The position numbers and the translations under genes were made by a program. From contig NZ_CP080545.1 in assembly GCF_019550795.1 (NCBI RefSeq), positions 5,499,501 through 5,563,500 of the forward strand: DNA of 64,000 nucleotides. Direction: 5' to 3'. Position 1 is the first letter of the stretch, and the number at the start of each line of letters is the position of its first letter. This stretch comes from Paenibacillus sp. sptzw28. Its GTDB lineage: Bacteria > Bacillota > Bacilli > Paenibacillales > Paenibacillaceae. The notes under the pieces are model-generated. The model was given only the letters and a program-made list of their open reading frames with translations, was not told where the DNA came from and did no database searches. This document shows positions 1 through 64,000 of the stretch, in pieces.

Positions 1-206
1 TAAAGCGTGTATCATCCTCAGCTACTCCAGATCCAAAGACTTCTCCCGTACAGTTTGTACCTCTTGCCACTGTAGATCCACCTGGCAGCGTTTCTCCTGC
101 TCCTTCTCTAATCCTTCATATCGGTGAAGCCAGTATCGAGCTTCATTCCGGCTTTGACCCCATGCTTTTGCGCGAAGTGATTCACGCGCTTACTTCACCA
201 TGCTGA
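1..206 (+). CDS. tnpA: IS66 accessory protein TnpA, C-terminal part
   Basis: An open frame enters the window and reads to TGA at 204-206. Its end contains the stretch IELHSGFDPMLLREVIHAL, which I recognise as the typical C-terminus of the small IS66 TnpA accessory protein (HTH-containing, needed with TnpB for transposition in several IS66 elements). The stop codon overlaps the tnpB start (ATG at 200), so the two are probably translationally coupled. Only about 67 residues are visible and the DNA-binding N-terminus lies outside the window. Confidence 0.75.
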   Translation, partial: KRVSSSATPDPKTSPVQFVPLATVDPPGSVSPAPSLILHIGEASIELHSGFDPMLLREVIHALTSPC

Positions 207-553
207 CCTTTCCAAGCAATCAGCGTGTGTTTCTTGCTTGTGGTTCCACCGATCTGCGCAAGTCGATCGACGGACTTGCTGCCATCGTTCAGGAAAGCTT
301 TGGTCTGAATCCGTTCTACTCCGGCTTATTCGTATTCTGTAACCGGGCATGCAACAAGCTCAAAATTCTATATTGGGATCACAATGGGTTCTGGCTTTAC
401 TATCGCCGCCTAGAACGTGGCAGATTTCAATGGCCTACAGGCAAGGAAGAAGTAGTAGCCATTTCCAGCAGGGAGCTTCGCTGGCTGCTGGATGGTCTTT
501 CACTTAGCCAGCGGCAAGCCCATCCCAAGGTTAATGCCGTTACCGTCATTTAG
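200..553 (+). CDS. tnpB: IS66 accessory protein TnpB (Orf2 type)
   Basis: This 117-residue protein has the family hallmarks: an N-terminal segment with CGSTDLRKSIDGLAAIVQ, a middle NKLKILYWDHNGFWLYYRRL, and a C-terminal ELRWLLDGL. TnpB has no known catalytic activity of its own but is required for transposition of IS66-type elements. It starts inside the end of tnpA and precedes the tnpC reading frame by 70 bp. Length and sequence look intact. Confidence is high for family and moderate for activity, given the broken neighbour. Confidence 0.93.
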   Translation: MLTFPSNQRVFLACGSTDLRKSIDGLAAIVQESFGLNPFYSGLFVFCNRACNKLKILYWDHNGFWLYYRRLERGRFQWPTGKEEVVAISSRELRWLLDGLSLSQRQAHPKVNAVTVI

Positions 554-623
554 ACACATCTTTGTAATCATTTCGTCATAGGCCCTTACAGGGATTGGGT
601 TTTTTCTATCTAATGAGTAAAGT

Positions 624-2176
624 ATGGAAAAACATGCAGATACGCCAACCATCGAATCCCTACAACAACAAATCATCGAACTATCGGCCAAGCTCAAATG
701 GTACGAAGAGCAGTTCCGCTTAGCGCAGAAGAAGCGTTTCGGTGCTTCCAGTGAGCAGACGCATCCGGATCAATTAGAACTCCCGTTGTTCAACGAAGCC
801 GAAATGATTGCAGCACCTGCTGGTGAAGAGCCGCGGTCTGAACAAATTACCTACGAGCGGCGCAAATCATCCGGCAAGCGAACAGAGGATCTCTCCAAGC
901 TTCCAGTAGAAACAATCACCTATTCACTGGAGGAAGGCGAGCAAGTATGTGCGTGCTGCGGTGGGTTCCTTCACGAGATGAGTACAGAGACGCGCAATAA
1001 AATTGCCGTTGTACCGCCACAAGTGAAGGTCATCCGTCACGAGCGAAATGTGTATGCCTGCCGTCATTGTGAACGTGAAGATATTGAAACCCCGATCGTC
1101 ACAGCTGCGATGCCAAAACCTGTTTATCCGGGAAGTTTGGCATCACCGTCGAGCATGGCTTACGTTATGAGCCAGAAATACGTCGACGCTTGCCGTTATA
1201 CCGGCAAGAGCAGCATTTCGCGCGTCTTGGATACACGTTATCTCGTCAGACGATGGCGAATTGGATGATCTATGGTGCACAGAAATGGCTCATGCCATTG
1301 GTCTCCGTGATGAAAGCTTATCTGCTAAGGCAGGATGTGCTTCATGCAGATGAGACGACACTGCAGGTGCTGCGTGAGCCTGGGAAGTCTGCTCAATCGT
1401 CCTCGTATTTGTGGCTGTATCGCACCGGACGCGGTGTAGCGCCGGCGGTCATCTACGATTACCAGAAGACACGTGGCGGCGAGCATCCACAAATCTTCTT
1501 ATCCGGGTTCAAAGGTTACCTGCATGTCGATGGTTATGCGGGCTATCATAAGGTTCCTTGTGTGACTCTTGTGGGGTGCTGGGCACATGCGCGGCGTAAA
1601 TACGATGAAGCGTTGAAAGCAGCCCCGTCAGCGACGAGAGGTAACAAGGATTCGGTAGCTAGTCAAGGACTGGCTTACTGCAATGCTCTCTTCAATATTG
1701 AACGCGAGCTGAAGGATGCTTCGCCAGAAGAACGATATGCCGAGCGAAAGAAGCGAAGCCTTCCGATCCTGGAGGCTTATTCGGTATGGCTCAAGCAACA
1801 GCGCTCTCAAACACTGCCGAAGAGTCTGGTTGGAAAAGCGATTGCTTACAGCCTGAATCAGTGGGAGAAATTGACTGCCTTCCTGAAGGATGGTCGGCTC
1901 GAGATCGATAATAATCGCAGTGAGCGCTCGATCAAGCCATTCGTAATCGGGAGAAAGAACTGGTTATTTGCGAATACGCTTCGCGGCGCGAAGGCAAGTG
2001 CGGCGATCTACAGCGTCATCGAGACGGCGAAGGAAAACGGACTTCTTCCATTTCAATATTTAAAGTACCTGTTCGAGCAGCTTCCGCAGCTTCCGGATTC
2101 ACAAAATCCAGAGGCGCTCGAGCCTTATTTGCCATGGTCATCTATGCTTCCGATTACTTGTCGCGTTATGGGATAG
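624..2176 (+). pseudogene. tnpC: IS66 transposase TnpC, broken by a frameshift
   Basis: Two overlapping frames together make one IS66 transposase of about 515 residues. The first (624-1268) carries the N-terminal coiled coil, the basic linker and the zinc-finger-like CACCGG and CRHCE cysteine pairs. The second (to 2176) carries the DDE catalytic part, including HADETTLQV, HVDGYAGYH, GCWAHARRK and the terminal NRSERSIKPFVIGRKNWLF. The switch is near 1186-1190. Restoring one base there would give the usual VDGLPLYRQEQ, so this is most simply a one-base deletion. Programmed frameshifting is not known for TnpC, and I see no slippery sequence. Confidence 0.88.
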
Positions 2177-2200
2177 TTATCGCAAAACTTTTGGTCTTAG

Positions 2201-2371
2201 ATGGAGATGGAGCTAGTTGTACGTGATGGGACGCTTACTCAAGTACCGCCAAAAGTTGTCTATGAAATGAGTGAATTTGGAATGACGCTGAAATCAATAT
2301 TTGACCAATTGGACGAGTGGGGTGAGCTATATATCAATCAGCGTAAATGGAAGTCCTCCTGTTCCGAATGA
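2201..2371 (+). pseudogene. C-terminal remnant of a HxlR-family regulator
   Basis: The frame ending at TGA 2369-2371 reads QVPPKVVYEMSEFGMTLKSI followed by LDEWGELY. This is the C-terminal winged-helix signature of HxlR-type transcription factors (PPKVEY-S-TE-G ... WG). The N-terminal half, with the recognition helix, is missing. The remnant abuts the right end of the IS66 element, which suggests the insertion or an adjacent deletion removed it. Residues before QVPP may belong to either the element or the regulator. It is not expected to function. Confidence 0.65.
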
Positions 2372-2479
2372 GGAGATGACACTTATTACTGGAACTTCCA
2401 AATGGTAAACTCGTATTCAGGAATATGTGGATTCAATTTGTATTTGCAGGCTGGAGCATTAGCAAGGAGGTACATAAAA

Positions 2480-2836
2480 GTGAAAATAGGTGAGTTATCC
2501 CGATTGACCACCGTCAGCATTCGTTCCATCCGGCATTACGAAAAAAAAGGGCTATTGCAAGCAGATAGGCTAGAGAACGATTATCGGAGTTTCGCCGAGT
2601 CTGCCGTCGATCGAGTCATGGCCATCCAGTTATATTTAAAGCTCGGGTTGACGGCAGATGAAATTGGTCAGCTGTTCAAGGATGAGATCGCAAACCCTGA
2701 CGATTACGAGTATTGCGAAGCAATGCTGGCCATGTACGAAGAGAAGCTGTCTCAAGTTGATCGTCAGATCGCGGCGCTTCAACATTTGAAGAGAGTGTTG
2801 AAACGTCAAATCTCTCTGACGTTGTCTAAAAAATAA
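2480..2836 (+). CDS. MerR-family transcriptional regulator
   Basis: This 118-residue protein opens with KIGELSRLTTVSIRSIRHYE, the MerR winged-helix signature, followed by the wing (KKGLLQADRLENDYRSF). A C-terminal coiled-coil dimerisation helix (about residues 80-115) ends the protein. No cysteine-rich metal-binding end is present, so it belongs with the stress and small-molecule MerR types. GTG at 2480 is chosen because AAGGAGG lies nine bases upstream; an upstream ATG at 2402 would add a non-conserved leader. A terminator follows, then a promoter with a MerR-type long spacer ahead of two oxidoreductase genes that are its likely targets. Confidence 0.9.
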   Translation: MKIGELSRLTTVSIRSIRHYEKKGLLQADRLENDYRSFAESAVDRVMAIQLYLKLGLTADEIGQLFKDEIANPDDYEYCEAMLAMYEEKLSQVDRQIAALQHLKRVLKRQISLTLSKK

Positions 2837-2854
2837 CATTTATTCACAGCTAGG

Positions 2855-2892
2855 CCATGGAGCATCGTCATTTGCTCTGTGGTCGTTTTTTT
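2855..2892 (+). terminator. Intrinsic terminator after the MerR gene
   Basis: CCATGGAGCA at 2855-2864 pairs with TGCTCTGTGG at 2873-2882 (8 of 10 positions), with an eight-base loop and a T run at 2886-2892. It separates the regulator from the promoter just downstream. Confidence 0.65.
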
Positions 2893-2908
2893 ATTCCTGC
2901 GGCACCTC

Positions 2909-2940
2909 TTGACCCTTACACTAGTGTAATACTTTAGAAT
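2909..2940 (+). promoter_or_regulatory. MerR-type promoter and operator
   Basis: A TTGACC -35 box (2909-2914) and a TAGAAT -10 box (2935-2940) are separated by 20 bp, longer than the usual 17 bp. The perfect 14-bp palindrome TTACACTAGTGTAA (2916-2929) fills most of the spacer. An overlong spacer holding a dyad is the classical layout for MerR-family activators, which untwist the DNA to align the boxes. The site lies 66 bp upstream of the first imine-reductase-like gene and 72 bp after the MerR stop. Confidence 0.7.
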
Positions 2941-3006
2941 GAGGTTCGAACACGCAGAGAAGCGTTTTCGGTTCAAATTAACTAACTTATTGGGGAGGTT
3001 TTTCAA

Positions 3007-3966
3007 TTGGAGAAGAAAGATCAAAGTAAGGTAGGGAAATATTTGAATGACAACTCTACCGTTACTGGAGATAAGGTGATGGACATGGATCGCTTATCAG
3101 TATCAGTCATCGGCTTGGGCAACATGGGATCAGCGCTGGCCGAAGCATTCGTCAAAGCGGGACATAAGACAACCGTTTGGAACCGCAGCGCCGCGAAAGC
3201 TGCTCCCCTCGTTGCCATGGATGCGGTACACGCGGATACGATCGAGGACGCAATCTCGGCAAGCCCATTAATTATAACATGTCTTACCACTTATGATGCC
3301 ACGATTCAGGCAATGGAACCGGCTGGAGTTGGACTTGCTGGCCGAACCCTGGTCTCTCTGAACTCCGGTACACCTGCAGGCGCTCGCAAGATGGCCGCGT
3401 GGGCAACTGAACAAGGTGCGAATTTCCTCGACGGAGCAGTCAAAAATGTACCCGCAGCCGTAGGGAAACCGGATACCCTCCTGTACTACAGCGGTAACAA
3501 GGCTACGTTCGACGAACACGTGGAGACGCTCAAGGTGCTAGGCGGCGATACCGTCTACCTTGGAGGCGAACCGGACCTCGCTAAACTTTACGAGTTCGCC
3601 GTGGGAGGCACATTGTTGCCGGCTCTTCTTGGTTTCTTCCAGGGTGCCGCCCTTGTCACGGAACGCGGCCTGAAGGCAAGCTCGCTGGTACCGTATACCA
3701 TTAAATGGCTGGAGATGATCGGATCGGTCCTGCCAAGTTTTGCGGAGGAGATCGATACTGGTGATTATACCAAGCCAGCCTCCTCTGTCGGCATCTTCCA
3801 TGAGACTATCGAATACGACCTTGAGGTTGGTGAGGAGGCAAACATTGACGTTACTTGGCACGCCCCCATGCATGATCTGCTTAGGCGAGCGGTAGCGACA
3901 GGTCACCGGGACCACAGCATCTCATCACTGGTTGAGATACTCAGGAAATCGCAACGGGTGGAATAA
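3007..3966 (+). CDS. NAD(P)-binding imine reductase / beta-hydroxyacid dehydrogenase-like protein 1
   Basis: This 319-residue protein has an N-terminal Rossmann fold (VSVIGLGNMGSALAEAF, then VWNRS, whose Arg suggests NADPH). It has the all-helical C-terminal domain typical of 3-hydroxyisobutyrate dehydrogenases and imine reductases. TTG at 3007 is chosen because GGGGAGG sits eight bases upstream; an ATG at 3079 is the alternative. At the position where imine reductases usually carry a catalytic Asp or Tyr I read Glu (AKLYEFA), and the preceding Lys is the position of the catalytic Lys in hydroxyacid dehydrogenases. The real substrate is therefore open. It is first in a probable two-gene unit under the MerR-type promoter. 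Confidence 0.82.
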   Translation: MEKKDQSKVGKYLNDNSTVTGDKVMDMDRLSVSVIGLGNMGSALAEAFVKAGHKTTVWNRSAAKAAPLVAMDAVHADTIEDAISASPLIITCLTTYDATIQAMEPAGVGLAGRTLVSLNSGTPAGARKMAAWATEQGANFLDGAVKNVPAAVGKPDTLLYYSGNKATFDEHVETLKVLGGDTVYLGGEPDLAKLYEFAVGGTLLPALLGFFQGAALVTERGLKASSLVPYTIKWLEMIGSVLPSFAEEIDTGDYTKPASSVGIFHETIEYDLEVGEEANIDVTWHAPMHDLLRRAVATGHRDHSISSLVEILRKSQRVE

Positions 3967-4024
3967 GAATTATGATATGGTATTTATCACCATGCCGATT
4001 TATCAAGCTGAAGGGAGTTTCTCC

Positions 4025-4966
4025 ATGAATAGTAGTAACCAAAGTGAGAAATTAAACAAAGACTCAATTGATGATACTAAAGAAGCTGGGAACCGCTCAC
4101 CGGTCACAATCATCGGGTTAGGTCCCATGGGCAAGGCGATGGTTAGCGCTTTCTTGAATCGCGGTTACGAGGTTACCGTGTGGAACCGAACTTCAAGCAA
4201 AGCAGACGAGCTCGTGACAAATGGCGCCATTAGGGCATCTACTATCAGCGAGGCGCTTGCCCCCAACGAATTGGTCATCCTCAGCTTAACGGACTATGAT
4301 GCAATGTACGCTATATTCGAATCGGTCTCGGAGAAACTAACCGGCAAAGTTATTGTCAACCTGAGCTCAGATACCCCGGAGAAAGCCCGCGAAGCAGCAA
4401 AATGGTTAACCGGACGCGGAGCCTGGCATCTCACCGGTGGCGTGTTGGCCTCACCTTCAGAAATCGGTAATGGGGAGTCTACTACACTCTATAGTGGTCC
4501 AAGTGACATCTTCGAAGCTCATAGGAAGGCACTTGAGGTGCTAACAGGCACTGATTATAAGGGCGAAGACCCAGGACTTGCTATGTTGTTTTACCAGACT
4601 CAGATAGATGTCTTCTGGACTTCAATGCTCAGCTACCTTCATGCCCTTGCGGTGGCGCGAGCGAATGGCATCACAGCTGAACAGTTCCTGCCATACGTTT
4701 CAAAAATCCTATTCACGATGCCTAATTTACTTGAGTTCTACACCCCCCGTATCGACACAGGAATGTACCATGGTGACGTTGAAAAACTAGCTATGGGTTT
4801 AGCAAGCATCAAGCACGTCGTTCATACCTCCAAAGAAGCCGGTGTTGATCCTTCTCTACCCGCAGCCGTCCTAGATGTATTCGAGCGTGGTATTGCGAGT
4901 GGTCATGCCGATGATAGCTTCACCAGCCTTATTGAACTCTTCGAGAAGTCCGGTGACCGTCCGTAA
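4025..4966 (+). CDS. NAD(P)-binding imine reductase-like protein 2
   Basis: This 313-residue paralogue of the preceding gene has a Rossmann motif (VTIIGLGPMGKAMVSAF), NADPH-type VWNRTSSKA and the helical dimerisation domain. The putative catalytic position is Tyr (AMLFYQTQ), as in the Tyr-type imine reductases, and the hydroxyacid-dehydrogenase Lys is replaced by Met. GLGPMG followed by AMV is close to the imine reductase signature, so an imine reductase role is likelier here than for the upstream paralogue. ATG 4025 follows GAAGGGAG by seven bases. The gene starts 58 bp after its neighbour with no terminator between, so co-transcription is expected. Confidence 0.83.
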   Translation: MNSSNQSEKLNKDSIDDTKEAGNRSPVTIIGLGPMGKAMVSAFLNRGYEVTVWNRTSSKADELVTNGAIRASTISEALAPNELVILSLTDYDAMYAIFESVSEKLTGKVIVNLSSDTPEKAREAAKWLTGRGAWHLTGGVLASPSEIGNGESTTLYSGPSDIFEAHRKALEVLTGTDYKGEDPGLAMLFYQTQIDVFWTSMLSYLHALAVARANGITAEQFLPYVSKILFTMPNLLEFYTPRIDTGMYHGDVEKLAMGLASIKHVVHTSKEAGVDPSLPAAVLDVFERGIASGHADDSFTSLIELFEKSGDRP

Positions 4967-5042
4967 AAATAGGACATTCCTTGTAGGATTCAGAAAGGCT
5001 GACGATATATTTTGCAGACAGAGAAATAAAACTAACTTAGGG

Positions 5043-5074
5043 GCACTCATTCGTATACAGAATGGGTGCTTTGT
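5043..5074 (+). terminator. Probable terminator after the reductase pair
   Basis: GCACTCATTC (5043-5052) pairs with GAATGGGTGC (5060-5069) in 9 of 10 positions around a seven-base loop. A short, imperfect T-rich tail follows, so termination may be partial. Confidence 0.5.
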
Positions 5075-5361
5075 ATTTGCGTCAGGACTGTAATCAAAGG
5101 AATCGATAGCGTCCCGCTCAAGACATTCGATGATTCCGGAAGCATTGGTCCACCGTTTCAATCGGCCTGCGAAAGACTCAGAATTTCTTTTATTAAGTAT
5201 TGCAGTCGAACTAAATATATCTTAATATGAAAATAATTAATGTTTATATAATCTAATTAATGAATTCATTATCAAAAGGCGTCCACCAGCACAAGGCTAC
5301 GAATTTTGCGCAGCGATCTTCAGAAGCGAAGTATACAAAATTATTGGAGGGGTCACAAATA

Positions 5362-5544
5362 ATGCAAGCATATTTATTTGTACACTTTAAGGAAAAGAGA
5401 ACACCGGATGGTGAACAGGTTTACTTCGGAATTAGTAAGGATGGATTTAATTAGGAAGAAGTTAATGGTGGAAATCCTGTTCTATGGAGTTATTATGGCG
5501 ATAAGGGCGTCAGAGATTTTACGATTACGTTTGTTCTGAATTAA
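5362..5544 (+). pseudogene. Fragment of a GH43-type glycoside hydrolase with an internal stop
   Basis: From ATG 5362 (GGAGGGG ten bases upstream) the frame reads a start resembling intracellular GH43 arabinofuranosidase/xylosidase-like proteins. After QVYFGISKDGFN comes TAG at 5452-5454. The same frame then continues with EEVNGGNPVLWSYYGDKGVR and stops at 5542-5544. The stop sits where family members have Trp (SxDGxxW), so a TGG to TAG change is the simplest explanation. The downstream catalytic domain is absent, leaving about 60 residues. It is a dead remnant. The assignment rests on my memory of the family's N-terminus. Confidence 0.6.
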
Positions 5545-5689
5545 ACATGGATGCACTGCGCAGGCACTTATCGGTACCTATATAACTATTTGGTGTTAAT
5601 AGCACATTAAAGTGCGTACTTTCCAATTCTGCCATCTTACTCTAAAGTTTGATTCGAGGCTGAAATCAAACCATTTAGGGAGGATTCAT

Positions 5690-6439
5690 ATGAACAAGTA
5701 TGCTGGAAAGAAAGCCGTCGTCACAGGTGGTACCCATGGTATGGGGCTCGCGATTGTCAAGGCGCTTTTGGAAGGAGGGGCCGAAGTCGTGTTCACCGGC
5801 CGCAACGAGAAAAAAATCGAAGAGGCTCGGTCATATCTCAAGACAGAGGCGGCGCATGCCGTGCGCTCCGACGCGGCGAACATGGCCGACATTGACGCGC
5901 TCGGTGTCCTCGCCCAGGAGAAGCTGGGCCGCATCGACTACGTTTTTGTCAATCACGGCATCGCAGAAATTAACCTGCTTGAGCAGGTGACCGAGGCATC
6001 CTGGGATCGGCACTTTAATATCAACACCAAAGGCGCGTTCTTCACGATTCAGCGCCTTGCCCCACTAATTAATGACGGTGGTGCGATTGTCTTCACAACG
6101 GTTGCCAATGATAAGATTTTCCCCGGTATAAGCGCATATTCCGGATCTAAGGAAGCAGTAGGAGCTATCGCTCAGGTGCTCGCTTCCGAGTTCCTGACAA
6201 GGAAGATCCGAGTGAATTCCGTTGCCCCCGGCTACATTGATACCCCGACAATGGGCGTTCCAGGCTTGACAGAAGAAGAACGGGCCGAGTTTATGAAGCA
6301 GGGCGACGAGATTACTCCTCTCAAGAGGCACGGCTCGGTCGAGGAAGTCGCTGCAGCCGCCCTGTTCCTGGCCGCCGATGCGACCTTCACCACCGGTGTC
6401 GAGTTTCCTGTTGACGGTGGATTTGCACAAGGCCTATAG
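5690..6439 (+). CDS. Short-chain dehydrogenase/reductase (SDR)
   Basis: This 249-residue classical SDR has the cofactor motif TGGTHGMG near residue 14, the structural VNHG in place of NNAG, the catalytic YSGSK and the C-terminal VDGGFAQGL. The residue 13 before the catalytic Tyr, usually Ser, is Thr, which is tolerated in some members. FTGRN after the second strand suggests NADP(H). ATG 5690 follows AGGGAGG by six bases. It stands alone between the GH43 remnant and a strong terminator. The substrate cannot be read from sequence; such SDRs often occur beside MerR or HxlR regulators in Bacillota. Confidence 0.9.
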   Translation: MNKYAGKKAVVTGGTHGMGLAIVKALLEGGAEVVFTGRNEKKIEEARSYLKTEAAHAVRSDAANMADIDALGVLAQEKLGRIDYVFVNHGIAEINLLEQVTEASWDRHFNINTKGAFFTIQRLAPLINDGGAIVFTTVANDKIFPGISAYSGSKEAVGAIAQVLASEFLTRKIRVNSVAPGYIDTPTMGVPGLTEEERAEFMKQGDEITPLKRHGSVEEVAAAALFLAADATFTTGVEFPVDGGFAQGL

Positions 6440-6498
6440 TAACATCAAGCTCCGTTTTGGACGAAGCTTGCAGAAAGAGCCGAGTGTCAAAAAACTAC

Positions 6499-6541
6499 AA
6501 AGGAGCGAACCTTCTTAAATACGAAGGTTCGCTCCTTTTTC
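6499..6541 (+). terminator. Strong intrinsic terminator after the SDR gene
   Basis: A 16-bp perfect stem (left arm ending GAGCGAACCTTC at 6514, right arm GAAGGTTCGCTC from 6523) closes an eight-base loop and runs into a T tract. The A tract on its left makes it usable in both directions. Confidence 0.9.
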
Positions 6542-6645
6542 TATACACGGGTAGAACCAACACTTGACGGATTCATACGCTTTTAAGCTCCCTTATGAGA
6601 GCCAGTTGGGCGGCATGTAACTCCACATCATCGTCATCCGTTAGG

Positions 6646-6653
6646 TGAATTAT
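6646..6653. repeat. Target site duplication, left copy (IS256 copy 1)
   Basis: TGAATTAT at 6646-6653 recurs at 8006-8013, directly flanking the element. The 8-bp length is typical of IS256-family transposition. Confidence 0.92.
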
Positions 6654-8005
6654 GAGTCTGTAAAATAGATTGTGTAAACTCCTAAACCCATTACAATGGA
6701 AGTAGAAGAAAGGTTGGGGAGAACACATGGGATTATGGACGAAGCAGCAACTCCGGCAGTTCATCAAGGAGAATAAGTTGGTCTCTGCGCAGGATGCACA
6801 AAATGCGTTGAAAGAGCTGTTTGCCGAAACGCTGCAGGAGATGCTGGAAGCCGAGATGGATGAACATCTGGGCTATGAGAAGCACGATATGCAGAACAAA
6901 CAGACAACCAACAGTCGTAATGGCAAGAGTAAGAAAACCATCGTAAGTGAGTATGGTGATCAGGAGATCGCCGTTCCCCGTGACCGGCAAGGGGAATTTG
7001 AACCCCCTCGTGGTGAAGAAGCACCAGTCTAATGTGACCGGCATTGAAGACCAGATTATCGCCCTCTATGCCAAAGGTGTCAGCACGCGTGAGATTCAGG
7101 ATCACCTGCAAAATCTGTATGGGATCGAGGTCTCTCCCACCTTTATTTCTAACGTGACCAACAAGATCATTCCCTTGATTAAAGAATGGCAGAACCGGCC
7201 GCTCCAAGGCGTGTACGCGGTTGTCTTCCTGGATGCCATACACTTCAAGGTGAAGCAAGATGGCGCTATTGTAAACAAAGCCGCCTACATGGTAATCGGC
7301 ATCGACCTGGATGGCAACAAGGATGTACTGGGCATGTGGATTGGTGAGCATGAATCCGCCAAGTTCTGGCTTAATGTTCTAAACGACCTGAAGAACCGGG
7401 GCGTGCATGATATCCTTATCATCTGTGTCGATAATCTGACCGGTTTCAGCCAAGCCATTCAGGCTTGTTACGCGAAAACGGATATTCAGAAGTGTATCAT
7501 CCACCAGATCCGCAACTCCACCCGTTACGTCTCTTACAAGGATCTAAAGAAGGTAACAGCTGACCTGAAGCCGATTTACAAAGCAGCGACGGAAGAAATG
7601 GCACTCGTCGAACTCGATCGCTTCGAGGAAACCTGGGGGAATAAGTACCCGCTCATCATTCGCTCTTGGCGCAATAACTGGGATGAGCTGGCCACCTTCT
7701 TCAAGTACCCACCCGAAATCCGCAAGCTCATTTACACCACCAACATCATCGAGAGTTACCACCGCCAACTTCGCAAAGTGACGAAGGGAAAAAGCATCTT
7801 CCCGACGGATGAATCCTTGTTGAAAATGCTTTATCTGGCCACCATGGATGTTACGCGTAAATGGACAGGCCGCGTTCAAAACTGGGGTCAAATGCTGCTG
7901 CAGCTCTCCGTTTTCTATCCGGACCGCATCGGACAGCATCTGCGATAAAATTTCCCCCTCGGGGGAAAGCACGAAAAGAGTTTACACAAAAGATTTGACA
8001 GACCC
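6654..8005 (+). mobile_element. IS256-family insertion sequence, copy 1 (1352 bp)
   Basis: The element is bounded by imperfect 28-bp inverted repeats. The left begins GAGTCTGTAAAATAGATTGT and the right, read inward, begins GGGTCTGTCAAATCTTTTGT; both end in GTAAACTC. It is flanked by an 8-bp duplication (TGAATTAT). It is nearly identical to the copy at 16564-17914, which is 1 bp shorter, but its transposase is frameshifted. It could still be mobilised in trans by the intact copy because both ends are preserved. Confidence 0.95.
6727..7948 (+). pseudogene. IS256-family transposase, frameshifted
   Basis: The frame from ATG 6727 (GGGGAG upstream) matches the intact copy until GEFEP, then shifts. 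At about 7003-7008 this copy has an extra C (GAACCCCCTCG against GAACCCCTGG). The remaining frame to 7948 restores the mutator-type DDE transposase with VVFLDAIHFKV, CVDNLTGFSQAI, KCIIHQIRNS and the terminal IESYHRQLRKVTKGKSIF region. The protein would be 406 residues if repaired. The insertion separates the N-terminal DNA-binding part from the catalytic core, so no active enzyme is expected. Confidence 0.93.
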
Positions 8006-8530
8006 TGAATTATCGCAATGGCTTTCTTGTATTTTCTCTATAATTTCACTAACACAATGTTCAATATCCTTATTCGAGCAATCAAGAGTATTATCACTAT
8101 ACTTATTGTACAGAGGAACTCTTTCCTCATAAACGTCCTTAAGGCTATTTCCTTTCTTGATTACAATGCCTCTGGTTGTTATGTTTGTTATGTTTGTTAG
8201 TCTCCTTTTAATTTCTTCATATGGCACATGTAAATAAATGATCTGTCCACCACGTTTAAGGACATTCATAGCTTTTTCTGAATATATAACACTTCCACCT
8301 GTAGATATAATGCAGTTTTTTAGTTGCAACTCAGACAAGATTTTTTCTTCGACTTCCATAAATTTTTCAATACCATCATTATCAATTATATCTTGTAACA
8401 ATCTACCTTCATGTTGTTGTATAACAATATCTGTATCCACGTAATCCATTCCTAAAGCTTTTGCAAGGATCACACCTAATGTGCTTTTACCAGCTCCGGA
8501 CATGCCTATAAGAACTATATTCATATTCAT
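7982..8530 (-). CDS. Shikimate kinase-like P-loop kinase
   Basis: The protein of about 182 residues has the shikimate kinase pattern: Walker A GMSGAGKST near the start, DTD (substrate and Mg contacts), the glycine-rich STGGS loop and a lid with RGIV. ATG 8530 is preferred because GGAAGAG lies five bases upstream; ATG 8524 and GTG 8536 are alternatives. Its 3' end runs into IS256 copy 1. Without the insertion the protein would end DNSPNG; now it ends DNSGSVKSFV, taken from the inverted repeat. The catalytic core is untouched, so activity may persist. It is not beside other aro genes, so a role outside aromatic biosynthesis is possible. Confidence 0.82.
   Translation of the reverse strand: MNMNIVLIGMSGAGKSTLGVILAKALGMDYVDTDIVIQQHEGRLLQDIIDNDGIEKFMEVEEKILSELQLKNCIISTGGSVIYSEKAMNVLKRGGQIIYLHVPYEEIKRRLTNITNITTRGIVIKKGNSLKDVYEERVPLYNKYSDNTLDCSNKDIEHCVSEIIEKIQESHCDNSGSVKSFV
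8006..8013. repeat. Target site duplication, right copy (IS256 copy 1)
   Basis: TGAATTAT directly follows the right inverted repeat and matches the copy at 6646-6653. Confidence 0.92.
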
Positions 8531-8610
8531 CCCCACTCTTCCGTTGAACTCATGCCACCCCGCATAACGTTCGTATACGTCCTACCCTCGGCGTCCACTG
8601 CTTAGTTGTT

Positions 8611-9054
8611 CTATTTGATTGGCGAATTGATTTTCTCTCCTAGTTCCTCTGCTTGCTTCAAAAAAGAATCCATACTTGCACTTATTGAGATATTTAACCC
8701 CAATCCTACGTGACGAAGTGTTTTCCGCAGCTCTTCAAAATTCTTTTTATCCTCTCCGGTTAAATCAACGAAACTATACAATTCATCACTGGGATATTGA
8801 TTTAATTTGGCGTACAAATTATTAAGAATTTCATTATCCCTTTTAGAAAATGTTCCTAATTGTTCGCCAGTAGTCATTCCAAGCCAAATTCCGTTCAATA
8901 CATCTCCTAATTCAGTTGTAACCAAGTTGGGTTCAGACCAATTACTATCACTTTGGTTGGCAATTAAACCTTCCAATTCTACTAAATTATGTTGCACTTC
9001 TTTAACAAGAATCTGCTCTTTAACAAAGTTCATCTGCTCTTTAACAGAGTTCAT
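8611..9054 (-). CDS. Hypothetical helical protein, probably the soluble part of a membrane-anchored protein
   Basis: This 147-residue protein is mostly helical and acidic, and I recognise no domain. Its N-terminus holds two seven-residue repeats, MNSVKEQ and MNFVKEQ, encoded by a 21-bp tandem duplication. A 31-residue open frame ending in a membrane helix overlaps its ATG by four bases (ATGA) directly upstream. The likeliest reading is one anchored protein (short cytoplasmic start, one membrane helix, extracytoplasmic helical domain) split by a small indel and the duplication. Translational coupling of two separate products is the alternative. Confidence 0.6.
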   Translation of the reverse strand: MNSVKEQMNFVKEQILVKEVQHNLVELEGLIANQSDSNWSEPNLVTTELGDVLNGIWLGMTTGEQLGTFSKRDNEILNNLYAKLNQYPSDELYSFVDLTGEDKKNFEELRKTLRHVGLGLNISISASMDSFLKQAEELGEKINSPIK

Positions 9055-9146
9055 CTAATGATTCCCCAAGCTACAATCACGATAAGTAATATATTCAAAC
9101 TTATTGAAATTCCGAATAACAACTTTCTTTTTTCACCCAATTTCAT
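9051..9146 (-). CDS. 31-residue single-span membrane peptide
   Basis: From ATG 9146 (AAAGGGGG just upstream) the frame encodes a basic start (MKLGEKRK) and then about 21 hydrophobic residues (LLFGISISLNILLIVIVAWG), ending IIR. Its TGA overlaps the ATG of the downstream hypothetical gene. It could be the detached anchor of that protein or a genuine small membrane protein. A further tiny frame (MKKYYS, 9174-9154) with a perfect AGGAGG lies just upstream, which suggests the original start was there and was later disrupted. Confidence 0.5.
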   Translation of the reverse strand: MKLGEKRKLLFGISISLNILLIVIVAWGIIR

Positions 9147-9321
9147 TCCCCCTTTACGAATAATACTTTTTCATCAGTACCTCCTATTTCCCACCTTAGT
9201 CCACTGCTCATTGGTTTAATCTACCAATAGACACCCGTTGAAGAAACTTCCTATAATGAGCGTGTAACCCCAGGCAATAGTCTAATGATGCAGGAACTCA
9301 TGATTCACCTTGCGAATCCTG

Positions 9322-9351
9322 AAAAAAGAAAAAGGCTGTTTTAAACAGCCC
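9322..9351 (-). terminator. Terminator hairpin, best on the minus strand
   Basis: GGCTGTTTTAAACAGCC (9334-9350) is a perfect hairpin, and on the minus strand it is followed by a T-rich run (A-rich 9322-9333 on the plus strand). It lies between a minus-strand hypothetical gene and a plus-strand lipoprotein gene whose start is 46 bp to the right. Which transcript it serves is unclear. Confidence 0.6.
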
Positions 9352-9396
9352 TCGTTTCTTATTTTCCACATGGTTTTTAACACTGGAGGATTACTC

Positions 9397-9765
9397 ATGA
9401 ATAAAATATTATTGTTTGTGTTTGTTGCCGTATTATTGACAGCTTGTGGTGATATGTCTGACAAAGAAATATCACAAGCGTTAACAAAAGAGGGTATCAA
9501 GGTCCAATATGGGGATGAGTGGACTCAAGAATATTACGACTTTGTCTTGAATGATAGAGCAAGGTTAGGTGTATATATTGAAAAAGATAAAAAGGCGCTA
9601 AATAAAAGAAAAACCCGGTTAGAACACAATGTAGAGGAAAAACAAAGTAACCGTAAGCTTTACACAGTTAATGAAAGGTATCTATTTGTGTATACCCCTC
9701 CGAAACAACCAGATGAGGAATTGGACAAAAAAGTATCTACGGTTATAACTACTTTAAATGAATAA
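9397..9765 (+). CDS. Small lipoprotein of unknown function
   Basis: This 122-residue protein has a lipoprotein signal: a Lys near the start, a hydrophobic core (ILLFVFVAVLL) and the lipobox LTAC with Cys near residue 17. It should be lipidated and held on the outer face of the membrane. The mature part is highly charged and Lys-rich (EKDKKALNKRKTRLEHN) and I recognise no family. ATG 9397 follows CTGGAGGA by seven bases. The upstream extension to 9310 overlaps the hairpin and is unlikely to be translated. It appears to be a single-gene unit. Confidence 0.75.
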   Translation: MNKILLFVFVAVLLTACGDMSDKEISQALTKEGIKVQYGDEWTQEYYDFVLNDRARLGVYIEKDKKALNKRKTRLEHNVEEKQSNRKLYTVNERYLFVYTPPKQPDEELDKKVSTVITTLNE

Positions 9766-9813
9766 TGTTTCCACACTTTCACATTTATCCTTCAAACAGT
9801 AGGTATGACTGGA

Positions 9814-10305
9814 CTATTCTCTCGGCAGCTTAGAAATCCAAGTCATTATTGTTAAAAGATGCTCTGCGTAATGCTGATAAGTATTGTTTCCGAGCGCTCC
9901 ATCAACCGTGTCCCCAAGCAACCGGGTGAATTCCCCAAATGGATCAAATTCAGATTCCGGCAATTCCTCTACGACCATAACAATCTGCCTAAAGGAGGCA
10001 TCCCATGCCTGAATGATTTGGTCAAGAGATTGGTCACGTCGAACTGCAACAGCCTGCTCGTTGAAAATATTTATGTCGGTATCCTCAGGCTCGTAGTGCT
10101 TTCCTGCAAGCGCATAACGAATTTCAGTCAAGGCGAACTGTTCATGAGCAATAAAATGCGAGATAACCTCTTTTATGCTCCACTTACCGTTCACGCCTGA
10201 TGTTTCCATCTGCTCGGGCGTAAGCCGCTTGATACCTTCATTAAAATCTTCATATCCATTATGAAGCCGACGCAAAAGTTCACCCTTACCCACAAAGTCA
10301 TCCAT
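9814..10305 (-). CDS. DinB-like four-helix protein (ClbS/DfsB type)
   Basis: This 163-residue protein has the pattern of the DinB/YfiT-like four-helix bundle fold: GKWSIKEVISHFIAHEQ with its conserved His after the first helices, and a second His in YQHYAEHLLTIMTWI. These histidines usually bind a divalent metal. Within the superfamily the sequence resembles the ClbS/DfsB (DUF1706) branch, whose members include colibactin resistance proteins; the actual substrate here is unknown. ATG 10305 follows GGGGGATT by about four bases. The gene is monocistronic and convergent with the lipoprotein gene. Confidence 0.78.
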   Translation of the reverse strand: MDDFVGKGELLRRLHNGYEDFNEGIKRLTPEQMETSGVNGKWSIKEVISHFIAHEQFALTEIRYALAGKHYEPEDTDINIFNEQAVAVRRDQSLDQIIQAWDASFRQIVMVVEELPESEFDPFGEFTRLLGDTVDGALGNNTYQHYAEHLLTIMTWISKLPRE

Positions 10306-10392
10306 TACAATCCCCCCAATAGATTGCTCAACGCTCTACGTCAATACCTACTCTAATTGTAACGTACTTCTATTGGGGGAGAACTATTATAT

Positions 10393-11055
10393 TTAATCAA
10401 CCCATTGGACAACTTGATCGATTGGACGTCTTGTCTTGGGACGTGGCTCCTGCAAACGATAACCAAATGCAACCATACATGAGACACCCAGACGGTTCAG
10501 ATCGATCAGGCCGTTCTCGGCCAAAATCCGCTCTAGACCTTCCTTGTTGAACCCTTCGATCGGACAGGAGTCAATGCCGATCTGCGCGGCTGCGGTCATC
10601 ATGTTGCCCAGTGCAATGTAGGTCTGTCTGCTCGCCCACTCAAACATCGCCCTCTCATTGTCGATGAGCGCAAAATCTGTTTGCAGAAAATTGTTGTAAA
10701 AGGCGGTTAGGTACTTGACCGTTTCTTCCGGCATACCTTTCACATTGTTCATAATCATCCGGGTGTATTCGGAATCGGCCACCATCTCCGATTTCTTCCT
10801 CGACAGCATAATGATGTAGTGGCTGCAGGTCGGGAGCTGCTTTCTTGCTCCCTCGGCGTAAGGAATCAACTGCTCGCGGAGCTGAGGATTTTGAAGCACG
10901 ATGAACTGCCAGGGCTCAAAGCCGAACGAACTGGGCGACAGCCTTCCGGTTTCAAGAATAAATTCGAAATCGTCATCGCTTATTTTTTTGGTACTGTCAA
11001 ATTCTTTACACGCGTGTCTGAATCGGTAGGCCGCCAATATTTGTTCTTTGTCCAT
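10393..11055 (-). CDS. Nitroreductase-family NAD(P)H-dependent oxidoreductase
   Basis: This protein of about 220 residues has the nitroreductase fold signatures: an N-terminal YRFRHACKEFD (FMN phosphate contacts), LSPSSFGFEPWQFIVL (FMN site), a middle ASRQTYIALGNMMTAAAQIG helix and GIDSCPIEGFN, ending in the RPKTRRP region that closes over FMN. Such FMN dimers reduce quinones, nitroaromatics or similar acceptors; the physiological substrate is not readable. ATG 11055 follows GAGGAGTG by six bases and is preferred to an in-frame ATG 15 bases upstream. It stands alone on the minus strand. Confidence 0.9.
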   Translation of the reverse strand: MDKEQILAAYRFRHACKEFDSTKKISDDDFEFILETGRLSPSSFGFEPWQFIVLQNPQLREQLIPYAEGARKQLPTCSHYIIMLSRKKSEMVADSEYTRMIMNNVKGMPEETVKYLTAFYNNFLQTDFALIDNERAMFEWASRQTYIALGNMMTAAAQIGIDSCPIEGFNKEGLERILAENGLIDLNRLGVSCMVAFGYRLQEPRPKTRRPIDQVVQWVD

Positions 11056-11292
11056 TTTCCCACTCCTCATTTTTATAGCCCGATGAACGGCAATTTTATT
11101 TCCATATTCAAGTATATTCTATATACTTTAGATTAGTAAGTAAATGCGCACCACTGAATCAATATATTAATTTCACTAAATAATTGCACAAAAGCAACCT
11201 AACAGAACTGGACAAGAACTTATACCCGTAGCCGGAAGCGCAATGAGTTTTGATTAATAAATTACATTTTTTCATCGGCGGAGGTGGTTCAG

Positions 11293-11451
11293 GTGCATTT
11301 TATAATCGTTATTTTACTTCTAATAATTATTATAATCCTTCTTAGAATTAACTCAAAATTACCTGGGCGTGATTTGGTAAAGGAAGCCACGGATAGGTAC
11401 TTCAAACAAAAGGAGGAAGAAATGAAGAAGGAACAACAAGGAGAATTATGA
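11293..11451 (+). CDS. Small single-span membrane protein
   Basis: GTG 11293, with GGAGGTGG about seven bases upstream, opens a 52-residue frame: MH followed by about 16 hydrophobic residues (FIIVILLLIIIIILL), then a charged tail rich in Lys and Glu (FKQKEEEMKKEQQGEL). The layout is that of a one-span membrane protein with a cytoplasmic helical tail. I recognise no family. The TGA overlaps the ATG of a short downstream frame that leads into a broken gene. Confidence 0.55.
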   Translation: MHFIIVILLLIIIIILLRINSKLPGRDLVKEATDRYFKQKEEEMKKEQQGEL

Positions 11452-11540
11452 CGCTAACGAAGAACGACAATTCAGTGCATATCCCAGGGCAGGATTGCGC
11501 GGCAGTTGAGGGGAGTAGACTTTGGAAAAGCAATGGACCT

Positions 11541-11948
11541 ATGAATTCCAATAAAAACGAAAAAAGCGAGGATTCTACTAAGTCTGGCGATGACCCTGTT
11601 TGTACTTTTCATGCTATGGTTTTTTAGAATACCCATCGCCGCGACTGACATTACGGAAAATGAAGTAAAGGTATCAGGAAACACCTTGATTTCCATGGTA
11701 CATTTAAAGATGAGATTACTCGTTATAAAGGTTACTCTTTACGGACCAATAGTTCAGGTGAAGTAATAATTAAATTATATGGTGGTTTTATTGGCGGCTC
11801 GCGAGACATACATATCGAGACCAAGGCTCTGAAGAACATCCGAACGGTTTACTTATATACGTCAAGAGAAGTTAGGGCTAATAAAATATGGCACTTCGGC
11901 GATCCCGAGGGAAATATTCATTCCATCTTTGCGATGAATCCTTCGTAA
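11541..11948 (+). pseudogene. Frameshifted gene for a membrane-anchored protein of unknown function
   Basis: Pieces in different frames make one plausible protein. A basic start and membrane helix come first (KTKKARILLSLAMTLFVLFM), then IPIAATDITENEVKVSGNT. After a frame change near 11680-11690 comes DFHGTFKDEITRYKGYSL and a beta-rich, charged part ending EGNIHSIFAMNPS at TAA 11946-11948. The start codon (ATG 11541) is also out of frame with the helix by one base. At least two indels are therefore present. I recognise no family. Confidence 0.6.
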
Positions 11949-12031
11949 AGTTGCTATAAGGGGATCCGACTCCTGATCCCCACACTGCCAGTGGAGAGAT
12001 GGGGATTTGTACGTAAAGGGAATAGCGGAAG

Positions 12032-12056
12032 AAAGCCTTGTGGGATAAGGCTTTTT
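12032..12056 (+). terminator. Terminator after the broken membrane-protein gene
   Basis: AAAGCCTT (12032-12039) pairs with AAGGCTTT (12047-12054) around a seven-base loop and runs into TTTTT. Confidence 0.75.
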
Positions 12057-12102
12057 CTATTTTGAATTTCTACGTTCGAATGTGCCGCGGCGCTCGAAAA
12101 TG

Positions 12103-12127
12103 AAAAGGTGTGACCAAAACGCCTTTT
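12103..12127 (-). terminator. Terminator of the defence operon
   Basis: AAAAGGTGT (12103-12111) and ACGCCTTTT (12119-12127) pair in 8 of 9 positions, with U-rich tails on both sides. It lies 11 bp beyond the stop of the last minus-strand gene of the operon and may work in both directions. Confidence 0.65.
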
Positions 12128-12138
12128 TAATTGCTCAC

Positions 12139-12888
12139 TTATCTAGCAAAAATTCTTTTGATTTTTTTCTTCAAGTTCTTTGAAATTCTACTTTTTCTTC
12201 TATTTTTCTTTATCAGCATTTCTTTAAACATCATCATTATCCCAAAAAAAGTGATTGACACAAGAACTAATAAAAGCGCATAAGTGATGTTCCACCATTG
12301 GGGCACCCATTCAAGAGGAACAATTAAACGTGCAATGGTAAAATAAAAAATAACCGCACTTATCCAAAATACAAATACTGACAAGTGGTAAACAATTTTA
12401 AATATACTTGATAGTACAACAAAGAAGGGATTGTTAAATGTATCACTGATAAATTGCTTGTGATCCTCATAAATAGTATCATGAGCATTCCAGTATTCAT
12501 CTTCAATCATAGGGTAAAGCCCATTTATTTTCTCTAACAGTTCCAGTTCATTGACTCTACTCTCCTCTTCTTTGTACTTAAAGTAAACTCTCCTAAGATT
12601 ATGAAAGTAGTCCAATATAAACGATGAAGCTATTAATCGAATTTTTGAATCCTTACCCGCATACTCCTGAACAAAAGTATCAATCAACTTTAATTTCTCG
12701 CTCTTCTCTTCAGTTGCTACAATAAGTGACAATTGCTCAAACATTGGGGAATAGATTTCGTTGTAGCTTGAACTTAACTCTTTTAGAAATGCTTCTCTTT
12801 TTTTGGAACGATGATTAAATTGATAACCTATATATGCCGTCACCAATGCAATAATGATGACTGACAAATCAACACCCCAAATTTTCAT
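12139..12888 (-). CDS. Membrane protein encoded at the end of the defence operon
   Basis: This 249-residue protein starts with a membrane helix (about residues 6-24: VDLSVIIIALVTAYIGYQF). A soluble helical, charged region follows, then two closely spaced membrane helices in the last third (VYHLSVFVFWISAVIFYFTI and ITYALLLVLVSITFFGIMMM). It ends in a very basic tail of Lys and Arg. ATG 12888 follows TTGGAG by six bases and lies two bases after the UvrD-like stop, so translation is coupled. I recognise no family. Membrane proteins at the end of nuclease/helicase defence operons can act as effectors, but nothing in the sequence proves that here. Confidence 0.72.
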   Translation of the reverse strand: MKIWGVDLSVIIIALVTAYIGYQFNHRSKKREAFLKELSSSYNEIYSPMFEQLSLIVATEEKSEKLKLIDTFVQEYAGKDSKIRLIASSFILDYFHNLRRVYFKYKEEESRVNELELLEKINGLYPMIEDEYWNAHDTIYEDHKQFISDTFNNPFFVVLSSIFKIVYHLSVFVFWISAVIFYFTIARLIVPLEWVPQWWNITYALLLVLVSITFFGIMMMFKEMLIKKNRRKSRISKNLKKKIKRIFAR

Positions 12889-12890
12889 TA

Positions 12891-14834
12891 TTAACTCCAA
12901 TCTGCCGCCGAATTTATTTCTGCAATGTGTCTAACATCAACATTTGCATTCTGTAATATTTGATATAGTGAAGAAATGTTTTGATTGAATTGAGGTCGCA
13001 GTTGAACATCCCCAAAACGCAGTATTTCTCTTGAAGCACTAAAGGTAAAAAAACATTGTTGCTTTGCTCTGGACAATACAACAAAGAATGCACACATATC
13101 GGCTGCTCGATGTGTTTGAAAACTCCAAAATGCATCGTCTTCTAACCCCAGAAATATTACAGTATCATATTCTAATCCCTTGCTCTTATGGATTGTCATT
13201 ATAGGTACACTAAACAACCCTACAAAATCAGATATAGCGTCACCCCAGTTTAAATATTTTAAATAAGCTGTCGTAAGTTTCCCAATTGTATTATCGATTA
13301 ATTCTGTGAAGAATACACCACTAGCATACTTAGGGTACAGACGAAAATACTTTTCCGTCTCTATAAAGGAAAAAATACCCTTAATAATTCTTTCAATCTT
13401 TTTTTTACAGTTATTTTCGTCATTGGCCACTTGAAGGAATTCAAGTCTTATCTGTTGGATAAGTTCATCTAGTTCCGATTCCTTTATTAATATTTTTGCA
13501 TGATCATGCTCTGGATCAAAACCTTGTATAAAAGACAAAATTTCTGATATTCGTACCCATGAATCGTGGTTCGTTCCTGTTGTAGCTAGTGCAAGAAAAT
13601 CAATAACTAGCTGTACGCATTCTTCTGCAAGCAAATCTTGATATTCTTTTTCAATTCGAGTCTGAACGCCGTGCTTTCCTAACTCCTCAATTACATTCCG
13701 GGCATAGATATGTTCTTGTTGCTTTACAATTATACAAATCTCTCGCGGAGTAACATTTTCTTGCCGGATTCTTTTTGCTATATTTGATGCTACATAAATA
13801 GCTTCGTCTAAATGAGTCTGAAAATCCCAAACCTCGCACATCCCCTCTAGATCACGATGTTTGCTGGAAACCGTGGCATCCGTAGCATTTTCATTTATAA
13901 TCTTTGCCATAACATTTTGAATTTCGATTAATCTTGGAGCAGACCTATGATTATGTGTTAACTCTATTTGAATGGCATTAAAATCATATTTAAACTGTTC
14001 AAAAGAATCGGAAAGTGCGCCGGCCCACCCCATGATTCTCTGTTTATCATCCCCTACACTCGATAATATTGTCGAAGATTCTAAGAAAATTGTTTTTACT
14101 AATTCATATTGAAGATAAGTCGTGTCTTGAAATTCATCCAAAAAAACGTGACTATATGTAACCTGAAGCGCCTTTTTGATCAATGGATTTAGTTTGAGCA
14201 AATAATCAGCAAGTTTTGAAATCATAGGAAACGTCAACGAACTTGGAAACCCATTCCTTCCATGAATCATAACATTCCAAAGTCTTACCAAAATCCACGT
14301 ATAGATATCTTCTCCATTATCATAGATTGGAAGAACGTCCTCGGTTAAGCGTCTGTATAAAAGATTAAAGTTAATCTCGTGCTGCCAATTAGGCTGATTA
14401 GGATGGCGCTCAATGATATAACCAGTAGCTATTTCTCGAATATCCCTATTTGAAATTACAATATTATAGTGTTTTGTTGGACGATAAGCATCTGGTAGAC
14501 CTAATCTAAAGTGATCTAATAATTGTTTAGAAAACGAATCAAACGTCCTTGATTCGAACCTTGCAGCTAGTTCTTTTCCGCACCGCAATTCTACCCTTTT
14601 TTTTAAGTTTTCCGCCGCGTCTTTCTTAAAACTAATAGCCAAGATTTTTTGCGGATTTGGGCATAAATTTGTTTGTAATAAAAAGCAAGCACGTTGTGCT
14701 AACAGCTCAGTTTTCCCCGCTCCTGGCCCTGCTAAAATAAGATTATTAAGTTCAGATTTAACTGCAATCTCTGCTGCTGGTTCTAGTGTAATTCCTTCAG
14801 ATGGACTCCAGTTATCTAGTTTAATATATGACAT
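12891..14834 (-). CDS. UvrD/PcrA-like superfamily 1 helicase (GajB-like)
   Basis: This 647-residue protein has a full set of SF1 motifs: Walker A GPGAGKTEL (about residue 38), the Ia-like SFKKDAAENL, Walker B FLDEFQD, VGDDKQRIMGWAG (motif III), NHRSAPRL (motif IV), MTIHKSKGLEYDTVIFLG (motif V) and LSRAKQQCFF (motif VI). It starts four bases after the OLD-family nuclease gene. OLD nuclease plus UvrD-like helicase is the defining pair of Gabija antiphage systems, in which the helicase senses or processes DNA ends. Known GajB proteins are nearer 500 residues, so this one is longer. A housekeeping PcrA is unlikely given the context. Confidence 0.88.
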   Translation of the reverse strand: MSYIKLDNWSPSEGITLEPAAEIAVKSELNNLILAGPGAGKTELLAQRACFLLQTNLCPNPQKILAISFKKDAAENLKKRVELRCGKELAARFESRTFDSFSKQLLDHFRLGLPDAYRPTKHYNIVISNRDIREIATGYIIERHPNQPNWQHEINFNLLYRRLTEDVLPIYDNGEDIYTWILVRLWNVMIHGRNGFPSSLTFPMISKLADYLLKLNPLIKKALQVTYSHVFLDEFQDTTYLQYELVKTIFLESSTILSSVGDDKQRIMGWAGALSDSFEQFKYDFNAIQIELTHNHRSAPRLIEIQNVMAKIINENATDATVSSKHRDLEGMCEVWDFQTHLDEAIYVASNIAKRIRQENVTPREICIIVKQQEHIYARNVIEELGKHGVQTRIEKEYQDLLAEECVQLVIDFLALATTGTNHDSWVRISEILSFIQGFDPEHDHAKILIKESELDELIQQIRLEFLQVANDENNCKKKIERIIKGIFSFIETEKYFRLYPKYASGVFFTELIDNTIGKLTTAYLKYLNWGDAISDFVGLFSVPIMTIHKSKGLEYDTVIFLGLEDDAFWSFQTHRAADMCAFFVVLSRAKQQCFFTFSASREILRFGDVQLRPQFNQNISSLYQILQNANVDVRHIAEINSAADWS

Positions 14835-14838
14835 GGTC

Positions 14839-16563
14839 TTAAACTTCCTTTTGGAGTATTTCTTTTACTCTCGTAACTAACCTACAAAAATTATCAGGAA
14901 TGAACATTATTAAATCATCATCGTCCAATTCTATCAGAGCTTCAATGTGTGTGCTCGGTTTACTTCGCCCAAGAAATAGCGTATTGTACCAAACCATAAG
15001 TTCATGTTGTTCTTCTGTATATGTATAACCTGTTGCCTTCTCATTCTTTAATGCCGCAATAATGCCGCCTTTAATTTTATCTGCATATTTATCTGGATGC
15101 TGGGTACGATCAGGAATGCTGGGCCCTCTAGGTACTGTTTCCTTATAGGCATAAGGAAATGTTTCGAGCATAAGAAAATCTAAGTCTAAAGGTGCTGAGT
15201 AGAAGACATTATATTTATCTTCCATCAGTCTATGAAGCCATAATTTATTCATCGAATTTTCTACCCAATCAGGAGTCATTGAATATTCATCCATTTCTTC
15301 TATTTGGTCATCAGAAAGGATTTCTTCTCTTTGTCCATACCAAACTTTTAATAATTCTTCGCGGCTGCGACCGTTGAGTAATAACTGTTTAATTGCATAC
15401 TTAATTCTGCTCCAACCGCCACCGCCTCGTTCACGATCTAAATCTAATAAGGTGATATGTGGAATACTCAGCTCATTAAGTAATTTCCACATATGGTTAA
15501 CATGTCTCCCCCCCAGAGGGACAATCGATATTCCATTATCATCAGGATGTATTCCATTAGCTGTAAGTATTCTGGGAATTACGATCTCTTCTGAATCCCC
15601 CTCACCCAAAATTACCAATCTTGAAAAATAAATTTCAGGGTATGCCCTTACAGCTTCCTTAATGTATGTATAAGCATCTGATGTCTTACTAGGCAAAATC
15701 ACTTTCTTTACTATTGTTGTACAACTCATCTGATCAATTCTCAAGTGAGTTAATTTTTCTGGATCGATCCGTTTAATAATTGAAGCGCTGTGTGAAGTTA
15801 AAACAACCTGAGCATTTGACTTATTAGAAATATCCCTTAGGTTCTCCATTATTCGTCCCAGAAGATGAGGAGATATGTGATTCTCCGGCTCTTCTACTGC
15901 GAGAACAGTAAGAGAAGCACCCGATTTCCCAGTAACTTTTATTTCTGCTTCAAGTAAGGACGACACCAACGAAAGATAAAATAGAGATCGAAGGCCATCC
16001 CCCAGTTTTTCTACGCTATATTCGCCTAGATCATGTGTTGGAGAAAAAGACACTTCAATTTTCTTAAGAATAGAAGCCAATGTAGAACTGCTAAATTGTA
16101 ATTTTGCATCTTGATAACGAGCATCCTTGTGGTATTTTTTCCATTCCTCTCCGATGACACTTCTTATTTGCGAAACCCCATCAATGCCGTCAAATAATTC
16201 ATTTACAGGTTCCATTTTTGTTTTAATGGAGTCATTTATGTCTTCCGGCCAAGAAATATTATTCAAAATCCTCCAAAGTATTGTGCCCGATGCATTTCTT
16301 AGTTGCGCAGATGGCTCTCTTACTGCAGGAACATATATGACTTGTATTGTTGATCGTTGATGAGGAGTAACTGGAATTAGATCCTCTTCTGTTTCATCAA
16401 TACCTTCAGCTACAGTAACAAAATATAACTTCTGTTCGATTTCGCCTTCAGGAGTATTATCAGCAGTCCACTTTGCAATTAATCTAACACGTAGATAAGG
16501 TGCTTCAGCAGTAGCACGAACAACGAGTTGATTTATAAATGGAGGAATACTAGCTCGGCTCAA
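14839..16563 (-). pseudogene. OLD-family ATPase/TOPRIM nuclease (GajA-like), C-terminal part separated by IS256
   Basis: This 571-codon section carries the second half of the ABC-type ATPase, with VEEPENHISPHLL (signature and Walker B region) and LTSHSASIIKRI (switch His). The TOPRIM nuclease domain follows: VILGEGDSEEIVIPRIL with its metal-binding Glu, then TLLDLDRERGGGGW with the DxD pair. All nuclease residues I can identify are intact. It lacks its own start because IS256 copy 2 sits upstream. Removing the element and one target duplication joins it in frame to the section at 17915-18210, giving about 670 residues. The UvrD-like gene follows by four bases. Confidence 0.88.
16556..16563. 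repeat. Target site duplication, left copy (IS256 copy 2)
   Basis: CGGCTCAA at 16556-16563 recurs at 17915-17922, flanking the second IS256 copy. It lies inside the OLD-family coding sequence. Confidence 0.92.
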
Positions 16564-17914
16564 GGGTCTGTCAAATCTTTTGTGTAAACTCTTTTCGTGC
16601 TTTCCCCCGAGGGGGAAATTTTATCGCAGATGCTGTCCGATGCGGTCCGGATAGAAAACGGAGAGCTGCAGCAGCATTTGACCCCAGTTTTGAACGCGGC
16701 CTGTCCATTTACGCGTAACATCCATGGTGGCCAGATAAAGCATTTTCAACAAGGATTCATCCGTCGGGAAGATGCTTTTTCCCTTCGTCACTTTGCGAAG
16801 TTGGCGGTGGTAACTCTCGATGATGTTGGTGGTGTAAATGAGCTTGCGGATTTCGGGTGGGTACTTGAAGAAGGTGGCCAGCTCATCCCAGTTATTGCGC
16901 CAAGAGCGAATGATGAGCGGGTACTTATTCCCCCAGGTTTCCTCGAAGCGATCGAGTTCGACGAGTGCCATTTCTTCCGTCGCTGCTTTGTAAATCGGCT
17001 TCAGGTCAGCTGTTACCTTCTTCAGATCCTTGTAAGAGACGTAACGGGTGGAGTTGCGGATCTGGTGGATGATACACTTCTGAATATCCGTTTTCGCGTA
17101 ACAAGCCTGAATGGCTTGGCTGAAGCCGGTCAGATTATCGACACAGATGATAAGGATATCATGCACGCCCCGGTTCTTCAGGTCGTTTAGAACATTAAGC
17201 CAGAACTTGGCGGATTCATGCTCACCAATCCACATGCCCAGTACATCCTTGTTGCCATCCAGGTCGATGCCGATTACCATGTAGGCGGCTTTATTGACAA
17301 TGGCACCATCTTGCTTCACCTTGAAGTGTATGGCATCCAGGAAGACAACCGCGTACACGCCTTGGAGCGGCCGGTTCTGCCATTCTTTAATCAAGGGAAT
17401 GATCTTGTTGGTCACGTTAGAAATAAAGGTGGGAGAGACCTCAATCCCATACAGATTTTGCAGATGATCCTGAATCTCACGCGTGCTGACACCTTTGGCA
17501 TAAAGGGCAATAATCTGATCTTCAATGCCGGTCACATTAGACTGGTGCTTCTTCACCACCAGGGGTTCAAATTCCCCTTGCCGGTCACGGGGAACGGCGA
17601 TCTCCTGATCACCGTACTCGCTTACGATGGTTTTCTTACTCTTGCCATTACGACTGTTGGTCGTCTGCTTGTTCTGCATGTCGTGCTTCTCATAGCCCAG
17701 ATGTTCATCCATCTCGGCTTCCAGCATCTCCTGCAGCGTTTCGGCAAACAGCTCTTTCAACGCATTCTGTGCATCCTGCGCCGAGACCAATTTATTCTCC
17801 TTGATGAACTGCCGGAGTTGCTGTTTCGTCCATAATCCCATGTGTTCTCCCCAACCTTTCTTCTACTTCCATTGTAATAGGTTTAGGAGTTTACACAATC
17901 TATTTTACAGACTC
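16564..17914 (-). mobile_element. IS256-family insertion sequence, copy 2 (1351 bp), inside the OLD nuclease gene
   Basis: The ends match those of the copy at 6654-8005 (GGGTCTGTC at the left, GACTC at the right edge in plus-strand reading) and are flanked by the 8-bp duplication CGGCTCAA. The element is intact, transcribed on the minus strand like the gene it splits, and encodes a full-length transposase. Precise loss of the element with one duplication would restore the host gene. Confidence 0.95.
16621..17841 (-). CDS. IS256-family transposase, intact
   Basis: This 406-residue mutator/IS256-type DDE transposase has an N-terminal DNA-binding part (MGLWTKQQLRQFIKENKL) and EMLEAEMDEHLGYEK. 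The catalytic core shows VVFLDAIHFKV (first Asp), CVDNLTGFSQAI (second Asp) and KCIIHQIRNS, with the third acidic residue near the C-terminal TTNIIESYHRQLRK. It starts at ATG 17841 with GGGGAG upstream and matches the frameshifted copy at 6727-7948 apart from one indel. It could mobilise both copies in this window. Confidence 0.96.
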   Translation of the reverse strand: MGLWTKQQLRQFIKENKLVSAQDAQNALKELFAETLQEMLEAEMDEHLGYEKHDMQNKQTTNSRNGKSKKTIVSEYGDQEIAVPRDRQGEFEPLVVKKHQSNVTGIEDQIIALYAKGVSTREIQDHLQNLYGIEVSPTFISNVTNKIIPLIKEWQNRPLQGVYAVVFLDAIHFKVKQDGAIVNKAAYMVIGIDLDGNKDVLGMWIGEHESAKFWLNVLNDLKNRGVHDILIICVDNLTGFSQAIQACYAKTDIQKCIIHQIRNSTRYVSYKDLKKVTADLKPIYKAATEEMALVELDRFEETWGNKYPLIIRSWRNNWDELATFFKYPPEIRKLIYTTNIIESYHRQLRKVTKGKSIFPTDESLLKMLYLATMDVTRKWTGRVQNWGQMLLQLSVFYPDRIGQHLR

Positions 17915-17922
17915 CGGCTCAA
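17915..17922. repeat. Target site duplication, right copy (IS256 copy 2)
   Basis: CGGCTCAA directly follows the element and matches 16556-16563. Confidence 0.92.
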
Positions 17923-18210
17923 AGCAACCTGATTAGTGTCCACTAACTCTGGAAAGTCAATCCGGGCTTCAATTGAAAGTTGTAGTTCTTTTATGGTTTC
18001 TACTTTGACTTGTTTAGGGATATGAAAATCTGACTTTTCTAAGGTTCGTTCGTGCGAAGTCACACCAAAAAGTTTAACTAAACCATGTATTAAGGCAGTT
18101 TTGCCTGCGGAGTTTTCTCCAACGAAACCGGAAAGCTTATTCAATGTTATTGTTGTACCCTCATTACCAAAACTTCTGAAGTTTATCAAATGCAGCTTTG
18201 AAATTTGCAT
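17915..18210 (-). pseudogene. OLD-family nuclease (GajA-like), N-terminal part cut by IS256
   Basis: ATG 18210, with AAGGGA nine bases upstream, opens the start of an OLD-family ATPase: ISKLHLINFRSFGN (typical first strand) and Walker A GENSAGKTAL (about residues 31-40). The frame is interrupted after 99 residues (VALSR) by IS256 copy 2, where it would gain two foreign residues and stop. It rejoins in frame with the section ending at 14839 if the element is removed. It is the second gene of a minus-strand operon, 111 bp after the large helicase. As it stands the Gabija-like nuclease should be inactive. Confidence 0.88.
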
Positions 18211-18321
18211 AGCAATTTCCCTTTCTGTCGTTCACTTTTATTATCCAGTTACGCAATGTCTACTTCATTTCTTGAGCATAGATAAATCATTAGGGAATCG
18301 CTTCAACGAGAGTAAACTTTA

Positions 18322-21300
18322 TTATTTGTTTGAAATTACCCCCAACTCAATCCCAGAAGTTTCTTTCAAGAAATTCTCAGTAACGCCCAGTAATTGCAAG
18401 ATATCCTCAGAAGGATTAGCTTTGGATAAGCTCGGTTGAACTATATATATCTTAAATTGCATAGGCATCTTCTTCTTTGCAAAGCCTAAAACTCTCTCCA
18501 GATCATCCATAGTACCTTTTTCAAGTCTTGAACTTTCGACACCAATTTTCTTTTTTGGTTCGCGTCTTAACAAATGCGTCATAAATTCCTGCGCTTCTTT
18601 TTGCTTCCACACGCACGACTTTTGAGCCTGTCCACATACTTCATAAAAATTATCAATGCGATTACTGACTACTCCTCCTTTGGCAAACTTCAAGTGATAA
18701 AGTTCAACATAAATCACATCGTCTTGAACCTTAATTGTAATAATGTCTGCAATTTCCCCACTATAATCGTCATCATATATAATTTCATAGTCCTTATTTT
18801 TCAAATAATCTATCACCTGATACTGAATAGAGTCCGCTATTTTAGGTGTTACTCCTTGTGACTCTTTGCTTAAATCGGCCCTTGACCAATCAAAAGTAAT
18901 GATTTTCTCAGAAGGGTATAATCCTATTCTTTTCTTCAATTTAATATAGTCATTTCCAGTAAGTGATGATCCGTCTGCGAACCAAATCGTTGGAGGATAC
19001 TCATCAAAAAAATCGATTACGCTTCTTCTCTTTGACCCATAAATCACTTCTACTTTTTCTTTGCTAACTTGATGTATTTTATAATTAGGAAATTTTACAT
19101 CAGTATTATCCAAAATATCTTCGAATAAATGAAGTTTAAAAATCACATTGCCATCCTCAGTATTTAAAGAGAAAAGTAAATCTCCATCTTGTGTTGGTTT
19201 AAACAAACTAATCTCAGATGTTGATAAATTATATTCAGTACCGTTGATTATGAAGGCGTATTTAATTTCATTGTATTGCAAGATATCCGAATCTAATTCA
19301 ATCCAGACTGGAAATAAATATGGTCTATCTATTATTTTTTCAGGGATCAATGTTTCTTTCAGAATAATATTCGGATCAAGCTCGTTATTCACCAATTTCT
19401 CCCCAACATTCATGCACCATTCTTTAAACTCTAATAAGTCTCCTTCTTTCTTCGTCCATATTCTTCCCTTATATGAGCATCCAATGTTAGTCTTGTTCCC
19501 ATTTTCGTATCCAGCACCTACAACAAATGCCTTTTGGCCATTTTGTCTTTCAGCTAAGGAAAGTGCCTCGCCAACATCGCTGCCTACACTCATTCTAAAT
19601 CTGATATCCCTGCCTAGAAAAAGTTTTAGACCAACGTTTTGAAGTCTAATCCGATTAATCCCATGTAAAGCTTTAAATACATTCATGTGGTTAATCAGTT
19701 GTACTTCTTTCCCAATTACTGCTTTTGCCAGGTCTTTGTACAAACTGCCGTTATCAGAACTGTTAATAAATAAAAGACTATTCTTTTCATCCCAAAACAT
19801 TACAATGATATCCCAATTTAAATTATAGATATCTTTATGATTAATCCAATCAGGATATAGGCTCTTTGCAAATACAAAGATAGCAATATTTTCATTCCTA
19901 TTAACGTCAAAAAATTTATACTCAATTTGATTGTATGCTTGAATTCCTTTGTGAAAATTATTTGGGTCCCATGTGTGCCTGTGACCCTTATAAACCACTG
20001 TACTGAGCTTAGGACGTATGTTTTGAAAAGGGATCTTTGAACTATTCAACTTAGTGAATCCATCCATTAGCTCCCTATATTTAATTTCATTATCTATTTT
20101 CAAATGACTTATATCAGACAATATCTTATTCCAATCGGCATCCCTAGCATATAACTCCACAAGTTCTTCTGTAACATTTAAGTCAGCGATATTTGCAATA
20201 AATGAGGCCTTCCCTAATTGTTCATCATATTTAGTTCTTGTAAACCTACCAGTAAACTGCAACGTTACTGGAAGACTTTTTCTAATATCATGAAAAGCAG
20301 CTATTTTGAGTTCAGGCAAATCAAAGCCTTCTCCCAACATATCTACACAAACAATAATTTTATGTTCTCTATTAATGATGGACTGATAGATTTCTCTTTT
20401 ATTCGGAATCGTAGAATGAATAAGAACTGGATTATGCTTCGTGAAGTTTTTATATATTTCAAAAATTAAACTCGCTTTCTCTTTAGTCGCACACCTAGCC
20501 ATTAATATGTGTGGAAGACCCCTTTCATGATCCTCCTCTAATCTGTGAACGGCTGCTTGTGCAATTGTTAAGTCAGCTCTAGTTGAGTCATAGTCTCTTA
20601 CGGGTATAAACTCAATCTCTTTAAAATATCCGTCTTCTTGGGCTTTTAAAAGTGGAAAGTTAAAGATAATCTTTCCGTCCAATCTTTTCCCATCATTCCT
20701 AAATGGAGTAGCTGTGAAAAAAACTATCTTTTCATTATTAAAGCTTAAACGAAATTTTTCCCACGATTGCGCTTTTACATGGTGCGCCTCATCTATAAAT
20801 ACATGTGAAATTAGTTTAGACATTTCTGCTTGCTGTTCTTTAGAACTGTCAGCTAATAAAGGCATTGTGGATACAACTACATTGCATTTCTCAAAAAAAT
20901 GACGCAACTCTTCAACTGTTTTAAAATGCTCTTTAACAACCCCAACAATCGGGAAGAGAGCAGACTCGCCTACTACTCCAAATCTTTTCAACAACCCTAA
21001 GGATAGAAATTTCTCTGATATTTGCTCACGTAACGAATCACTAGGTACAGTAATTAGTAATTTGCTACACCTATAAGCGACTAGAGCTGAGAGCATTGTT
21101 TCTGTTTTTCCAGTCCCAGTAGGCATTACAACCGTTGCAATATTCAACGGAAGTTGAAAATGTCCCATAATCATATGCAAGGCACCTAGTTGCGGTTTTC
21201 TTAAACCATATATGTTTTTACTGATATCTTCTAATTTATAATCAAATTGATCGTTCCACGATTCTATAATTTCAGTTGTCTCATATGCCTCTGAACTTCG

Positions 21301-21588
21301 CGGATGTTTTAACCATTTATCTAATTTTAATGATCCATCATTTATATTAGTTTCAGTAGGTAGCTGCTTTGATAAGATGACGTAATCATAAGGAGTGATG
21401 TTATTTGAGGATTTGTTAGTAATACAATACCTTTGTTCTGAGTCTTCAAGTACAATCATATTTGAATCAATAGAAAATAATCTCGGTTGTATTTTCTTTG
21501 GCGAAACAAGAATTTGTTTAATGATATTCTTTTTCCCTTTCTCCTTCAGAAGAACTCGCTCTAGAGCAGGTAATGTAAGTTCTATCAA
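18322..21588 (-). CDS. Large SF2 DEAD/DEAH helicase with a possible C-terminal nuclease fold
   Basis: The protein of about 1088 residues has restriction-helicase-like SF2 motifs: Walker A MPTGTGKTETML, DEAH box FIDEAHHVKA, motif III FFTATPFRNDG, motif V DMLGEGFDLPELK and motif VI QFTGRFTRT. The helicase core spans roughly residues 150-480. The long C-terminal part has no obvious homologue, but ADIITIKVQDDVIYVELYHLK shows an Asp then Glu...Lys spacing like a PD-(D/E)XK nuclease core; this is inference. TTG 21588 is chosen because AAAGGAG lies nine bases upstream; GTG 21636 is possible but lacks a ribosome site. It heads the operon with the OLD and UvrD-like genes and is not part of canonical Gabija. 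Confidence 0.82.
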   Translation of the reverse strand: MIELTLPALERVLLKEKGKKNIIKQILVSPKKIQPRLFSIDSNMIVLEDSEQRYCITNKSSNNITPYDYVILSKQLPTETNINDGSLKLDKWLKHPRSSEAYETTEIIESWNDQFDYKLEDISKNIYGLRKPQLGALHMIMGHFQLPLNIATVVMPTGTGKTETMLSALVAYRCSKLLITVPSDSLREQISEKFLSLGLLKRFGVVGESALFPIVGVVKEHFKTVEELRHFFEKCNVVVSTMPLLADSSKEQQAEMSKLISHVFIDEAHHVKAQSWEKFRLSFNNEKIVFFTATPFRNDGKRLDGKIIFNFPLLKAQEDGYFKEIEFIPVRDYDSTRADLTIAQAAVHRLEEDHERGLPHILMARCATKEKASLIFEIYKNFTKHNPVLIHSTIPNKREIYQSIINREHKIIVCVDMLGEGFDLPELKIAAFHDIRKSLPVTLQFTGRFTRTKYDEQLGKASFIANIADLNVTEELVELYARDADWNKILSDISHLKIDNEIKYRELMDGFTKLNSSKIPFQNIRPKLSTVVYKGHRHTWDPNNFHKGIQAYNQIEYKFFDVNRNENIAIFVFAKSLYPDWINHKDIYNLNWDIIVMFWDEKNSLLFINSSDNGSLYKDLAKAVIGKEVQLINHMNVFKALHGINRIRLQNVGLKLFLGRDIRFRMSVGSDVGEALSLAERQNGQKAFVVGAGYENGNKTNIGCSYKGRIWTKKEGDLLEFKEWCMNVGEKLVNNELDPNIILKETLIPEKIIDRPYLFPVWIELDSDILQYNEIKYAFIINGTEYNLSTSEISLFKPTQDGDLLFSLNTEDGNVIFKLHLFEDILDNTDVKFPNYKIHQVSKEKVEVIYGSKRRSVIDFFDEYPPTIWFADGSSLTGNDYIKLKKRIGLYPSEKIITFDWSRADLSKESQGVTPKIADSIQYQVIDYLKNKDYEIIYDDDYSGEIADIITIKVQDDVIYVELYHLKFAKGGVVSNRIDNFYEVCGQAQKSCVWKQKEAQEFMTHLLRREPKKKIGVESSRLEKGTMDDLERVLGFAKKKMPMQFKIYIVQPSLSKANPSEDILQLLGVTENFLKETSGIELGVISNK

Positions 21589-21801
21589 ATTTTCCAACTC
21601 CTTTTGAGAAGATTGCGGAATTTTATCCAAGCACACTAATATACTATATTAACTACATTTTCGACATCTTCCGCCATTTCCCTTTTTTGGAACCAATAAA
21701 ACAAGCCTATTACACTATTGAAATTCGAATAATCAAGAAAGAGGTTTTCATATTATACCCCTGATACCTATACAGATAGGTAGTCCTCGCGAGAGGCAAC
21801 G

Positions 21802-21839
21802 AAAAGGCTGGACACATTCATACTTGTCCAGCCTTTTTG
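21802..21839 (+). terminator. Strong terminator upstream of the radC remnant
   Basis: A 13-bp perfect stem (AAAAGGCTGGACA at 21802-21814 with TGTCCAGCCTTTT at 21825-21837) is followed by T residues. It lies in the 280-bp gap between the divergently oriented helicase gene and the radC remnant; I see no gene in that gap. Confidence 0.85.
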
Positions 21840-21870
21840 TACCCGTCAATATAATTAGGAGGTAGATTTT

Positions 21871-22516
21871 ATGAACAATCGCAATGAGGAGTTGAAAAAA
21901 CTGATTTCAGAATGTTTACGCGAACGTCCCGACAGCTATCCTATCCAGCAACTACTCAACCAGTTTCCGACTACAGCACAACTAATAGACGTAACTAAGC
22001 AGCAACTCATAAGCATAAAAGGAATCGGCATGGGTAAAGCTCGTCAGTTGACGGCCCTGTTAAGGCTTGCTAAGAACCTGACCATTCCAACTTATGAGCA
22101 AACAACAATACGGAGCCCTAAAGACGCATTTGACTTACTTGAACCTGAACTCAGGTATGCAACGAAAGAACATTTCATTTGCTTATTTTTGAATACAATG
22201 AACAGAGTGATCTTTAAAGAAATCATCTCGATAGGCTCTCTCAACGCTGCAATCGTTCATCCAAGGGAAGTATTTCGCGCGGCGATTAAACGTTGCAGTG
22301 CCTCGCTCATATGCGCACATAACCATCCGAGCGGAGACCCTAATCCCTCTTACAAACCGGCTGGCGAGAGCAGGCGAAATTGTGGGCATAGAAGTACTAG
22401 ATCACCTCATAATCGGAGGAAACACCTTCGTTAGCCTAAAAGAAAAAGGCTTTTTAAAGTTGCCTTCGTTGTATGCGTCTTTTTCGGGAATATATATAGC
22501 CATAAAATCTGGATGA
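21871..22516 (+). pseudogene. radC: RadC/JAB-domain protein, frameshifted
   Basis: ATG 21871 (AGGAGG eight bases upstream) starts a RadC-like protein with a helix-hairpin-helix (LISIKGIGMGKARQL), the conserved EHFICLFLNTMNRV strand, REVFRAAI and the JAMM metal site start [11 protein letters not shown]. After that residue the frame changes. The expected continuation, [20 protein letters not shown] with [15 protein letters not shown], is found in another frame. The residues normally linking PS to LTNRLA (including the acidic JAMM position) are missing, so a deletion of about 10-14 bases is the likely cause. RadC-like genes commonly sit in integrated elements and defence islands. Confidence 0.82.
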
Positions 22517-22740
22517 TTATTCACGATATCGTATCTCCGGATACGTAGTTTCATCATCTGCCCGCTAAAATCACTTGAACCTAACAAAGTAATGCTCTAT
22601 AGAGTAATTGCTTCAACAATAAATTAATCGCTAATTGGGTAATAAGCTACTGTCGATTTACATTAGAAGGTTTGGAAGCTGTGGAATCTTCCAACCAATA
22701 GGAAGCGTGACAGGGTTTATGCCCGTTTTTTTTATTTGTT

Positions 22741-23862
22741 TTAGAGCCTCATTAAATCGCTTTGTTCATCTTCATAATCATCTCTAGCTTTCCAAACAGA
22801 CCTTTTTTGATTGATTAATTCGAGAACCTCAATCATACGCTGTCGAACCTTCCATTTGTAATCGGATTCGCCGATTATAAATCTTGCTTCTTGCAATGTA
22901 TAGTAATCCTCGTATCCCACCGTTCTCTCATAGTACGAGAGTAGTACCTTTTCCGATAGTTCTTCACTAGAAAAATCCAACAGTGATTTGCCTTTGATAC
23001 TATAATAACCCTTTAAGTTATTCACATTCCTTTTTTTACACTGCACTTTGAGACGGATAATATCCTCGGCCTCATGTCCTTCAGGAAAGTCATCACCAAA
23101 GACCTCGGCTATCTGGAACCTCTTATTATAAAAATTGATTATTACCGATTTATTTTCAAGATGGAGAGCATTCTTGTACGGCTCTTTTCGTTTAGTAATC
23201 GGATTATCCTTCAGAACCAATTCAAAAGATTTCGGTATGTCAGAGCGACGGATTAGTTCCATATACCAATTCATGTATGGTGTTCGAATATTAATACAGT
23301 AGTCAATATGGTCTAACTTATATCGCGATATGTCATCAAATATGAACGGACTAATTATTCTAATGCCTTTAAGCTCATTCCTTTTAGCAGCACGTATCTG
23401 TTTATAAATACGTTCAGGGGGGCAAGCAATTTTTCAAACATTTTTACGATCACTGGATAATCCTCATAAGCGCTAACCTGTACGTACTCATTTCTTTTGC
23501 ACAGTCGCTTTGGATTTAGTCTTACCTCAATCACTTTATAAACGTATTTTTGATTATCTCTCGTATAATGATAGTCCTTCAAGTACATTAAAAGCCCCTT
23601 GTCTTTAAAAAGCCAAAATTCAGTCCAAGAAACATCTTCCCATTTTTTAGGGTAAAATTTTGCTTTCATTTCCTTTGAGTAAGCTTCCAATGCCTCAAAC
23701 AATGCTCCGGCTGTATAAAAGTCAATTGGTATTGTTAAAAGTACGGTATGGTATCCAATTTTGGAAACTTGCTGCTGGATCATATTATGAGGACAATGAT
23801 TGGTCATCTGCACCAAATCAGGCAAACCCCTTAAGCCTCGAAATTTACTTCGTACTTCTATA
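22741..23862 (-). pseudogene. Frameshifted gene of uncertain function, weakly like a replication initiator
   Basis: Two frames join into one protein of about 370 residues. The upstream part (23862-23420) contains YHTVLLTIPIDFYTAGALFEA and VIEVRLNPKRL. The downstream part contains KQIRAAKRNELKGIRIISPF, HIDYCINIRTPYMNWYMEL and NKSVIINFYNKRFQI. The switch lies in a run of six C (plus-strand G at 23417-23422); one more C would restore one frame. The pairing of a beta-rich start with an IDYCI-type strand and a later FYNKR strand recalls Rep_trans or CRI-type replication proteins of mobile elements, but this is weak. The 5' end is cut at the junction with the integrase remnant near 23862. Confidence 0.45.
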
Positions 23863-23864
23863 GA

Positions 23865-24077
23865 TTGATCAAGAAAGCAGATGTCCCACGCATCCGCTTC
23901 CACGATCTCAGACATACTGTCGCTACACTCATGTTAGCCCAAAATATTAATCCCAAAGTGGTAAAAGAAATTCTTGGCCATTCCGACATTAGAGTAACTC
24001 TTGATACGTACTCTCATGTTTTGCCTTCTGTTCATAAGCAGACCGCTACACAATATGGGGAAATGTTATTCGGCTAA
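23865..24077 (+). pseudogene. C-terminal stump of a tyrosine recombinase (phage/ICE integrase)
   Basis: About 70 residues remain. They include the catalytic motif RIRFHDLRHTVATLML (second Arg box with His), GHSDIRVTLDTYSHV (His and the catalytic Tyr) and a normal C-terminal end. The first Arg box and all N-terminal domains are missing; upstream sequence belongs to the oppositely oriented remnant. Its 3' end is about 220 bp from a truncated tRNA-Ala, the usual position of an integrase next to its attachment site, so it probably marks one edge of a decayed integrative element. Confidence 0.88.
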
Positions 24078-24244
24078 AATAAAAAAAACTTTAACAGTTA
24101 GCGCTTATTTTGAATTTATACGAAAACCAGTGACTATTTTGCTCAAGGTTATATTGTATTTTCTTCGGATATAACTCAAAAAAATACTCTCTGTGACCAA
24201 ACGTGTGACCACGCCCTCAAATCATCATTATCTAGGCATATAAT

Positions 24245-24290
24245 AAAGCCTTTAAACACTCGAAAATCCTTGTGTTTAAAGGCTTTTTTT
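24245..24290 (+). terminator. Strong terminator after the integrase stump
   Basis: AAAGCCTTTAAACAC (24245-24259) is perfectly complementary to GTGTTTAAAGGCTTT (24272-24286), with a 12-base loop and a T run to 24290. The stem is 15 bp. Confidence 0.92.
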
Positions 24291-24294
24291 GTTA

Positions 24295-24350
24295 TGGAGC
24301 CTAGGGGGATCGAACCCCTGACCTCATCGCTGCCAGCGATGCGCTCTCCC
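24295..24350 (-). tRNA. Truncated tRNA-Ala(GGC), 3' two thirds only; probable attachment-site remnant
   Basis: On the minus strand the sequence runs from GGGAGAGCGC (end of the D arm) through an anticodon stem-loop with loop CTGGCAG (anticodon GGC, Ala). It continues through a T arm (AGGGG-TTCGATC-CCCCT) and the acceptor 3' strand ending GGCTCCA. The 5' acceptor strand and most of the D arm are missing, so it cannot fold into a working tRNA. Its place 217 bp from an integrase stump suggests an att site of an element that used a tRNA-Ala gene. Confidence 0.75.
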
Positions 24351-24382
24351 GCCGTTACCGGGTTTCACTACTACAAGGTGGT

Positions 24383-24994
24383 TCACCTTGCATCGGATGA
24401 ATGAAACGTACTTTGTTTAAATCCTTCCAAGAATACGGTAAGAACCTTCATAGCTTCATCCAACGCATTCGACCGCGAGGATTCATTGGCAAGCCAAAGA
24501 GCCGTCTCGTTCAAGCCGCCCGAAATAAAATGGGTCAAGGCATCAAGGGGAGCCGTCCGAAAGTATCCCTGGCTCTGCATGATTTCCAGCTGCCCCCTCA
24601 ATAATCGCATCGAATGGATTTTGTCCATTTCTCTCCAAACATCCCAACCTAGAATCGCCGGGCCGTCAATCAGCATAATACGTCTGTTTCGCTCTTCAAC
24701 GGCTGCCATAATGAACGCACGGCAGCCCAGGTAGAGCTGCTGCCACACATCTTCGCTTGTCGATGCCTCCAGCTCCACCTTTTCGGCTACTTCCCGTTGG
24801 ACATCTTCAAGCACGATTCGAAACAGTTCTTTCTTGTTGCGAAAATGGTGATAGACCGCTCCCCGCGTTAAATTCGCTTCATGAACGATCGATTCCAATG
24901 CCGTATCCGCATAACCATTAGAATTAAAATGGGTTCTGGCGATAACTATCAGTTTCCGTATCGTTTCCGTTGTCTCAGCTTTGCTTTTTCTCAT
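24383..24994 (-). CDS. TetR/AcrR-family transcriptional regulator
   Basis: This protein of about 203 residues has the N-terminal TetR helix-turn-helix: TIRKLIVIARTHFNSNGYAD, then LESIVHEANLTRGAVYHHF with RNKKELF. A helical ligand-binding domain follows with GPAILGWDVWREMD, a stretch common in TetR regulators of efflux genes. ATG 24994 has a GGAG about 12 bases upstream; ATG 25012 is an equally open alternative. It is the last of several minus-strand genes and fragments here, and its target cannot be assigned because the adjacent genes (VOC protein, alkylation-repair fragment) are not typical partners. Confidence 0.88.
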   Translation of the reverse strand: MRKSKAETTETIRKLIVIARTHFNSNGYADTALESIVHEANLTRGAVYHHFRNKKELFRIVLEDVQREVAEKVELEASTSEDVWQQLYLGCRAFIMAAVEERNRRIMLIDGPAILGWDVWREMDKIHSMRLLRGQLEIMQSQGYFRTAPLDALTHFISGGLNETALWLANESSRSNALDEAMKVLTVFLEGFKQSTFHSSDAR

Positions 24995-25052
24995 AACCGG
25001 CAAGTTCTCCATTCATATAACAATCGCGTCCCTAAAACCTACAATTCCTTAA

Positions 25053-25213
25053 TCATGGCGAGAGCATCTTGATCACCGGATCAGCCATCCAGTTCATAGT
25101 GAGCTGTTTGTAATCCCTCGTCAAATCATTCAAATGATTGGCCACAGACCTTCTAACATAACCGGAACAGTCATCCAGCAATGGCTTGATTTCAAAGGCA
25201 TATTCGATCCCAT
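25053..25213 (-). pseudogene. C-terminal fragment of a DNA alkylation repair (AlkD-like HEAT) protein
   Basis: The frame ending at TGA 25053-25055 reads IKPLLDDCSGYVRRSVANHL followed by NDLTRDYKQ. This is the HEAT-like helix pair typical of AlkD/AlkC-type DNA alkylation repair proteins (LLDD-S-YVRRSVANHLND). Only about 50 residues survive and no start is visible. It lies between the VOC gene and the TetR gene, in a region with tRNA-like and integrase remnants. Confidence 0.6.
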
Positions 25214-25225
25214 GTCAGTATCCCC

Positions 25226-25654
25226 TTATTTCCATACCTCTTCGACATATTGGCTGCTGAAATCATTCGACGGAGGAATGACGGTAATGACATCGATCAA
25301 TATCCCGTTGGGATCGGAAGTGATGAAATGACGTTGTCCGAAATCTTCGCTCCGGATATCCAGTACCACGGGAAGCTCGGCATTTCCAATGAGCCTTTCG
25401 TATTCAGCATCGACATCGTCCACTTCGAAATTGAGGATCAGCCCTCTTGTCTTCGTCCTGTATGCGTTCGGAATAGTCGGGTGAGCGGCATCGAGAACAG
25501 CCAACTCGAACGGGATATCAGTGCCGGACTTTTTCAAGCTGGTATACCAGTCGGCCTCAAACACCTTTTCAAATCCAAAGTGCTCCGTGTAAAATGTGGC
25601 AGTGGCGGCAACTTGGTCTGTTAAAATAACGGGATAAAAACTGGACACTTTCAT
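25226..25654 (-). CDS. VOC (glyoxalase/bleomycin-resistance) superfamily protein
   Basis: This 142-residue protein has paired beta-alpha-beta-beta-beta modules of the vicinal oxygen chelate fold: an N-terminal [23 protein letters not shown], a mid-protein [17 protein letters not shown], and the C-terminal [18 protein letters not shown] containing the usual metal-ligand Glu position replaced by Asp. Members bind or modify small molecules (dioxygenases, glyoxalases, drug-binding proteins), and the sequence does not decide which. ATG 25654 has AAGGGTGG about nine bases upstream. Confidence 0.85.
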
Positions 25655-25777
25655 GAATGAAAACCACCCTTCGGTAATGATAACTCAATCTTAACATACA
25701 TACTGTATGTTTGTAAATGGAGCTCAACAAGCTGCCGATTTCAATACAATTGTTCCATCCTTCGAGAAAAACAATAA

Positions 25778-25829
25778 AACACGCCAATTCGGCGTGTTCG
25801 TTGTTATGTATGGTGGAGCCTGGGGGATC
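25778..25829. other. Hairpin followed by a second tRNA-3'-end-like segment
   Basis: AACACGCC (25778-25785) pairs with GGCGTGTT (25791-25798). Then comes TGGAGCCTGGGGGATC (25814-25829), which resembles the tRNA-Ala remnant at 24295 (TGGAGCCTAGGGGGATC) apart from one missing base. The rest of a T arm is absent; the sequence instead enters the 3' end of a P-loop kinase gene. It may be a second attachment-site scar about 1.5 kb from the first. Confidence 0.45.
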
Positions 25830-26364
25830 ATCCGGTTATCCTAACACTCCATTTTTGTAAGACGTATTTTTTAATCTGCTTTACAATTTCGAATGGTTGA
25901 ATAGAGGTGGTATCGATTGTTGGCATTGGCGGATTATATGCGGTTTCCGCGTTGTCGAGAAGCCACTGAGCAAATTTTTCATGTTCCTTTAGCATTTCAT
26001 CCGTCCACATTGCCTTATCCTCTCGATTAAGAAGACGATTATTACGGGTTGTGTCGTTGCAATGTAAGTTGATGAAGTAAACTTCGCTGAAACAATTGTA
26101 AACATCACATTTCTGCGCGTCCCAAGGCATAAACGTACCGCAAATAATCGTCCCTCTTCCGGATTTAGATACAAAGTTGGCGAAATGGAGCAATATATTA
26201 AATCTGTCCTGATACTCCAATTTAGCAGCCGTGGTTCCAAAATTATCAATATCCGTACTAAATATATCAAAATCCGGCATTTGAACTCGCAGTTCCTGCA
26301 TCACAGTTGTTTTACCTACACCGCTTGCTCCCGTGATAATAAATAGCGGTAATTTTTGCTCCAT
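25828..26364 (-). CDS. P-loop nucleoside/nucleotide kinase-like ATPase
   Basis: This 178-residue protein opens with a Walker A loop (FIITGASGVGKTTVMQEL, residues about 8-25), has an acidic STDIDNF in the second strand and an IICGTFMPWDAQ strand. A lid-like arginine-rich segment follows (NDTTRNNRLLNRED). The overall pattern is that of small P-loop kinases of the AAA_33/uridine kinase-like type; the substrate is unknown. ATG 26364 follows GGAGGTAC by six bases. The gene's last codons abut the tRNA-like scar, so its extreme C-terminus may differ from that of relatives. Confidence 0.75.
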   Translation of the reverse strand: MEQKLPLFIITGASGVGKTTVMQELRVQMPDFDIFSTDIDNFGTTAAKLEYQDRFNILLHFANFVSKSGRGTIICGTFMPWDAQKCDVYNCFSEVYFINLHCNDTTRNNRLLNREDKAMWTDEMLKEHEKFAQWLLDNAETAYNPPMPTIDTTSIQPFEIVKQIKKYVLQKWSVRITG

Positions 26365-26447
26365 AGTAGTACCTCCAATTGATGAACGATTACATCCATT
26401 TTATTGCAATCAACAGGTTATGGTAAGGTAAAATTTATTTATAACCA

Positions 26448-26918
26448 TTATGGGCGGATTGGTAATATTATTTCTTCATTATGATTAAAAATCACCCTGT
26501 ATGCTTCAATTAATGGCATCATTTCTACGATTTCCGCTTCTGTTAACTCACTGGTATTTACATGAAAGTTTCCGCTGTATTCAACTTCTTCACCAGCATC
26601 CACTCTCTTCACCTCTTCGGTAGGTTTAATTTTAGCAAGTAATATACTTTTGGCTTTTTCGGTTAAAACAGGTTCAATTGTATGGATTTTAAAAGATCGG
26701 CTTGTTGGATTATCAAAGGTTACTGAATAATAAACCAGCCCGTCTTTAACCGGGAACTGACCGACTTGCTCGCCAGTGCCTCCGATATAGAACAGTGTCG
26801 GCCCTTCGTCCGATCGGTCTGAAGATGCCTTAATAAGTATAATTACAATTCCAAGAGCTATAAGCAAAAAACCCAGGTACTTTTGCTTTATTAGCATTGG
26901 TTTCTTGTGATGTGGCAT
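26448..26918 (-). CDS. Hypothetical membrane-anchored protein
   Basis: This 156-residue protein has a basic start (PHHKKPMLIKQKY), one membrane helix (LGFLLIALGIVIILIKA, about residues 16-33) and an extracytoplasmic beta-rich domain of about 120 residues (FYIGGTGEQVGQFPVKDGLV, FDNPTSRSFKIHTIEPVL). The pattern of a conserved strand followed by FDNPTSRSFKI hints at an immunoglobulin-like fold. I recognise no named family. ATG 26918 is chosen because GGGAG lies nine bases upstream; an ATG 15 bases earlier is too close to that site. Confidence 0.65.
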   Translation of the reverse strand: MPHHKKPMLIKQKYLGFLLIALGIVIILIKASSDRSDEGPTLFYIGGTGEQVGQFPVKDGLVYYSVTFDNPTSRSFKIHTIEPVLTEKAKSILLAKIKPTEEVKRVDAGEEVEYSGNFHVNTSELTEAEIVEMMPLIEAYRVIFNHNEEIILPIRP

Positions 26919-27132
26919 TAGCTTATCTCCCATGATTTTTTAGCTACATAATACCACATATTGGAACTGCTCGCCCGGTTATTTACCGCCGCAGGCGTCT
27001 AAACCTCACACATCCTTGAGTGATCGTCCACTTCTCATCCCCTCGCAAAGTGACGCAGCTGTTGTGCGGGATCAACGCAAGATGTTACAATGTCGTGGCA
27101 ATGGTGAACTCTTATTTGGAGGGAGAAGAACT

Positions 27133-27951
27133 ATGCCTAGAGTAATTAATAAAGACACACAGCTTTGCATGTCGCTGGCGGGCAGGCCGGGAAATTTCGG
27201 CACCCGCTTTCATAATTACCTGTACAATGAGTTAAATCTTAACTTTGTCTACAAAGCGTTTACCACGAATGATTTGCAGTCGGCGATCGGCGGTATAAGG
27301 TCTCTTGGGATTCGCGGATGTGCGATTTCCATGCCTTTCAAGGAAGCTTGCATCCCACTACTTGACGAGATGGATGAATCTGCGGCCGCCATCCAGTCCG
27401 TGAATACGATTGTTAACGATAACGGCCGGCTTCGCGCCTATAACACAGATTATATTGCGGTCTCGAATTTGCTCGATCTGCATCAAGTGCCACGCGATGC
27501 CGTATTTGCCCTGCGAGGCAGCGGCGGTATGGCGAAAGCGGTTTTGTGCGCGCTTCGCGACGCCGGGTTTCGCACAGGTTTCGTCATTGCCAGAAACGAA
27601 GCCGCCGGACGTGCGCTGGCGCAGACCTATGATTATGAGTGGAAAGAAGATATGGGATCCATGCATCCCGATCTGCTCGTGAATGTTACGCCTATCGGTA
27701 TGGCAGGAGGCCCCGAGTCAGACGAGCTTGCCTTCGATCCCGAAGTTATCGCGAAAGCCGGGACCATATTCGATGTGGTCGCACTTCCTCCCGAAACACC
27801 GCTCATCCGTCAGGCAAGGGCACTGGAGAAGAAGGTCATAACGGGGGCGGAAGTCAGCGCTATTCAGGCGCTGGAGCAGTTCGTCCTTTATACCGGCGTT
27901 CGCCCGGATGAGGAGCAGGTCAAGCGGGCAGCCGAGTTCGCCCGGTCATAA
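27133..27951 (+). CDS. Shikimate 5-dehydrogenase-like protein (SdhL/HI0607 type)
   Basis: This 272-residue protein has the AroE two-domain fold: an N-terminal part with NKDTQLCMSLAGRPGNFGTR, GCAISMPFKE (catalytic Lys) and SVNTIVNDNG with YNTDY (catalytic Asp), then a Rossmann domain with RGSGGMAKAV and NVTPIGM. The GRPGNFGTRFHN start lacks the paired serines that hold shikimate in AroE. This matches the SdhL/HI0607 subgroup, which has much weaker shikimate activity and an unknown natural substrate. ATG 27133 follows GGAGGGAG by eight bases. It stands alone; the kinase-like gene at 7982 is far away. Confidence 0.88.
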   Translation: MPRVINKDTQLCMSLAGRPGNFGTRFHNYLYNELNLNFVYKAFTTNDLQSAIGGIRSLGIRGCAISMPFKEACIPLLDEMDESAAAIQSVNTIVNDNGRLRAYNTDYIAVSNLLDLHQVPRDAVFALRGSGGMAKAVLCALRDAGFRTGFVIARNEAAGRALAQTYDYEWKEDMGSMHPDLLVNVTPIGMAGGPESDELAFDPEVIAKAGTIFDVVALPPETPLIRQARALEKKVITGAEVSAIQALEQFVLYTGVRPDEEQVKRAAEFARS

Positions 27952-28015
27952 TATCTTTCATGCGGCCGGCTTCCCCAGCCCGAAGTAGTAAAACATACTT
28001 TGCCGTTAGATCACC

Positions 28016-28048
28016 AAAAAAATACGGGGGCCCGTCAAAGGCCCCCGT
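28016..28048 (-). terminator. Terminator of the chitinase gene
   Basis: ACGGGGGCC (28024-28032) pairs perfectly with GGCCCCCGT (28040-28048). On the minus strand a run of seven T follows. It lies four bases past the chitinase stop. Confidence 0.92.
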
Positions 28049-28052
28049 TAAA

Positions 28053-29423
28053 CTATTTTAATCCCCGGTATAACGAATTAAGAAGATCATGATTGTCCGT
28101 ATCTTGACTTAAATCCCAAATCATAGCTCCCGCAAGGCCTTGTTGTTTAATATATGCCGCCTTGTAACCGATCGATTCCGGATCATCGTAGCTTATGAAG
28201 CTGCTTCCGTTATACAGGTAAGGAACCTTGGCGCTTCCCTGGACAAACCGCGTGTAGCCCTGTCCGATATACTTGGAAACAATCTGTGAATAGCTGACGG
28301 CCTTTCCTCCGCTGAAGCTCTGATATAACCCATTATTAACATTCGAAACTTTGTCGAATTTGTAACCGTAGAATGGAACACCCACGACAAGCTTTCCTGC
28401 AGGCACGCCTTTGCTCCGGTACAACCGAAGCGCATTATGGACGCTTACTGCAGCTGATCCGCTATTCGGATCGCTGTACAGAGGTGCGTTCAGGCCGGTC
28501 TTCGAATCCCACGTCCCGCGCAAATCATAGGTCATGATATTGATGTGGTCGACAACCCGCTGCAGCTTTGACAGCTCTATATGATTGACATAGTCTGGAC
28601 CCGCAGCACCGGCAAAGCTAAGCAGATATTTCTTCCCGTCCTTCGCTCCCTGCGCATTCAATTTGCTGCGAAGCTTCTGCATCAGATAGGTAAAATTCTG
28701 CTTGTCCTGCGGCCTCTTCACATTACCTTCGGCCCCGCCTGCAACCGGGTATTCCCAGTCGATATCGACGCCGTCAAACCCGTATTTGACAATGAATGCC
28801 ACGCAGCTGTCGGCGAATGCCGAACGAGATGCATCCGTGAGCGCAGCATCGGAAAATTTACCGGACCACGACCAGCCCCCTACCGAAATGAATGTTTTCA
28901 GATGCGGATAACGCTTCTTTAATTTCAATAGTTGATTGAAATTGCCATGGAACGGGTCGCTTGGCGAATCATTCGGGAATATTTGTTCAGTATCAGCATG
29001 CGGGTCGCCGAGGGCGATTTTCAGATCAGGGCCAATATTCGCAAAAGCATAATTGATATGCGTCAGCTTACTTCCGTCGATCTGAGCCGCTTGTTTGCCG
29101 CTGTATGCTGACCATCCCGCGTAATAACCGATGATTTTTTTGCGCTGGGCGGACGATACAGCCTTAGTCTTTACCCTTACCGGATTGCCGGCTACAGATA
29201 ATATGTCTGAGGTAACGCTGGCTTTAGCGATTGAAGAGTATGTATTGACCGGGGGTAATCCTGAATCGTTATAATTCGCAGCCTCCGGTGTTGGAGCGGC
29301 CGGAGCTTTAAAATCTTTCGAAGCGGCAAAAACGCTAACCGAGATTGAAATCAATAGAAGCGAGAGTATGAACAAATGCCTTCGTCGAACCGTTCTTTTC
29401 CATAATGTAGCCTTTGTTTTCAC
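28053..29423 (-). CDS. Secreted GH18 chitinase
   Basis: This 456-residue protein has a signal peptide (basic start with RRRH, hydrophobic FILSLLLISISVSVFA, cleavage near AASK). A Ser/Pro-rich linker and one GH18 catalytic barrel of about 370 residues follow. Key motifs are KIIGYYAGWSAYSG (first strand), FISVGGWSWSGKFSD (SxGG), the catalytic DGVDIDWEYP (proton donor Glu near residue 224), NIMTYDLRGTWD and AGAMIWDLSQD. No chitin-binding or fibronectin domain is visible. GTG 29423 follows GGAGGTATT by three bases. It should hydrolyse extracellular chitin or related beta-1,4-GlcNAc polymers. A cre-like site upstream suggests catabolite repression. Confidence 0.95.
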   Translation of the reverse strand: MKTKATLWKRTVRRRHLFILSLLLISISVSVFAASKDFKAPAAPTPEAANYNDSGLPPVNTYSSIAKASVTSDILSVAGNPVRVKTKAVSSAQRKKIIGYYAGWSAYSGKQAAQIDGSKLTHINYAFANIGPDLKIALGDPHADTEQIFPNDSPSDPFHGNFNQLLKLKKRYPHLKTFISVGGWSWSGKFSDAALTDASRSAFADSCVAFIVKYGFDGVDIDWEYPVAGGAEGNVKRPQDKQNFTYLMQKLRSKLNAQGAKDGKKYLLSFAGAAGPDYVNHIELSKLQRVVDHINIMTYDLRGTWDSKTGLNAPLYSDPNSGSAAVSVHNALRLYRSKGVPAGKLVVGVPFYGYKFDKVSNVNNGLYQSFSGGKAVSYSQIVSKYIGQGYTRFVQGSAKVPYLYNGSSFISYDDPESIGYKAAYIKQQGLAGAMIWDLSQDTDNHDLLNSLYRGLK

Positions 29424-29489
29424 AATAATACCTCCGTGATGTAGTATCCTGCTGTAATTGCGCGCGAAACTTCTAAATAACATCCTCTC

Positions 29490-29518
29490 ATTATATCAGC
29501 CATTAATAGATGATGAAT
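29490..29518 (-). promoter_or_regulatory. Probable promoter of the chitinase gene
   Basis: On the minus strand TATAAT (plus 29490-29495) is a consensus -10 box about 67 bp before the GTG start. A weak TTCATC lies 16 bp upstream as a possible -35. Confidence 0.45.
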
Positions 29519-29583
29519 CAGGTATCTTTTCCCTATGAAATAATAGGAAAGGATTCTGGTTGACCGTCTAATTTGGAGTCGAA

Positions 29584-29597
29584 GGTAAACGCTTTCA
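29584..29597. promoter_or_regulatory. cre-like catabolite-repression site
   Basis: GGTAAACGCTTTCA matches the Bacillus cre consensus TGWAARCGYTWNCW at 13 of 14 positions. It lies 161 bp upstream of the chitinase start, beyond the proposed promoter. The surrounding 430-bp gap (29424-29857) holds no gene I can support. Confidence 0.55.
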
Positions 29598-29750
29598 AAC
29601 AGCTAAATGATGGAGAGCAGAGCCCCTTTCGCTGGAGACAAGCTGGTAATTTCGGAATCGGGATCCCATCGAACTGATATACGGAGTTTTCCGAAGCAAT
29701 TTATGGAGGCGGTATAGAGCGGACTGGTTATTTTCAAGGAGTTAAATGCA

Positions 29751-29789
29751 AAGGATCCACAGGGCAGCAAGCCCTGTGGATCCTTCTTC
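29751..29789 (+). terminator. Long perfect hairpin, terminator-like
   Basis: AAGGATCCACAGGGC (29751-29765) pairs perfectly with GCCCTGTGGATCCTT (29771-29785), followed by CTTC. With 15 bp and a five-base loop it is very stable, but the T tract is poor and no gene in the gap obviously uses it. Confidence 0.6.
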
Positions 29790-29857
29790 ATTCACATCTG
29801 TACTGTTCATAATATGGAGGGATACGTTGGTTGGACGGGTCAGCCCAGCTTCTCAGA

Positions 29858-30346
29858 CTACTTGGCCAGCAAGTCGTTAACCTTCGCTTTCATCGATGAT
29901 ATCGTCGTTCGCTTATACTGAAAGCCAAGCCGGAGTACTTTGATTTGCTGGCTTCGGGATAAACGTTTAAACCTCGGCTCCTGCTTCAAGAAGGAATTGA
30001 TGATCGACCAGCTGCCTCCAGCCAGTCTGTCCGGTTTGATGTATGGGACCTCGTAGGGAAGCTTTCGCTTCCTGAAACGGTGTATTAGCGAAGCAAGATT
30101 CGATAAAGCCTTGCTTTCATCGATAAGACAAGGCGCATATTTTTTATTCGTATGATTCTTGAGATATTTGAAATGATTAATGCCGCTGACAATGACGTAA
30201 CCGCGCGCCTTCCTGCTTTTTCGGACAATTAATAAGTTCATGCAATCGTGCGCCGCTTTGCGCAGCTCCTTGACGCGCTGCGTTATTCGGGCCGATAAAT
30301 CCGGCTTGATCTTGCTAAGAGGTATATATTGCACCGTATATCTCAC
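29858..30346 (-). CDS. Conserved hypothetical protein, possible ParB-like fold
   Basis: This protein of about 162 residues begins RYTVQYIPLSKIKPDLSARI, a strand-plus-Ile-Pro-Leu motif like that opening ParB/sulfiredoxin-fold domains, followed by a helix (RVKELRKAAHDCMNLLIVRK) and YVIVSGINHFKYLK, like the G-H/N-R/H loop of that fold. The canonical catalytic GxxRR is not present. The second half is basic and helical (RFRKRKLPYEVPYIKPDR, LSRSQQIKVLRLGFQYKRTT). GTG 30346 is chosen because AAGGAGGG lies nine bases upstream. Family placement is inference from these short motifs. Confidence 0.55.
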   Translation of the reverse strand: MRYTVQYIPLSKIKPDLSARITQRVKELRKAAHDCMNLLIVRKSRKARGYVIVSGINHFKYLKNHTNKKYAPCLIDESKALSNLASLIHRFRKRKLPYEVPYIKPDRLAGGSWSIINSFLKQEPRFKRLSRSQQIKVLRLGFQYKRTTISSMKAKVNDLLAK

Positions 30347-30487
30347 GAGGCGGTTCCCTCCTTCAGGATGAAGCATATATGCAGTGTATGCTGTGCTCCT
30401 GTCTTTGGTTAGAGGGGCGCCGCGGGCTGAGACACACCTTATAATCTCCGCCAAGAATTAATGCATAAAAAAGATAGAGAATCAGTG

Positions 30488-30958
30488 TTATTCTGACGAC
30501 TCTATCTGTTGACGGAGGACTATTTCATCTCCCCAGATGTCACCTGTTTCCGTAAACCCGATATTCGCATAAAGTTTATATGCGCCAGTATTGTTCTTGT
30601 GAACCGTGAGCCTTATTTCCCGGCATTGTGAAAACCGGCCTTTAATATAGTCGATCATCAGGAGTATAGCGGCTTTGCCATATCCTTGTCCCTGATAGCG
30701 GGAATCAATAAGAAAACCGTTGATCCAGTACGAATGGCTTGTATGCTCCTCGAATGCATGCATGATAAATCCGATCATGGTATCGCCGTCATAAATGGCA
30801 AAAGGAAGATACTGTACCAGGTCGCCATCAGGCTTCACATGAACCTTGGCAAGAGACACAGCAACCGCTGGAACGAATTCGTTTTGGCCATCTTTTACTT
30901 TCAAATTGAGAGCATCCAGCCAGTTAGCCCTTGTTATTGGTTCTAAAGTTATGTTCAA
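30488..30958 (-). CDS. GNAT N-acetyltransferase, spermidine/spermine-type
   Basis: This 156-residue GCN5-related acetyltransferase has LEPITRANWLDALNLKV at the start, a central strand pair around DTMIGFIMHAFEE, the acetyl-CoA loop RYQGQGYGKAAI and a terminal NNTGAYKLYANIGF motif. The order and the N-terminal NW...L segment resemble the BltD/PaiA-like polyamine acetyltransferases of Bacilli, so a diamine or polyamine substrate is a reasonable guess. The start is TTG 30958 with GGAGGGG about nine bases upstream. It appears to be a single-gene unit. Confidence 0.85.
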   Translation of the reverse strand: MNITLEPITRANWLDALNLKVKDGQNEFVPAVAVSLAKVHVKPDGDLVQYLPFAIYDGDTMIGFIMHAFEEHTSHSYWINGFLIDSRYQGQGYGKAAILLMIDYIKGRFSQCREIRLTVHKNNTGAYKLYANIGFTETGDIWGDEIVLRQQIESSE

Positions 30959-31145
30959 GCTGATTAACCCCTCCTATATGCAAATATTTTACGTATTTGA
31001 ACTACTTCGGAAGTCTGGATATTGACCTAAAATCAGTATACTGGAAATCAGCTTGGTGTGCCTATATCTGCCCTGTATGTGAGAGTGCCAAGTAAATTTG
31101 ATATTCGCGTTTCTTGATCTTGCATTATGTTACAATTGCAACGAG

Positions 31146-31622
31146 GTGATCGCTACGAACAAGAAAAGTTATCTCCTGCTTCTCATAATTTCTTGTATTC
31201 TTGCATCATGCTCCAGGGCGGATGATATTCCTGAGGCCGATTGGAGCCTTAGTCCGACTTATCAATACAATTCGCAAACCTTGCGTGGGACAACTAAAAT
31301 GAGTATCATCGATAAACCGTTTATAACCGGTAAACGGCAATTTTACGTCTTTCACCTGTGGGGAGACGAGAAACAGCTCGGCGGGAAAAAGAATTTTAAG
31401 CTGGTGGCTTCCCACCAAAATTCAAATGATGAAATAGTCATTGAAGAAAATGTCGCTTTAGCGCTGAAAATTACAGGGGAAAACGTGCAAACTGTACCTG
31501 CCGATCGATATATTTTAACTTCTATATCCTTGCCCAAGCAGGGTCTGTGGAGATTTGATGCATACATAGGCAGCAAGTTATGGGAGAGTATGGTTGTAAA
31601 AGTGAACGGTCCCCCTAGTTAG
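31146..31622 (+). CDS. Lipoprotein, possibly DUF4871 (YhfM-like)
   Basis: The protein has a lipoprotein signal (Lys-Lys, then YLLLLIISCILASC, with lipobox ILASC) and an extracytoplasmic domain of about 135 residues. That domain begins ADWSLSPTYQY and contains MSIIDKPFITGKRQFYVFHL and WGDEKQLGGK. The WxLSPxY start, the IIDxPFxxGKxxxxxxHxWG pattern and the final SISLPKQGLWRFDAYI recall DUF4871 lipoproteins of Bacilli such as YhfM; their role is unknown. GTG 31146 is the best available start, though its ribosome site is weak. Confidence 0.65.
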   Translation: MIATNKKSYLLLLIISCILASCSRADDIPEADWSLSPTYQYNSQTLRGTTKMSIIDKPFITGKRQFYVFHLWGDEKQLGGKKNFKLVASHQNSNDEIVIEENVALALKITGENVQTVPADRYILTSISLPKQGLWRFDAYIGSKLWESMVVKVNGPPS

Positions 31623-31674
31623 GAACCGGCCCCTCGTGTCAGAAGCAGGATCCGAAGCACGAATCTTAAAGCAA

Positions 31675-31714
31675 AAGAACCCGAACGATTGAAAACTCAA
31701 TCGTTCGGGTTCTT
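31675..31714. terminator. Bidirectional terminator between convergent genes
   Basis: An 18-bp perfect stem (AAGAACCCGAACGATTGA at 31675-31692, complementary to 31697-31714) closes a four-base loop. It lies between the stops of the plus-strand lipoprotein and the minus-strand Nfu_N gene and can serve both. Confidence 0.92.
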
Positions 31715-31728
31715 CACTGTCATGCAGC

Positions 31729-31998
31729 TTACTCGTATACAGTCTTGAATGCTTCTTCCACTCTTGGCAGAATCGCATCCCATTCCGCATCCGCCTTCTT
31801 GCTGATTGTAACGAAATCCCTAATCCCAAATATGTTATCAATACCCTCTATACTGAGCAGGGCACTGGCCAGGGGGTGATCGGTTTTATCGCCGCTTTTC
31901 AGGGATGTACTCGCGGGACCCGGGAAGATGGTCTCATTCGTGCTGATCTTGATCGCATTCGGGTTCGGTGTAGGCTGAACATTGATTTCTATTGGCAT
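31729..31998 (-). CDS. Nfu/NifU N-terminal-domain protein
   Basis: This 89-residue protein is a stand-alone Nfu_N domain: NVQPTPNPNAIKISTNETIF at the start, a central HPLASALLSIEGIDNIFGI and FVTISKKADAEWDAILP. Nfu_N accompanies Fe-S scaffold proteins in other organisms, but this protein lacks the CxxC cluster-binding domain, so it cannot itself hold a cluster. In Bacilli and staphylococci the same domain forms the start of CvfC-type virulence factor proteins together with HEAT repeats. ATG 31998 follows GAGGAGCG by five bases. It is the last of three tightly spaced minus-strand genes. Confidence 0.88.
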   Translation of the reverse strand: MPIEINVQPTPNPNAIKISTNETIFPGPASTSLKSGDKTDHPLASALLSIEGIDNIFGIRDFVTISKKADAEWDAILPRVEEAFKTVYE

Positions 31999-32016
31999 GT
32001 GATCGCTCCTCGTAAT

Positions 32017-32460
32017 TTACCTTTTGGATAATGATGCCCAGGTGCTTTCCAGCCACTTGTCAAACTCAGCGCCCTTGTCACCTTCGTACGTATCATACAC
32101 ATCGAGCCGCATCTTTTTCAACTTCTCTTTGAACTCCTCAAAGGAATGCCCTACCGGCAAGCTCTTCTTGATTCTTACCAGAATTTTAGAAGCCCCTTTA
32201 ATTAGTTCGCCTTTCTTCCTTGGCGGTAATTGTACATCTTCGCCAAATTCTTTAAGCTTATTGAAGGCAGCCTCTTGGACTTTATACACTGTGTCGTTAA
32301 GCATGCGATGTGTCAGCACATCAATTGTTTTATGGCTTTTCCACTCGCCCAGCTCTTCAACTGCTTCTAATCGTTCTCTCCAATTAGACGTTCGATTGGC
32401 GGATATTTTTAATTCCTCGTAATTTGGAGGCAATTCACTTTTCACTTCTTGATTTTCCAC
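32017..32460 (-). CDS. HEAT-repeat protein (CvfC/YpgR-related)
   Basis: This 147-residue protein has HEAT-like helical repeats: NWRERLEAVEELGEWKSHKT and IDVLTHRMLNDTVYKVQEAA, then FNKLKEFGEDVQLPPRKKG. A C-terminal Lys-rich and acidic helical part ends in EFDKWLESTWASL. Such proteins are binding scaffolds. The gene lies between DUF3934 and the Nfu_N gene; in other Bacilli HEAT and Nfu_N are joined in one CvfC/YpgR-like protein, so these two products may act together. GTG 32460 is favoured by AGGAG 11 bases upstream; GTG 32469 is too close to it. Confidence 0.8.
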   Translation of the reverse strand: MENQEVKSELPPNYEELKISANRTSNWRERLEAVEELGEWKSHKTIDVLTHRMLNDTVYKVQEAAFNKLKEFGEDVQLPPRKKGELIKGASKILVRIKKSLPVGHSFEEFKEKLKKMRLDVYDTYEGDKGAEFDKWLESTWASLSKR

Positions 32461-32474
32461 AACGATCACATCTC

Positions 32475-32657
32475 CTATGCTTCGCTCTTGTCGCCTTTAT
32501 TGGTGCCCGTGTCCTTCACGCCGTCCGCTTTCTTAACGCCCTTGCTTCGATAAGGCTTCGGTGCGTTCTTCGCTCTGTTCGCGCTGGCCTGCCACCGGTT
32601 CCAACCCTTCTTATCGGTCCCTCTGCCTGTACCGCCCTTGCCCTTAGCTTTACTCAA
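32475..32657 (-). CDS. DUF3934 small basic protein
   Basis: This 60-residue, strongly basic, glycine- and lysine-rich protein (MSKAKGKGGTGRGTDKKGWN then RWQASANRAKN) matches the compact DUF3934 family of Bacilli, whose function is unknown. The conserved GGTGxG...KKGWNRWxASA core is present. It begins the minus-strand group with the HEAT and Nfu_N genes, ending 14 bp before the HEAT start. Charge and size would suit nucleic-acid binding, but that is a guess. Confidence 0.85.
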   Translation of the reverse strand: MSKAKGKGGTGRGTDKKGWNRWQASANRAKNAPKPYRSKGVKKADGVKDTGTNKGDKSEA

Positions 32658-32880
32658 ATAATCACTCCATTACGTGTGGATGCCTGAATTTCCTATCCTT
32701 CATTTATTTTGTCCGATTTACTTGGTTATTTAACCCACACCACAAAATTACAGCAGTATATAGTTCGGCGCGTTTGAAATATGCTTCACAAATGTCCTAC
32801 CCTGTGTCGAGATATGTCGAGAACCAATTATTACTATTTTAACACTTTAAGCATGTTAGTTCTATAGACTGCCTGTCCCA

Positions 32881-32910
32881 TTATTAGAAGCGGGTTTTCT
32901 ATTCTAATAA
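32881..32910. promoter_or_regulatory. Inverted repeat upstream of the epimerase gene, possible operator
   Basis: TTATTAGAA (32881-32889) and TTCTAATAA (32902-32910) form a perfect 9-bp inverted repeat with a 12-bp spacer, 58 bp before the start of the epimerase gene. No T tract follows, so an operator is likelier than a terminator. The rest of the 310-bp gap (32658-32967) shows no gene. Confidence 0.45.
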
Positions 32911-32967
32911 AATCCATAAAAAGGGGAACTCTAATTCAGAAAATAAGGAATAAGGAGTGGGAATTTA

Positions 32968-33867
32968 GTGAAGGTAGTGGTAACAGGGGCGGCAGGTAAA
33001 ATCGGCCGATGGGCCGTACGAACAATTTTAGATGCCGGTCATGAGGTTATCGCTTCGGATCGAAAATTGAGGGAGGAATCCGCCTCGAAAAATTTTGTCC
33101 AGGCTGAATTACGCGATTATGGTCAAGTCTGTCAGCTGCTCATGGGAAGCGATGCAGTTGTCCACCTTGGGAATATTCCGACCGATGTAAGGAACACACC
33201 TCAGGCTATATTTGAGAATAATATGCTCGTTAACTTTAATATCCTTGAAGCTTGCAAAGATTTTAAAATTCCCAAGCTTGTATGGGCATCAAGCGAAACG
33301 GTTCTGGGGTATCCTTTTGTTCCGGAACTGCTTAGTTACCTTCCTGTAGATGAAGAGCATCCAACAGTAGTCAAGTCATCCTATGCGATGGCCAAACGGC
33401 TCACTGAACACCTGGCGGAAATGTATTACAAGCTGGTTAAGACCCAGGTCGTTTCTCTTCGCTTTGCAAATATATATGAGCATGATGAATATCAGAAAAT
33501 CCCTAATATGCATTGGACTGATGAACAAAAGGATTTTCAAAAGATGAATGCATGGGCTTACTGCGATGTCAGAGATGCCGCAAGGGCCTGTCTGCTTGCA
33601 ATAGAGAAGAGTGATCTGGGAAATGAAATATTCCATATAACTGCCCCAGATACTATCATGCCCGATCTGAGTGAGGATTTAGTAAATAGATTCTTCCCAA
33701 ATGTACCTAAAAAGAAGGAAATCCGAGGACACGAGACTCTAATGGCAATCGATAAGGCCCGGAGGATCCTTGGTTATGAACCACGTTATACTTGGCGTTC
33801 TGTTCTGAATAACGACGGCACACCCAAAGCACTGCCCGAGGACCAGCTTGCTTTAACAAATATATAA
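32968..33867 (+). CDS. NAD-dependent epimerase/dehydratase family protein (extended SDR)
   Basis: This 299-residue protein has the extended SDR layout: VVVTGAAGKIGRWAVRTIL (GxxGxxG), an Asp after the second strand (ASDRK) indicating NAD(H), VVHLGNI, the catalytic ASSETVLG and the YAMAK Tyr-Lys pair. A C-terminal substrate domain ends in a HETLMAIDKARRILGYEPRY helix. Relatives act on nucleotide sugars or related carbonyl compounds, but no sugar gene is adjacent, so the substrate is open. GTG 32968 follows AAGGAGTGGG by eight bases. A strong terminator follows. Confidence 0.9.
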   Translation: MKVVVTGAAGKIGRWAVRTILDAGHEVIASDRKLREESASKNFVQAELRDYGQVCQLLMGSDAVVHLGNIPTDVRNTPQAIFENNMLVNFNILEACKDFKIPKLVWASSETVLGYPFVPELLSYLPVDEEHPTVVKSSYAMAKRLTEHLAEMYYKLVKTQVVSLRFANIYEHDEYQKIPNMHWTDEQKDFQKMNAWAYCDVRDAARACLLAIEKSDLGNEIFHITAPDTIMPDLSEDLVNRFFPNVPKKKEIRGHETLMAIDKARRILGYEPRYTWRSVLNNDGTPKALPEDQLALTNI

Positions 33868-33885
33868 AGAGTCCCGCCAAAAACA

Positions 33886-33914
33886 AATCAGCCCCGTTTC
33901 AGGGGCTGATTATT
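33886..33914 (+). terminator. Terminator after the epimerase gene
   Basis: AATCAGCCCC (33886-33895) pairs perfectly with GGGGCTGATT (33902-33911) around a six-base loop; a short T-rich tail follows. Confidence 0.8.
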
Positions 33915-33976
33915 CATAGCATCGCAATTGCTCGATTTCCTTCATTGTCCAGTCCAACTCAAATATTAAAAAGACC

Positions 33977-35155
33977 TTAAGCTTTTTTCTTCTTTCTGCT
34001 GGAAATATCGACATACACGGCCAGCACCAGGATGGCTCCTTTGACGATATATTGCCAGAACGATTCCATATTCATCAGGCTCATGCCGTTATCCAGGCTG
34101 GCCATGACGAGCGCACCGATGATGGCTCCGGCGATTGTGCCGGTCCCGCCCATCAAGCTTGTTCCGCCGATAACGCAAGCGGCGATCGCATCGAGCTCGT
34201 ACATGTTCCCGGCGCTCATTGTGGCGGCATTCAGACGAGCCGTCAGGACTAGTCCGGCAATGGCCGCGAGCGTATTGCAAAGAACGAAGACGAGCAATAT
34301 CCGCCGCTTGATATTGATGCCCGACAGACGGGCCGCTTCCGGGTTGCCGCCGATGGCGTACACCTGCCGTCCGAAGGTTGTATTGCGGGCGACGAATGTA
34401 AATACGAGCCCCAGTATAATGACCATGACGAACGGGACCGGGATCCCCTTGTAGCTGTTCATCACATAAACGAAGCCGAGAATAATGACGGCGATCAGCG
34501 CCATGCGCAGCACACTGACCGCAAGGGGCTCCGCGTCAAAGCCGTACCGAAGTCTGGCGGACCGCTTCCGCAGCACCAGAAGCGCGGCGATGATCAAAGC
34601 GGCGATGCCGAATATCCACCCGATAATATCAGCCGCATACGCTTGCCCTATCGACTTGAAGGAATTCGACAGCGGCGCGATCGTAACGCTGCCGGTCGTT
34701 CCGAACAGCATGCCCCGGAAGATCAGCATCCCGCCCAGTGTCACAATAAAGGCCGGAACCGCTCGATACGCCACGATCCACCCCTGAACGAAGCCGATTG
34801 CCGCGCCTATGCCGACTGTCGCCGCGATGACGGGAACGGTGTTCCAATCGTACCATACGTTCAGCATCGCGGCGATTCCGCCCGTCAACCCGACCAGAGA
34901 GCCGACGGACAAGTCGATCTGACCGGCTACGATGACCAGCACCATTCCGATTGCCAGAATTGAGGTAACCGACATTTGCAGAAACAGATTCGATAAATTC
35001 GTCGGCGTCAGAAAACGTTCATGCATCAGCGAGAACAACAGCCAGATCGATAACAAAGCACCGATCATTGTGTAGGCTTTCGCATCGAATCTGAACCAAC
35101 TGATTACCCGTTTCCTTTCCTTCTCTCCCAAGGCCGCTTCCACATTCAAGTTCAA
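33977..35155 (-). CDS. xylH: Xylose-type ABC transporter permease
   Basis: This 392-residue inner-membrane protein is a monosaccharide permease of the RbsC/XylH/MglC class with about ten membrane helices. It carries family motifs such as DLSVGSLVGLTGGIAAML, VTLGGMLIFRGMLFG, GRQVYAIGGNPEAARLSGI (the EAA-like cytoplasmic loop contacting the ATPase) and AAFCVIGGTSLMGG-like IAACVIGGTSLMGGTGT. The length and long periplasmic loops fit XylH rather than RbsC. The start is TTG 35155, overlapping the ATPase stop by four bases (TTGA), so expression is coupled. It is the third gene of xylF-xylG-xylH. Confidence 0.93.
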   Translation of the reverse strand: MNLNVEAALGEKERKRVISWFRFDAKAYTMIGALLSIWLLFSLMHERFLTPTNLSNLFLQMSVTSILAIGMVLVIVAGQIDLSVGSLVGLTGGIAAMLNVWYDWNTVPVIAATVGIGAAIGFVQGWIVAYRAVPAFIVTLGGMLIFRGMLFGTTGSVTIAPLSNSFKSIGQAYAADIIGWIFGIAALIIAALLVLRKRSARLRYGFDAEPLAVSVLRMALIAVIILGFVYVMNSYKGIPVPFVMVIILGLVFTFVARNTTFGRQVYAIGGNPEAARLSGINIKRRILLVFVLCNTLAAIAGLVLTARLNAATMSAGNMYELDAIAACVIGGTSLMGGTGTIAGAIIGALVMASLDNGMSLMNMESFWQYIVKGAILVLAVYVDISSRKKKKA

Positions 35156-36675
35156 CGTACCCGCCCCCCCGTTGCCGTCGTCATTATGAGTTCCTGCGTG
35201 GCTTCCTCCGCAGTAAACTCCCCTGCCTTCTTTCCTTCCGAAATGACCATAATCCGGTGACTCATCCCGAGCAGCTCCGGAAGCTCGGAGGAGACCATAA
35301 TAATCGCCACGCCACGGCGGATCAGGTCGTTCATGATGTTGTAAATCTCGTACTTGGCCCCGACGTCGATCCCCCTTGTCGGCTCATCCAGGATGAGGAT
35401 TTTCGGTTCTGTCATAAGCCACTTCCCCAGCACTACCTTCTGCTGATTGCCGCCGCTTAGCGTTCCGACGACCGTCTCCACCGAATTTGCCTTGATTCTC
35501 AATGAGCGGATATATTCATTGCCGCTTGCAATTTCCTGGTTATGGTTAAGGACGCCGACAGACGAAATCTTCCCCAGACTGGCCATCGTCACATTGCTTT
35601 TGATATCCATGCCAAGCACTAATCCGTACTTCTTGCGGTCCTCCGAGACGAGCGCCAAGCCTTCTTTGATCGCCTGCTGCGTCGTCTTTATCTTGACCGG
35701 CTTCCCGTCAATTTCGACGACTCCGTCGTCCGTTCCCGGGTAGGAGCCGAACAAGCTCATAACAAGCTCCGTTCGACCGGCTCCCATCAGGCCCGCTATG
35801 CCGAATATTTCACCCTTGCGCACTTCGAACGAAATGTTATCCACGACCTTCTTCCCCGGATGATCAGGGCTCATGACCGAATAGTTTTCTACTTTCAGCA
35901 CGACGTCTCCCGGCTTTGCTTCAATGCGGGGAAACAGCTCCTTGAGCTCCCGGCCAACCATAAGGGATATAACTTTGTCTTCATTGATTTCCGCAGCCGG
36001 ATATGTCCCGATCGTCTGACCGTCCCGCAGCACGGTGATGGAGTCCGCGATGGCGAACACTTCATTCAGCTTGTGCGAAATATAGACGCAGGCGACCCCG
36101 CGCTTCTTGAACTCCCGCAAAATGTTCAGAAGAATGTCGACCTCCTGCTCGGTCAGCGCGGCCGTCGGTTCGTCCAGAATCAGAATGTTCGCATTCTTGG
36201 AAAGCGCCTTGGCGATCTCCACCTGCTGCTGCTTGCCGATTCCCAAACCTCCCGTCGTTTGCTCCGGGCTGACGTCAAGGCCGACTTCCCGCAGCCATTT
36301 CTCGCTCTCCCTGAACACCCGCTCCCAGTTGATGATGCCGAATCGCGCGGGCTCTTTGCCGAGAAACAGGTTTTCCCCGACCGAGAGATCCTTGGCCAGC
36401 GCCAGCTCCTGATAAATGATCGCAATGCCTGCTTCTTCCGCATCCTTGATCTTATGAAAATGCTTCTCTTCCCCGTTAATCAGGATTTGACCCTCGTACG
36501 TACCGGCAGGATACAATCCGCTCAGCACCTTCATGAGCGTCGATTTGCCGGCCCCGTTCTCGCCGCACAGCGCATGGACCTCGCCTTTCCTAACGGTGAA
36601 GTTGACTTTATCAAGCGCTTTAACGCCGGGAAACTCTTTGGTGATGTTCCTCATTTCTAAAGCGGCCGTCACCAT
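35152..36675 (-). CDS. xylG: Xylose-type ABC transporter, double ATPase subunit
   Basis: This protein of about 507 residues has two fused ABC ATPase domains, as in all sugar transporters of this class. The first has Walker A CGENGAGKSTLMKVL, signature GGLGIGKQQQ and Walker B ILILDEPTAALT. The second has a degenerate P-loop (GLMGAGRTELVMSLFG), signature LSGGNQQKVVLG and LILDEPTRGIDVG. YPAGTYEGQILINGEE near the start is typical for XylG. ATG 36675 follows GAGGTGAG by five bases; an ATG nine bases upstream is less suitable. It lies 90 bp after the binding-protein gene, behind a hairpin. Confidence 0.95.
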   Translation of the reverse strand: MVTAALEMRNITKEFPGVKALDKVNFTVRKGEVHALCGENGAGKSTLMKVLSGLYPAGTYEGQILINGEEKHFHKIKDAEEAGIAIIYQELALAKDLSVGENLFLGKEPARFGIINWERVFRESEKWLREVGLDVSPEQTTGGLGIGKQQQVEIAKALSKNANILILDEPTAALTEQEVDILLNILREFKKRGVACVYISHKLNEVFAIADSITVLRDGQTIGTYPAAEINEDKVISLMVGRELKELFPRIEAKPGDVVLKVENYSVMSPDHPGKKVVDNISFEVRKGEIFGIAGLMGAGRTELVMSLFGSYPGTDDGVVEIDGKPVKIKTTQQAIKEGLALVSEDRKKYGLVLGMDIKSNVTMASLGKISSVGVLNHNQEIASGNEYIRSLRIKANSVETVVGTLSGGNQQKVVLGKWLMTEPKILILDEPTRGIDVGAKYEIYNIMNDLIRRGVAIIMVSSELPELLGMSHRIMVISEGKKAGEFTAEEATQELIMTTATGGRVR

Positions 36676-36697
36676 TATTCTCACCTCGTATACGACG

Positions 36698-36741
36698 AAA
36701 GGGGAAAGAGCGTGAAATACGTTTCACTTCTTCCCCCTTTT
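36698..36741 (-). terminator. Intercistronic hairpin between xylF and xylG
   Basis: GTGAAA (36712-36717) and TTTCAC (36722-36727) form the tip of a hairpin, and AAAGGGG (36698-36704) with CCCCTTT (36734-36740) forms its base, with mismatches between. Such hairpins after a binding-protein gene commonly cause partial termination or stabilise the upstream mRNA, giving more binding protein than ATPase and permease. Confidence 0.55.
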
Positions 36742-36765
36742 CTCAAATTCGTTATTTCGCGTTCG

Positions 36766-37863
36766 TTATTTCGCGTTTTTGTACACTTCTTCCTTGGAGT
36801 GGAAACCGTCCGCAATAACCGTGGCATCGACATTCGACTTGTCGACGGAAATCGGATCGAGCAGGATTGAAGGAACGTCGATTTTGCCGTTGTTCACGGT
36901 TTTGTCGGCGCCGACGTCTTCGCCTTTCGCCAGCTTGACCGCCAGTTCCGCCGCTTTCTCGGCCAGCGCTTTAATCGGTTTGTAAACCGTCATCGTTTGC
37001 GTGCCTTCGACGATCCGTTGGACTGCCGCCAATTCGGCATCCTGACCGGAGACCGGGATTTTACCGGCAAGACCCTGGGCGTTCAGTGCTTGTATGACCC
37101 CGCCTGCCGTGCCGTCGTTGGCTGCGACGACCGCATCGATCTGGTTGTTGTTGGCTGTCAATGCATTCTCCATATTGGAGAGCGCGTTGGCAGGGTTCCA
37201 GTCTTTCGTGAATTGGTCATATACGAGCTTGATGTCGCCTTTGTCGATCAACGGCTGAAGCACGTTGAATGCGCCCTTCTTGAACATATGGGCATTATTG
37301 TCCGTTTCGGAGCCGCCGATATAGACGTATTTGCCTTTCGGGGCTAATTTGACAATTGCTTCCGCCTGCATCTCGCCGACACGCTCGTTATCGAAGGAGA
37401 CATATAGATCGACGTCGGAGTTCTTGATCAACCGGTCGTACGCGAGAACTTTGATTCCGGCTTCATGCGCTTTCTCCACGATTGCCGCCGTCGCTTCGGC
37501 GTTGTGAGGAACGACCACGAGTACGTCTACGCCTTGTGAAATGAGCGATTCCGCTTGGGCGATTTGTTTGGCATCGTCACCGTTGGCAGATTGAACGTCC
37601 ACGTCGGCGCCCAGCGCCTCCGCCGCCGCCTTGAACAAGTCTCTGTCCTTCTGCCAGCGTTCTTCCTGAAGCGTATCCATCGAGAAGCCGATTTTGATTT
37701 TGCCGCTGCCCTTCGATTCGGCGCTTGCCGCCGATGCGTTCTTCCCTCCGCCCTCCGTCGCGGCGCTTCCATTGCTCCCGCTCCCGCCGCTTCCGCAAGC
37801 CGCTAGCACGAGAATGAGCGACAGGAACAATGCCGCAACCCCGCTAATCTTACCTTTTATCAT
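36766..37863 (-). CDS. xylF: Xylose-type ABC transporter substrate-binding lipoprotein
   Basis: This 365-residue protein has a lipoprotein signal (FLSLILVLAAC, lipobox LAAC), a low-complexity Ser/Gly linker and a periplasmic-binding-protein fold. The XylF-type landmarks are KIGFSMDTLQEERWQKD, VVPHNAEATAAIVEKAHE, YDRLIKNSDVDLYVSFDN, AANDGTAGGVIQALNAQG and SGQDAELAAVQRI. The last includes the residues that hold the pentose ring in known xylose-binding proteins. It begins the transport operon. The 14 bases AACGCGAAATAACG at its stop are duplicated just downstream. A near-consensus cre site 25 bp before the ATG predicts CcpA repression. Confidence 0.94.
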   Translation of the reverse strand: MIKGKISGVAALFLSLILVLAACGSGGSGSNGSAATEGGGKNASAASAESKGSGKIKIGFSMDTLQEERWQKDRDLFKAAAEALGADVDVQSANGDDAKQIAQAESLISQGVDVLVVVPHNAEATAAIVEKAHEAGIKVLAYDRLIKNSDVDLYVSFDNERVGEMQAEAIVKLAPKGKYVYIGGSETDNNAHMFKKGAFNVLQPLIDKGDIKLVYDQFTKDWNPANALSNMENALTANNNQIDAVVAANDGTAGGVIQALNAQGLAGKIPVSGQDAELAAVQRIVEGTQTMTVYKPIKALAEKAAELAVKLAKGEDVGADKTVNNGKIDVPSILLDPISVDKSNVDATVIADGFHSKEEVYKNAK

Positions 37864-37887
37864 TTTTCTTCGCCCCCCAGGAATGAG

Positions 37888-37901
37888 ATGAAACGCTTAC
37901 A
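37888..37901 (-). promoter_or_regulatory. cre site upstream of xylF
   Basis: On the minus strand TGTAAGCGTTTCAT matches the cre consensus TGWAARCGYTWNCW at 13 of 14 positions. It lies 25-38 bp before the xylF start, between the response-regulator stop and xylF, so it should control transporter expression by carbon catabolite repression. Confidence 0.75.
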
Positions 37902-37965
37902 TTTGAAGCTTAGCATGCGTCTGGTCCCAGAGGAGGGGCCAGGTTCTGGATTCTTTTGCAATCGT

Positions 37966-39513
37966 CTATACTTTTTTGCCGAATATTCTATTGCGGTATT
38001 CAGTCGGGGAAACGCCGCACATTTTTTTGAACACCTTGCTGAAATAGTTCGGGTCGTTGTAACCGGCCTCGAATGCGATTTCCTTGAGCGGGACGTCAGG
38101 CCGGTTCATGAGCGATTTCGCCTTTTCGATCCGGCACTCCGTCAAGAAATCGATATAGTTGACGCCGAACTGCTCCTTGAACAGCTTGCTGATGTAAAAA
38201 GGACTCAGTTTGACCTCTTTGGATATCATCTCCAGTGTAATGTCCTTTTGGAAATGCTCGGCGATGTATTGTTTGATTCTTTGCAAGGTATCCGCTTCCA
38301 GCCGGCTTTGGTGTTCCGTCATCTCCTGATTCATCCGCTCCAGCAGACATTTCGTTTCCATGCGCAGCTGCCGGTAATCCTGCGCCCGGAAGGAGAACAG
38401 CGAGCTCTCCGTTTCGATCCCCAGTTCATACAGCGTACGGGAGACGAGCCAGAGCGACTCCTGTACTCTCTGCTGCACCAGGGCAAGGCCCGTACCGTTC
38501 TGTTCGCCTTGACGGATGAACTGCAACACGATTTCCTCGGCTTGCTCCCATTGCCCCAGCCGGATATGCTCAAGAAGCAGCTTCTCCGTGTGCTTGGCGG
38601 AATTTTGTCCGCTTAGGCCCGGAAGCGCGATTGAATCGGAATAAAATCGGTGTCTGGCCGGAAGCGCCGTGTCTGCGGAGGATATGAGCGCCTCCCGGTA
38701 AGACAGCCGAATTTGCTCAAGAGACTCATAGGCGGAACCGATCCCGATAAAGCAGTCGGTGCCGGGCACCTTCCGCTGCAGCATCAGCAGCTGTTGAACC
38801 GTCTGAGCCGCTTGCGCCCGGTAAGACAACCCTGTTTGGCGGAACACGACGATCGGGATTTGACGCCCGGACATGGCGCCGGCCCATCCTATGGCGAGCT
38901 CTCTCACTTTATTTTTCACGCAGGCGTAGAATTCTCCCGGGGAAGGGCTTGCATTCAGAATGACAAGCATAACGAAAACTTCCTTCGTCGTTTCACCTCC
39001 GAGCAGACCCAGCAGCTCATCCAGATGAACTTCATGCACATGGTCGAACAACAGCTGCGTTACGACGTCGGCTTCGACGACCGGCATCATTTTCGTCAGT
39101 GTATCCCTCGTCCGTTTCCCGGCTTCGCGTTCTCTCCGTTCCTCTTCAATTTCCTTCAGCACCTTGTCGACTGTGGCGATGATTTCCGCGGCTTTGCTTG
39201 GTTTGAGCAAATAATCTCTAACCCCGAGCTTAATCGCTTGCCGGGCATAATCGAACGTATCGTATGCAGTGACCATAATGAACCTGATATCGGGATACTC
39301 GCCGCCGATCCGCTCGACCGCTTCAAGACCGTTCATTCCGGGCATTTTGATATCCATCAGGATAAGGTCGGGCTGTTCTTCGGCAACCATCTCCATCGCT
39401 ATTCTTCCGTTCCTGGCCTGACCGATGATCAAATCCGGGTAGCCATTCCGCAGAATCGCCTGCAGTCCTGCTCTTTCTATCGGTTCGTCATCCACGATCA
39501 GCAGCTTCATCAT
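37966..39513 (-). CDS. AraC-type response regulator of the xylose sensor operon (YesN-like)
   Basis: This protein of about 515 residues has an N-terminal receiver domain (LLIVDDEPIERAG; phosphoacceptor Asp in LILMDIKMPGMNG; FIMVTAYDTFDYARQAI; Lys in LLKPSK). A long central helical region follows. It ends in a C-terminal AraC double helix-turn-helix (LEMISKEVKLSPFYISKLF and EIAFEAGYNDPNYFSKVFKK). ATG 39513 has AAGGAGG ten bases upstream and overlaps the kinase gene by 26 bp. With the kinase and sugar binder it should form a sensory relay activating the adjacent xylFGH, as described for the XylFII-LytS-YesN system in clostridia. Confidence 0.92.
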   Translation of the reverse strand: MMKLLIVDDEPIERAGLQAILRNGYPDLIIGQARNGRIAMEMVAEEQPDLILMDIKMPGMNGLEAVERIGGEYPDIRFIMVTAYDTFDYARQAIKLGVRDYLLKPSKAAEIIATVDKVLKEIEEERREREAGKRTRDTLTKMMPVVEADVVTQLLFDHVHEVHLDELLGLLGGETTKEVFVMLVILNASPSPGEFYACVKNKVRELAIGWAGAMSGRQIPIVVFRQTGLSYRAQAAQTVQQLLMLQRKVPGTDCFIGIGSAYESLEQIRLSYREALISSADTALPARHRFYSDSIALPGLSGQNSAKHTEKLLLEHIRLGQWEQAEEIVLQFIRQGEQNGTGLALVQQRVQESLWLVSRTLYELGIETESSLFSFRAQDYRQLRMETKCLLERMNQEMTEHQSRLEADTLQRIKQYIAEHFQKDITLEMISKEVKLSPFYISKLFKEQFGVNYIDFLTECRIEKAKSLMNRPDVPLKEIAFEAGYNDPNYFSKVFKKMCGVSPTEYRNRIFGKKV

Positions 39514-40954
39514 AGCCCTCAATCCTCCTTACTTTCGGCAGTTTCAGTATTACCTTGGTCCCTTGTCCCGGCCGGCTCTCGATGTCGAGTACGTCTTCCT
39601 CGGCATAGAACAAGCGCAGCCGGCGGACGACATTGCTGAACCCGATTCCCGTGGAGCGGCCTTCCGTTTCGGCGACGCGTTCGTCCAGAATTTCCCTGAC
39701 CTTCTCCTCTGCCATACCCGCCCCGTTGTCCTCGATTTCCACGATCACTTGAGCGCCCGCCTCACGAATCCGAAGCGTAATCGCGCCTCCGTCCTCAAGC
39801 GGCTCTACCGCATGAATGACAGCGTTTTCAACAATCGGCTGAAGGGTTAAACCGGGAAGCTGCACATACAGGCACGATTCGTCGATCTCCTGCAAGAACT
39901 GCAAGCGGTCGGCAAACCGCGCATTCTGGATTTCAATATACTGCGTTAATACTTTCACTTCGTCATACAGCGTGACGGACCGATCCAACCGTTTCAAGTT
40001 ATAGCGGAGAATGCCCGCCACGTTCACCAGCAAATCGCTTGTTTCCGCGGCGCCCTCCAAATAAGCTTTCTTGGAAAGCGTATCGAGTGTATTAAACAGA
40101 AAGTGAGGGTTGATTTGGCGCTGCAAGCTGAGAAGCCGGCTTTCCTGAAGAAGCAGCTTGTTTCTCTGGAGTTCGCCCTCGAGCTGGGCTTTCTGCTGAA
40201 TCTCGGAAATCAGGCCGTTGATATTGATGCGCATTCGATCGAATGTGCGGGCGAGAAACGAAATCTCGTCCTTGGAAGTCACCTCGATATGCAGATCGAA
40301 TCTTCCTCGTGACAACTCCCTGGCCGCTGCAGTCAGCTTCTGAATCGGCCGGGTAATGCTGAGTGAGAACCAGTAAGCAAATAAAAACAGCATAAGGGAG
40401 ATCAGAGCAAACATCCACACGCCAAGCTTCTTCAGTTCCGCCGATTGCTCCATAATACCCCTGTAGAAACGGTCGTAAGTGTTCATTTCCTTCCCCATCA
40501 GCGTAAGCGTCGTCTCGGAAATATATTGCGAGAAGCGGTCCGCTTCCGTGAAATAGTCAAGCGATTGCTCGCTGTTCTTTTCCTTGGCGAACATCACGGA
40601 ACGGTTCGTCGAGTCGATCAGACTATCGACTAAATGAATGTAATTGGTAAGCGTAAAGTCGTTGCTCTTGTTGCGAAGCCCGGAAATTTGGCGCTGCGCC
40701 GCCAAAAGCCGCTCTTCGCTGCCGCTGAGATTGCTCAGCTTCTCCGTTGACGGTTCGAGCAAGTAGTCATTTAGCCTCGAAACCAATTGCTGGCTTGAAG
40801 AGGTAATTTCGTTCATGTGCAAGTAGCGCTGCAGAATGAGGTTGTACTGATCCTGTGTCCGTTGATTGTAGTAAGTCATGATTGCCCATATAGCCGCCAT
40901 TATGAAGAGGACGATGCCCGACAATGTCAAAATCTTCTTCTGAATACCGTTCAT
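39488..40954 (-). CDS. Membrane sensor histidine kinase (LytS/YesM type)
   Basis: This 488-residue protein has an N-terminal membrane helix (ILTLSGIVLFIMAAIWAIM) and an extracytoplasmic helical sensor region (about residues 30-175). A second membrane helix (WMFALISLMLFLFAYWF) and a HAMP linker with TRPIQKLTAAARELSRGRFD follow. The His_kinase domain shows the phosphorylated His in LQRQINPHFLFNTLDTLSKK and a HATPase end with IEDNGAGMAEEKV and STGIGFSNVVRRL. The missing sensor fold suggests that the input comes from the partner sugar-binding protein upstream. ATG 40954 overlaps the binder's stop by four bases (ATGA). Confidence 0.93.
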   Translation of the reverse strand: MNGIQKKILTLSGIVLFIMAAIWAIMTYYNQRTQDQYNLILQRYLHMNEITSSSQQLVSRLNDYLLEPSTEKLSNLSGSEERLLAAQRQISGLRNKSNDFTLTNYIHLVDSLIDSTNRSVMFAKEKNSEQSLDYFTEADRFSQYISETTLTLMGKEMNTYDRFYRGIMEQSAELKKLGVWMFALISLMLFLFAYWFSLSITRPIQKLTAAARELSRGRFDLHIEVTSKDEISFLARTFDRMRININGLISEIQQKAQLEGELQRNKLLLQESRLLSLQRQINPHFLFNTLDTLSKKAYLEGAAETSDLLVNVAGILRYNLKRLDRSVTLYDEVKVLTQYIEIQNARFADRLQFLQEIDESCLYVQLPGLTLQPIVENAVIHAVEPLEDGGAITLRIREAGAQVIVEIEDNGAGMAEEKVREILDERVAETEGRSTGIGFSNVVRRLRLFYAEEDVLDIESRPGQGTKVILKLPKVRRIEGYDEAADRG

Positions 40955-41928
40955 CCGATATTCTCCGCTTTCAGTATCCGCATATTTGTGAAATATCCTC
41001 TGTAATTCAGGGGGACCGTTTGGCCTTTAAGCCACTGGACCATCAGATTCACGCTCAGCTCCCCAACCTTCTCCGGGGATTGCTGGATGAGAGCGTCGAT
41101 TTTGTGCCTCCGCAGCAGCTCTCTCGTTTCCGGGCTGTCATCGAAGGAATAAATAAAATCCTTTTCCGCCTGGGATCGATTATCGATCGCCTGCACCATT
41201 GCGCTGGTATTTCCCGCCGTTAGAGAGATGAAAGCGTCTGCATTCGGATGCAGATTTAAAACATCGTTCATCATCCGTATCACTTTATCCCTCGTGCTGT
41301 CGGTGGCCGCAGTCACAATCCGCAGATTCGGATGGGCTTTAACGTCCAGAACATTTAGAATGCCTTTCTCCCGTTGACTCTGATAATCTTCCTGCCGGTC
41401 GGATTTCAGCAGTACGACAGTTCCGGCGTCTCCCATATCGGCAAGAAGCTGCCTTCCGATCATCTGTCCCGCCTTATAATGGTCGGAGCCGACATAAGTG
41501 CGGCGCAGGCTTCCGGGCGCATCGTTGGCGACAGTAATAACCGGAATCCCGTTTTCGGCCGCCTTCACGGAAATGAGCCGGTTGAAGTCATCGGTGTCCA
41601 GACCCTGCGCGATAATTCCGTTCACCTTCGAGGCGATGGCGATTTCCATCTTCTTCAGAAATTCTTCCTGATTCATGCCGTAGCTTCCCCATACCTCCAG
41701 TACCGCTCCGCTGCGCCGGGCAGCTGCCATTGCACCCGCCTCCACTTTGTTCCAGAAAGGCGTATTTAATTCCTGGGTGATCAGCACAAGCCGGTATTCG
41801 GAGGATTCCGCTTCCGGTTCGGGAGGAATGGCCGCATCGGCCCGAAATACTTTAACCAAAGATGTAATTGTAAAATAGAAGAGTATCAGGCATACAATCG
41901 GTAATAGTAATATCAATAGTTTCCTCAA
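40951..41928 (-). CDS. Membrane-anchored sugar-binding sensor (XylFII-like)
   Basis: This 325-residue protein has an uncleaved-looking N-terminal membrane helix (KLLILLLPIVCLILFYFTI) and a periplasmic-binding-protein type 1 domain facing outside: YRLVLITQELNTPFWNKVEA, MEIAIASKVNGIIAQGLDTD, GIPVITVANDAPGS and VGSDHYKAGQMIGRQLL. It has no lipobox and is not next to a permease, which sets it apart from the transport binder. It heads the operon with kinase and regulator and is the likely sugar receptor of a three-component system. The start is TTG 41928 with GGGGGATT nearby. Confidence 0.88.
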   Translation of the reverse strand: MRKLLILLLPIVCLILFYFTITSLVKVFRADAAIPPEPEAESSEYRLVLITQELNTPFWNKVEAGAMAAARRSGAVLEVWGSYGMNQEEFLKKMEIAIASKVNGIIAQGLDTDDFNRLISVKAAENGIPVITVANDAPGSLRRTYVGSDHYKAGQMIGRQLLADMGDAGTVVLLKSDRQEDYQSQREKGILNVLDVKAHPNLRIVTAATDSTRDKVIRMMNDVLNLHPNADAFISLTAGNTSAMVQAIDNRSQAEKDFIYSFDDSPETRELLRRHKIDALIQQSPEKVGELSVNLMVQWLKGQTVPLNYRGYFTNMRILKAENIG

Positions 41929-42085
41929 CCGTCAATCCCCCTGTCGCCCTTCTTTCTATAAGCCTAGCGTATCAGATATGAGTTCCATTATCCCTTGTTT
42001 TTTTATGGAACCGGTCGAGGTTTTAAGAACGGCACAATAAGCGGTGCGGGATCAACTGATAAGGCAAATGATTGAGTCTGGAGAT

Positions 42086-42121
42086 AAGAAAAAGACGCCA
42101 TACCGTGCCGGATGGCGTCTT
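42086..42121 (-). terminator. Terminator of the amino acid symporter gene
   Basis: AAGACGCCAT (42092-42101) pairs perfectly with ATGGCGTCTT (42112-42121); on the minus strand a T-rich run follows. It lies 24 bp beyond the symporter stop. Confidence 0.88.
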
Positions 42122-42144
42122 CATTTTCCCTGAAAGTAAGATGC

Positions 42145-43629
42145 TCATGAGGTTAACGTTTTATCCCGGTCTCGGTACGGATCGACAGGCAGCTCGGGCT
42201 GGTATTCTTCAGACCAGAAATCGGTATCCGGGATGCCCACCTTCGCGGGGTCGAATACGGGGTCGATTCCTTCCTTTCGCTGTCTCTCATAGTCCTTCAA
42301 TATTTTCAACGCCGGCGAGGTCAGAAGAAGAATCGCGATAATGTTCAGCCACGCCATGCTGCCTACGCCGATATCTCCCAAGCCCCAGGCGAGACTGGCC
42401 GTCTTGACTGAGCCGTAAAAGACAATCCCCAGAACTGCAATTTTCAAGAGGTATTCCGACCAGATACGTCTTACCTTGCGATTAAGATAGGCCAGATTGG
42501 TCTCGGCCTGATAGTAATAGGCCATGATCGTCGTAAAAGCGAAGAACAGCAGCGCAATGGCCACGAACGCAGCTCCGAATCCGGGGAACAGCGTTTCGAC
42601 CGCCTGCTGCGTGTATACTGGACCCGGTGTAACATCGCCCAGGTTGTTGACGATAGGAGCCATCCCATCCGGGGTTACATTGTACATGCCGGTAATAAGA
42701 ATCATAAATGCGGTTGCGGAACAAACGAACAAGGTATCGATATAAACGGAGAAGGCCTGAACGAGGCCCTGCTTGGCAGGATGAGATACTTCCGCGGCCG
42801 CAGCGGCATGAGGCGCCGTGCCTTGACCTGCTTCATTCGAATAAATGCCGCGTTTTACCCCCCAGCTGATGGCAGCTCCAAGGATCCCCCCGAAGGCGGC
42901 ATCCGCGCCGAATGCGCTACTGAAGATAAGACTGATCACGTTTGGCAGTTCCGAAATATTCGCAAGGATAAGAATGATCGCCACTAATATGTAGCCCACA
43001 GCCATAAACGGCACCGCGACCTGAGCAACGCCGGCAATCCGTTTCACGCCGCCGAATATAACCGCTGCGAGAACGACAACAAGACCAATGCCGGTAATCG
43101 CGGGATCGATGCCGAACGCGTTCGTCATTCCCGCGGCAATGCTGTTCGCCTGCACGCCCGGCAGCAGAAGGCCCATCGCTACGACCGTAACAGACGCAAA
43201 TAAAACGGCGTACCACTTGAGCTTTAATCCTTTTTCGATGTAATAGGCAGGCCCTCCGCGGTATTGACCGTCTAGTTTGGTTTTATAAATTTGGCCGAGG
43301 GTCGCTTCAACGAATGCGGAGCCGGCGCCCAAGAAGGCGATCAACCACATCCAGAAGACCGCCCCCGGTCCTCCCATTGCAATCGCAGTCGCTACACCCG
43401 CGATATTGCCCGTACCTACCCGGCCCGCGAGCGCTACCGATAACGCTTGGAAAGAGGATATCCCGGCGTCGGAGCTCTTGCCTTGGAACATCAGCACCAC
43501 CATATGCTTAAGGTGCCTCACCTGCAGGAAACGGCCTGCGATCGTGTAGAATAATCCTGTTCCCAAACAGAGATAGATTAAAGCTTGACTCCAGATTATC
43601 CCGTTTACCCAATTAACAAATGCCTCCAT
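42145..43629 (-). CDS. Sodium:alanine/glycine symporter (AgcS family)
   Basis: This 494-residue inner-membrane transporter has 10-11 hydrophobic segments and the AgcS family motifs: QALSVALAGRVGTGNIAGVA with TAIAMGGPGAVFWMW (cation-site region), GAGSAFVEATLGQIYK, YRGGPAYYIEKGL, WGVKRGIYSNEAGQGTAPHA and the C-terminal YYQAETNLAYL. It should take up alanine, glycine or a related amino acid with Na+. ATG 43629 follows GGAGGG by five bases. The gene is monocistronic, with a promoter about 85 bp upstream and a strong terminator. Confidence 0.95.
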   Translation of the reverse strand: MEAFVNWVNGIIWSQALIYLCLGTGLFYTIAGRFLQVRHLKHMVVLMFQGKSSDAGISSFQALSVALAGRVGTGNIAGVATAIAMGGPGAVFWMWLIAFLGAGSAFVEATLGQIYKTKLDGQYRGGPAYYIEKGLKLKWYAVLFASVTVVAMGLLLPGVQANSIAAGMTNAFGIDPAITGIGLVVVLAAVIFGGVKRIAGVAQVAVPFMAVGYILVAIILILANISELPNVISLIFSSAFGADAAFGGILGAAISWGVKRGIYSNEAGQGTAPHAAAAAEVSHPAKQGLVQAFSVYIDTLFVCSATAFMILITGMYNVTPDGMAPIVNNLGDVTPGPVYTQQAVETLFPGFGAAFVAIALLFFAFTTIMAYYYQAETNLAYLNRKVRRIWSEYLLKIAVLGIVFYGSVKTASLAWGLGDIGVGSMAWLNIIAILLLTSPALKILKDYERQRKEGIDPVFDPAKVGIPDTDFWSEEYQPELPVDPYRDRDKTLTS

Positions 43630-43714
43630 AAACGCCCTCCAATCAAATGAAAGTAACCTCTCATACTCCTATCATATTACGCTTGATTAATCGAATTATG
43701 AGATGAGTTATTAT

Positions 43715-43745
43715 ATTATAATGCGAAACAATCCAAATGTGTCAA
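43715..43745 (-). promoter_or_regulatory. Probable promoter of the symporter gene
   Basis: On the minus strand a perfect TTGACA (plus 43740-43745) and a perfect TATAAT (plus 43715-43720) are separated by 19 bp, longer than optimal. A CATTAT box at 16 bp is an alternative. The rest of the 43630-43956 gap shows no gene. Confidence 0.55.
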
Positions 43746-43956
43746 TGTAAATGTCAGATATACGTTATATAAGTGTCCTTCATACTGACATAGTAGGTTT
43801 TTGATTTTGCCAAACCACATCGCCAATCACCTCCACACATCCTATTCTCGGATATTGGCGCACTCCTTAAAATGAAAGACTATTTTTCAGCCTATTAACC
43901 CGCACAATTCCCCTCTTGAATCATCGAAAACAATACAATGTTCATTCAACGTCAGT

Positions 43957-43983
43957 AAAAAAGGGGCAGCCTAGGCCGCCCCC
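43957..43983 (-). terminator. Second of two tandem terminators after the exoprotein gene
   Basis: GGGGCAGCCT and AGGCCGCCCC (43963-43982) pair at 9 of 10 positions; on the minus strand six T follow. Confidence 0.75.
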
Positions 43984-44006
43984 GACATTATCCCTGTTCC
44001 CGATAC

Positions 44007-44033
44007 AAAAAAAGGAGCGGTCCCAGCCGCCCC
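44007..44033 (-). terminator. First of two tandem terminators after the exoprotein gene
   Basis: GGAGCGG (44014-44020) and CCGCCCC (44027-44033) pair at six of seven positions; seven T follow on the minus strand. It lies nine bases past the exoprotein stop. Confidence 0.75.
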
Positions 44034-44041
44034 AAATTGCA

Positions 44042-46105
44042 TTATGAATGAACTTCCTTATTGCCTGCGTGATCCTCGCTGTAGAATTCCAGATTGGTAT
44101 TGCCTTCGCCGGACTGCAGATTGAAGGGGGCTGTGTACTTCGTCCAGGCACCGCCTTTGGTCCGGTAAAACGTAGCTTTAACACCCGATAGTGAGTCCGC
44201 AGCAGTTAGCGTAACGGTATACCCTTTGATGTACGGGGCAGGTTTATCCGTGCCGTATACCGGCGTGACCTTGTAAGTGGTGACCGGGGCCGTCTTGTCG
44301 ATGCCAAGGGTCACTGATTTCGCTGTCTCTTTGTTGCCGGCAAGATCGCTGCTGTAGTATTCGATCTTGTATGCGGCGGCCGCCGACAGCGTAAAAGGAG
44401 CCGAATACTCTTTCCACTCTCCCTCGTTTGTGCGGTAGAACGTCTTGGCGATGCCCGAACCCGAAGCACCGTCAGATGCATTTAACTTTACGCTGACATC
44501 GGCGTTATACCACGCTGCCGGAGCCGCTGCATTGGCGAGCAGTTCAGTCGTTGGTGCGGTGGTGTCGCTTGGCGGGGGTGGAACTTCTGCCTCTTTATTA
44601 CCGGCATTATCGACGCTGTAGAATTCCAAACTATCTTTTTCGGATGCGGTCAGTTTCAGCGGAAAATAATACTGCGTCCAATTGCCTTGGTTAATCCGAT
44701 AAAATATTCCCTTTACTCCCGATAAGTTATCCTTTGCGGACAATGTGACGGAGAAACGATCGCCGTCCGGAGTGAACGTGGATGTGGTAACCGGCGGTGT
44801 AGTGTCCACCTTTATTTCGATATAATCGTAATCGTTATTTCCACCCGAGTCATCGCTGCTAACCGTCAGGACATGACGTCCCTCTGAAGGGATTTTTACT
44901 GTCGTTCCTTCACCAATATTACCGTTGAGATGCCAGACTGTTTTCACATTCGAGCCATCATCTACTGCTGTTACGGTGTATTCCGTAATGTTCGTCCAGC
45001 CCGAACCCGGAGCAGGTGTAACTGTATTGACAGGAGGATTGTCATACGAAGATACCAATACTTTGCTCAGTACGCCTCCTTCTGCTACAAAAATGAAGCG
45101 CTCCAGCCAAAAAACTTTTGCATTAGCGCTAATAGAAGTCAGAGTCAAGTCCGAACCCCAATAAACATCACGCCAATAGTAAACCTCATCCGACATTGTT
45201 GCAAATAGAACGTCACCGTGCATACCTAATTTAAAAGATTTAATCGGTTCATTGTAATTGAGAATATAATCATTATTGGGAGTACCGGAGTTTTGATAGG
45301 CTGTCAAACTATCTTTATTACTATTTAAATAGCTTGCAACATAACCACTGTTTACTGTGTAGTCCTGATAAGGAATACTTAGTGTAGAGGAAGTCGCTAT
45401 TATGTTTTCGGTAATCCAACCCCAACCATCATTATAATAGACTACTGTCTCGGCATCACCGTAACCGGAGACAGGTATACGGGTATACATAATGTTAACC
45501 CCGTCTGTTATCGGTGAAAAATGTTGTTTCTGCGAGTTGTTTGTTATTTTCTTCGTTCTGCCTTCCAGATAACTGTAGATCTGGTGGTCTTCCTTGTTGC
45601 TCCACACTACGGTTGAAGCACCATTAGCCCGCCAATCATCGCTCACATCATAACCGTGGTCGTCAGCCTTATCCGTAACCAGCTTGCTTTCGCCTGTGGT
45701 CAAGTCACGCAAATAGATTGTCGAGCCGATATTATAAACGGCATAATTCCCTTTTACGATTAAAGTGGGATCGACTGTTCCGAGTTCGATTAAATTACCG
45801 TCGCGCCAATCGTACAGTGCGGTGGAAGCCGCTCCGTCGCTTTTCGCGAGGAAAATGGCGCCTTTGGGCGTTAGGAAACCAACGGTAGGCGTCTTGCCCT
45901 GGGCAATGGTTGTGATCTGGCCTGTACTCTGGTCTTTTACTTTCAGTCCATGATTTGCATCCAGGAATAAAATGCGATTATCCTTATAATCCCAAATTGT
46001 ACCGTCAACGGAATCGACCTGAATCTTTTCATAAGCGTATACGCCGGTGCCTCCTACTACGAACAGGGCCGCCATAAACAAAACGGTTATGAAGGATTTT
46101 TTCAA
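44042..46105 (-). CDS. Secreted protein with a propeller-like N-terminus and OmpL47-like repeats
   Basis: This 687-residue protein has a signal peptide (KKSFITVLFMAALFVVGGTG, cleavage after VYA). Residues about 25-350 show repeated short strands (LYDWRDGNLIELGTVDP, IYLRDLTTGESKLVTDKAD, YSYLEGRTKKITNNSQK), as in TolB-like beta-propellers. The C-terminal half has an Ig-like segment (GSGWTNITEYTVTAVDDGSN) and three related OmpL47/Ig-like repeats, each with LSGVKxxFYR ... WTxY ... LEFYSxDxAGNKE. Such repeats occur in surface and polysaccharide-binding exoproteins. No catalytic motif or anchor is visible. The start is TTG 46105 with GGAGGTG six bases upstream. Two terminators follow. Confidence 0.82.
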   Translation of the reverse strand: MKKSFITVLFMAALFVVGGTGVYAYEKIQVDSVDGTIWDYKDNRILFLDANHGLKVKDQSTGQITTIAQGKTPTVGFLTPKGAIFLAKSDGAASTALYDWRDGNLIELGTVDPTLIVKGNYAVYNIGSTIYLRDLTTGESKLVTDKADDHGYDVSDDWRANGASTVVWSNKEDHQIYSYLEGRTKKITNNSQKQHFSPITDGVNIMYTRIPVSGYGDAETVVYYNDGWGWITENIIATSSTLSIPYQDYTVNSGYVASYLNSNKDSLTAYQNSGTPNNDYILNYNEPIKSFKLGMHGDVLFATMSDEVYYWRDVYWGSDLTLTSISANAKVFWLERFIFVAEGGVLSKVLVSSYDNPPVNTVTPAPGSGWTNITEYTVTAVDDGSNVKTVWHLNGNIGEGTTVKIPSEGRHVLTVSSDDSGGNNDYDYIEIKVDTTPPVTTSTFTPDGDRFSVTLSAKDNLSGVKGIFYRINQGNWTQYYFPLKLTASEKDSLEFYSVDNAGNKEAEVPPPPSDTTAPTTELLANAAAPAAWYNADVSVKLNASDGASGSGIAKTFYRTNEGEWKEYSAPFTLSAAAAYKIEYYSSDLAGNKETAKSVTLGIDKTAPVTTYKVTPVYGTDKPAPYIKGYTVTLTAADSLSGVKATFYRTKGGAWTKYTAPFNLQSGEGNTNLEFYSEDHAGNKEVHS

Positions 46106-46466
46106 ACACTACACCTCCAAAATGATATTGAGTCCGAGCTCGTGATCAAACCGCATTGAGGCTGCGAGCTATTACTTGCTGAAATTCTCCATGATATCCC
46201 CCCTTCATTCCAAACCATTTGTCTTCCTGTAATTCGATTATAGAGTGGGCTGATTTTCGGTTATATAAGAATTTTTCTATAATAGTTGTCTTTTCGATAC
46301 TATTTTTATAACGATGTTGTTGATATGAAATAGTAAAGGGCAGCAGCCAGAAATTTGGCCCTGCCCTTTTCTTGTGAGAGAGTGAGAAGCACTCGATCAA
46401 GGTTTTCATCAGTTTGGGATAGAACTAAGCGCCACAGCGCGAGGTAATTTGCTCATTACTTTCGGT
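46106..46466. other. Intergenic region, no supported gene
   Basis: This 361-bp gap contains an 87-codon minus-strand frame (46409-46146) without a ribosome site or recognisable similarity. It also holds a six-codon frame (MENFSK) behind GGGGGG near 46191. I see no convincing gene, RNA or terminator. Confidence 0.5.
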
Positions 46467-47471
46467 TCAAGTCGACTCAAGTAATAATTTTATTCCATAT
46501 TCCTCATCTGTTCTAACTTTCTGAAGGTCCCGTATAATCTTCCCAATGCTTTTTTCATTGTTGTCCACGAAATACTTTAAGAATCTGTTGCGGATTAGAA
46601 GGGTCCTGGTAGATATATCGGAAAAAACTTCCTTTAATAGACCAATATTGGGGGCAGACAGGAAGTAATTCCGTTTATCCATGTAAACAATCCTGTCGTA
46701 CATGCATTTCTTGTGCTCCCACAAAAAATGCAAGGGTTTAACCAATCTCTTGGTTGACTTCCCCTCCGCAAGTAATGAAAGGTAATCAACTACAACGTCA
46801 TAAACATCCATACCGAACCGTTCATTTAAATATTGATGATCCATACTTTTTTTCGCACAATTTACGGAGAGAAGATAGTCGGATAATTGTTCTTTGAAAA
46901 TATTCGGATCAAATTCAAACTCCCCTTCGGAGTCACAGCGAAGCAGTTGAATGCCATAGAACCAATCCTTACTTAAATCCGTGTTATCATAAGCCTGCTT
47001 CATTTCTTCGAAACTACATGTGCTTTCGGTGTATTTCCCCGATCCGAAACTTCCTGCTATGTGGAAGATACGCTCCTTCAGGTTATAACCATATACCATT
47101 ACATCGTGTGTAAACGATTTTTGTGATTTTGATAAGTAGGAATTTTTAATTTTCGCCTCATCAATAAAGAAATAAGCATACGAACCCTCTGTAATGACAT
47201 GAATCAGAAATCGAATGATATCATTATTCCATGTTGTTGTTATTACCGATCTATCTATTAAATCCTTGCTAATGAGCGGACATTTGTCTATGTAGTTCCA
47301 GCAATCGTAGAATGATAAAGTATGGTTGACCGGGGAAGCATTCAATTGTATAAAATTCGAGTAATACCAAGCATCCGAGCTTCTATGGTTGGAGATGATG
47401 GAGAGCAGATTGGCGTAGATTGGAAAAGCATAGATAGGTGGACTACTGGTATGAAGCATCATTTCATTCAC
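46467..47471 (-). CDS. Uncharacterised protein beside the Tc toxin genes, possibly C39/BtrH-like fold
   Basis: This 334-residue soluble protein has a FYDCWNYIDKCPLI segment near residue 55 and KSFTHDVMVYGYNLKERIFH with IAGSFGSGKY near residues 120-145. A Cys followed by HDVMVYGYN is like the Cys...His arrangement of papain-like C39 peptidases and of BtrH N-terminal-type domains found in peptide and antibiotic pathways. This is inference from two motifs. The second half is helical and charged. GTG 47471 is the start. It lies 212 bp after tcA, beyond a terminator-like hairpin, so it need not be co-transcribed with the toxin. Confidence 0.5.
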   Translation of the reverse strand: MNEMMLHTSSPPIYAFPIYANLLSIISNHRSSDAWYYSNFIQLNASPVNHTLSFYDCWNYIDKCPLISKDLIDRSVITTTWNNDIIRFLIHVITEGSYAYFFIDEAKIKNSYLSKSQKSFTHDVMVYGYNLKERIFHIAGSFGSGKYTESTCSFEEMKQAYDNTDLSKDWFYGIQLLRCDSEGEFEFDPNIFKEQLSDYLLSVNCAKKSMDHQYLNERFGMDVYDVVVDYLSLLAEGKSTKRLVKPLHFLWEHKKCMYDRIVYMDKRNYFLSAPNIGLLKEVFSDISTRTLLIRNRFLKYFVDNNEKSIGKIIRDLQKVRTDEEYGIKLLLEST

Positions 47472-47610
47472 AAATAGCCCCCGCTTATTAAGATATATTG
47501 GTAAAAACCAACTTAACTATAAAGCGTGCAGGTTGACTTGAATAGTGAATAAGCAGTTATTTTTGTTTAAAAAACCGTGTTTGCCCAAACGTGGACAGCA
47601 AATCCAACGG

Positions 47611-47657
47611 CATCCACAATAAGAAAACACACCATTTTGTGATGTGTTTTCTGTGGT
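47611..47657 (-). terminator. Probable terminator after the tcA gene
   Basis: AGAAAACACA (47622-47631) pairs perfectly with TGTGTTTTCT (47643-47652), with outer CCACA/GTGG pairing. On the minus strand the right side is T-rich. It lies about 30 bp beyond the tcA stop. Confidence 0.65.
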
Positions 47658-47683
47658 AAAATAAGCATTATGCATGAACCATA

Positions 47684-50600
47684 TTAAAAACTATAATTCA
47701 CAACGATCATCAATTCCTCAAGATTAATGAGAGTTGCGGGATCGACTGACAATGCAAATAATTTATCCAACTCAATGTCTAAGCTGCTCCCCCGGCAAAG
47801 CTTCCATTCTACTATTCTGTCAAGATCGATGGCATCACCGTCAACCTTAACTGAAAAACTTACCGGGTTATCCTTAACCTTTGCCACAAACATTACACTT
47901 TCAACAGCAGCATCAATGGTCTGCGCCATATAGGGCAGCCTTGATTTATCGATTTTGAAATCAACCGTTCCATTCTTTTTGAGCAATTGCCACTCACCCG
48001 GCAGGTCATGTTTCATATTCAAAGCTACCTGCAAGCCAGTTTCATTAAGCTGCTGTTCAATGCTTTCAAGCCGTTTCGATAGTGACTTGGTTGCAGCGGA
48101 TTTAAGCCGTTCACCGCCTTCACAGGCTGTGTATTTCAAGTGAATAATGACATCGGAGATACTGTGGTAGCTAAATTGTCTGAATGCCGGCAATTCCAGG
48201 CGCCACCTGCTGATCACCCCTGCCCCTTCAAACGGCAAATATCGCTCGTCCTTGAAGTTAAGCTCAAACATCCCGCTGTCATTCTGAGCGGAACTGGCCG
48301 CTATCGCATTAATCGGTATCGAATAAGAACTGAACCTGTCATCCGTTTCCTCGGTGTTCTCCTCATAAGCCTTACCGCCTATAGCTGTGTTTCGGAATTT
48401 ATTCTCCATTAGGCTGAGTGTGGCATTAATACCTGTATAAGGACCTGCAATACAAGGAATGGAAACCGATACCGTTTTGATGCGGCGTTTATAATGTCCC
48501 GGGTAATCCATATCAAATATGACTTCCGGCAGTGCAAATTCACATTTGCCGGTTTCTCGGAGCTGTATGACAGCCAAAGGATTGATTTGATAGAGTGAGA
48601 GCTGCTTGGTTATCTCGTAATGATGTCCCCGTTCGTTCTGATAAGCCGCTTCGAGCTGCTTAAGCCCTACATAGAGCTGCTCGCCTGAGAGCAGTCCGTC
48701 TCTGCCCGCATTAAAATAACCGGACTGAATAAAATTAACGCTGCTGATACCTCTTTCAAAGGCATATGTTTTCTCGGCTTTTTTAGCGAGGTCGTAAGCC
48801 AGATTATAAACCTGATGGTACAAGGTTTTGAGGCTTCCCCTCATCCAGGTATATAACTCTTCGCTGGAATATTTGTTCTTGATAAATTCTTCCACTTCAT
48901 TGGCATTGTCGATTGCTTTTTGTTGATTGGTTATTTCCTGGTTGGCAATATCGATTCGTATGGCTTGGGCAGTAATTTGCTTGTCGATCTGCTTTAATTC
49001 ATAGCCGGCAGCGTTGGCCTGGAAAATACGATCTTGTATGGCGCGTGTAAAGCCGCCTTTCTTACCCGCGCTTGCGGAAGCATAAGTCAATTCAGCTGCA
49101 TCAAGCTGCAGGAATTTAGCCCAGGCCTGAGCAGCCGCTGCCAAATTAGAGCCGCCGAAGGTAATGGACATGCCAACACCGAATGGTTCAATATTGCCGC
49201 TAAAATTAGGAACGATATGCAGTATGCTTGCTATTTTTTCAGGAAGGGCAGCCTCGGATTGCTTATTTTGCGCTTCGCTCGCCTTATCCATGTCCTCTTT
49301 TTCAAATGGTATCAATTTTAATCCGCTATCCCCGTCCACAGTCACTATCTCATTGGGTATTCCACTGAAATCTGCCGTGTCGGCAGGTACGAGGCTCTCG
49401 TCCAGGCCGCTTAGCTTCAGATAATATTTCATCCTGGCTTCCGGTGTCTTACGGTTTTGCATTAGACTTTCAATATTTTTTTGAGCTTCTTCCAGCTGTC
49501 TTTTCTTGATTTCCATCACCAGATTGTGCATGACTCCCTCGTGTTTTGCACGAATAAGCGCGATGGTTTCGTTGTCTTTCTTCTCAATGGCGGAAAGCAT
49601 GGCGCCGCCTAATGACTTTAATTCATTGCATAATTCCAGAGCCTTCTGCAGCAAATAGTAAAAGCGGTAATTAGGCATTGGCGCATTAAGATCGTTTAAT
49701 ACGGAGGCTATGCTGAGCCCCTGCGCGGCAGCCTTAACCAGCAAAGCCGGATCAATAGGCGGTTCAAACAAGGGAAGCTTCCGGAAAACTCCATCAATGT
49801 TTTGACAATGGCGTATCTTATATAACCGATCGGCCAGTGTGTCCCAATAGCCCATAAGCTTAGGGTTGTTTGGAATGCAGAAATATAAGGACGAGGCCAT
49901 GCCGAAGATATTGGCAAAAGCAATCTCATTATTGACCACACCAACAGGCAAAGCCGTTTGATTGCTGAAAGGCGCCGCCAATTCCAACTCAACCATTGCA
50001 TTGCCGAAAGCATCCCATTTATCCAGCAAACCAATATAAGTCTGCGGTTTGATAGTACCCCGCTTCGGTATCATCATTGGCCGCGGGCCTAGTATGTGGC
50101 CTGCTAAAACATACAGCTGGGTTGCCTGGTTGATGGTTTCAATCGTATCTTGACGGAAAAGATAGTCGCCCCATGAGAGAAGATTATCCATGTATTTCAT
50201 TACAACCCATTTCATGTAGGCAACCGGTCTGCTCCGTGCTACCAAATGCGGCATAAAAGGTTTATTCCGCCATTCGTTGATCGTTTTATCCGCCGCATTA
50301 GGCTTGAGGTTATTGAAGATGCTGTCCAGTATCCGCTGACTGTTGATATGTTTGAACGGATTAAACTGCCAGAATCGATTATCTTCATTCTCACCGGCAA
50401 TCGGGTTGAACACAAAGTGGAACCACTTCATGGCTTCCTCATATTGCTGGGCCTTGCTCAGCGCATCCGCTAATAGTATGGGCGTGTGAAAAAATAGCTC
50501 CCAATTATAAAGCGAATACGGCCGTTTAAGCTCGTGATAAATATTTGGTGTGGCGGAATTATCGTCGTGGTCAAACGGACCGAAGCTGTCTGCCGGCATA

Positions 50601-53600
50601 GAGAGGTTTTCCTTGAAAAAGAGCTCCAACTGACCGAGATTCATTCTCCCTAGCAGATGCCGGGTTTCAGGATAATTAAATTCAGTTTGAATCGTATATA
50701 TGCCAGTCATTGTTTCTCTGGAGCTTTGCTCATAAAAATAAACATCCGTGTTCAGTCTTGTCTTACTGGAAGAATCGATCTGCCATGAATATAAATTTCC
50801 GTTATCTTGATTAAAATAGTCAATCGGAATTGCTGCGGTGTTTATTACCGTTCCAACTTTTAAACCCGTTCCGTTAAACTCAAAAGCGCCTTTGTAACCG
50901 CCGTCACTGTCTAAATAATCATCAACGTCGATGATTACTTTATCTGTAGAAACAATCGGGATGAACTTGAAAAACTGAATCTTGTGTTTTGCATCGATCT
51001 GGTTTGAATAGACCGCGTCTTTACTGATCTGTTTCTGCGTCCATTTTCCATTTCTGTACTCGCTCCAAGCCATTTTGATCTCATAGTAATCAATAGGCTT
51101 TGATTTAGTGATTCCATCAGAATCATTTCCGAGCGAGCTAAAGCTGCTGCTGGTGGAAGCGGGATTAGGTTTCGTCTTCTTCATGATCTCCGGAAAGAAT
51201 ACGAGCAGCCTCTCATTCCATACTACAGGCGTGAGGAAACATCCATTATCCGTTACCTCATGTGCTGCAAGGTCTTCCACATCATAGCTTGGGATATCAA
51301 CCTGCATCTTCTCCCACGGATACCAGTTCATCTCATCTAGTGCCAAGTAGCGGTAATAGAAGAGATAGGGAGCATTCCGAGTACGGGAGAAAACATGAAG
51401 CTTTGCATTATTACTCCACCGTGCCTCAGTCCGTGTTCCATCGATACACAACCCGACCACTTCCATATTTGCCACTTCATTCACTTTATAAAGATATGAC
51501 TTAAGAGCATCGGTGACATTTTGTTTATTGATGTCTTTCTGCAGCAGCTCGCTTTCAAGCTCCTTGAAGAACGGGCTTTTATCATCCCGCAGATTGCTTT
51601 CGATCCAGTTCTCAGGATACAGGAATACTTTGCGGTTCGCTTCCCAAACCCTGTAACGCTGCATCCAATCCCAACGCGGCCGGTCCAGGTTACCGGACTT
51701 TACGCCATTATGTTCTTCCTCCAGGCCCAGGAAGCAGCGCTGCACAAATAATTGCACGGACGAGATAGCCTGCTTGATGCGCGAGGTTTCCATGCAGGCT
51801 TCCATTTGAACATCGATCAGGAAATATTCGAATAATCCGTCCGCGTCAGTCACGTTCCAGGCTATCAATTCTTTCTGCTGCAGCAAGTAACCGATCAACG
51901 CTTCTTTCTGATTATTCCGAAGCCGATCATGGAGAGGCTTAACGACCTGCTCCCAATCGGTTTGATTGTATTTGGCCCGAATGGCATTTTTGATGCTGTC
52001 GGCTATTTTGCGGCAGGTGTTAAACTTGGAAACAGGCACTGCCCATTCGAAAAGCAAATCAATATCAACGCTGATTTTGCCCGCTACCGTTAAGGCATTC
52101 TGCAGCTTAAGCAGATTCTGTTCATTACGATAATCTTCTAATTTACCAATATTGAAATGATTTGCAGCTATTAATTTCTCGATGCGTTCTTTTTTCCAGG
52201 CTGTGAGATCGGCGATCTTTTGGGTGAGTTTGGTCTCATCCGATGCGGCATCATATGCCCAATTCCAAAATTCCAGCATGTTTAGCTTGGCCTGCGGCAG
52301 GGAATTACGCAGCCTTATGTATGCCTCTATGCGCAGCCACTGCATAAGCGTAAGTGCATTAAAATCCAAATGGTCAAAGTCGCTCTTGTGAAGATCAAGA
52401 AATCGGATTTCATCCGCGCTTAAATCAAAGACGGAAACAAGCATGGCTGCTTTTTTCAAAGCGATTAAGGCAGGCTCGCATTGACTGGAAGCAAAATCAG
52501 GGATCAATGCGGAAGAAGGAATAGAAGTGATAGCTGAAGCAGGTGTTTTCCAGAATATATTTTTAAGCTCTACGCCCGCCGCAGCCAGCTTGTACAATTT
52601 TCCGGCCTGCAGCGTTATTGCCCCGCTCCACCACTCATTAGTCGGGTCTTCCTGGGCGGTAAAATCCACCACGCCTCCATCGATGCTGACAATGGGCAAC
52701 GTGTCGCTATTTTTAATAATAAACGTATAGCCGGCGTCGGCGGCCGGTATAACATAACCGCTCCAATTCGTCTCATCCGGTTTCGCGTTTTCCTTGATTT
52801 TTGCGAAAATGCTGTAAATCGGCGTTACAGGCGAGCCCTGCTTCAGCACCTCTGAAACCAGAACATCGGTGATTTTCGCGTCAAGCCCGGCAAAATCGGC
52901 AAGCGTATCGATCACGAAGCGACGGGTTAACTGCTGACGCAAATAAGGTAAAAACATTTCCAGGAAGGACGCCCTTTTCAGGGGGGCGGTGTTGGTGTCT
53001 GCTTCTCCTTCCGGGATCTTATCCAATGGAATCATGATGTCTCCCGATTTGATCATTGCTTCTATTTGTGCTTTCTCAGCCTCTGTTTTTGTTTGTTCGC
53101 TTGCAAATACACCCGACAAAAGCTCTTTAAACAGCTTGTCCTGCTGCTTTTGAATACGTGTCAGCGCGTTAGCCCATTCGGAGCTGATGCTGACGGCTTT
53201 ATAATCCGCAGCTTCAGATTCGGTCAGAATGCCTGTAATCTGAATGGTTCCCACGGTTTTATCGTATTTGAGCTTGTTTTTAAGTGTTTGAGTATCCGGC
53301 AAAGTAAAGTCAACATTTTTCGGTGCGTTGGTCGTAAATACGTTTGTGCCTTCCAATATGCCGATAATTTTATCAACAATGCCGGTTTCAAACAGCAGAC
53401 TGGTTTTTGTTCGTATCAACGCACCGGTTGCTTGTTCCTGGATGTTTATTTTTTGCAAAGCGGGGTCTGTAATTGAAGGATCGGCTTGTAAGTCTTTATG
53501 CGCTTCATCAATTGCATTTAAGCCGTCATATAAGGTTTTGCTCAGCTGCAAAATGCTCTTGTGGGTTGGGGCAAATGGTTTCTTATCGTCATCTGCATCC

Positions 53601-56600
53601 CGGATGATGTAATTCATCTGCTGATGGGTAAGTCCGGCCGATTCCATCTTCTCCCAACGCTTCATAAATTCGAGGGATGAATGGGCATCCTGAAAGATAT
53701 TTCCGTACAACGGCACAATACTTACGAAGGCAGGGATTTTTAAGCCGAGCACTTTCGATAGCAGACGATAACGATATAGGACGGACAAGCCCGGCAGGGT
53801 AAGCTTGTCTTCCATTCCGGCAGCCTGCATGATCGCCTGAATATCGTCGGCAGAAAGATTGAGAGAAGCCATCACCACCGGAGCATGCTCAAGTAATTTG
53901 GCGTCACCCGTCAGGTAATTCCCCTTATCGTCAGCCTTGAATATTTTATCGATCGCGAGTACATTGTGGGTCAGGAACAGCCGCTGATAAAGCGACTTTT
54001 CCCCTGCGGTGCTAATATCGCCCCAGAAAGAAAGCAGCTTAATCAGCTCAAGACCTGTTAGATCCCATAGCTGCTTTACAGCTGTAAGCTGATGAATAAG
54101 ATTCGGGTTAATGTCGTAATCGTGCGCGGCCGTATCTTCTTCACAATCGTCGCAATCCTCACCATTGCAATCATCGTCGCCGCAATGACCGCAAATACTG
54201 TCTGCGGGTTTACTGTCATGAGGGAATGCGACGCTAAGGCCCGCAATACTCTGATCGGTTTCATCCATCGTCCAGCCCAGCTTACGCCATAAACGGATGA
54301 ATCGATGAATCCTGTCATATTCCAGGGCGGTCACAGGCGTGCCGTCCAAATGCTGAAGCAGCGCCGTATCGAGGTCGCAGCTGTCTTTCTGTTCCAAGAA
54401 GACAAGATAAACCTTGTTATCGTGAACCAGAAAAACGCCTTTTTCACCTTTATCGCCAATGAACGATAGTTCTTTTAAAGCACTCTTATCTACGGGGGCT
54501 TGCGCATTATTAAACGTTACTTCTCCGGTTTTTTTATCAATCGTTCCGATTTCAATTTTCTGATCTGAATTACTTAAGAAAATTTTACAATCTTCGACTA
54601 TAGCTATCACTCGTCTGGTTGTTGAAATCCGGCCATTCACACAACCTCTGCCGCTCTCAATCACGATCATCCTGCCGACTTTTACAAACTGGCATTTCAC
54701 CCAGTGAATGAGATCTTTATCGGATATCTCTATTTCTTCCCGGTTTGACTTCGGACAGCTCAAGGCTTTTTTATCCGTTATTAACTCAACTTGTTCTTTC
54801 AGCAGCGGCATAAGCGCGGCCAGTTTTTCACCCTTAACCAGGTCTTCCGCCATTTTATCAATGCCATGAATCTTGGCGTAGTTCTGTAAAAACCGATAGC
54901 TGAAGTGCAGGCTTTCCATTATGGCTTTCGATTTCCCTTTAGGCATACAGGGGTTGATATATCTGATTTTTAACAGATTGACCAGATTGAAGTAGTCGAT
55001 GCCCGTACGACGCAGGAACTCTTTCTTGATGAGGGTAAGCCCCTCGTCCCCCAGCATGGTGTTATCATCCTCAAAGCCATAGTATTGGCAAACCGGTTTT
55101 ACGCCAATCAACTGTCGGTATTCATCATCGGTATGGATTTTGCTTTTCAGCTTGTCCATCAAGGCTTTGCTTTCGAAACACTCCTTAGTCAGGATCACAT
55201 ATTCTTCCATGGTCAATCCCAGAAATTCGGCATCTTCGGCTCTATTCAAGGCTTCGTCTTTCAATTGGGTAAGTTCCGCATCAGCATCAGTATGATCTCT
55301 TCTAAACGTACTAATCAGTTCATAGCGGCTGGTATCCAAATGATTCAAGTAAATTCTAGCGGCATCGATGGGTTGATGATAAGGCAATGTGAAGGGATAA
55401 ACCTCATTCTTCAGAATGCAATACGCTTGGTATTCGGTATGCTGCGGCTCCGCAAGCAGCTCGCTGCTTGTTTCATCCTCCACATTAAAAGGTTTAAGGC
55501 GCTTGAATGCGACATAGTTCTCCATAACCTCATTGACCAAATCAATATACGGCAGAATGGTATTGGTATTTTTGCAGGTGAGCTCCAGGCACCCCAAATC
55601 AGGCCTGCGGTCAAAGAGCTTCTCGAGAGGTGTGCCTGAAATATCCTTGGGATTAGACTTTATCGGTATCGGGTTGTCCGGATCAGGATCCAGATTGTTG
55701 CTGCGCAGATATTGTAGCAGCTCCACATAGTATGCCGCCGCGCTGTACACGGAATTGCACTCGCCGCATTCGCAGAAATCGGCATCGCCAAATAACAAAT
55801 CCCAGGAAAGGTTATGCTTTTCCAGCTTTTCTTCGAGGGTCGAGGGAGCTGCATCTCCCTCGACCTTTAAGCTCCTCATTTCCATATTTGCGGCAGCGGT
55901 CATGTTCATGCTTTTGTCGATCATGGCTACGCCTGTACCTCTGTGTGCTTCTCTTAACGCCATTATTGCCTGTTCATTACGGACACGCGCCTGCTGCGCA
56001 TTGGTATGAATCTGCATAAGGGTGCTTTCATCCAAACCGCTCTGGCTCATAACCGCCATAAATTGCGTTTTGGGTATGGCCGAAATTTGCATGGCGGAAT
56101 GCAGGTTCGCTTTATACAGCACCGGCATGGCATCCGTGTCCGGGCTGACCGCTGTGATGCGCTGCAAGGTTTTAAGCTGGGTTATGACCGTTTCATGATT
56201 TTCGAGAGGAATGTCCTTCAACGCCTCTTCATTCTTGATAACCTCGTAGACAGAAGTGGTTTTGATATTGAAATCGGGTTGTTTTGCTAAAACCGCCGCG
56301 ACATTGGCGCCTATTGCGTCATTCAGCATCGGTACCTGCGGGTCTCTGATCATGTTAACCAGCATGGCGGTAGGTTCCAATGAAAACAGCTCGCGATGCA
56401 GATTAAGGGCAAAACCCTTTTTGTCTTCCTCTGATTCTTCCGGAGCAAGACCCTTCACTTTTTCGATAAATGCCGTTTTATTTAATTTTGCCGCAATATC
56501 GCGCATCGAATTGATTTGGTCGTCTTTTTGGAAAGCTGAAATCAAGTCTTTGTTGTCCCTGCTCCACTCGGCCAGATGATGGGTAAATTCAAGGTTGTTG

Positions 56601-56779
56601 ATGACTTCCGGCGCAAAACCTTCTGCCTCAGCGAGTTCGGATTTGACGGCGGACCAATTGCCGTTGTTTTTCTTGTAGACGTTCTCGAACGCTTTTGTTT
56701 GTTTATCTGATTTTAGATTGAATTTGAACAAGTCGATTTTTACATCAGACTTCTTGGGGTTCCTGGTTCGATTCTCCAT
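47684..56779 (-). CDS. Tc toxin complex subunit TcA (pore-forming, translocation component)
   Basis: This 3031-residue protein shows the TcA architecture: an N-terminal helical shell with the VRP1 hallmark WDLLFGDADFCECGEC and NSVYSAAAYYVELLQYL (near residues 325-365). An inserted PA14-like beta domain follows (about 1333-1426, with WSGYVIPAADAGYTFIIKNS). A long helical coiled region of the central channel lies at about 2490-2640 (KQITAQAIRIDIANQEITNQ). The end is the C-terminal TcB-binding domain (FDMDYPGHYKRRIKTVSVSI, near 2750). TcA pentamers bind the target cell and inject the TcB-TcC payload. An unusual Cys/Asp-rich loop (CGHCGDDDCNGEDCDDC) lies near residue 865. It is longer than the usual ~2500. 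ATG 56779 follows GAGGAG; no signal peptide is present, as expected. Confidence 0.93.
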   Translation of the reverse strand: MENRTRNPKKSDVKIDLFKFNLKSDKQTKAFENVYKKNNGNWSAVKSELAEAEGFAPEVINNLEFTHHLAEWSRDNKDLISAFQKDDQINSMRDIAAKLNKTAFIEKVKGLAPEESEEDKKGFALNLHRELFSLEPTAMLVNMIRDPQVPMLNDAIGANVAAVLAKQPDFNIKTTSVYEVIKNEEALKDIPLENHETVITQLKTLQRITAVSPDTDAMPVLYKANLHSAMQISAIPKTQFMAVMSQSGLDESTLMQIHTNAQQARVRNEQAIMALREAHRGTGVAMIDKSMNMTAAANMEMRSLKVEGDAAPSTLEEKLEKHNLSWDLLFGDADFCECGECNSVYSAAAYYVELLQYLRSNNLDPDPDNPIPIKSNPKDISGTPLEKLFDRRPDLGCLELTCKNTNTILPYIDLVNEVMENYVAFKRLKPFNVEDETSSELLAEPQHTEYQAYCILKNEVYPFTLPYHQPIDAARIYLNHLDTSRYELISTFRRDHTDADAELTQLKDEALNRAEDAEFLGLTMEEYVILTKECFESKALMDKLKSKIHTDDEYRQLIGVKPVCQYYGFEDDNTMLGDEGLTLIKKEFLRRTGIDYFNLVNLLKIRYINPCMPKGKSKAIMESLHFSYRFLQNYAKIHGIDKMAEDLVKGEKLAALMPLLKEQVELITDKKALSCPKSNREEIEISDKDLIHWVKCQFVKVGRMIVIESGRGCVNGRISTTRRVIAIVEDCKIFLSNSDQKIEIGTIDKKTGEVTFNNAQAPVDKSALKELSFIGDKGEKGVFLVHDNKVYLVFLEQKDSCDLDTALLQHLDGTPVTALEYDRIHRFIRLWRKLGWTMDETDQSIAGLSVAFPHDSKPADSICGHCGDDDCNGEDCDDCEEDTAAHDYDINPNLIHQLTAVKQLWDLTGLELIKLLSFWGDISTAGEKSLYQRLFLTHNVLAIDKIFKADDKGNYLTGDAKLLEHAPVVMASLNLSADDIQAIMQAAGMEDKLTLPGLSVLYRYRLLSKVLGLKIPAFVSIVPLYGNIFQDAHSSLEFMKRWEKMESAGLTHQQMNYIIRDADDDKKPFAPTHKSILQLSKTLYDGLNAIDEAHKDLQADPSITDPALQKINIQEQATGALIRTKTSLLFETGIVDKIIGILEGTNVFTTNAPKNVDFTLPDTQTLKNKLKYDKTVGTIQITGILTESEAADYKAVSISSEWANALTRIQKQQDKLFKELLSGVFASEQTKTEAEKAQIEAMIKSGDIMIPLDKIPEGEADTNTAPLKRASFLEMFLPYLRQQLTRRFVIDTLADFAGLDAKITDVLVSEVLKQGSPVTPIYSIFAKIKENAKPDETNWSGYVIPAADAGYTFIIKNSDTLPIVSIDGGVVDFTAQEDPTNEWWSGAITLQAGKLYKLAAAGVELKNIFWKTPASAITSIPSSALIPDFASSQCEPALIALKKAAMLVSVFDLSADEIRFLDLHKSDFDHLDFNALTLMQWLRIEAYIRLRNSLPQAKLNMLEFWNWAYDAASDETKLTQKIADLTAWKKERIEKLIAANHFNIGKLEDYRNEQNLLKLQNALTVAGKISVDIDLLFEWAVPVSKFNTCRKIADSIKNAIRAKYNQTDWEQVVKPLHDRLRNNQKEALIGYLLQQKELIAWNVTDADGLFEYFLIDVQMEACMETSRIKQAISSVQLFVQRCFLGLEEEHNGVKSGNLDRPRWDWMQRYRVWEANRKVFLYPENWIESNLRDDKSPFFKELESELLQKDINKQNVTDALKSYLYKVNEVANMEVVGLCIDGTRTEARWSNNAKLHVFSRTRNAPYLFYYRYLALDEMNWYPWEKMQVDIPSYDVEDLAAHEVTDNGCFLTPVVWNERLLVFFPEIMKKTKPNPASTSSSFSSLGNDSDGITKSKPIDYYEIKMAWSEYRNGKWTQKQISKDAVYSNQIDAKHKIQFFKFIPIVSTDKVIIDVDDYLDSDGGYKGAFEFNGTGLKVGTVINTAAIPIDYFNQDNGNLYSWQIDSSSKTRLNTDVYFYEQSSRETMTGIYTIQTEFNYPETRHLLGRMNLGQLELFFKENLSMPADSFGPFDHDDNSATPNIYHELKRPYSLYNWELFFHTPILLADALSKAQQYEEAMKWFHFVFNPIAGENEDNRFWQFNPFKHINSQRILDSIFNNLKPNAADKTINEWRNKPFMPHLVARSRPVAYMKWVVMKYMDNLLSWGDYLFRQDTIETINQATQLYVLAGHILGPRPMMIPKRGTIKPQTYIGLLDKWDAFGNAMVELELAAPFSNQTALPVGVVNNEIAFANIFGMASSLYFCIPNNPKLMGYWDTLADRLYKIRHCQNIDGVFRKLPLFEPPIDPALLVKAAAQGLSIASVLNDLNAPMPNYRFYYLLQKALELCNELKSLGGAMLSAIEKKDNETIALIRAKHEGVMHNLVMEIKKRQLEEAQKNIESLMQNRKTPEARMKYYLKLSGLDESLVPADTADFSGIPNEIVTVDGDSGLKLIPFEKEDMDKASEAQNKQSEAALPEKIASILHIVPNFSGNIEPFGVGMSITFGGSNLAAAAQAWAKFLQLDAAELTYASASAGKKGGFTRAIQDRIFQANAAGYELKQIDKQITAQAIRIDIANQEITNQQKAIDNANEVEEFIKNKYSSEELYTWMRGSLKTLYHQVYNLAYDLAKKAEKTYAFERGISSVNFIQSGYFNAGRDGLLSGEQLYVGLKQLEAAYQNERGHHYEITKQLSLYQINPLAVIQLRETGKCEFALPEVIFDMDYPGHYKRRIKTVSVSIPCIAGPYTGINATLSLMENKFRNTAIGGKAYEENTEETDDRFSSYSIPINAIAASSAQNDSGMFELNFKDERYLPFEGAGVISRWRLELPAFRQFSYHSISDVIIHLKYTACEGGERLKSAATKSLSKRLESIEQQLNETGLQVALNMKHDLPGEWQLLKKNGTVDFKIDKSRLPYMAQTIDAAVESVMFVAKVKDNPVSFSVKVDGDAIDLDRIVEWKLCRGSSLDIELDKLFALSVDPATLINLEELMIVVNYSF

Positions 56780-56821
56780 AACGCGACGCTCCTCTATTCA
56801 TTTGATCTCATACTTCTAGTA

Positions 56822-59800
56822 TTAAGGACTTCCGAAAGCATGACGCAATGCAGCTGGTGGAAATAACAGATCTATCGCTATAGCAACTATTACTACCCCC
56901 GCTACGACGGCAACACCACCCCAGAATTCTCTATCTGAGCTTGAGGAGGAGGATGTTGTATCTGAGCTTGAGGAGGAGGATGTTGTATCTGAGCTTGAGG
57001 AGGAGGATGTTGTTGTAGTTGAAGTCTCGTTTACTATTTCGGCCTCTCTTGTAACAATTAAATCTCTCACAGAGGGCTCCTCTATCGGTCTTCCAGGTAG
57101 GACAGCAGGTAATTCGACAGGCGGGCTTTCATGACCTGTATGAATTGGTAATTCAACAGGAGGACTTGTATTACCCGTATGAGTTGGCAAAGATGGTGGA
57201 TTATCGAGTGAAGGTCCGGGTAAAGTAGCGGGTAATGGCTCCACCACGGAAATACTTGCAGCTGGAGTAAGTGCTTCTTCAATGGTTTCATCTGTTACAG
57301 TCGTTGGACCATGCTGGGATGTAAGTTCTCTCCTCGTTTCCTCAAAAGTTTCTGATTGTACACCAAGATTTGATATAATCGCCGCATCCAATTCAACAGG
57401 ATTTATAGTAGTATTAGTTATTCGGCCAGCCAATTCGTAGGCTGCCCTAGTTTCTTCAATTAACTGTGACTCAGTTGTTATTAGTCCTGCACGAACTCTA
57501 TTCCTTATTTCAGCTTGAAGCTTTCCTAATTCAGTATGAAAGTATCCTCTTCCGGTTTCAACCAGAATAGTAAGTTCTCCCCTTGAAGAGGATATTGCCC
57601 TTTGTTCTTCACCAGTTCTACCCCGCTGTTCTGCTCGAACGGAAATTTGGATAGGATGATCTCGCTGAATATTATGTCCGATTTCACTCTTATTAGGTAC
57701 TTGTTCATTATATGGCCATCTTGACATTAGTTCGGGTTGAGCACAGCTTGCAACCGAAGGATCACATTGTCTTCCTTGTTTGTCGTTATAGTATGTCGGA
57801 CTATTTCGAGAATATCTAAACACATTCACCCCATCCCCAATCCCAATCGGATCGGCGCTCAGCCATCTCCCCAACCACGGCACGTAATATCTCGCCCCAT
57901 GGTACTCCAAACCGCTCTCTTCATCCCGCTCCATCCCTGTATAGCGATAACGTTTGGCGGCGGATTTGACAGTTGCGTTATTAGCCTGATAAGCAGTGGT
58001 ACCGTAAGGGTGGTACTCTTCGTAGCTGATGACCCTCGCTGTATCATCCAGCTCCAACGCCGCCGAGCCAAGATGATTGTGCAGCTGGTAGCGTACCGTT
58101 TGTTCAGGGGCGGTTCGACCCATAGGTACGCCCAATACCACATTGGGTTTGGTTTCCGTGTCAATCATTACAAAACGGTGCGCATTGTCCATCAGGCTCA
58201 GGCTGGTGCGTTCCAGCCCCGCATCCGCGCCGCTGTGCTGCTTGTAAAGTTCATAGCCGGCGATATAAATCCGCTCGTCCTTTTTACCCGGTAGAACACC
58301 GGCATCGGCCTGGTTCTCGGTTATTTTTCTTATCCGCTGCCCTTGCCCGTCATACTGGTAATAAGTCGTTTCCGGAGTACCGCCATCGGTGCGCCTCTGC
58401 CTGATCGTTCGTACAAGCTCTTCCTTAAAGTTCCATCCGATGTCTTCCAAATGAGGCATAGCGGTCATAAAGCCATGGCGCGGATGGTGCGTGCAGCTGT
58501 AAGTATTTGAACCTATTTGCGTGCTGATCAGGCGATTATTCGCGCCCTCGTAGTTATAATCCCTTGTCCAGCTGCTGCCTGCCGCCTGATGCCGTATTTG
58601 CAGGATATTGCCAACAGCGTCATAGAGGTATCTTTGCGTGTAATTTCGTATTGCCATCGGATCGCCGGGATTTAATTGCTGCATGAAGGCGGTGTCATTC
58701 CAATTGTCCTTGCTGTCCAAGGATAATGGCGTATTGTTCTCCCTGCCGGTTGCATCAGCCAGACGGTAAAGGGCATCGTAGGTGTACGCAGAAACTCCGG
58801 TGATTTTCTGGTTGTCAAAAAATAAAACCGGAATGTTTTTGTCCTCTACATGGGTGATATTACCGACCGGATCATAGGTGTAATGCCACTCCTGAAGCGG
58901 ATCGTTGTTTTGCCGTTTGGTTTCCAGGCATCTTAGCCGGAAGGTTTCCTTGTCATAATAAAATCGGGTGACCACATCATTGCCATAGGTGATTTTATTG
59001 CGCTGGCCTTTTTCATTGTAGTCAATGTCTTTTATATAGGCAGTAGTAACGGCGGGATAGGCATGGGAAACGCTTTCGCCGCTCAGCAATCCGGCTTCGT
59101 TATAAGAGGGCATGATGATGCTGCCGTCGGGTGCAGTTTGTTTCGTGATTCTTCCGAGAGCGTCTGTTTCCGTCATAAAGGTAAAGCTGTCGGATTCAAG
59201 GTCTGCGACTAAGCTCGCATCTATCCAGTTGGCAACGCCTTTATAATTCGTAAACAGCTTGCGGGTGGTGGATTTGGGCTGTCCTTTGAAATCATATTCA
59301 GGCGTTACCAGAATTCCGCCGGTATCATAATGCTTGATTACCTGTCCCCTAAGGTTTTTCAATTCGGGGCTGCCCTCTGCTTCTCCATAAAATATCCTCT
59401 CAAAAATATGGTTAAGAGGGTTATCGCCATCACCGCCTATGACCTTGCTGTGGGTAGGCCGATGCAGGATATCGTAAAAATATTGGAATTCGTGATCCCG
59501 CTCATCCCAGGTACGCAGCGGTTTGCTCATGATATTCACCAGCAGCCACCGCTGACCGGCATCCATGCTTCGCTGATAGACCTTGCTGCCCAGCATATCG
59601 TATTTGTACTGCATCACCACATTGCCGCGGGCGTCAGTAACCTTGCGCAGATGGCCTTCAATATCTAGGTCGACCCTGGTGAGATAAAATTCATCCTCAT
59701 CAGCTGTCAAATGTTTATTATGCTCTACGGACAATACAGGTCTGCCTAATGTATCAAAGTGCAGGACACTCGGGGTACCAGCATGCTTGGCGGCTTTATC

Positions 59801-62800
59801 GGCAGCCGATTTTTCCCTCTCCGGGTCTTTGCCTGCGGCAATGAGTTCGGTATCAATCAGCCGGTTGGTCCGTTTGTGATACCAGGAAGACTCCAAAACC
59901 GTATCGTTCGGGTCGTATACCGCTTGTTTCCATGAATCGAATTCTGTGCGTGACAAAGTACCGTCGGGCATTTCGGTTTTAATGAGACGTCCCGATGCAT
60001 CGTAATACATGATGGGCGTTACCCCGGTTTCAACCAATTCCTTCAGATCTTCGTAATTGTGCGTTACCGAAAAGTACGGCTCATATTGTTTGACAGCACT
60101 GCCTTTGTTGTTGAGCACGGTTCTGCCGCTGCCGATCCATCGCAGCTGCCTGGGGTTTAGTGTGGCGGTATCGACGTCGGCGACGATGTAAGAATCGCCC
60201 GGACCCACCATCACTTGCTTTGCCGGCCCCGGTTCAGCCTGCGCCTTCTTCATCACCACTTGCCCAAGGCCGCTCGAGTATTCAATGCTGATCTGAACAG
60301 GCGAATCATTGTTTTTCCTGAAATGCTCTTCCCTTACAATAGAGGCTGCTGCCACCGGTTTACCTGAGTTTCTATAAGCTTCCAAGTCGTAGACAAACCT
60401 CGCCGTGGCATGCTGCAATAAATTTTTCCCATGCGTAATCAACAGATTGGAAGCCGGCGCATGGAAAAACTCATGGATCAGCATATTCTCAGACAGCGAA
60501 GAAAACTCATTCAAGCCGATCAAATCATCGGCTTCATTGCCTTTGCCGAATACCGCCACGGCTTTCACCAGACCCAGTTCATCCGTGATCGCTTCGGAAA
60601 TATTGTTATTCGGATCTTTCATTCGCTGCGGTGAAAGTGTCCTGAAATTAAAAAGCTCGACCTTTGTTTTATTCCCTAGCGCATCTTCGGTTTCTTCAAT
60701 GAAAAGGTGATAGCTGCTGTCACATTTCACCTTTGTCTTGGCCCCATAGGGATCGGTATAGGAAATAGGGAGATAAAAGCGGCTTCGGGCATCGGCTGCG
60801 GCTTCCCCCACATCGATAAATTCGGTCGTTCCCGAGCGGATCCACCAGCCGTCTCCACCCTCCCTATGAGTGAATTTACCTTCCAGCATCAGTTCTTCAT
60901 TAACCTTTACGCCAAAGATATTGACCAGAAGGGCCGGCGTATAAGCTAACCGATAGCTTTCGTAAGGCAGCGCCAACGATTCCAATTGATATAATGGCAG
61001 AGCATCTTTTAAATTGTCGCTGCGATAGATGGTGCGAATATGTTCGATTAATCTTTTCTGTGAAGTACCGGGCGCGGGTTTGTGATCAACCTGATGATAA
61101 TCCGCTTCGGTGGCAGCCGTAAGGATGTTCTCGAAATCACTCACTGAATATAAAGGGTTGTTCCTGGAGACACCCTTCAATTCGTAAGTTAACGCTTCCG
61201 CGGGAAGTCTCAGTCTGTATGATTCGGCAGTATCAATATCATGGGTAAAGTTGTTTTGCATATAAGTAATCAGTGTTTTGTTCTGTGCTTCCTGTGTTTC
61301 TGCGGGCAGGGAAAGGTCCGCTCGTATTCGCGGATACACCACCGAGGCCGATTCCAATACATTCCCGTATTCGTCCAATTTGATATTGAGGGTATGGGCA
61401 ATACGCGGGTCCTCCGTGTTCCGCTCGTAGCTGTAAGTGATGGCCTCACTCTCTTTAACAATAAATATGGCGTGCTTGTTTTGCCCTTTCGGCTGAAGCA
61501 GCTCGATCACGCAATTATGAGTTGCTGTGGAATAGGGGGTGAGTTGTTTTTTGATTTGATCAGGTGTCACTTCTGATAATGGAGCATCGTGGGCAAACGT
61601 TTCCGTACGCAGGCCCATACCCTTGCAGGCGCGTAAGGCTTCCCTCCACTCGTGAGTGCCGAGGCGGTCAACAATGGTTGGATCCAGTCCCGGCGCGGCA
61701 ATAACCCGTGCATCAGGCAATGCGGTTTCATGGTTTACAACAGCAAAGCCCTGCCGGGCCATTTCTTCATACCAATAATCCCATGCAAACTGGCCCAGAA
61801 TATTTTCCCTGTCTAAAAAGGCTCCGGTGTGAAACCAGTTCTTGGTCACTACCGGTTCTTGATGCAGCGTTTTGTCAACGATATTGCTTGCATCCCCTTG
61901 TACCCAATGTTCAAAAGCTTCGGCATCAATCTGCTCCACCATGCCAAATCCCCTGAATTCTCTCTCCGCATGGTCGTAATAGCCATGATGGTACCGGTAT
62001 GAGCTTACGAAGCGATAACCTGAAATTCGGTCTCTTGTTTCGGTTTTGGAAATACAATGTACCGGAAAATGCAGCTTGGTCATCCAAGGCCTGCCTGCAA
62101 GCTTGTCTTCAATGTAAAACCTCGTGGAAGGGGTATATTCGAGCGTAACTTCTTTGCCGAGATTATTTCGGTAAGCAACCATGATGTGAGGCTTCTTGCT
62201 GTTCATCAGGTCGATGTATTTTAAGGGAGCCTGGACATCCTTGGATAAAGGGCTTGACCAGACGATACAGGCCACACCATTGCCCAGTAAATCGGTAACC
62301 GTGAGATTGGACTGATGATGAATTTCAGGGAAGGGGATTATTTCAAAAGGAGCGGTATTGAATGCGTTTCCATTTAAGTTCATCCAGCAGGTGAATTTGT
62401 TTTTACCCAGATAAATAATATCGGTGGTACCCGAACCGTCGATATCGGCTAACCGCAGGTATGACGGATTGAATGCATCGGGATGATCGAAGACCGGGGC
62501 ATCATCCATGCCCACCTTGGCGCCAAACCTTCCGTAGCCGAGATTCGGCCAATAACAGATTTCCCCGTTTCTTATCCTGACGATATCCGTAAGACCATCC
62601 CCTGACATATCAGCGAGGAAAATGGTTTGTTTGGACTCGGCGAATACGATACTGGGACCTGTTTCTTCATCAAAGGACTTACTCGTTTTGAGTGAACGTT
62701 CAAAGCCTTGTCTGCCCGCTGACTCGTACCAGGTGAATACATGGTCCTCTGTAATTAGAACCTCCGGTCTGCCATCCCCGCTCAGGTCAACCATCCGCGC

Positions 62801-64000
62801 ATTTGGATCTCCCATATTGATATTGGGCAGGTTTTCAAAAGTCCGGAATGCCAGCCATTCTTCCTTGTCACTTAATTCAAAATACCCTTTTGGTTCGGCG
62901 TTCATATGTACCAGCTGTTTACTTCCGTCCGCATCCAGATCCATTAATTTCAACCGTGAACCAAGACCTGCAAATGAAGGTTTGGGTGAAACCAGTTTTG
63001 CCTGTTCGAACTTACCGCCGCCTAAATTGTGTTTATAGAACCACCCTTCGCCCTGTTCAGTCAGAATGCCTGAAAGACCTTCGTTGAATAAATCGGTGAA
63101 TTGATAGAGAGATTCATCCAAACCAGCAGGTGCGTGAATCAGAGCATCGGGAGAAATGGATTTGACATCTATGTTCCAATCGTGTTTCTGATAGTCAAAC
63201 TCGGCAGGCGGCATAAGTTTATCCGTATAGGTCCCGTCCGGTTTCTTAATGTATCCATAAGCGGTGATCGAGTTTAAAAAGGTGAAACCTGCTTCGCTTA
63301 CGGTGTCGTATCCACAGTTGAGTGATTTTACTAAAGCCGAACCGCCGGGGAGTTCAGCAAAATAATGAAACAGCAGCACTCGTTTGCAGAGTCTTGTGGT
63401 TCTGATCTCAAAGCCTGCCTTGTATTCTGAAAATGCGTCTGTTCTGAAATCCCAATCCTTTATTTTTGTATATGGGGCGTGAGTGTCATACTCTCCGTAA
63501 TCTAATACCGTCCGGAACAGGTAATCCGTTTCATTCGGATAGGCGTCATTTAAATTTGTATACGGCATTTTGTTGCCGTACAGCACCTTCTCCAAATACA
63601 GATTGGTGTATGTAATATCCCCCATTTCCGTGCGGTTTCTATTGTGGAGCAGCGAAGTATCCAGTCCTTTGTCGTCTTCTTTCTTATAAACATAATGAGC
63701 GCAATTGCCTTTATCATCGAAGACAAATTCAGGCAGCCATTCGAATATTTTATTAGCATCCCGTGGGTCGGAAATTCTTGATGCGGCGCTCCATCCAAAA
63801 AGTGTCGTGACGTTCTCTCTCGTAATGATCCGCCATTTGATTTCCTGAGATGTATTCCTCGACCACCGCTCGATTCTGGCAAATAAGCCTTCAATACGAG
63901 GTCTGTAAAACCTGATCGTGAACATGCCGTCCTGGGAGTCTTTTTCTTTGATTATGTAGTTCCCACCCACATCCAGACTAAAGCTGCCATCCGCCTCTTT
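56822..64000 (-). CDS. Tc toxin TcB-TcC fusion protein, N-terminus outside the window
   Basis: The frame is open to the window edge (2392 residues visible). The N-terminal part is SpvB/TcB-like with FG-GAP repeats (DLDADGSKQLVHM, DLSGDGRPEVLI, DMSGDGLTDIVRI, DIDGSGTTDIIYLG). The TcB middle follows, then many Rhs/YD repeats (YDPVGNITHVED, YDAVGNILQIRH) and the TcC core end RYRYTGMERDEESGLEYHGA and RYYVPWLGRWLSADPIG. Together these form the cocoon that holds and cleaves off a C-terminal toxin. The variable end of about 340 residues starts after DPIG and has a QRDHPI segment, proline-rich repeats, three TTSSSSSSD repeats and a final hydrophobic segment. TcB and TcC are usually separate genes, though fusions are known. 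It precedes tcA by 42 bp. Confidence 0.93.
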   Translation of the reverse strand, partial: KEADGSFSLDVGGNYIIKEKDSQDGMFTIRFYRPRIEGLFARIERWSRNTSQEIKWRIITRENVTTLFGWSAASRISDPRDANKIFEWLPEFVFDDKGNCAHYVYKKEDDKGLDTSLLHNRNRTEMGDITYTNLYLEKVLYGNKMPYTNLNDAYPNETDYLFRTVLDYGEYDTHAPYTKIKDWDFRTDAFSEYKAGFEIRTTRLCKRVLLFHYFAELPGGSALVKSLNCGYDTVSEAGFTFLNSITAYGYIKKPDGTYTDKLMPPAEFDYQKHDWNIDVKSISPDALIHAPAGLDESLYQFTDLFNEGLSGILTEQGEGWFYKHNLGGGKFEQAKLVSPKPSFAGLGSRLKLMDLDADGSKQLVHMNAEPKGYFELSDKEEWLAFRTFENLPNINMGDPNARMVDLSGDGRPEVLITEDHVFTWYESAGRQGFERSLKTSKSFDEETGPSIVFAESKQTIFLADMSGDGLTDIVRIRNGEICYWPNLGYGRFGAKVGMDDAPVFDHPDAFNPSYLRLADIDGSGTTDIIYLGKNKFTCWMNLNGNAFNTAPFEIIPFPEIHHQSNLTVTDLLGNGVACIVWSSPLSKDVQAPLKYIDLMNSKKPHIMVAYRNNLGKEVTLEYTPSTRFYIEDKLAGRPWMTKLHFPVHCISKTETRDRISGYRFVSSYRYHHGYYDHAEREFRGFGMVEQIDAEAFEHWVQGDASNIVDKTLHQEPVVTKNWFHTGAFLDRENILGQFAWDYWYEEMARQGFAVVNHETALPDARVIAAPGLDPTIVDRLGTHEWREALRACKGMGLRTETFAHDAPLSEVTPDQIKKQLTPYSTATHNCVIELLQPKGQNKHAIFIVKESEAITYSYERNTEDPRIAHTLNIKLDEYGNVLESASVVYPRIRADLSLPAETQEAQNKTLITYMQNNFTHDIDTAESYRLRLPAEALTYELKGVSRNNPLYSVSDFENILTAATEADYHQVDHKPAPGTSQKRLIEHIRTIYRSDNLKDALPLYQLESLALPYESYRLAYTPALLVNIFGVKVNEELMLEGKFTHREGGDGWWIRSGTTEFIDVGEAAADARSRFYLPISYTDPYGAKTKVKCDSSYHLFIEETEDALGNKTKVELFNFRTLSPQRMKDPNNNISEAITDELGLVKAVAVFGKGNEADDLIGLNEFSSLSENMLIHEFFHAPASNLLITHGKNLLQHATARFVYDLEAYRNSGKPVAAASIVREEHFRKNNDSPVQISIEYSSGLGQVVMKKAQAEPGPAKQVMVGPGDSYIVADVDTATLNPRQLRWIGSGRTVLNNKGSAVKQYEPYFSVTHNYEDLKELVETGVTPIMYYDASGRLIKTEMPDGTLSRTEFDSWKQAVYDPNDTVLESSWYHKRTNRLIDTELIAAGKDPEREKSAADKAAKHAGTPSVLHFDTLGRPVLSVEHNKHLTADEDEFYLTRVDLDIEGHLRKVTDARGNVVMQYKYDMLGSKVYQRSMDAGQRWLLVNIMSKPLRTWDERDHEFQYFYDILHRPTHSKVIGGDGDNPLNHIFERIFYGEAEGSPELKNLRGQVIKHYDTGGILVTPEYDFKGQPKSTTRKLFTNYKGVANWIDASLVADLESDSFTFMTETDALGRITKQTAPDGSIIMPSYNEAGLLSGESVSHAYPAVTTAYIKDIDYNEKGQRNKITYGNDVVTRFYYDKETFRLRCLETKRQNNDPLQEWHYTYDPVGNITHVEDKNIPVLFFDNQKITGVSAYTYDALYRLADATGRENNTPLSLDSKDNWNDTAFMQQLNPGDPMAIRNYTQRYLYDAVGNILQIRHQAAGSSWTRDYNYEGANNRLISTQIGSNTYSCTHHPRHGFMTAMPHLEDIGWNFKEELVRTIRQRRTDGGTPETTYYQYDGQGQRIRKITENQADAGVLPGKKDERIYIAGYELYKQHSGADAGLERTSLSLMDNAHRFVMIDTETKPNVVLGVPMGRTAPEQTVRYQLHNHLGSAALELDDTARVISYEEYHPYGTTAYQANNATVKSAAKRYRYTGMERDEESGLEYHGARYYVPWLGRWLSADPIGIGDGVNVFRYSRNSPTYYNDKQGRQCDPSVASCAQPELMSRWPYNEQVPNKSEIGHNIQRDHPIQISVRAEQRGRTGEEQRAISSSRGELTILVETGRGYFHTELGKLQAEIRNRVRAGLITTESQLIEETRAAYELAGRITNTTINPVELDAAIISNLGVQSETFEETRRELTSQHGPTTVTDETIEEALTPAASISVVEPLPATLPGPSLDNPPSLPTHTGNTSPPVELPIHTGHESPPVELPAVLPGRPIEEPSVRDLIVTREAEIVNETSTTTTSSSSSSDTTSSSSSSDTTSSSSSSDREFWGGVAVVAGVVIVAIAIDLLFPPAALRHAFGSP
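56933..57013 (-). repeat. Three perfect 27-bp tandem repeats in the toxin tail
   Basis: Units at 56933-56959, 56960-56986 and 56987-57013 are identical and encode TTSSSSSSD three times on the minus strand. Proline-rich direct repeats (HTGNTSPPVELP, HTGHESPPVELP) lie just before them in the protein. Such arrays expand and contract by slippage. Confidence 0.95.

What the first reader, a model, noticed from the sequence alone, without database searches (positions are those of the whole stretch)
12139..18210. Gabija-like nuclease gene split in frame by an IS256 copy, possibly reversible
The minus strand encodes an OLD ATPase/TOPRIM nuclease followed four bases later by a UvrD-like helicase, the defining Gabija pair. 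IS256 copy 2 interrupts the nuclease after residue 99. Removing the element and one copy of the duplication CGGCTCAA rejoins the gene without a frame change (VALSR then ASIPPF), giving about 670 residues with Walker A, signature and TOPRIM acidic residues intact. The system is therefore probably off but not decayed, and precise excision could turn it back on.
Basis: partly seen in the sequence, partly recalled or inferred. Interest (0 to 1): 0.72.

Follow-up and report, generated by a model that had tools for sequence, protein, structure and literature searches.

The report
Phage-defence gene broken by transposon
A bacterium's two-gene anti-phage system, Gabija, has been cut by a recently inserted IS256-type transposon, an ordinary kind of gene loss that could in principle reverse, and an unstudied gene for a predicted membrane protein follows the pair.

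Summary
A 1,351-bp IS256-family element (16564-17914) with an exact 8-bp duplication splits gajA of a Gabija pair. The two pieces match GajA profile positions 1-91 and 93-656, so nothing is lost at the junction; gajB is intact. Three of six uninterrupted relatives examined carry the 8-bp target once, in the same frame. None of 18 other gajA places in 394 family genomes shows this insertion.

The insertion looks recent: the element is 100% identical to another copy in this 6.1-Mb genome, and no further decay was found. The genome has 7 copies with a full open transposase; each of 21 congeners has 0-2 matches.

Reversal is possible by precedent (rare, transposase-independent excision of IS256), but nothing here shows it. 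In-frame rejoining follows automatically from precise excision and is no extra evidence.

Two additions. The element's end carries a TTGACA box that reads towards the rest of gajA and gajB. A third gene, for a predicted membrane protein, follows gajB here and in 8 of 23 relative loci examined (decayed in one), and also occurs away from Gabija.

Verdict: an ordinary, well-supported insertion-sequence inactivation of a known system; the third gene deserves follow-up.

The parts
17905..18210 (-). gajA N-piece (101 aa, residues 1-99 plus two codons of the element): P-loop part of the ABC ATPase domain
   Evidence: PADLOC GajA PDLC00090 positions 1-91, 107 bits; 89% identical to P0002 over 100 residues
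17915..17922 (.). 8-bp target duplication, copy on the N-piece side
16564..17914 (-). IS256-family element, 1,351 bp, inserted inside codon 99 of gajA
16621..17841 (-). transposase, 406 aa, intact
   Evidence: NF033543 446 bits, cut-off 150; Transposase_mut PF00872
16556..16563 (.). 8-bp target duplication, copy on the C-piece side
16547..16574 (-). promoter-like site: TTGACA in the element's end, 16 bases, TAGTAT in gajA
   Evidence: 5 sites of this kind in the region against a mean of 3.4 (sd 1.8) in shuffles, so not significant by number
14839..16563 (-). gajA C-piece (574 aa): rest of the ATPase domain and TOPRIM domain
   Evidence: PDLC00090 positions 93-656 of 659, 692 bits; OLD-like_TOPRIM PF20469
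12891..14834 (-). gajB, 647 aa, UvrD-like helicase, intact
   Evidence: PADLOC GajB PDLC00103, 729 bits over residues 1-633; UvrD-helicase PF00580
12139..12888 (-). third gene, 249 aa, predicted membrane protein, two bases after the gajB stop
   Evidence: 35 homologues labelled PF27134; after gajB in 8 of 23 relative loci; hydropathy

Best explanation
This is a probably acquired Gabija anti-phage locus of a Paenibacillaceae bacterium, followed by a third gene found after gajB only in near relatives. It was recently knocked out when an IS256-family element that has multiplied in this genome inserted inside codon 99 of gajA. The insertion parts the ATP-binding loop from the rest of the ATPase domain and from the TOPRIM nuclease domain, so no working GajA is expected and the system should be off. 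gajB and the third gene are intact and may still be transcribed, perhaps from the element's outward-reading end. The lesion is potentially reversible because the duplication is exact, but reversal would be a rare accident of precise excision rather than a programmed switch. Shown: anatomy, identity of the parts, identity to another copy of the element, absence of further decay. Inferred: acquisition, loss of defence, expression from the element, reversibility.
For: GajA and GajB profile matches covering both gajA pieces and nearly all of gajB; exact duplication; element 100% identical to a second genomic copy and 98.3-99.6% to six others; 7 full open transposase copies here, 0-2 matches in each of 21 congeners; 16 of 18 other gajA places in the family read as one open frame; three of six relatives carry the 8-bp target once at codons 97-99; dN/dS 0.06-0.12 for gajA pieces and gajB against the three nearest loci with DNA; deletion of either gajA or gajB abolishes defence in B. 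cereus Gabija (passage of PMC10822852); GC 34-37% in the locus outside the element and no match in 21 congeners.
Against: No phage assay, expression data or reads. Identity to another copy bounds the age of the element copy only if gene conversion between copies is ignored. dN/dS reports selection before the insertion and several comparisons have saturated dS. An unusual split GajA (N-piece plus a C-piece made from a downstream start) is not excluded.
Confidence: 0.85

Rival explanations
1. The element acts as a reversible on/off switch for Gabija: cells with and without it coexist, and pressure from phages or from self-damage shifts the balance.
For: Exact duplication and otherwise sound genes; IS256 insertion with reversible phenotype is described for S. 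epidermidis genes (passages of PMC11178275); Gabija toxicity in some recB/recC mutants is reported (passages of a preprint, PMC12407980), so loss could pay.
Against: The same source calls clean excision rare and apparently independent of transposition. Element copies lie at 7 other places examined, 6 of them with their own duplications, which fits general spread. No relative carries the same insertion.
Confidence: 0.07
2. The locus is still partly active: the element's end drives the C-piece of gajA and gajB, and these, with or without the N-piece, keep some function.
For: TTGACA-16-TAGTAT at the junction reading into gajA and gajB; gajB and the third gene intact.
Against: The C-piece lacks the P-loop, which lies in the N-piece; the number of promoter-like sites in the region is within chance (5 against 3.4); no ribosome site is evident before the mechanical TTG start (sequence).
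Confidence: 0.06
3. The insertion is an assembly artefact.
For: Near-identical copies elsewhere could be misjoined; the identical copy at 5631569-5632919 has no duplication.
Against: Single-contig genome; exact 8-bp duplication at both ends of this copy, and both sides belong to one gene, which a misjoin would hardly make.
Confidence: 0.02

Closest known systems
Gabija (GajA class 2 OLD nuclease with GajB UvrD/PcrA/Rep-like helicase)
   Same: Domain make-up, gene order and spacing, profile matches of both proteins
   Different: gajA is interrupted; a third gene follows gajB; GajA relatives are about 670 aa against 578 in the B. cereus VD045 protein (passage of PMC10822852)
IS256-family insertion inactivation with rare precise excision in Staphylococcus epidermidis (passages of PMC11178275)
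   Same: Element family, 8-bp duplication, interruption of an otherwise sound gene
   Different: The target is an anti-phage gene in another bacterial family; reversal has not been observed here
Lamassu (LmuABC) locus L079 and Hachiman-like locus L078, which carry relatives of the third gene nearby
   Same: A third-gene relative (65-66% identical) nearby on the same strand
   Different: No Gabija genes in the fetched stretch of L079, only a gajB remnant in L078

Membership tests
Gabija | GajA-type OLD protein: ABC ATPase plus TOPRIM domain | tested here: met
   Met by the two pieces taken apart: AAA_15 in both, OLD-like_TOPRIM in the C-piece; PDLC00090 positions 1-91 and 93-656
Gabija | GajB-type UvrD-like helicase next to GajA | tested here: met
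   PDLC00103 729 bits, four bases after gajA
Gabija | P-loop and TOPRIM acidic motifs conserved | tested here: met
   GENSAGKT in the N-piece, GEGDSEE and DLDRE in the C-piece, aligned with 21 relatives; which residues are catalytic is recalled, not tested
Gabija | GajA made as one uninterrupted protein | tested here: not met
   Element at 16564-17914
Gabija | Anti-phage activity | not testable with these tools
   No assay
IS256 family element | Family transposase over cut-off, terminal inverted repeats, 8-bp target duplication | tested here: met
   446 bits against a cut-off of 150; repeats and duplication
IS256 phase-variable gene | Observed precise excision restoring the gene | not testable with these tools
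   No reads or sister strains held

The most novel reading that the evidence does not exclude
The third gene is a real component of a Paenibacillaceae subtype of Gabija: a small membrane protein (membrane stretches at both ends around a conserved middle) that senses infection or carries out part of the response, shared as a module with other defence systems such as Lamassu. Its intact state beside an interrupted gajA would make this strain a natural test of whether it acts on its own.
Probability: 0.3. Interest if true: 0.5.

Novelty: new member of a known kind. Interest (0 to 1): 0.25.

Why it matters
It is a clean example of an insertion sequence silencing an anti-phage system without other decay, which bears on how quickly defence is gained and lost. 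If the third gene is a true part of the system, Gabija would have a membrane-linked form that I did not find in titles and abstracts listed by my searches.

Tried and rejected
Composite transposon made by the two inverted element copies of the window: rejected, each has its own 8-bp duplication. Insertion shared by relatives: not seen among 18 other gajA places or in 23 relative loci searched with the transposase. The 1,104-aa helicase at 18322-21636 as part of the system: not supported, no match at E <= 1e-6 in those 23 loci; one weak match of about 60 residues in L016. Third gene as exclusive to Gabija: rejected. A PDB search with the third-gene alignment gave three chains matched over 40 residues at E 0.006-0.4, taken as meaningless. 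Paper searches for insertion-sequence-inactivated or reversible defence systems listed nothing that I recognised as this case from titles and starts of abstracts; I did not open those papers. Third protein search, second fold job, viral-contig scans and the remaining caps were left unused.

Full report
WHAT IS THERE. On the minus strand, 18210-14839 holds a gajA gene in two pieces with an IS256-family element between them, followed after four bases by gajB (14834-12891) and, two bases after the gajB stop, by a third gene (12888-12139). The element is 16564-17914, 1,351 bp, with imperfect inverted repeats and an exact 8-bp duplication on both sides. Its 406-aa transposase scores 446 bits to the NCBIfam IS256 model, cut-off 150. 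The nearest protein and DNA relatives with names are Paenibacillus, and one of the named contigs (520,592 bases) has the length of a contig in a genome of the same family as this one, so the host is taken as Paenibacillaceae; it is not named.

IDENTITY. The N-piece matches PADLOC GajA PDLC00090 at positions 1-91 and the C-piece at 93-656 of 659 (107 and 692 bits). The C-piece carries an OLD-like TOPRIM domain, and its best PDB matches by sequence are GajA chains (E about 6e-8). gajB matches GajB PDLC00103 with 729 bits over residues 1-633 of 647; in the PDB it matches UvrD, PcrA and Rep best and GajB more weakly (E 2.6e-6).

JUNCTION. The N-piece has 96 codons before the duplication and the C-piece 574 codons counted from the duplication, 670 in all, the length of the nearest uninterrupted relative P0002, which is 96% identical over the C-piece and 89% over the first 100 residues. 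Of six relatives read at this place, three (L060, L010, L011) carry TTGAGCCG once at codons 97-99, the duplicated target on the coding strand; three (L061, L063, L068) differ there. Precise excision always restores the reading frame, so the frame is no evidence for a switch; it shows only that no indel has arisen beside the element.

RECENCY AND DECAY. The element is 100% identical to the copy at genome position 5631569-5632919 and 98.3-99.6% identical to six other copies; of these 8 distinct copies 7 have an exact 8-bp duplication, and the one identical to ours has none. With the transposase as query the genome has 10 matches at E <= 1e-100, 7 of them full-length and open; of 21 congeners 15 have none and 6 have one or two. 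dN/dS is 0.06-0.10 for the gajA pieces and 0.09-0.12 for gajB against L060, L010 and L011, with dS already 0.6-1.3; of eight loci compared, the more distant ones have saturated or near-saturated dS in several rows and carry little weight. These ratios tell of selection before the insertion. No stop or frameshift was found within the gajA pieces, gajB or the third gene.

RELATIVES. With P0002 as query, 18 of 394 family genomes, this one included, have a match at E <= 1e-100, 19 places in all. Of the 18 places outside this genome 16 read as one open frame; one (G117) begins at a contig edge with a stop in the match, and one (G136) is frameshifted, which may be real or a sequencing error. None of 23 relative loci contains this transposase at E <= 1e-6. 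None of the 21 other genomes of the genus has a match to the C-piece at E <= 1e-20. GC is 34-37% at 12-16 and 18-22 kb, 46% in the bin that holds the element, 46-50% at 0-8 kb, 36% at 8-10 kb, 43% at 10-12 kb, 39% at 22-24 kb and 43-55% at 24-40 kb. Acquisition from elsewhere is likely but inferred; the island's borders were not fixed, since homologues of two flanking genes in the genus were not examined for neighbours.

MECHANISM. Deleting either gajA or gajB abolishes B. cereus Gabija immunity (passage of PMC10822852). The insertion parts the P-loop from the remaining ATPase and nuclease parts, so loss of defence is expected (inferred). On the minus strand the element's end carries TTGACA 16 bases before TAGTAT in gajA; 5 such sites were found in the region against a mean of 3.4 in shuffles, so transcription from the element is only a suggestion. 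A review says IS256 can be excised leaving an intact gene, that this is rare and appears independent of transposition (passage of PMC11178275; the primary paper it cites is not held). A preprint reports Gabija toxicity in some recB and recC mutants (passages of PMC12407980), so a benefit from inactivation is conceivable.

THIRD GENE. A 249-aa protein is encoded directly after gajB. Hydropathy of this protein gives membrane-like stretches at about 3-21, 155-189 and 203-221; of four family members scanned, three give all of these and the most distant gives only the first and last. It follows gajB in 8 of 23 relative loci (L010, L060-L066; decayed in L063), is absent from 14, and one (L067) ends too soon to tell. 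The 23 left out L012, L013, L017 and L018, which are the same places as loci kept. All 8 carriers are among the 12 loci whose GajA C-piece is 79-88% identical to this one; of the other four, three lack it and one cannot be judged; none of the 11 loci with more distant GajA has it. Thirty-five homologues, all labelled PF27134, were found; the Pfam copy scanned here gave no match, so I do not know the family's name. Among 394 family genomes 20 have a match at E <= 1e-8: 8 at Gabija, this one included, and 12 elsewhere, of which I fetched nine loci. In L078 the gene, with one stop inside, follows a gajB remnant, and Hachiman-like genes lie upstream; in L079 it lies 540 bases downstream of a Lamassu-like LmuABC set on the same strand. 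It looks like a defence-associated module rather than a fixed part of Gabija. Its dN/dS is 0.13-0.19 against L010 and L060, less constrained than gajA. A fold prediction did not finish.

LITERATURE. Searches for Gabija with insertion sequences, with a third gene and with Paenibacillus, and for reversible or inactivated defence systems listed no paper whose title or start of abstract describes this case. I saw passages of five papers and read none in full. Most subscription journals are not held.

VERDICT. It is an ordinary, apparently recent insertion-sequence inactivation; reversal is possible and unproven. The third gene is the part most worth following.

Noticed in passing
12139-12888: Third gene for a predicted membrane protein (family PF27134) after gajB; relatives also lie near a Lamassu-like set (L079) and Hachiman-like genes (L078).
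   Followed up: partly
18322-21636: 1,104-aa protein with ResIII/DEAD helicase domains upstream of gajA on the same strand; only weak matches in PADLOC; not next to gajA in the 23 relative loci.
   Followed up: partly
21871-22434: RadC-like gene matching only positions 1-82 of 121 of the RadC domain, apparently truncated.
   Followed up: no
6654-8005: Second copy of the element in the window, inverted relative to the first, with its own duplication TGAATTAT and a transposase broken into two frames.
   Followed up: partly
L087:4570-5920 (genome 5631569-5632919): Element copy 100% identical to the one in gajA but without a target duplication, which hints at a rearrangement or adjacent deletion.
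   Followed up: no
L089 (genome 5614558-5614683): A second, weaker OLD-like TOPRIM match (27.6 bits, cut-off 23.2) in an open frame of 364 aa in the same genome.
   Followed up: no
L076:9200-9700: gajA of another family genome (G136) is frameshifted downstream of the P-loop part; real or a sequencing error.
   Followed up: no
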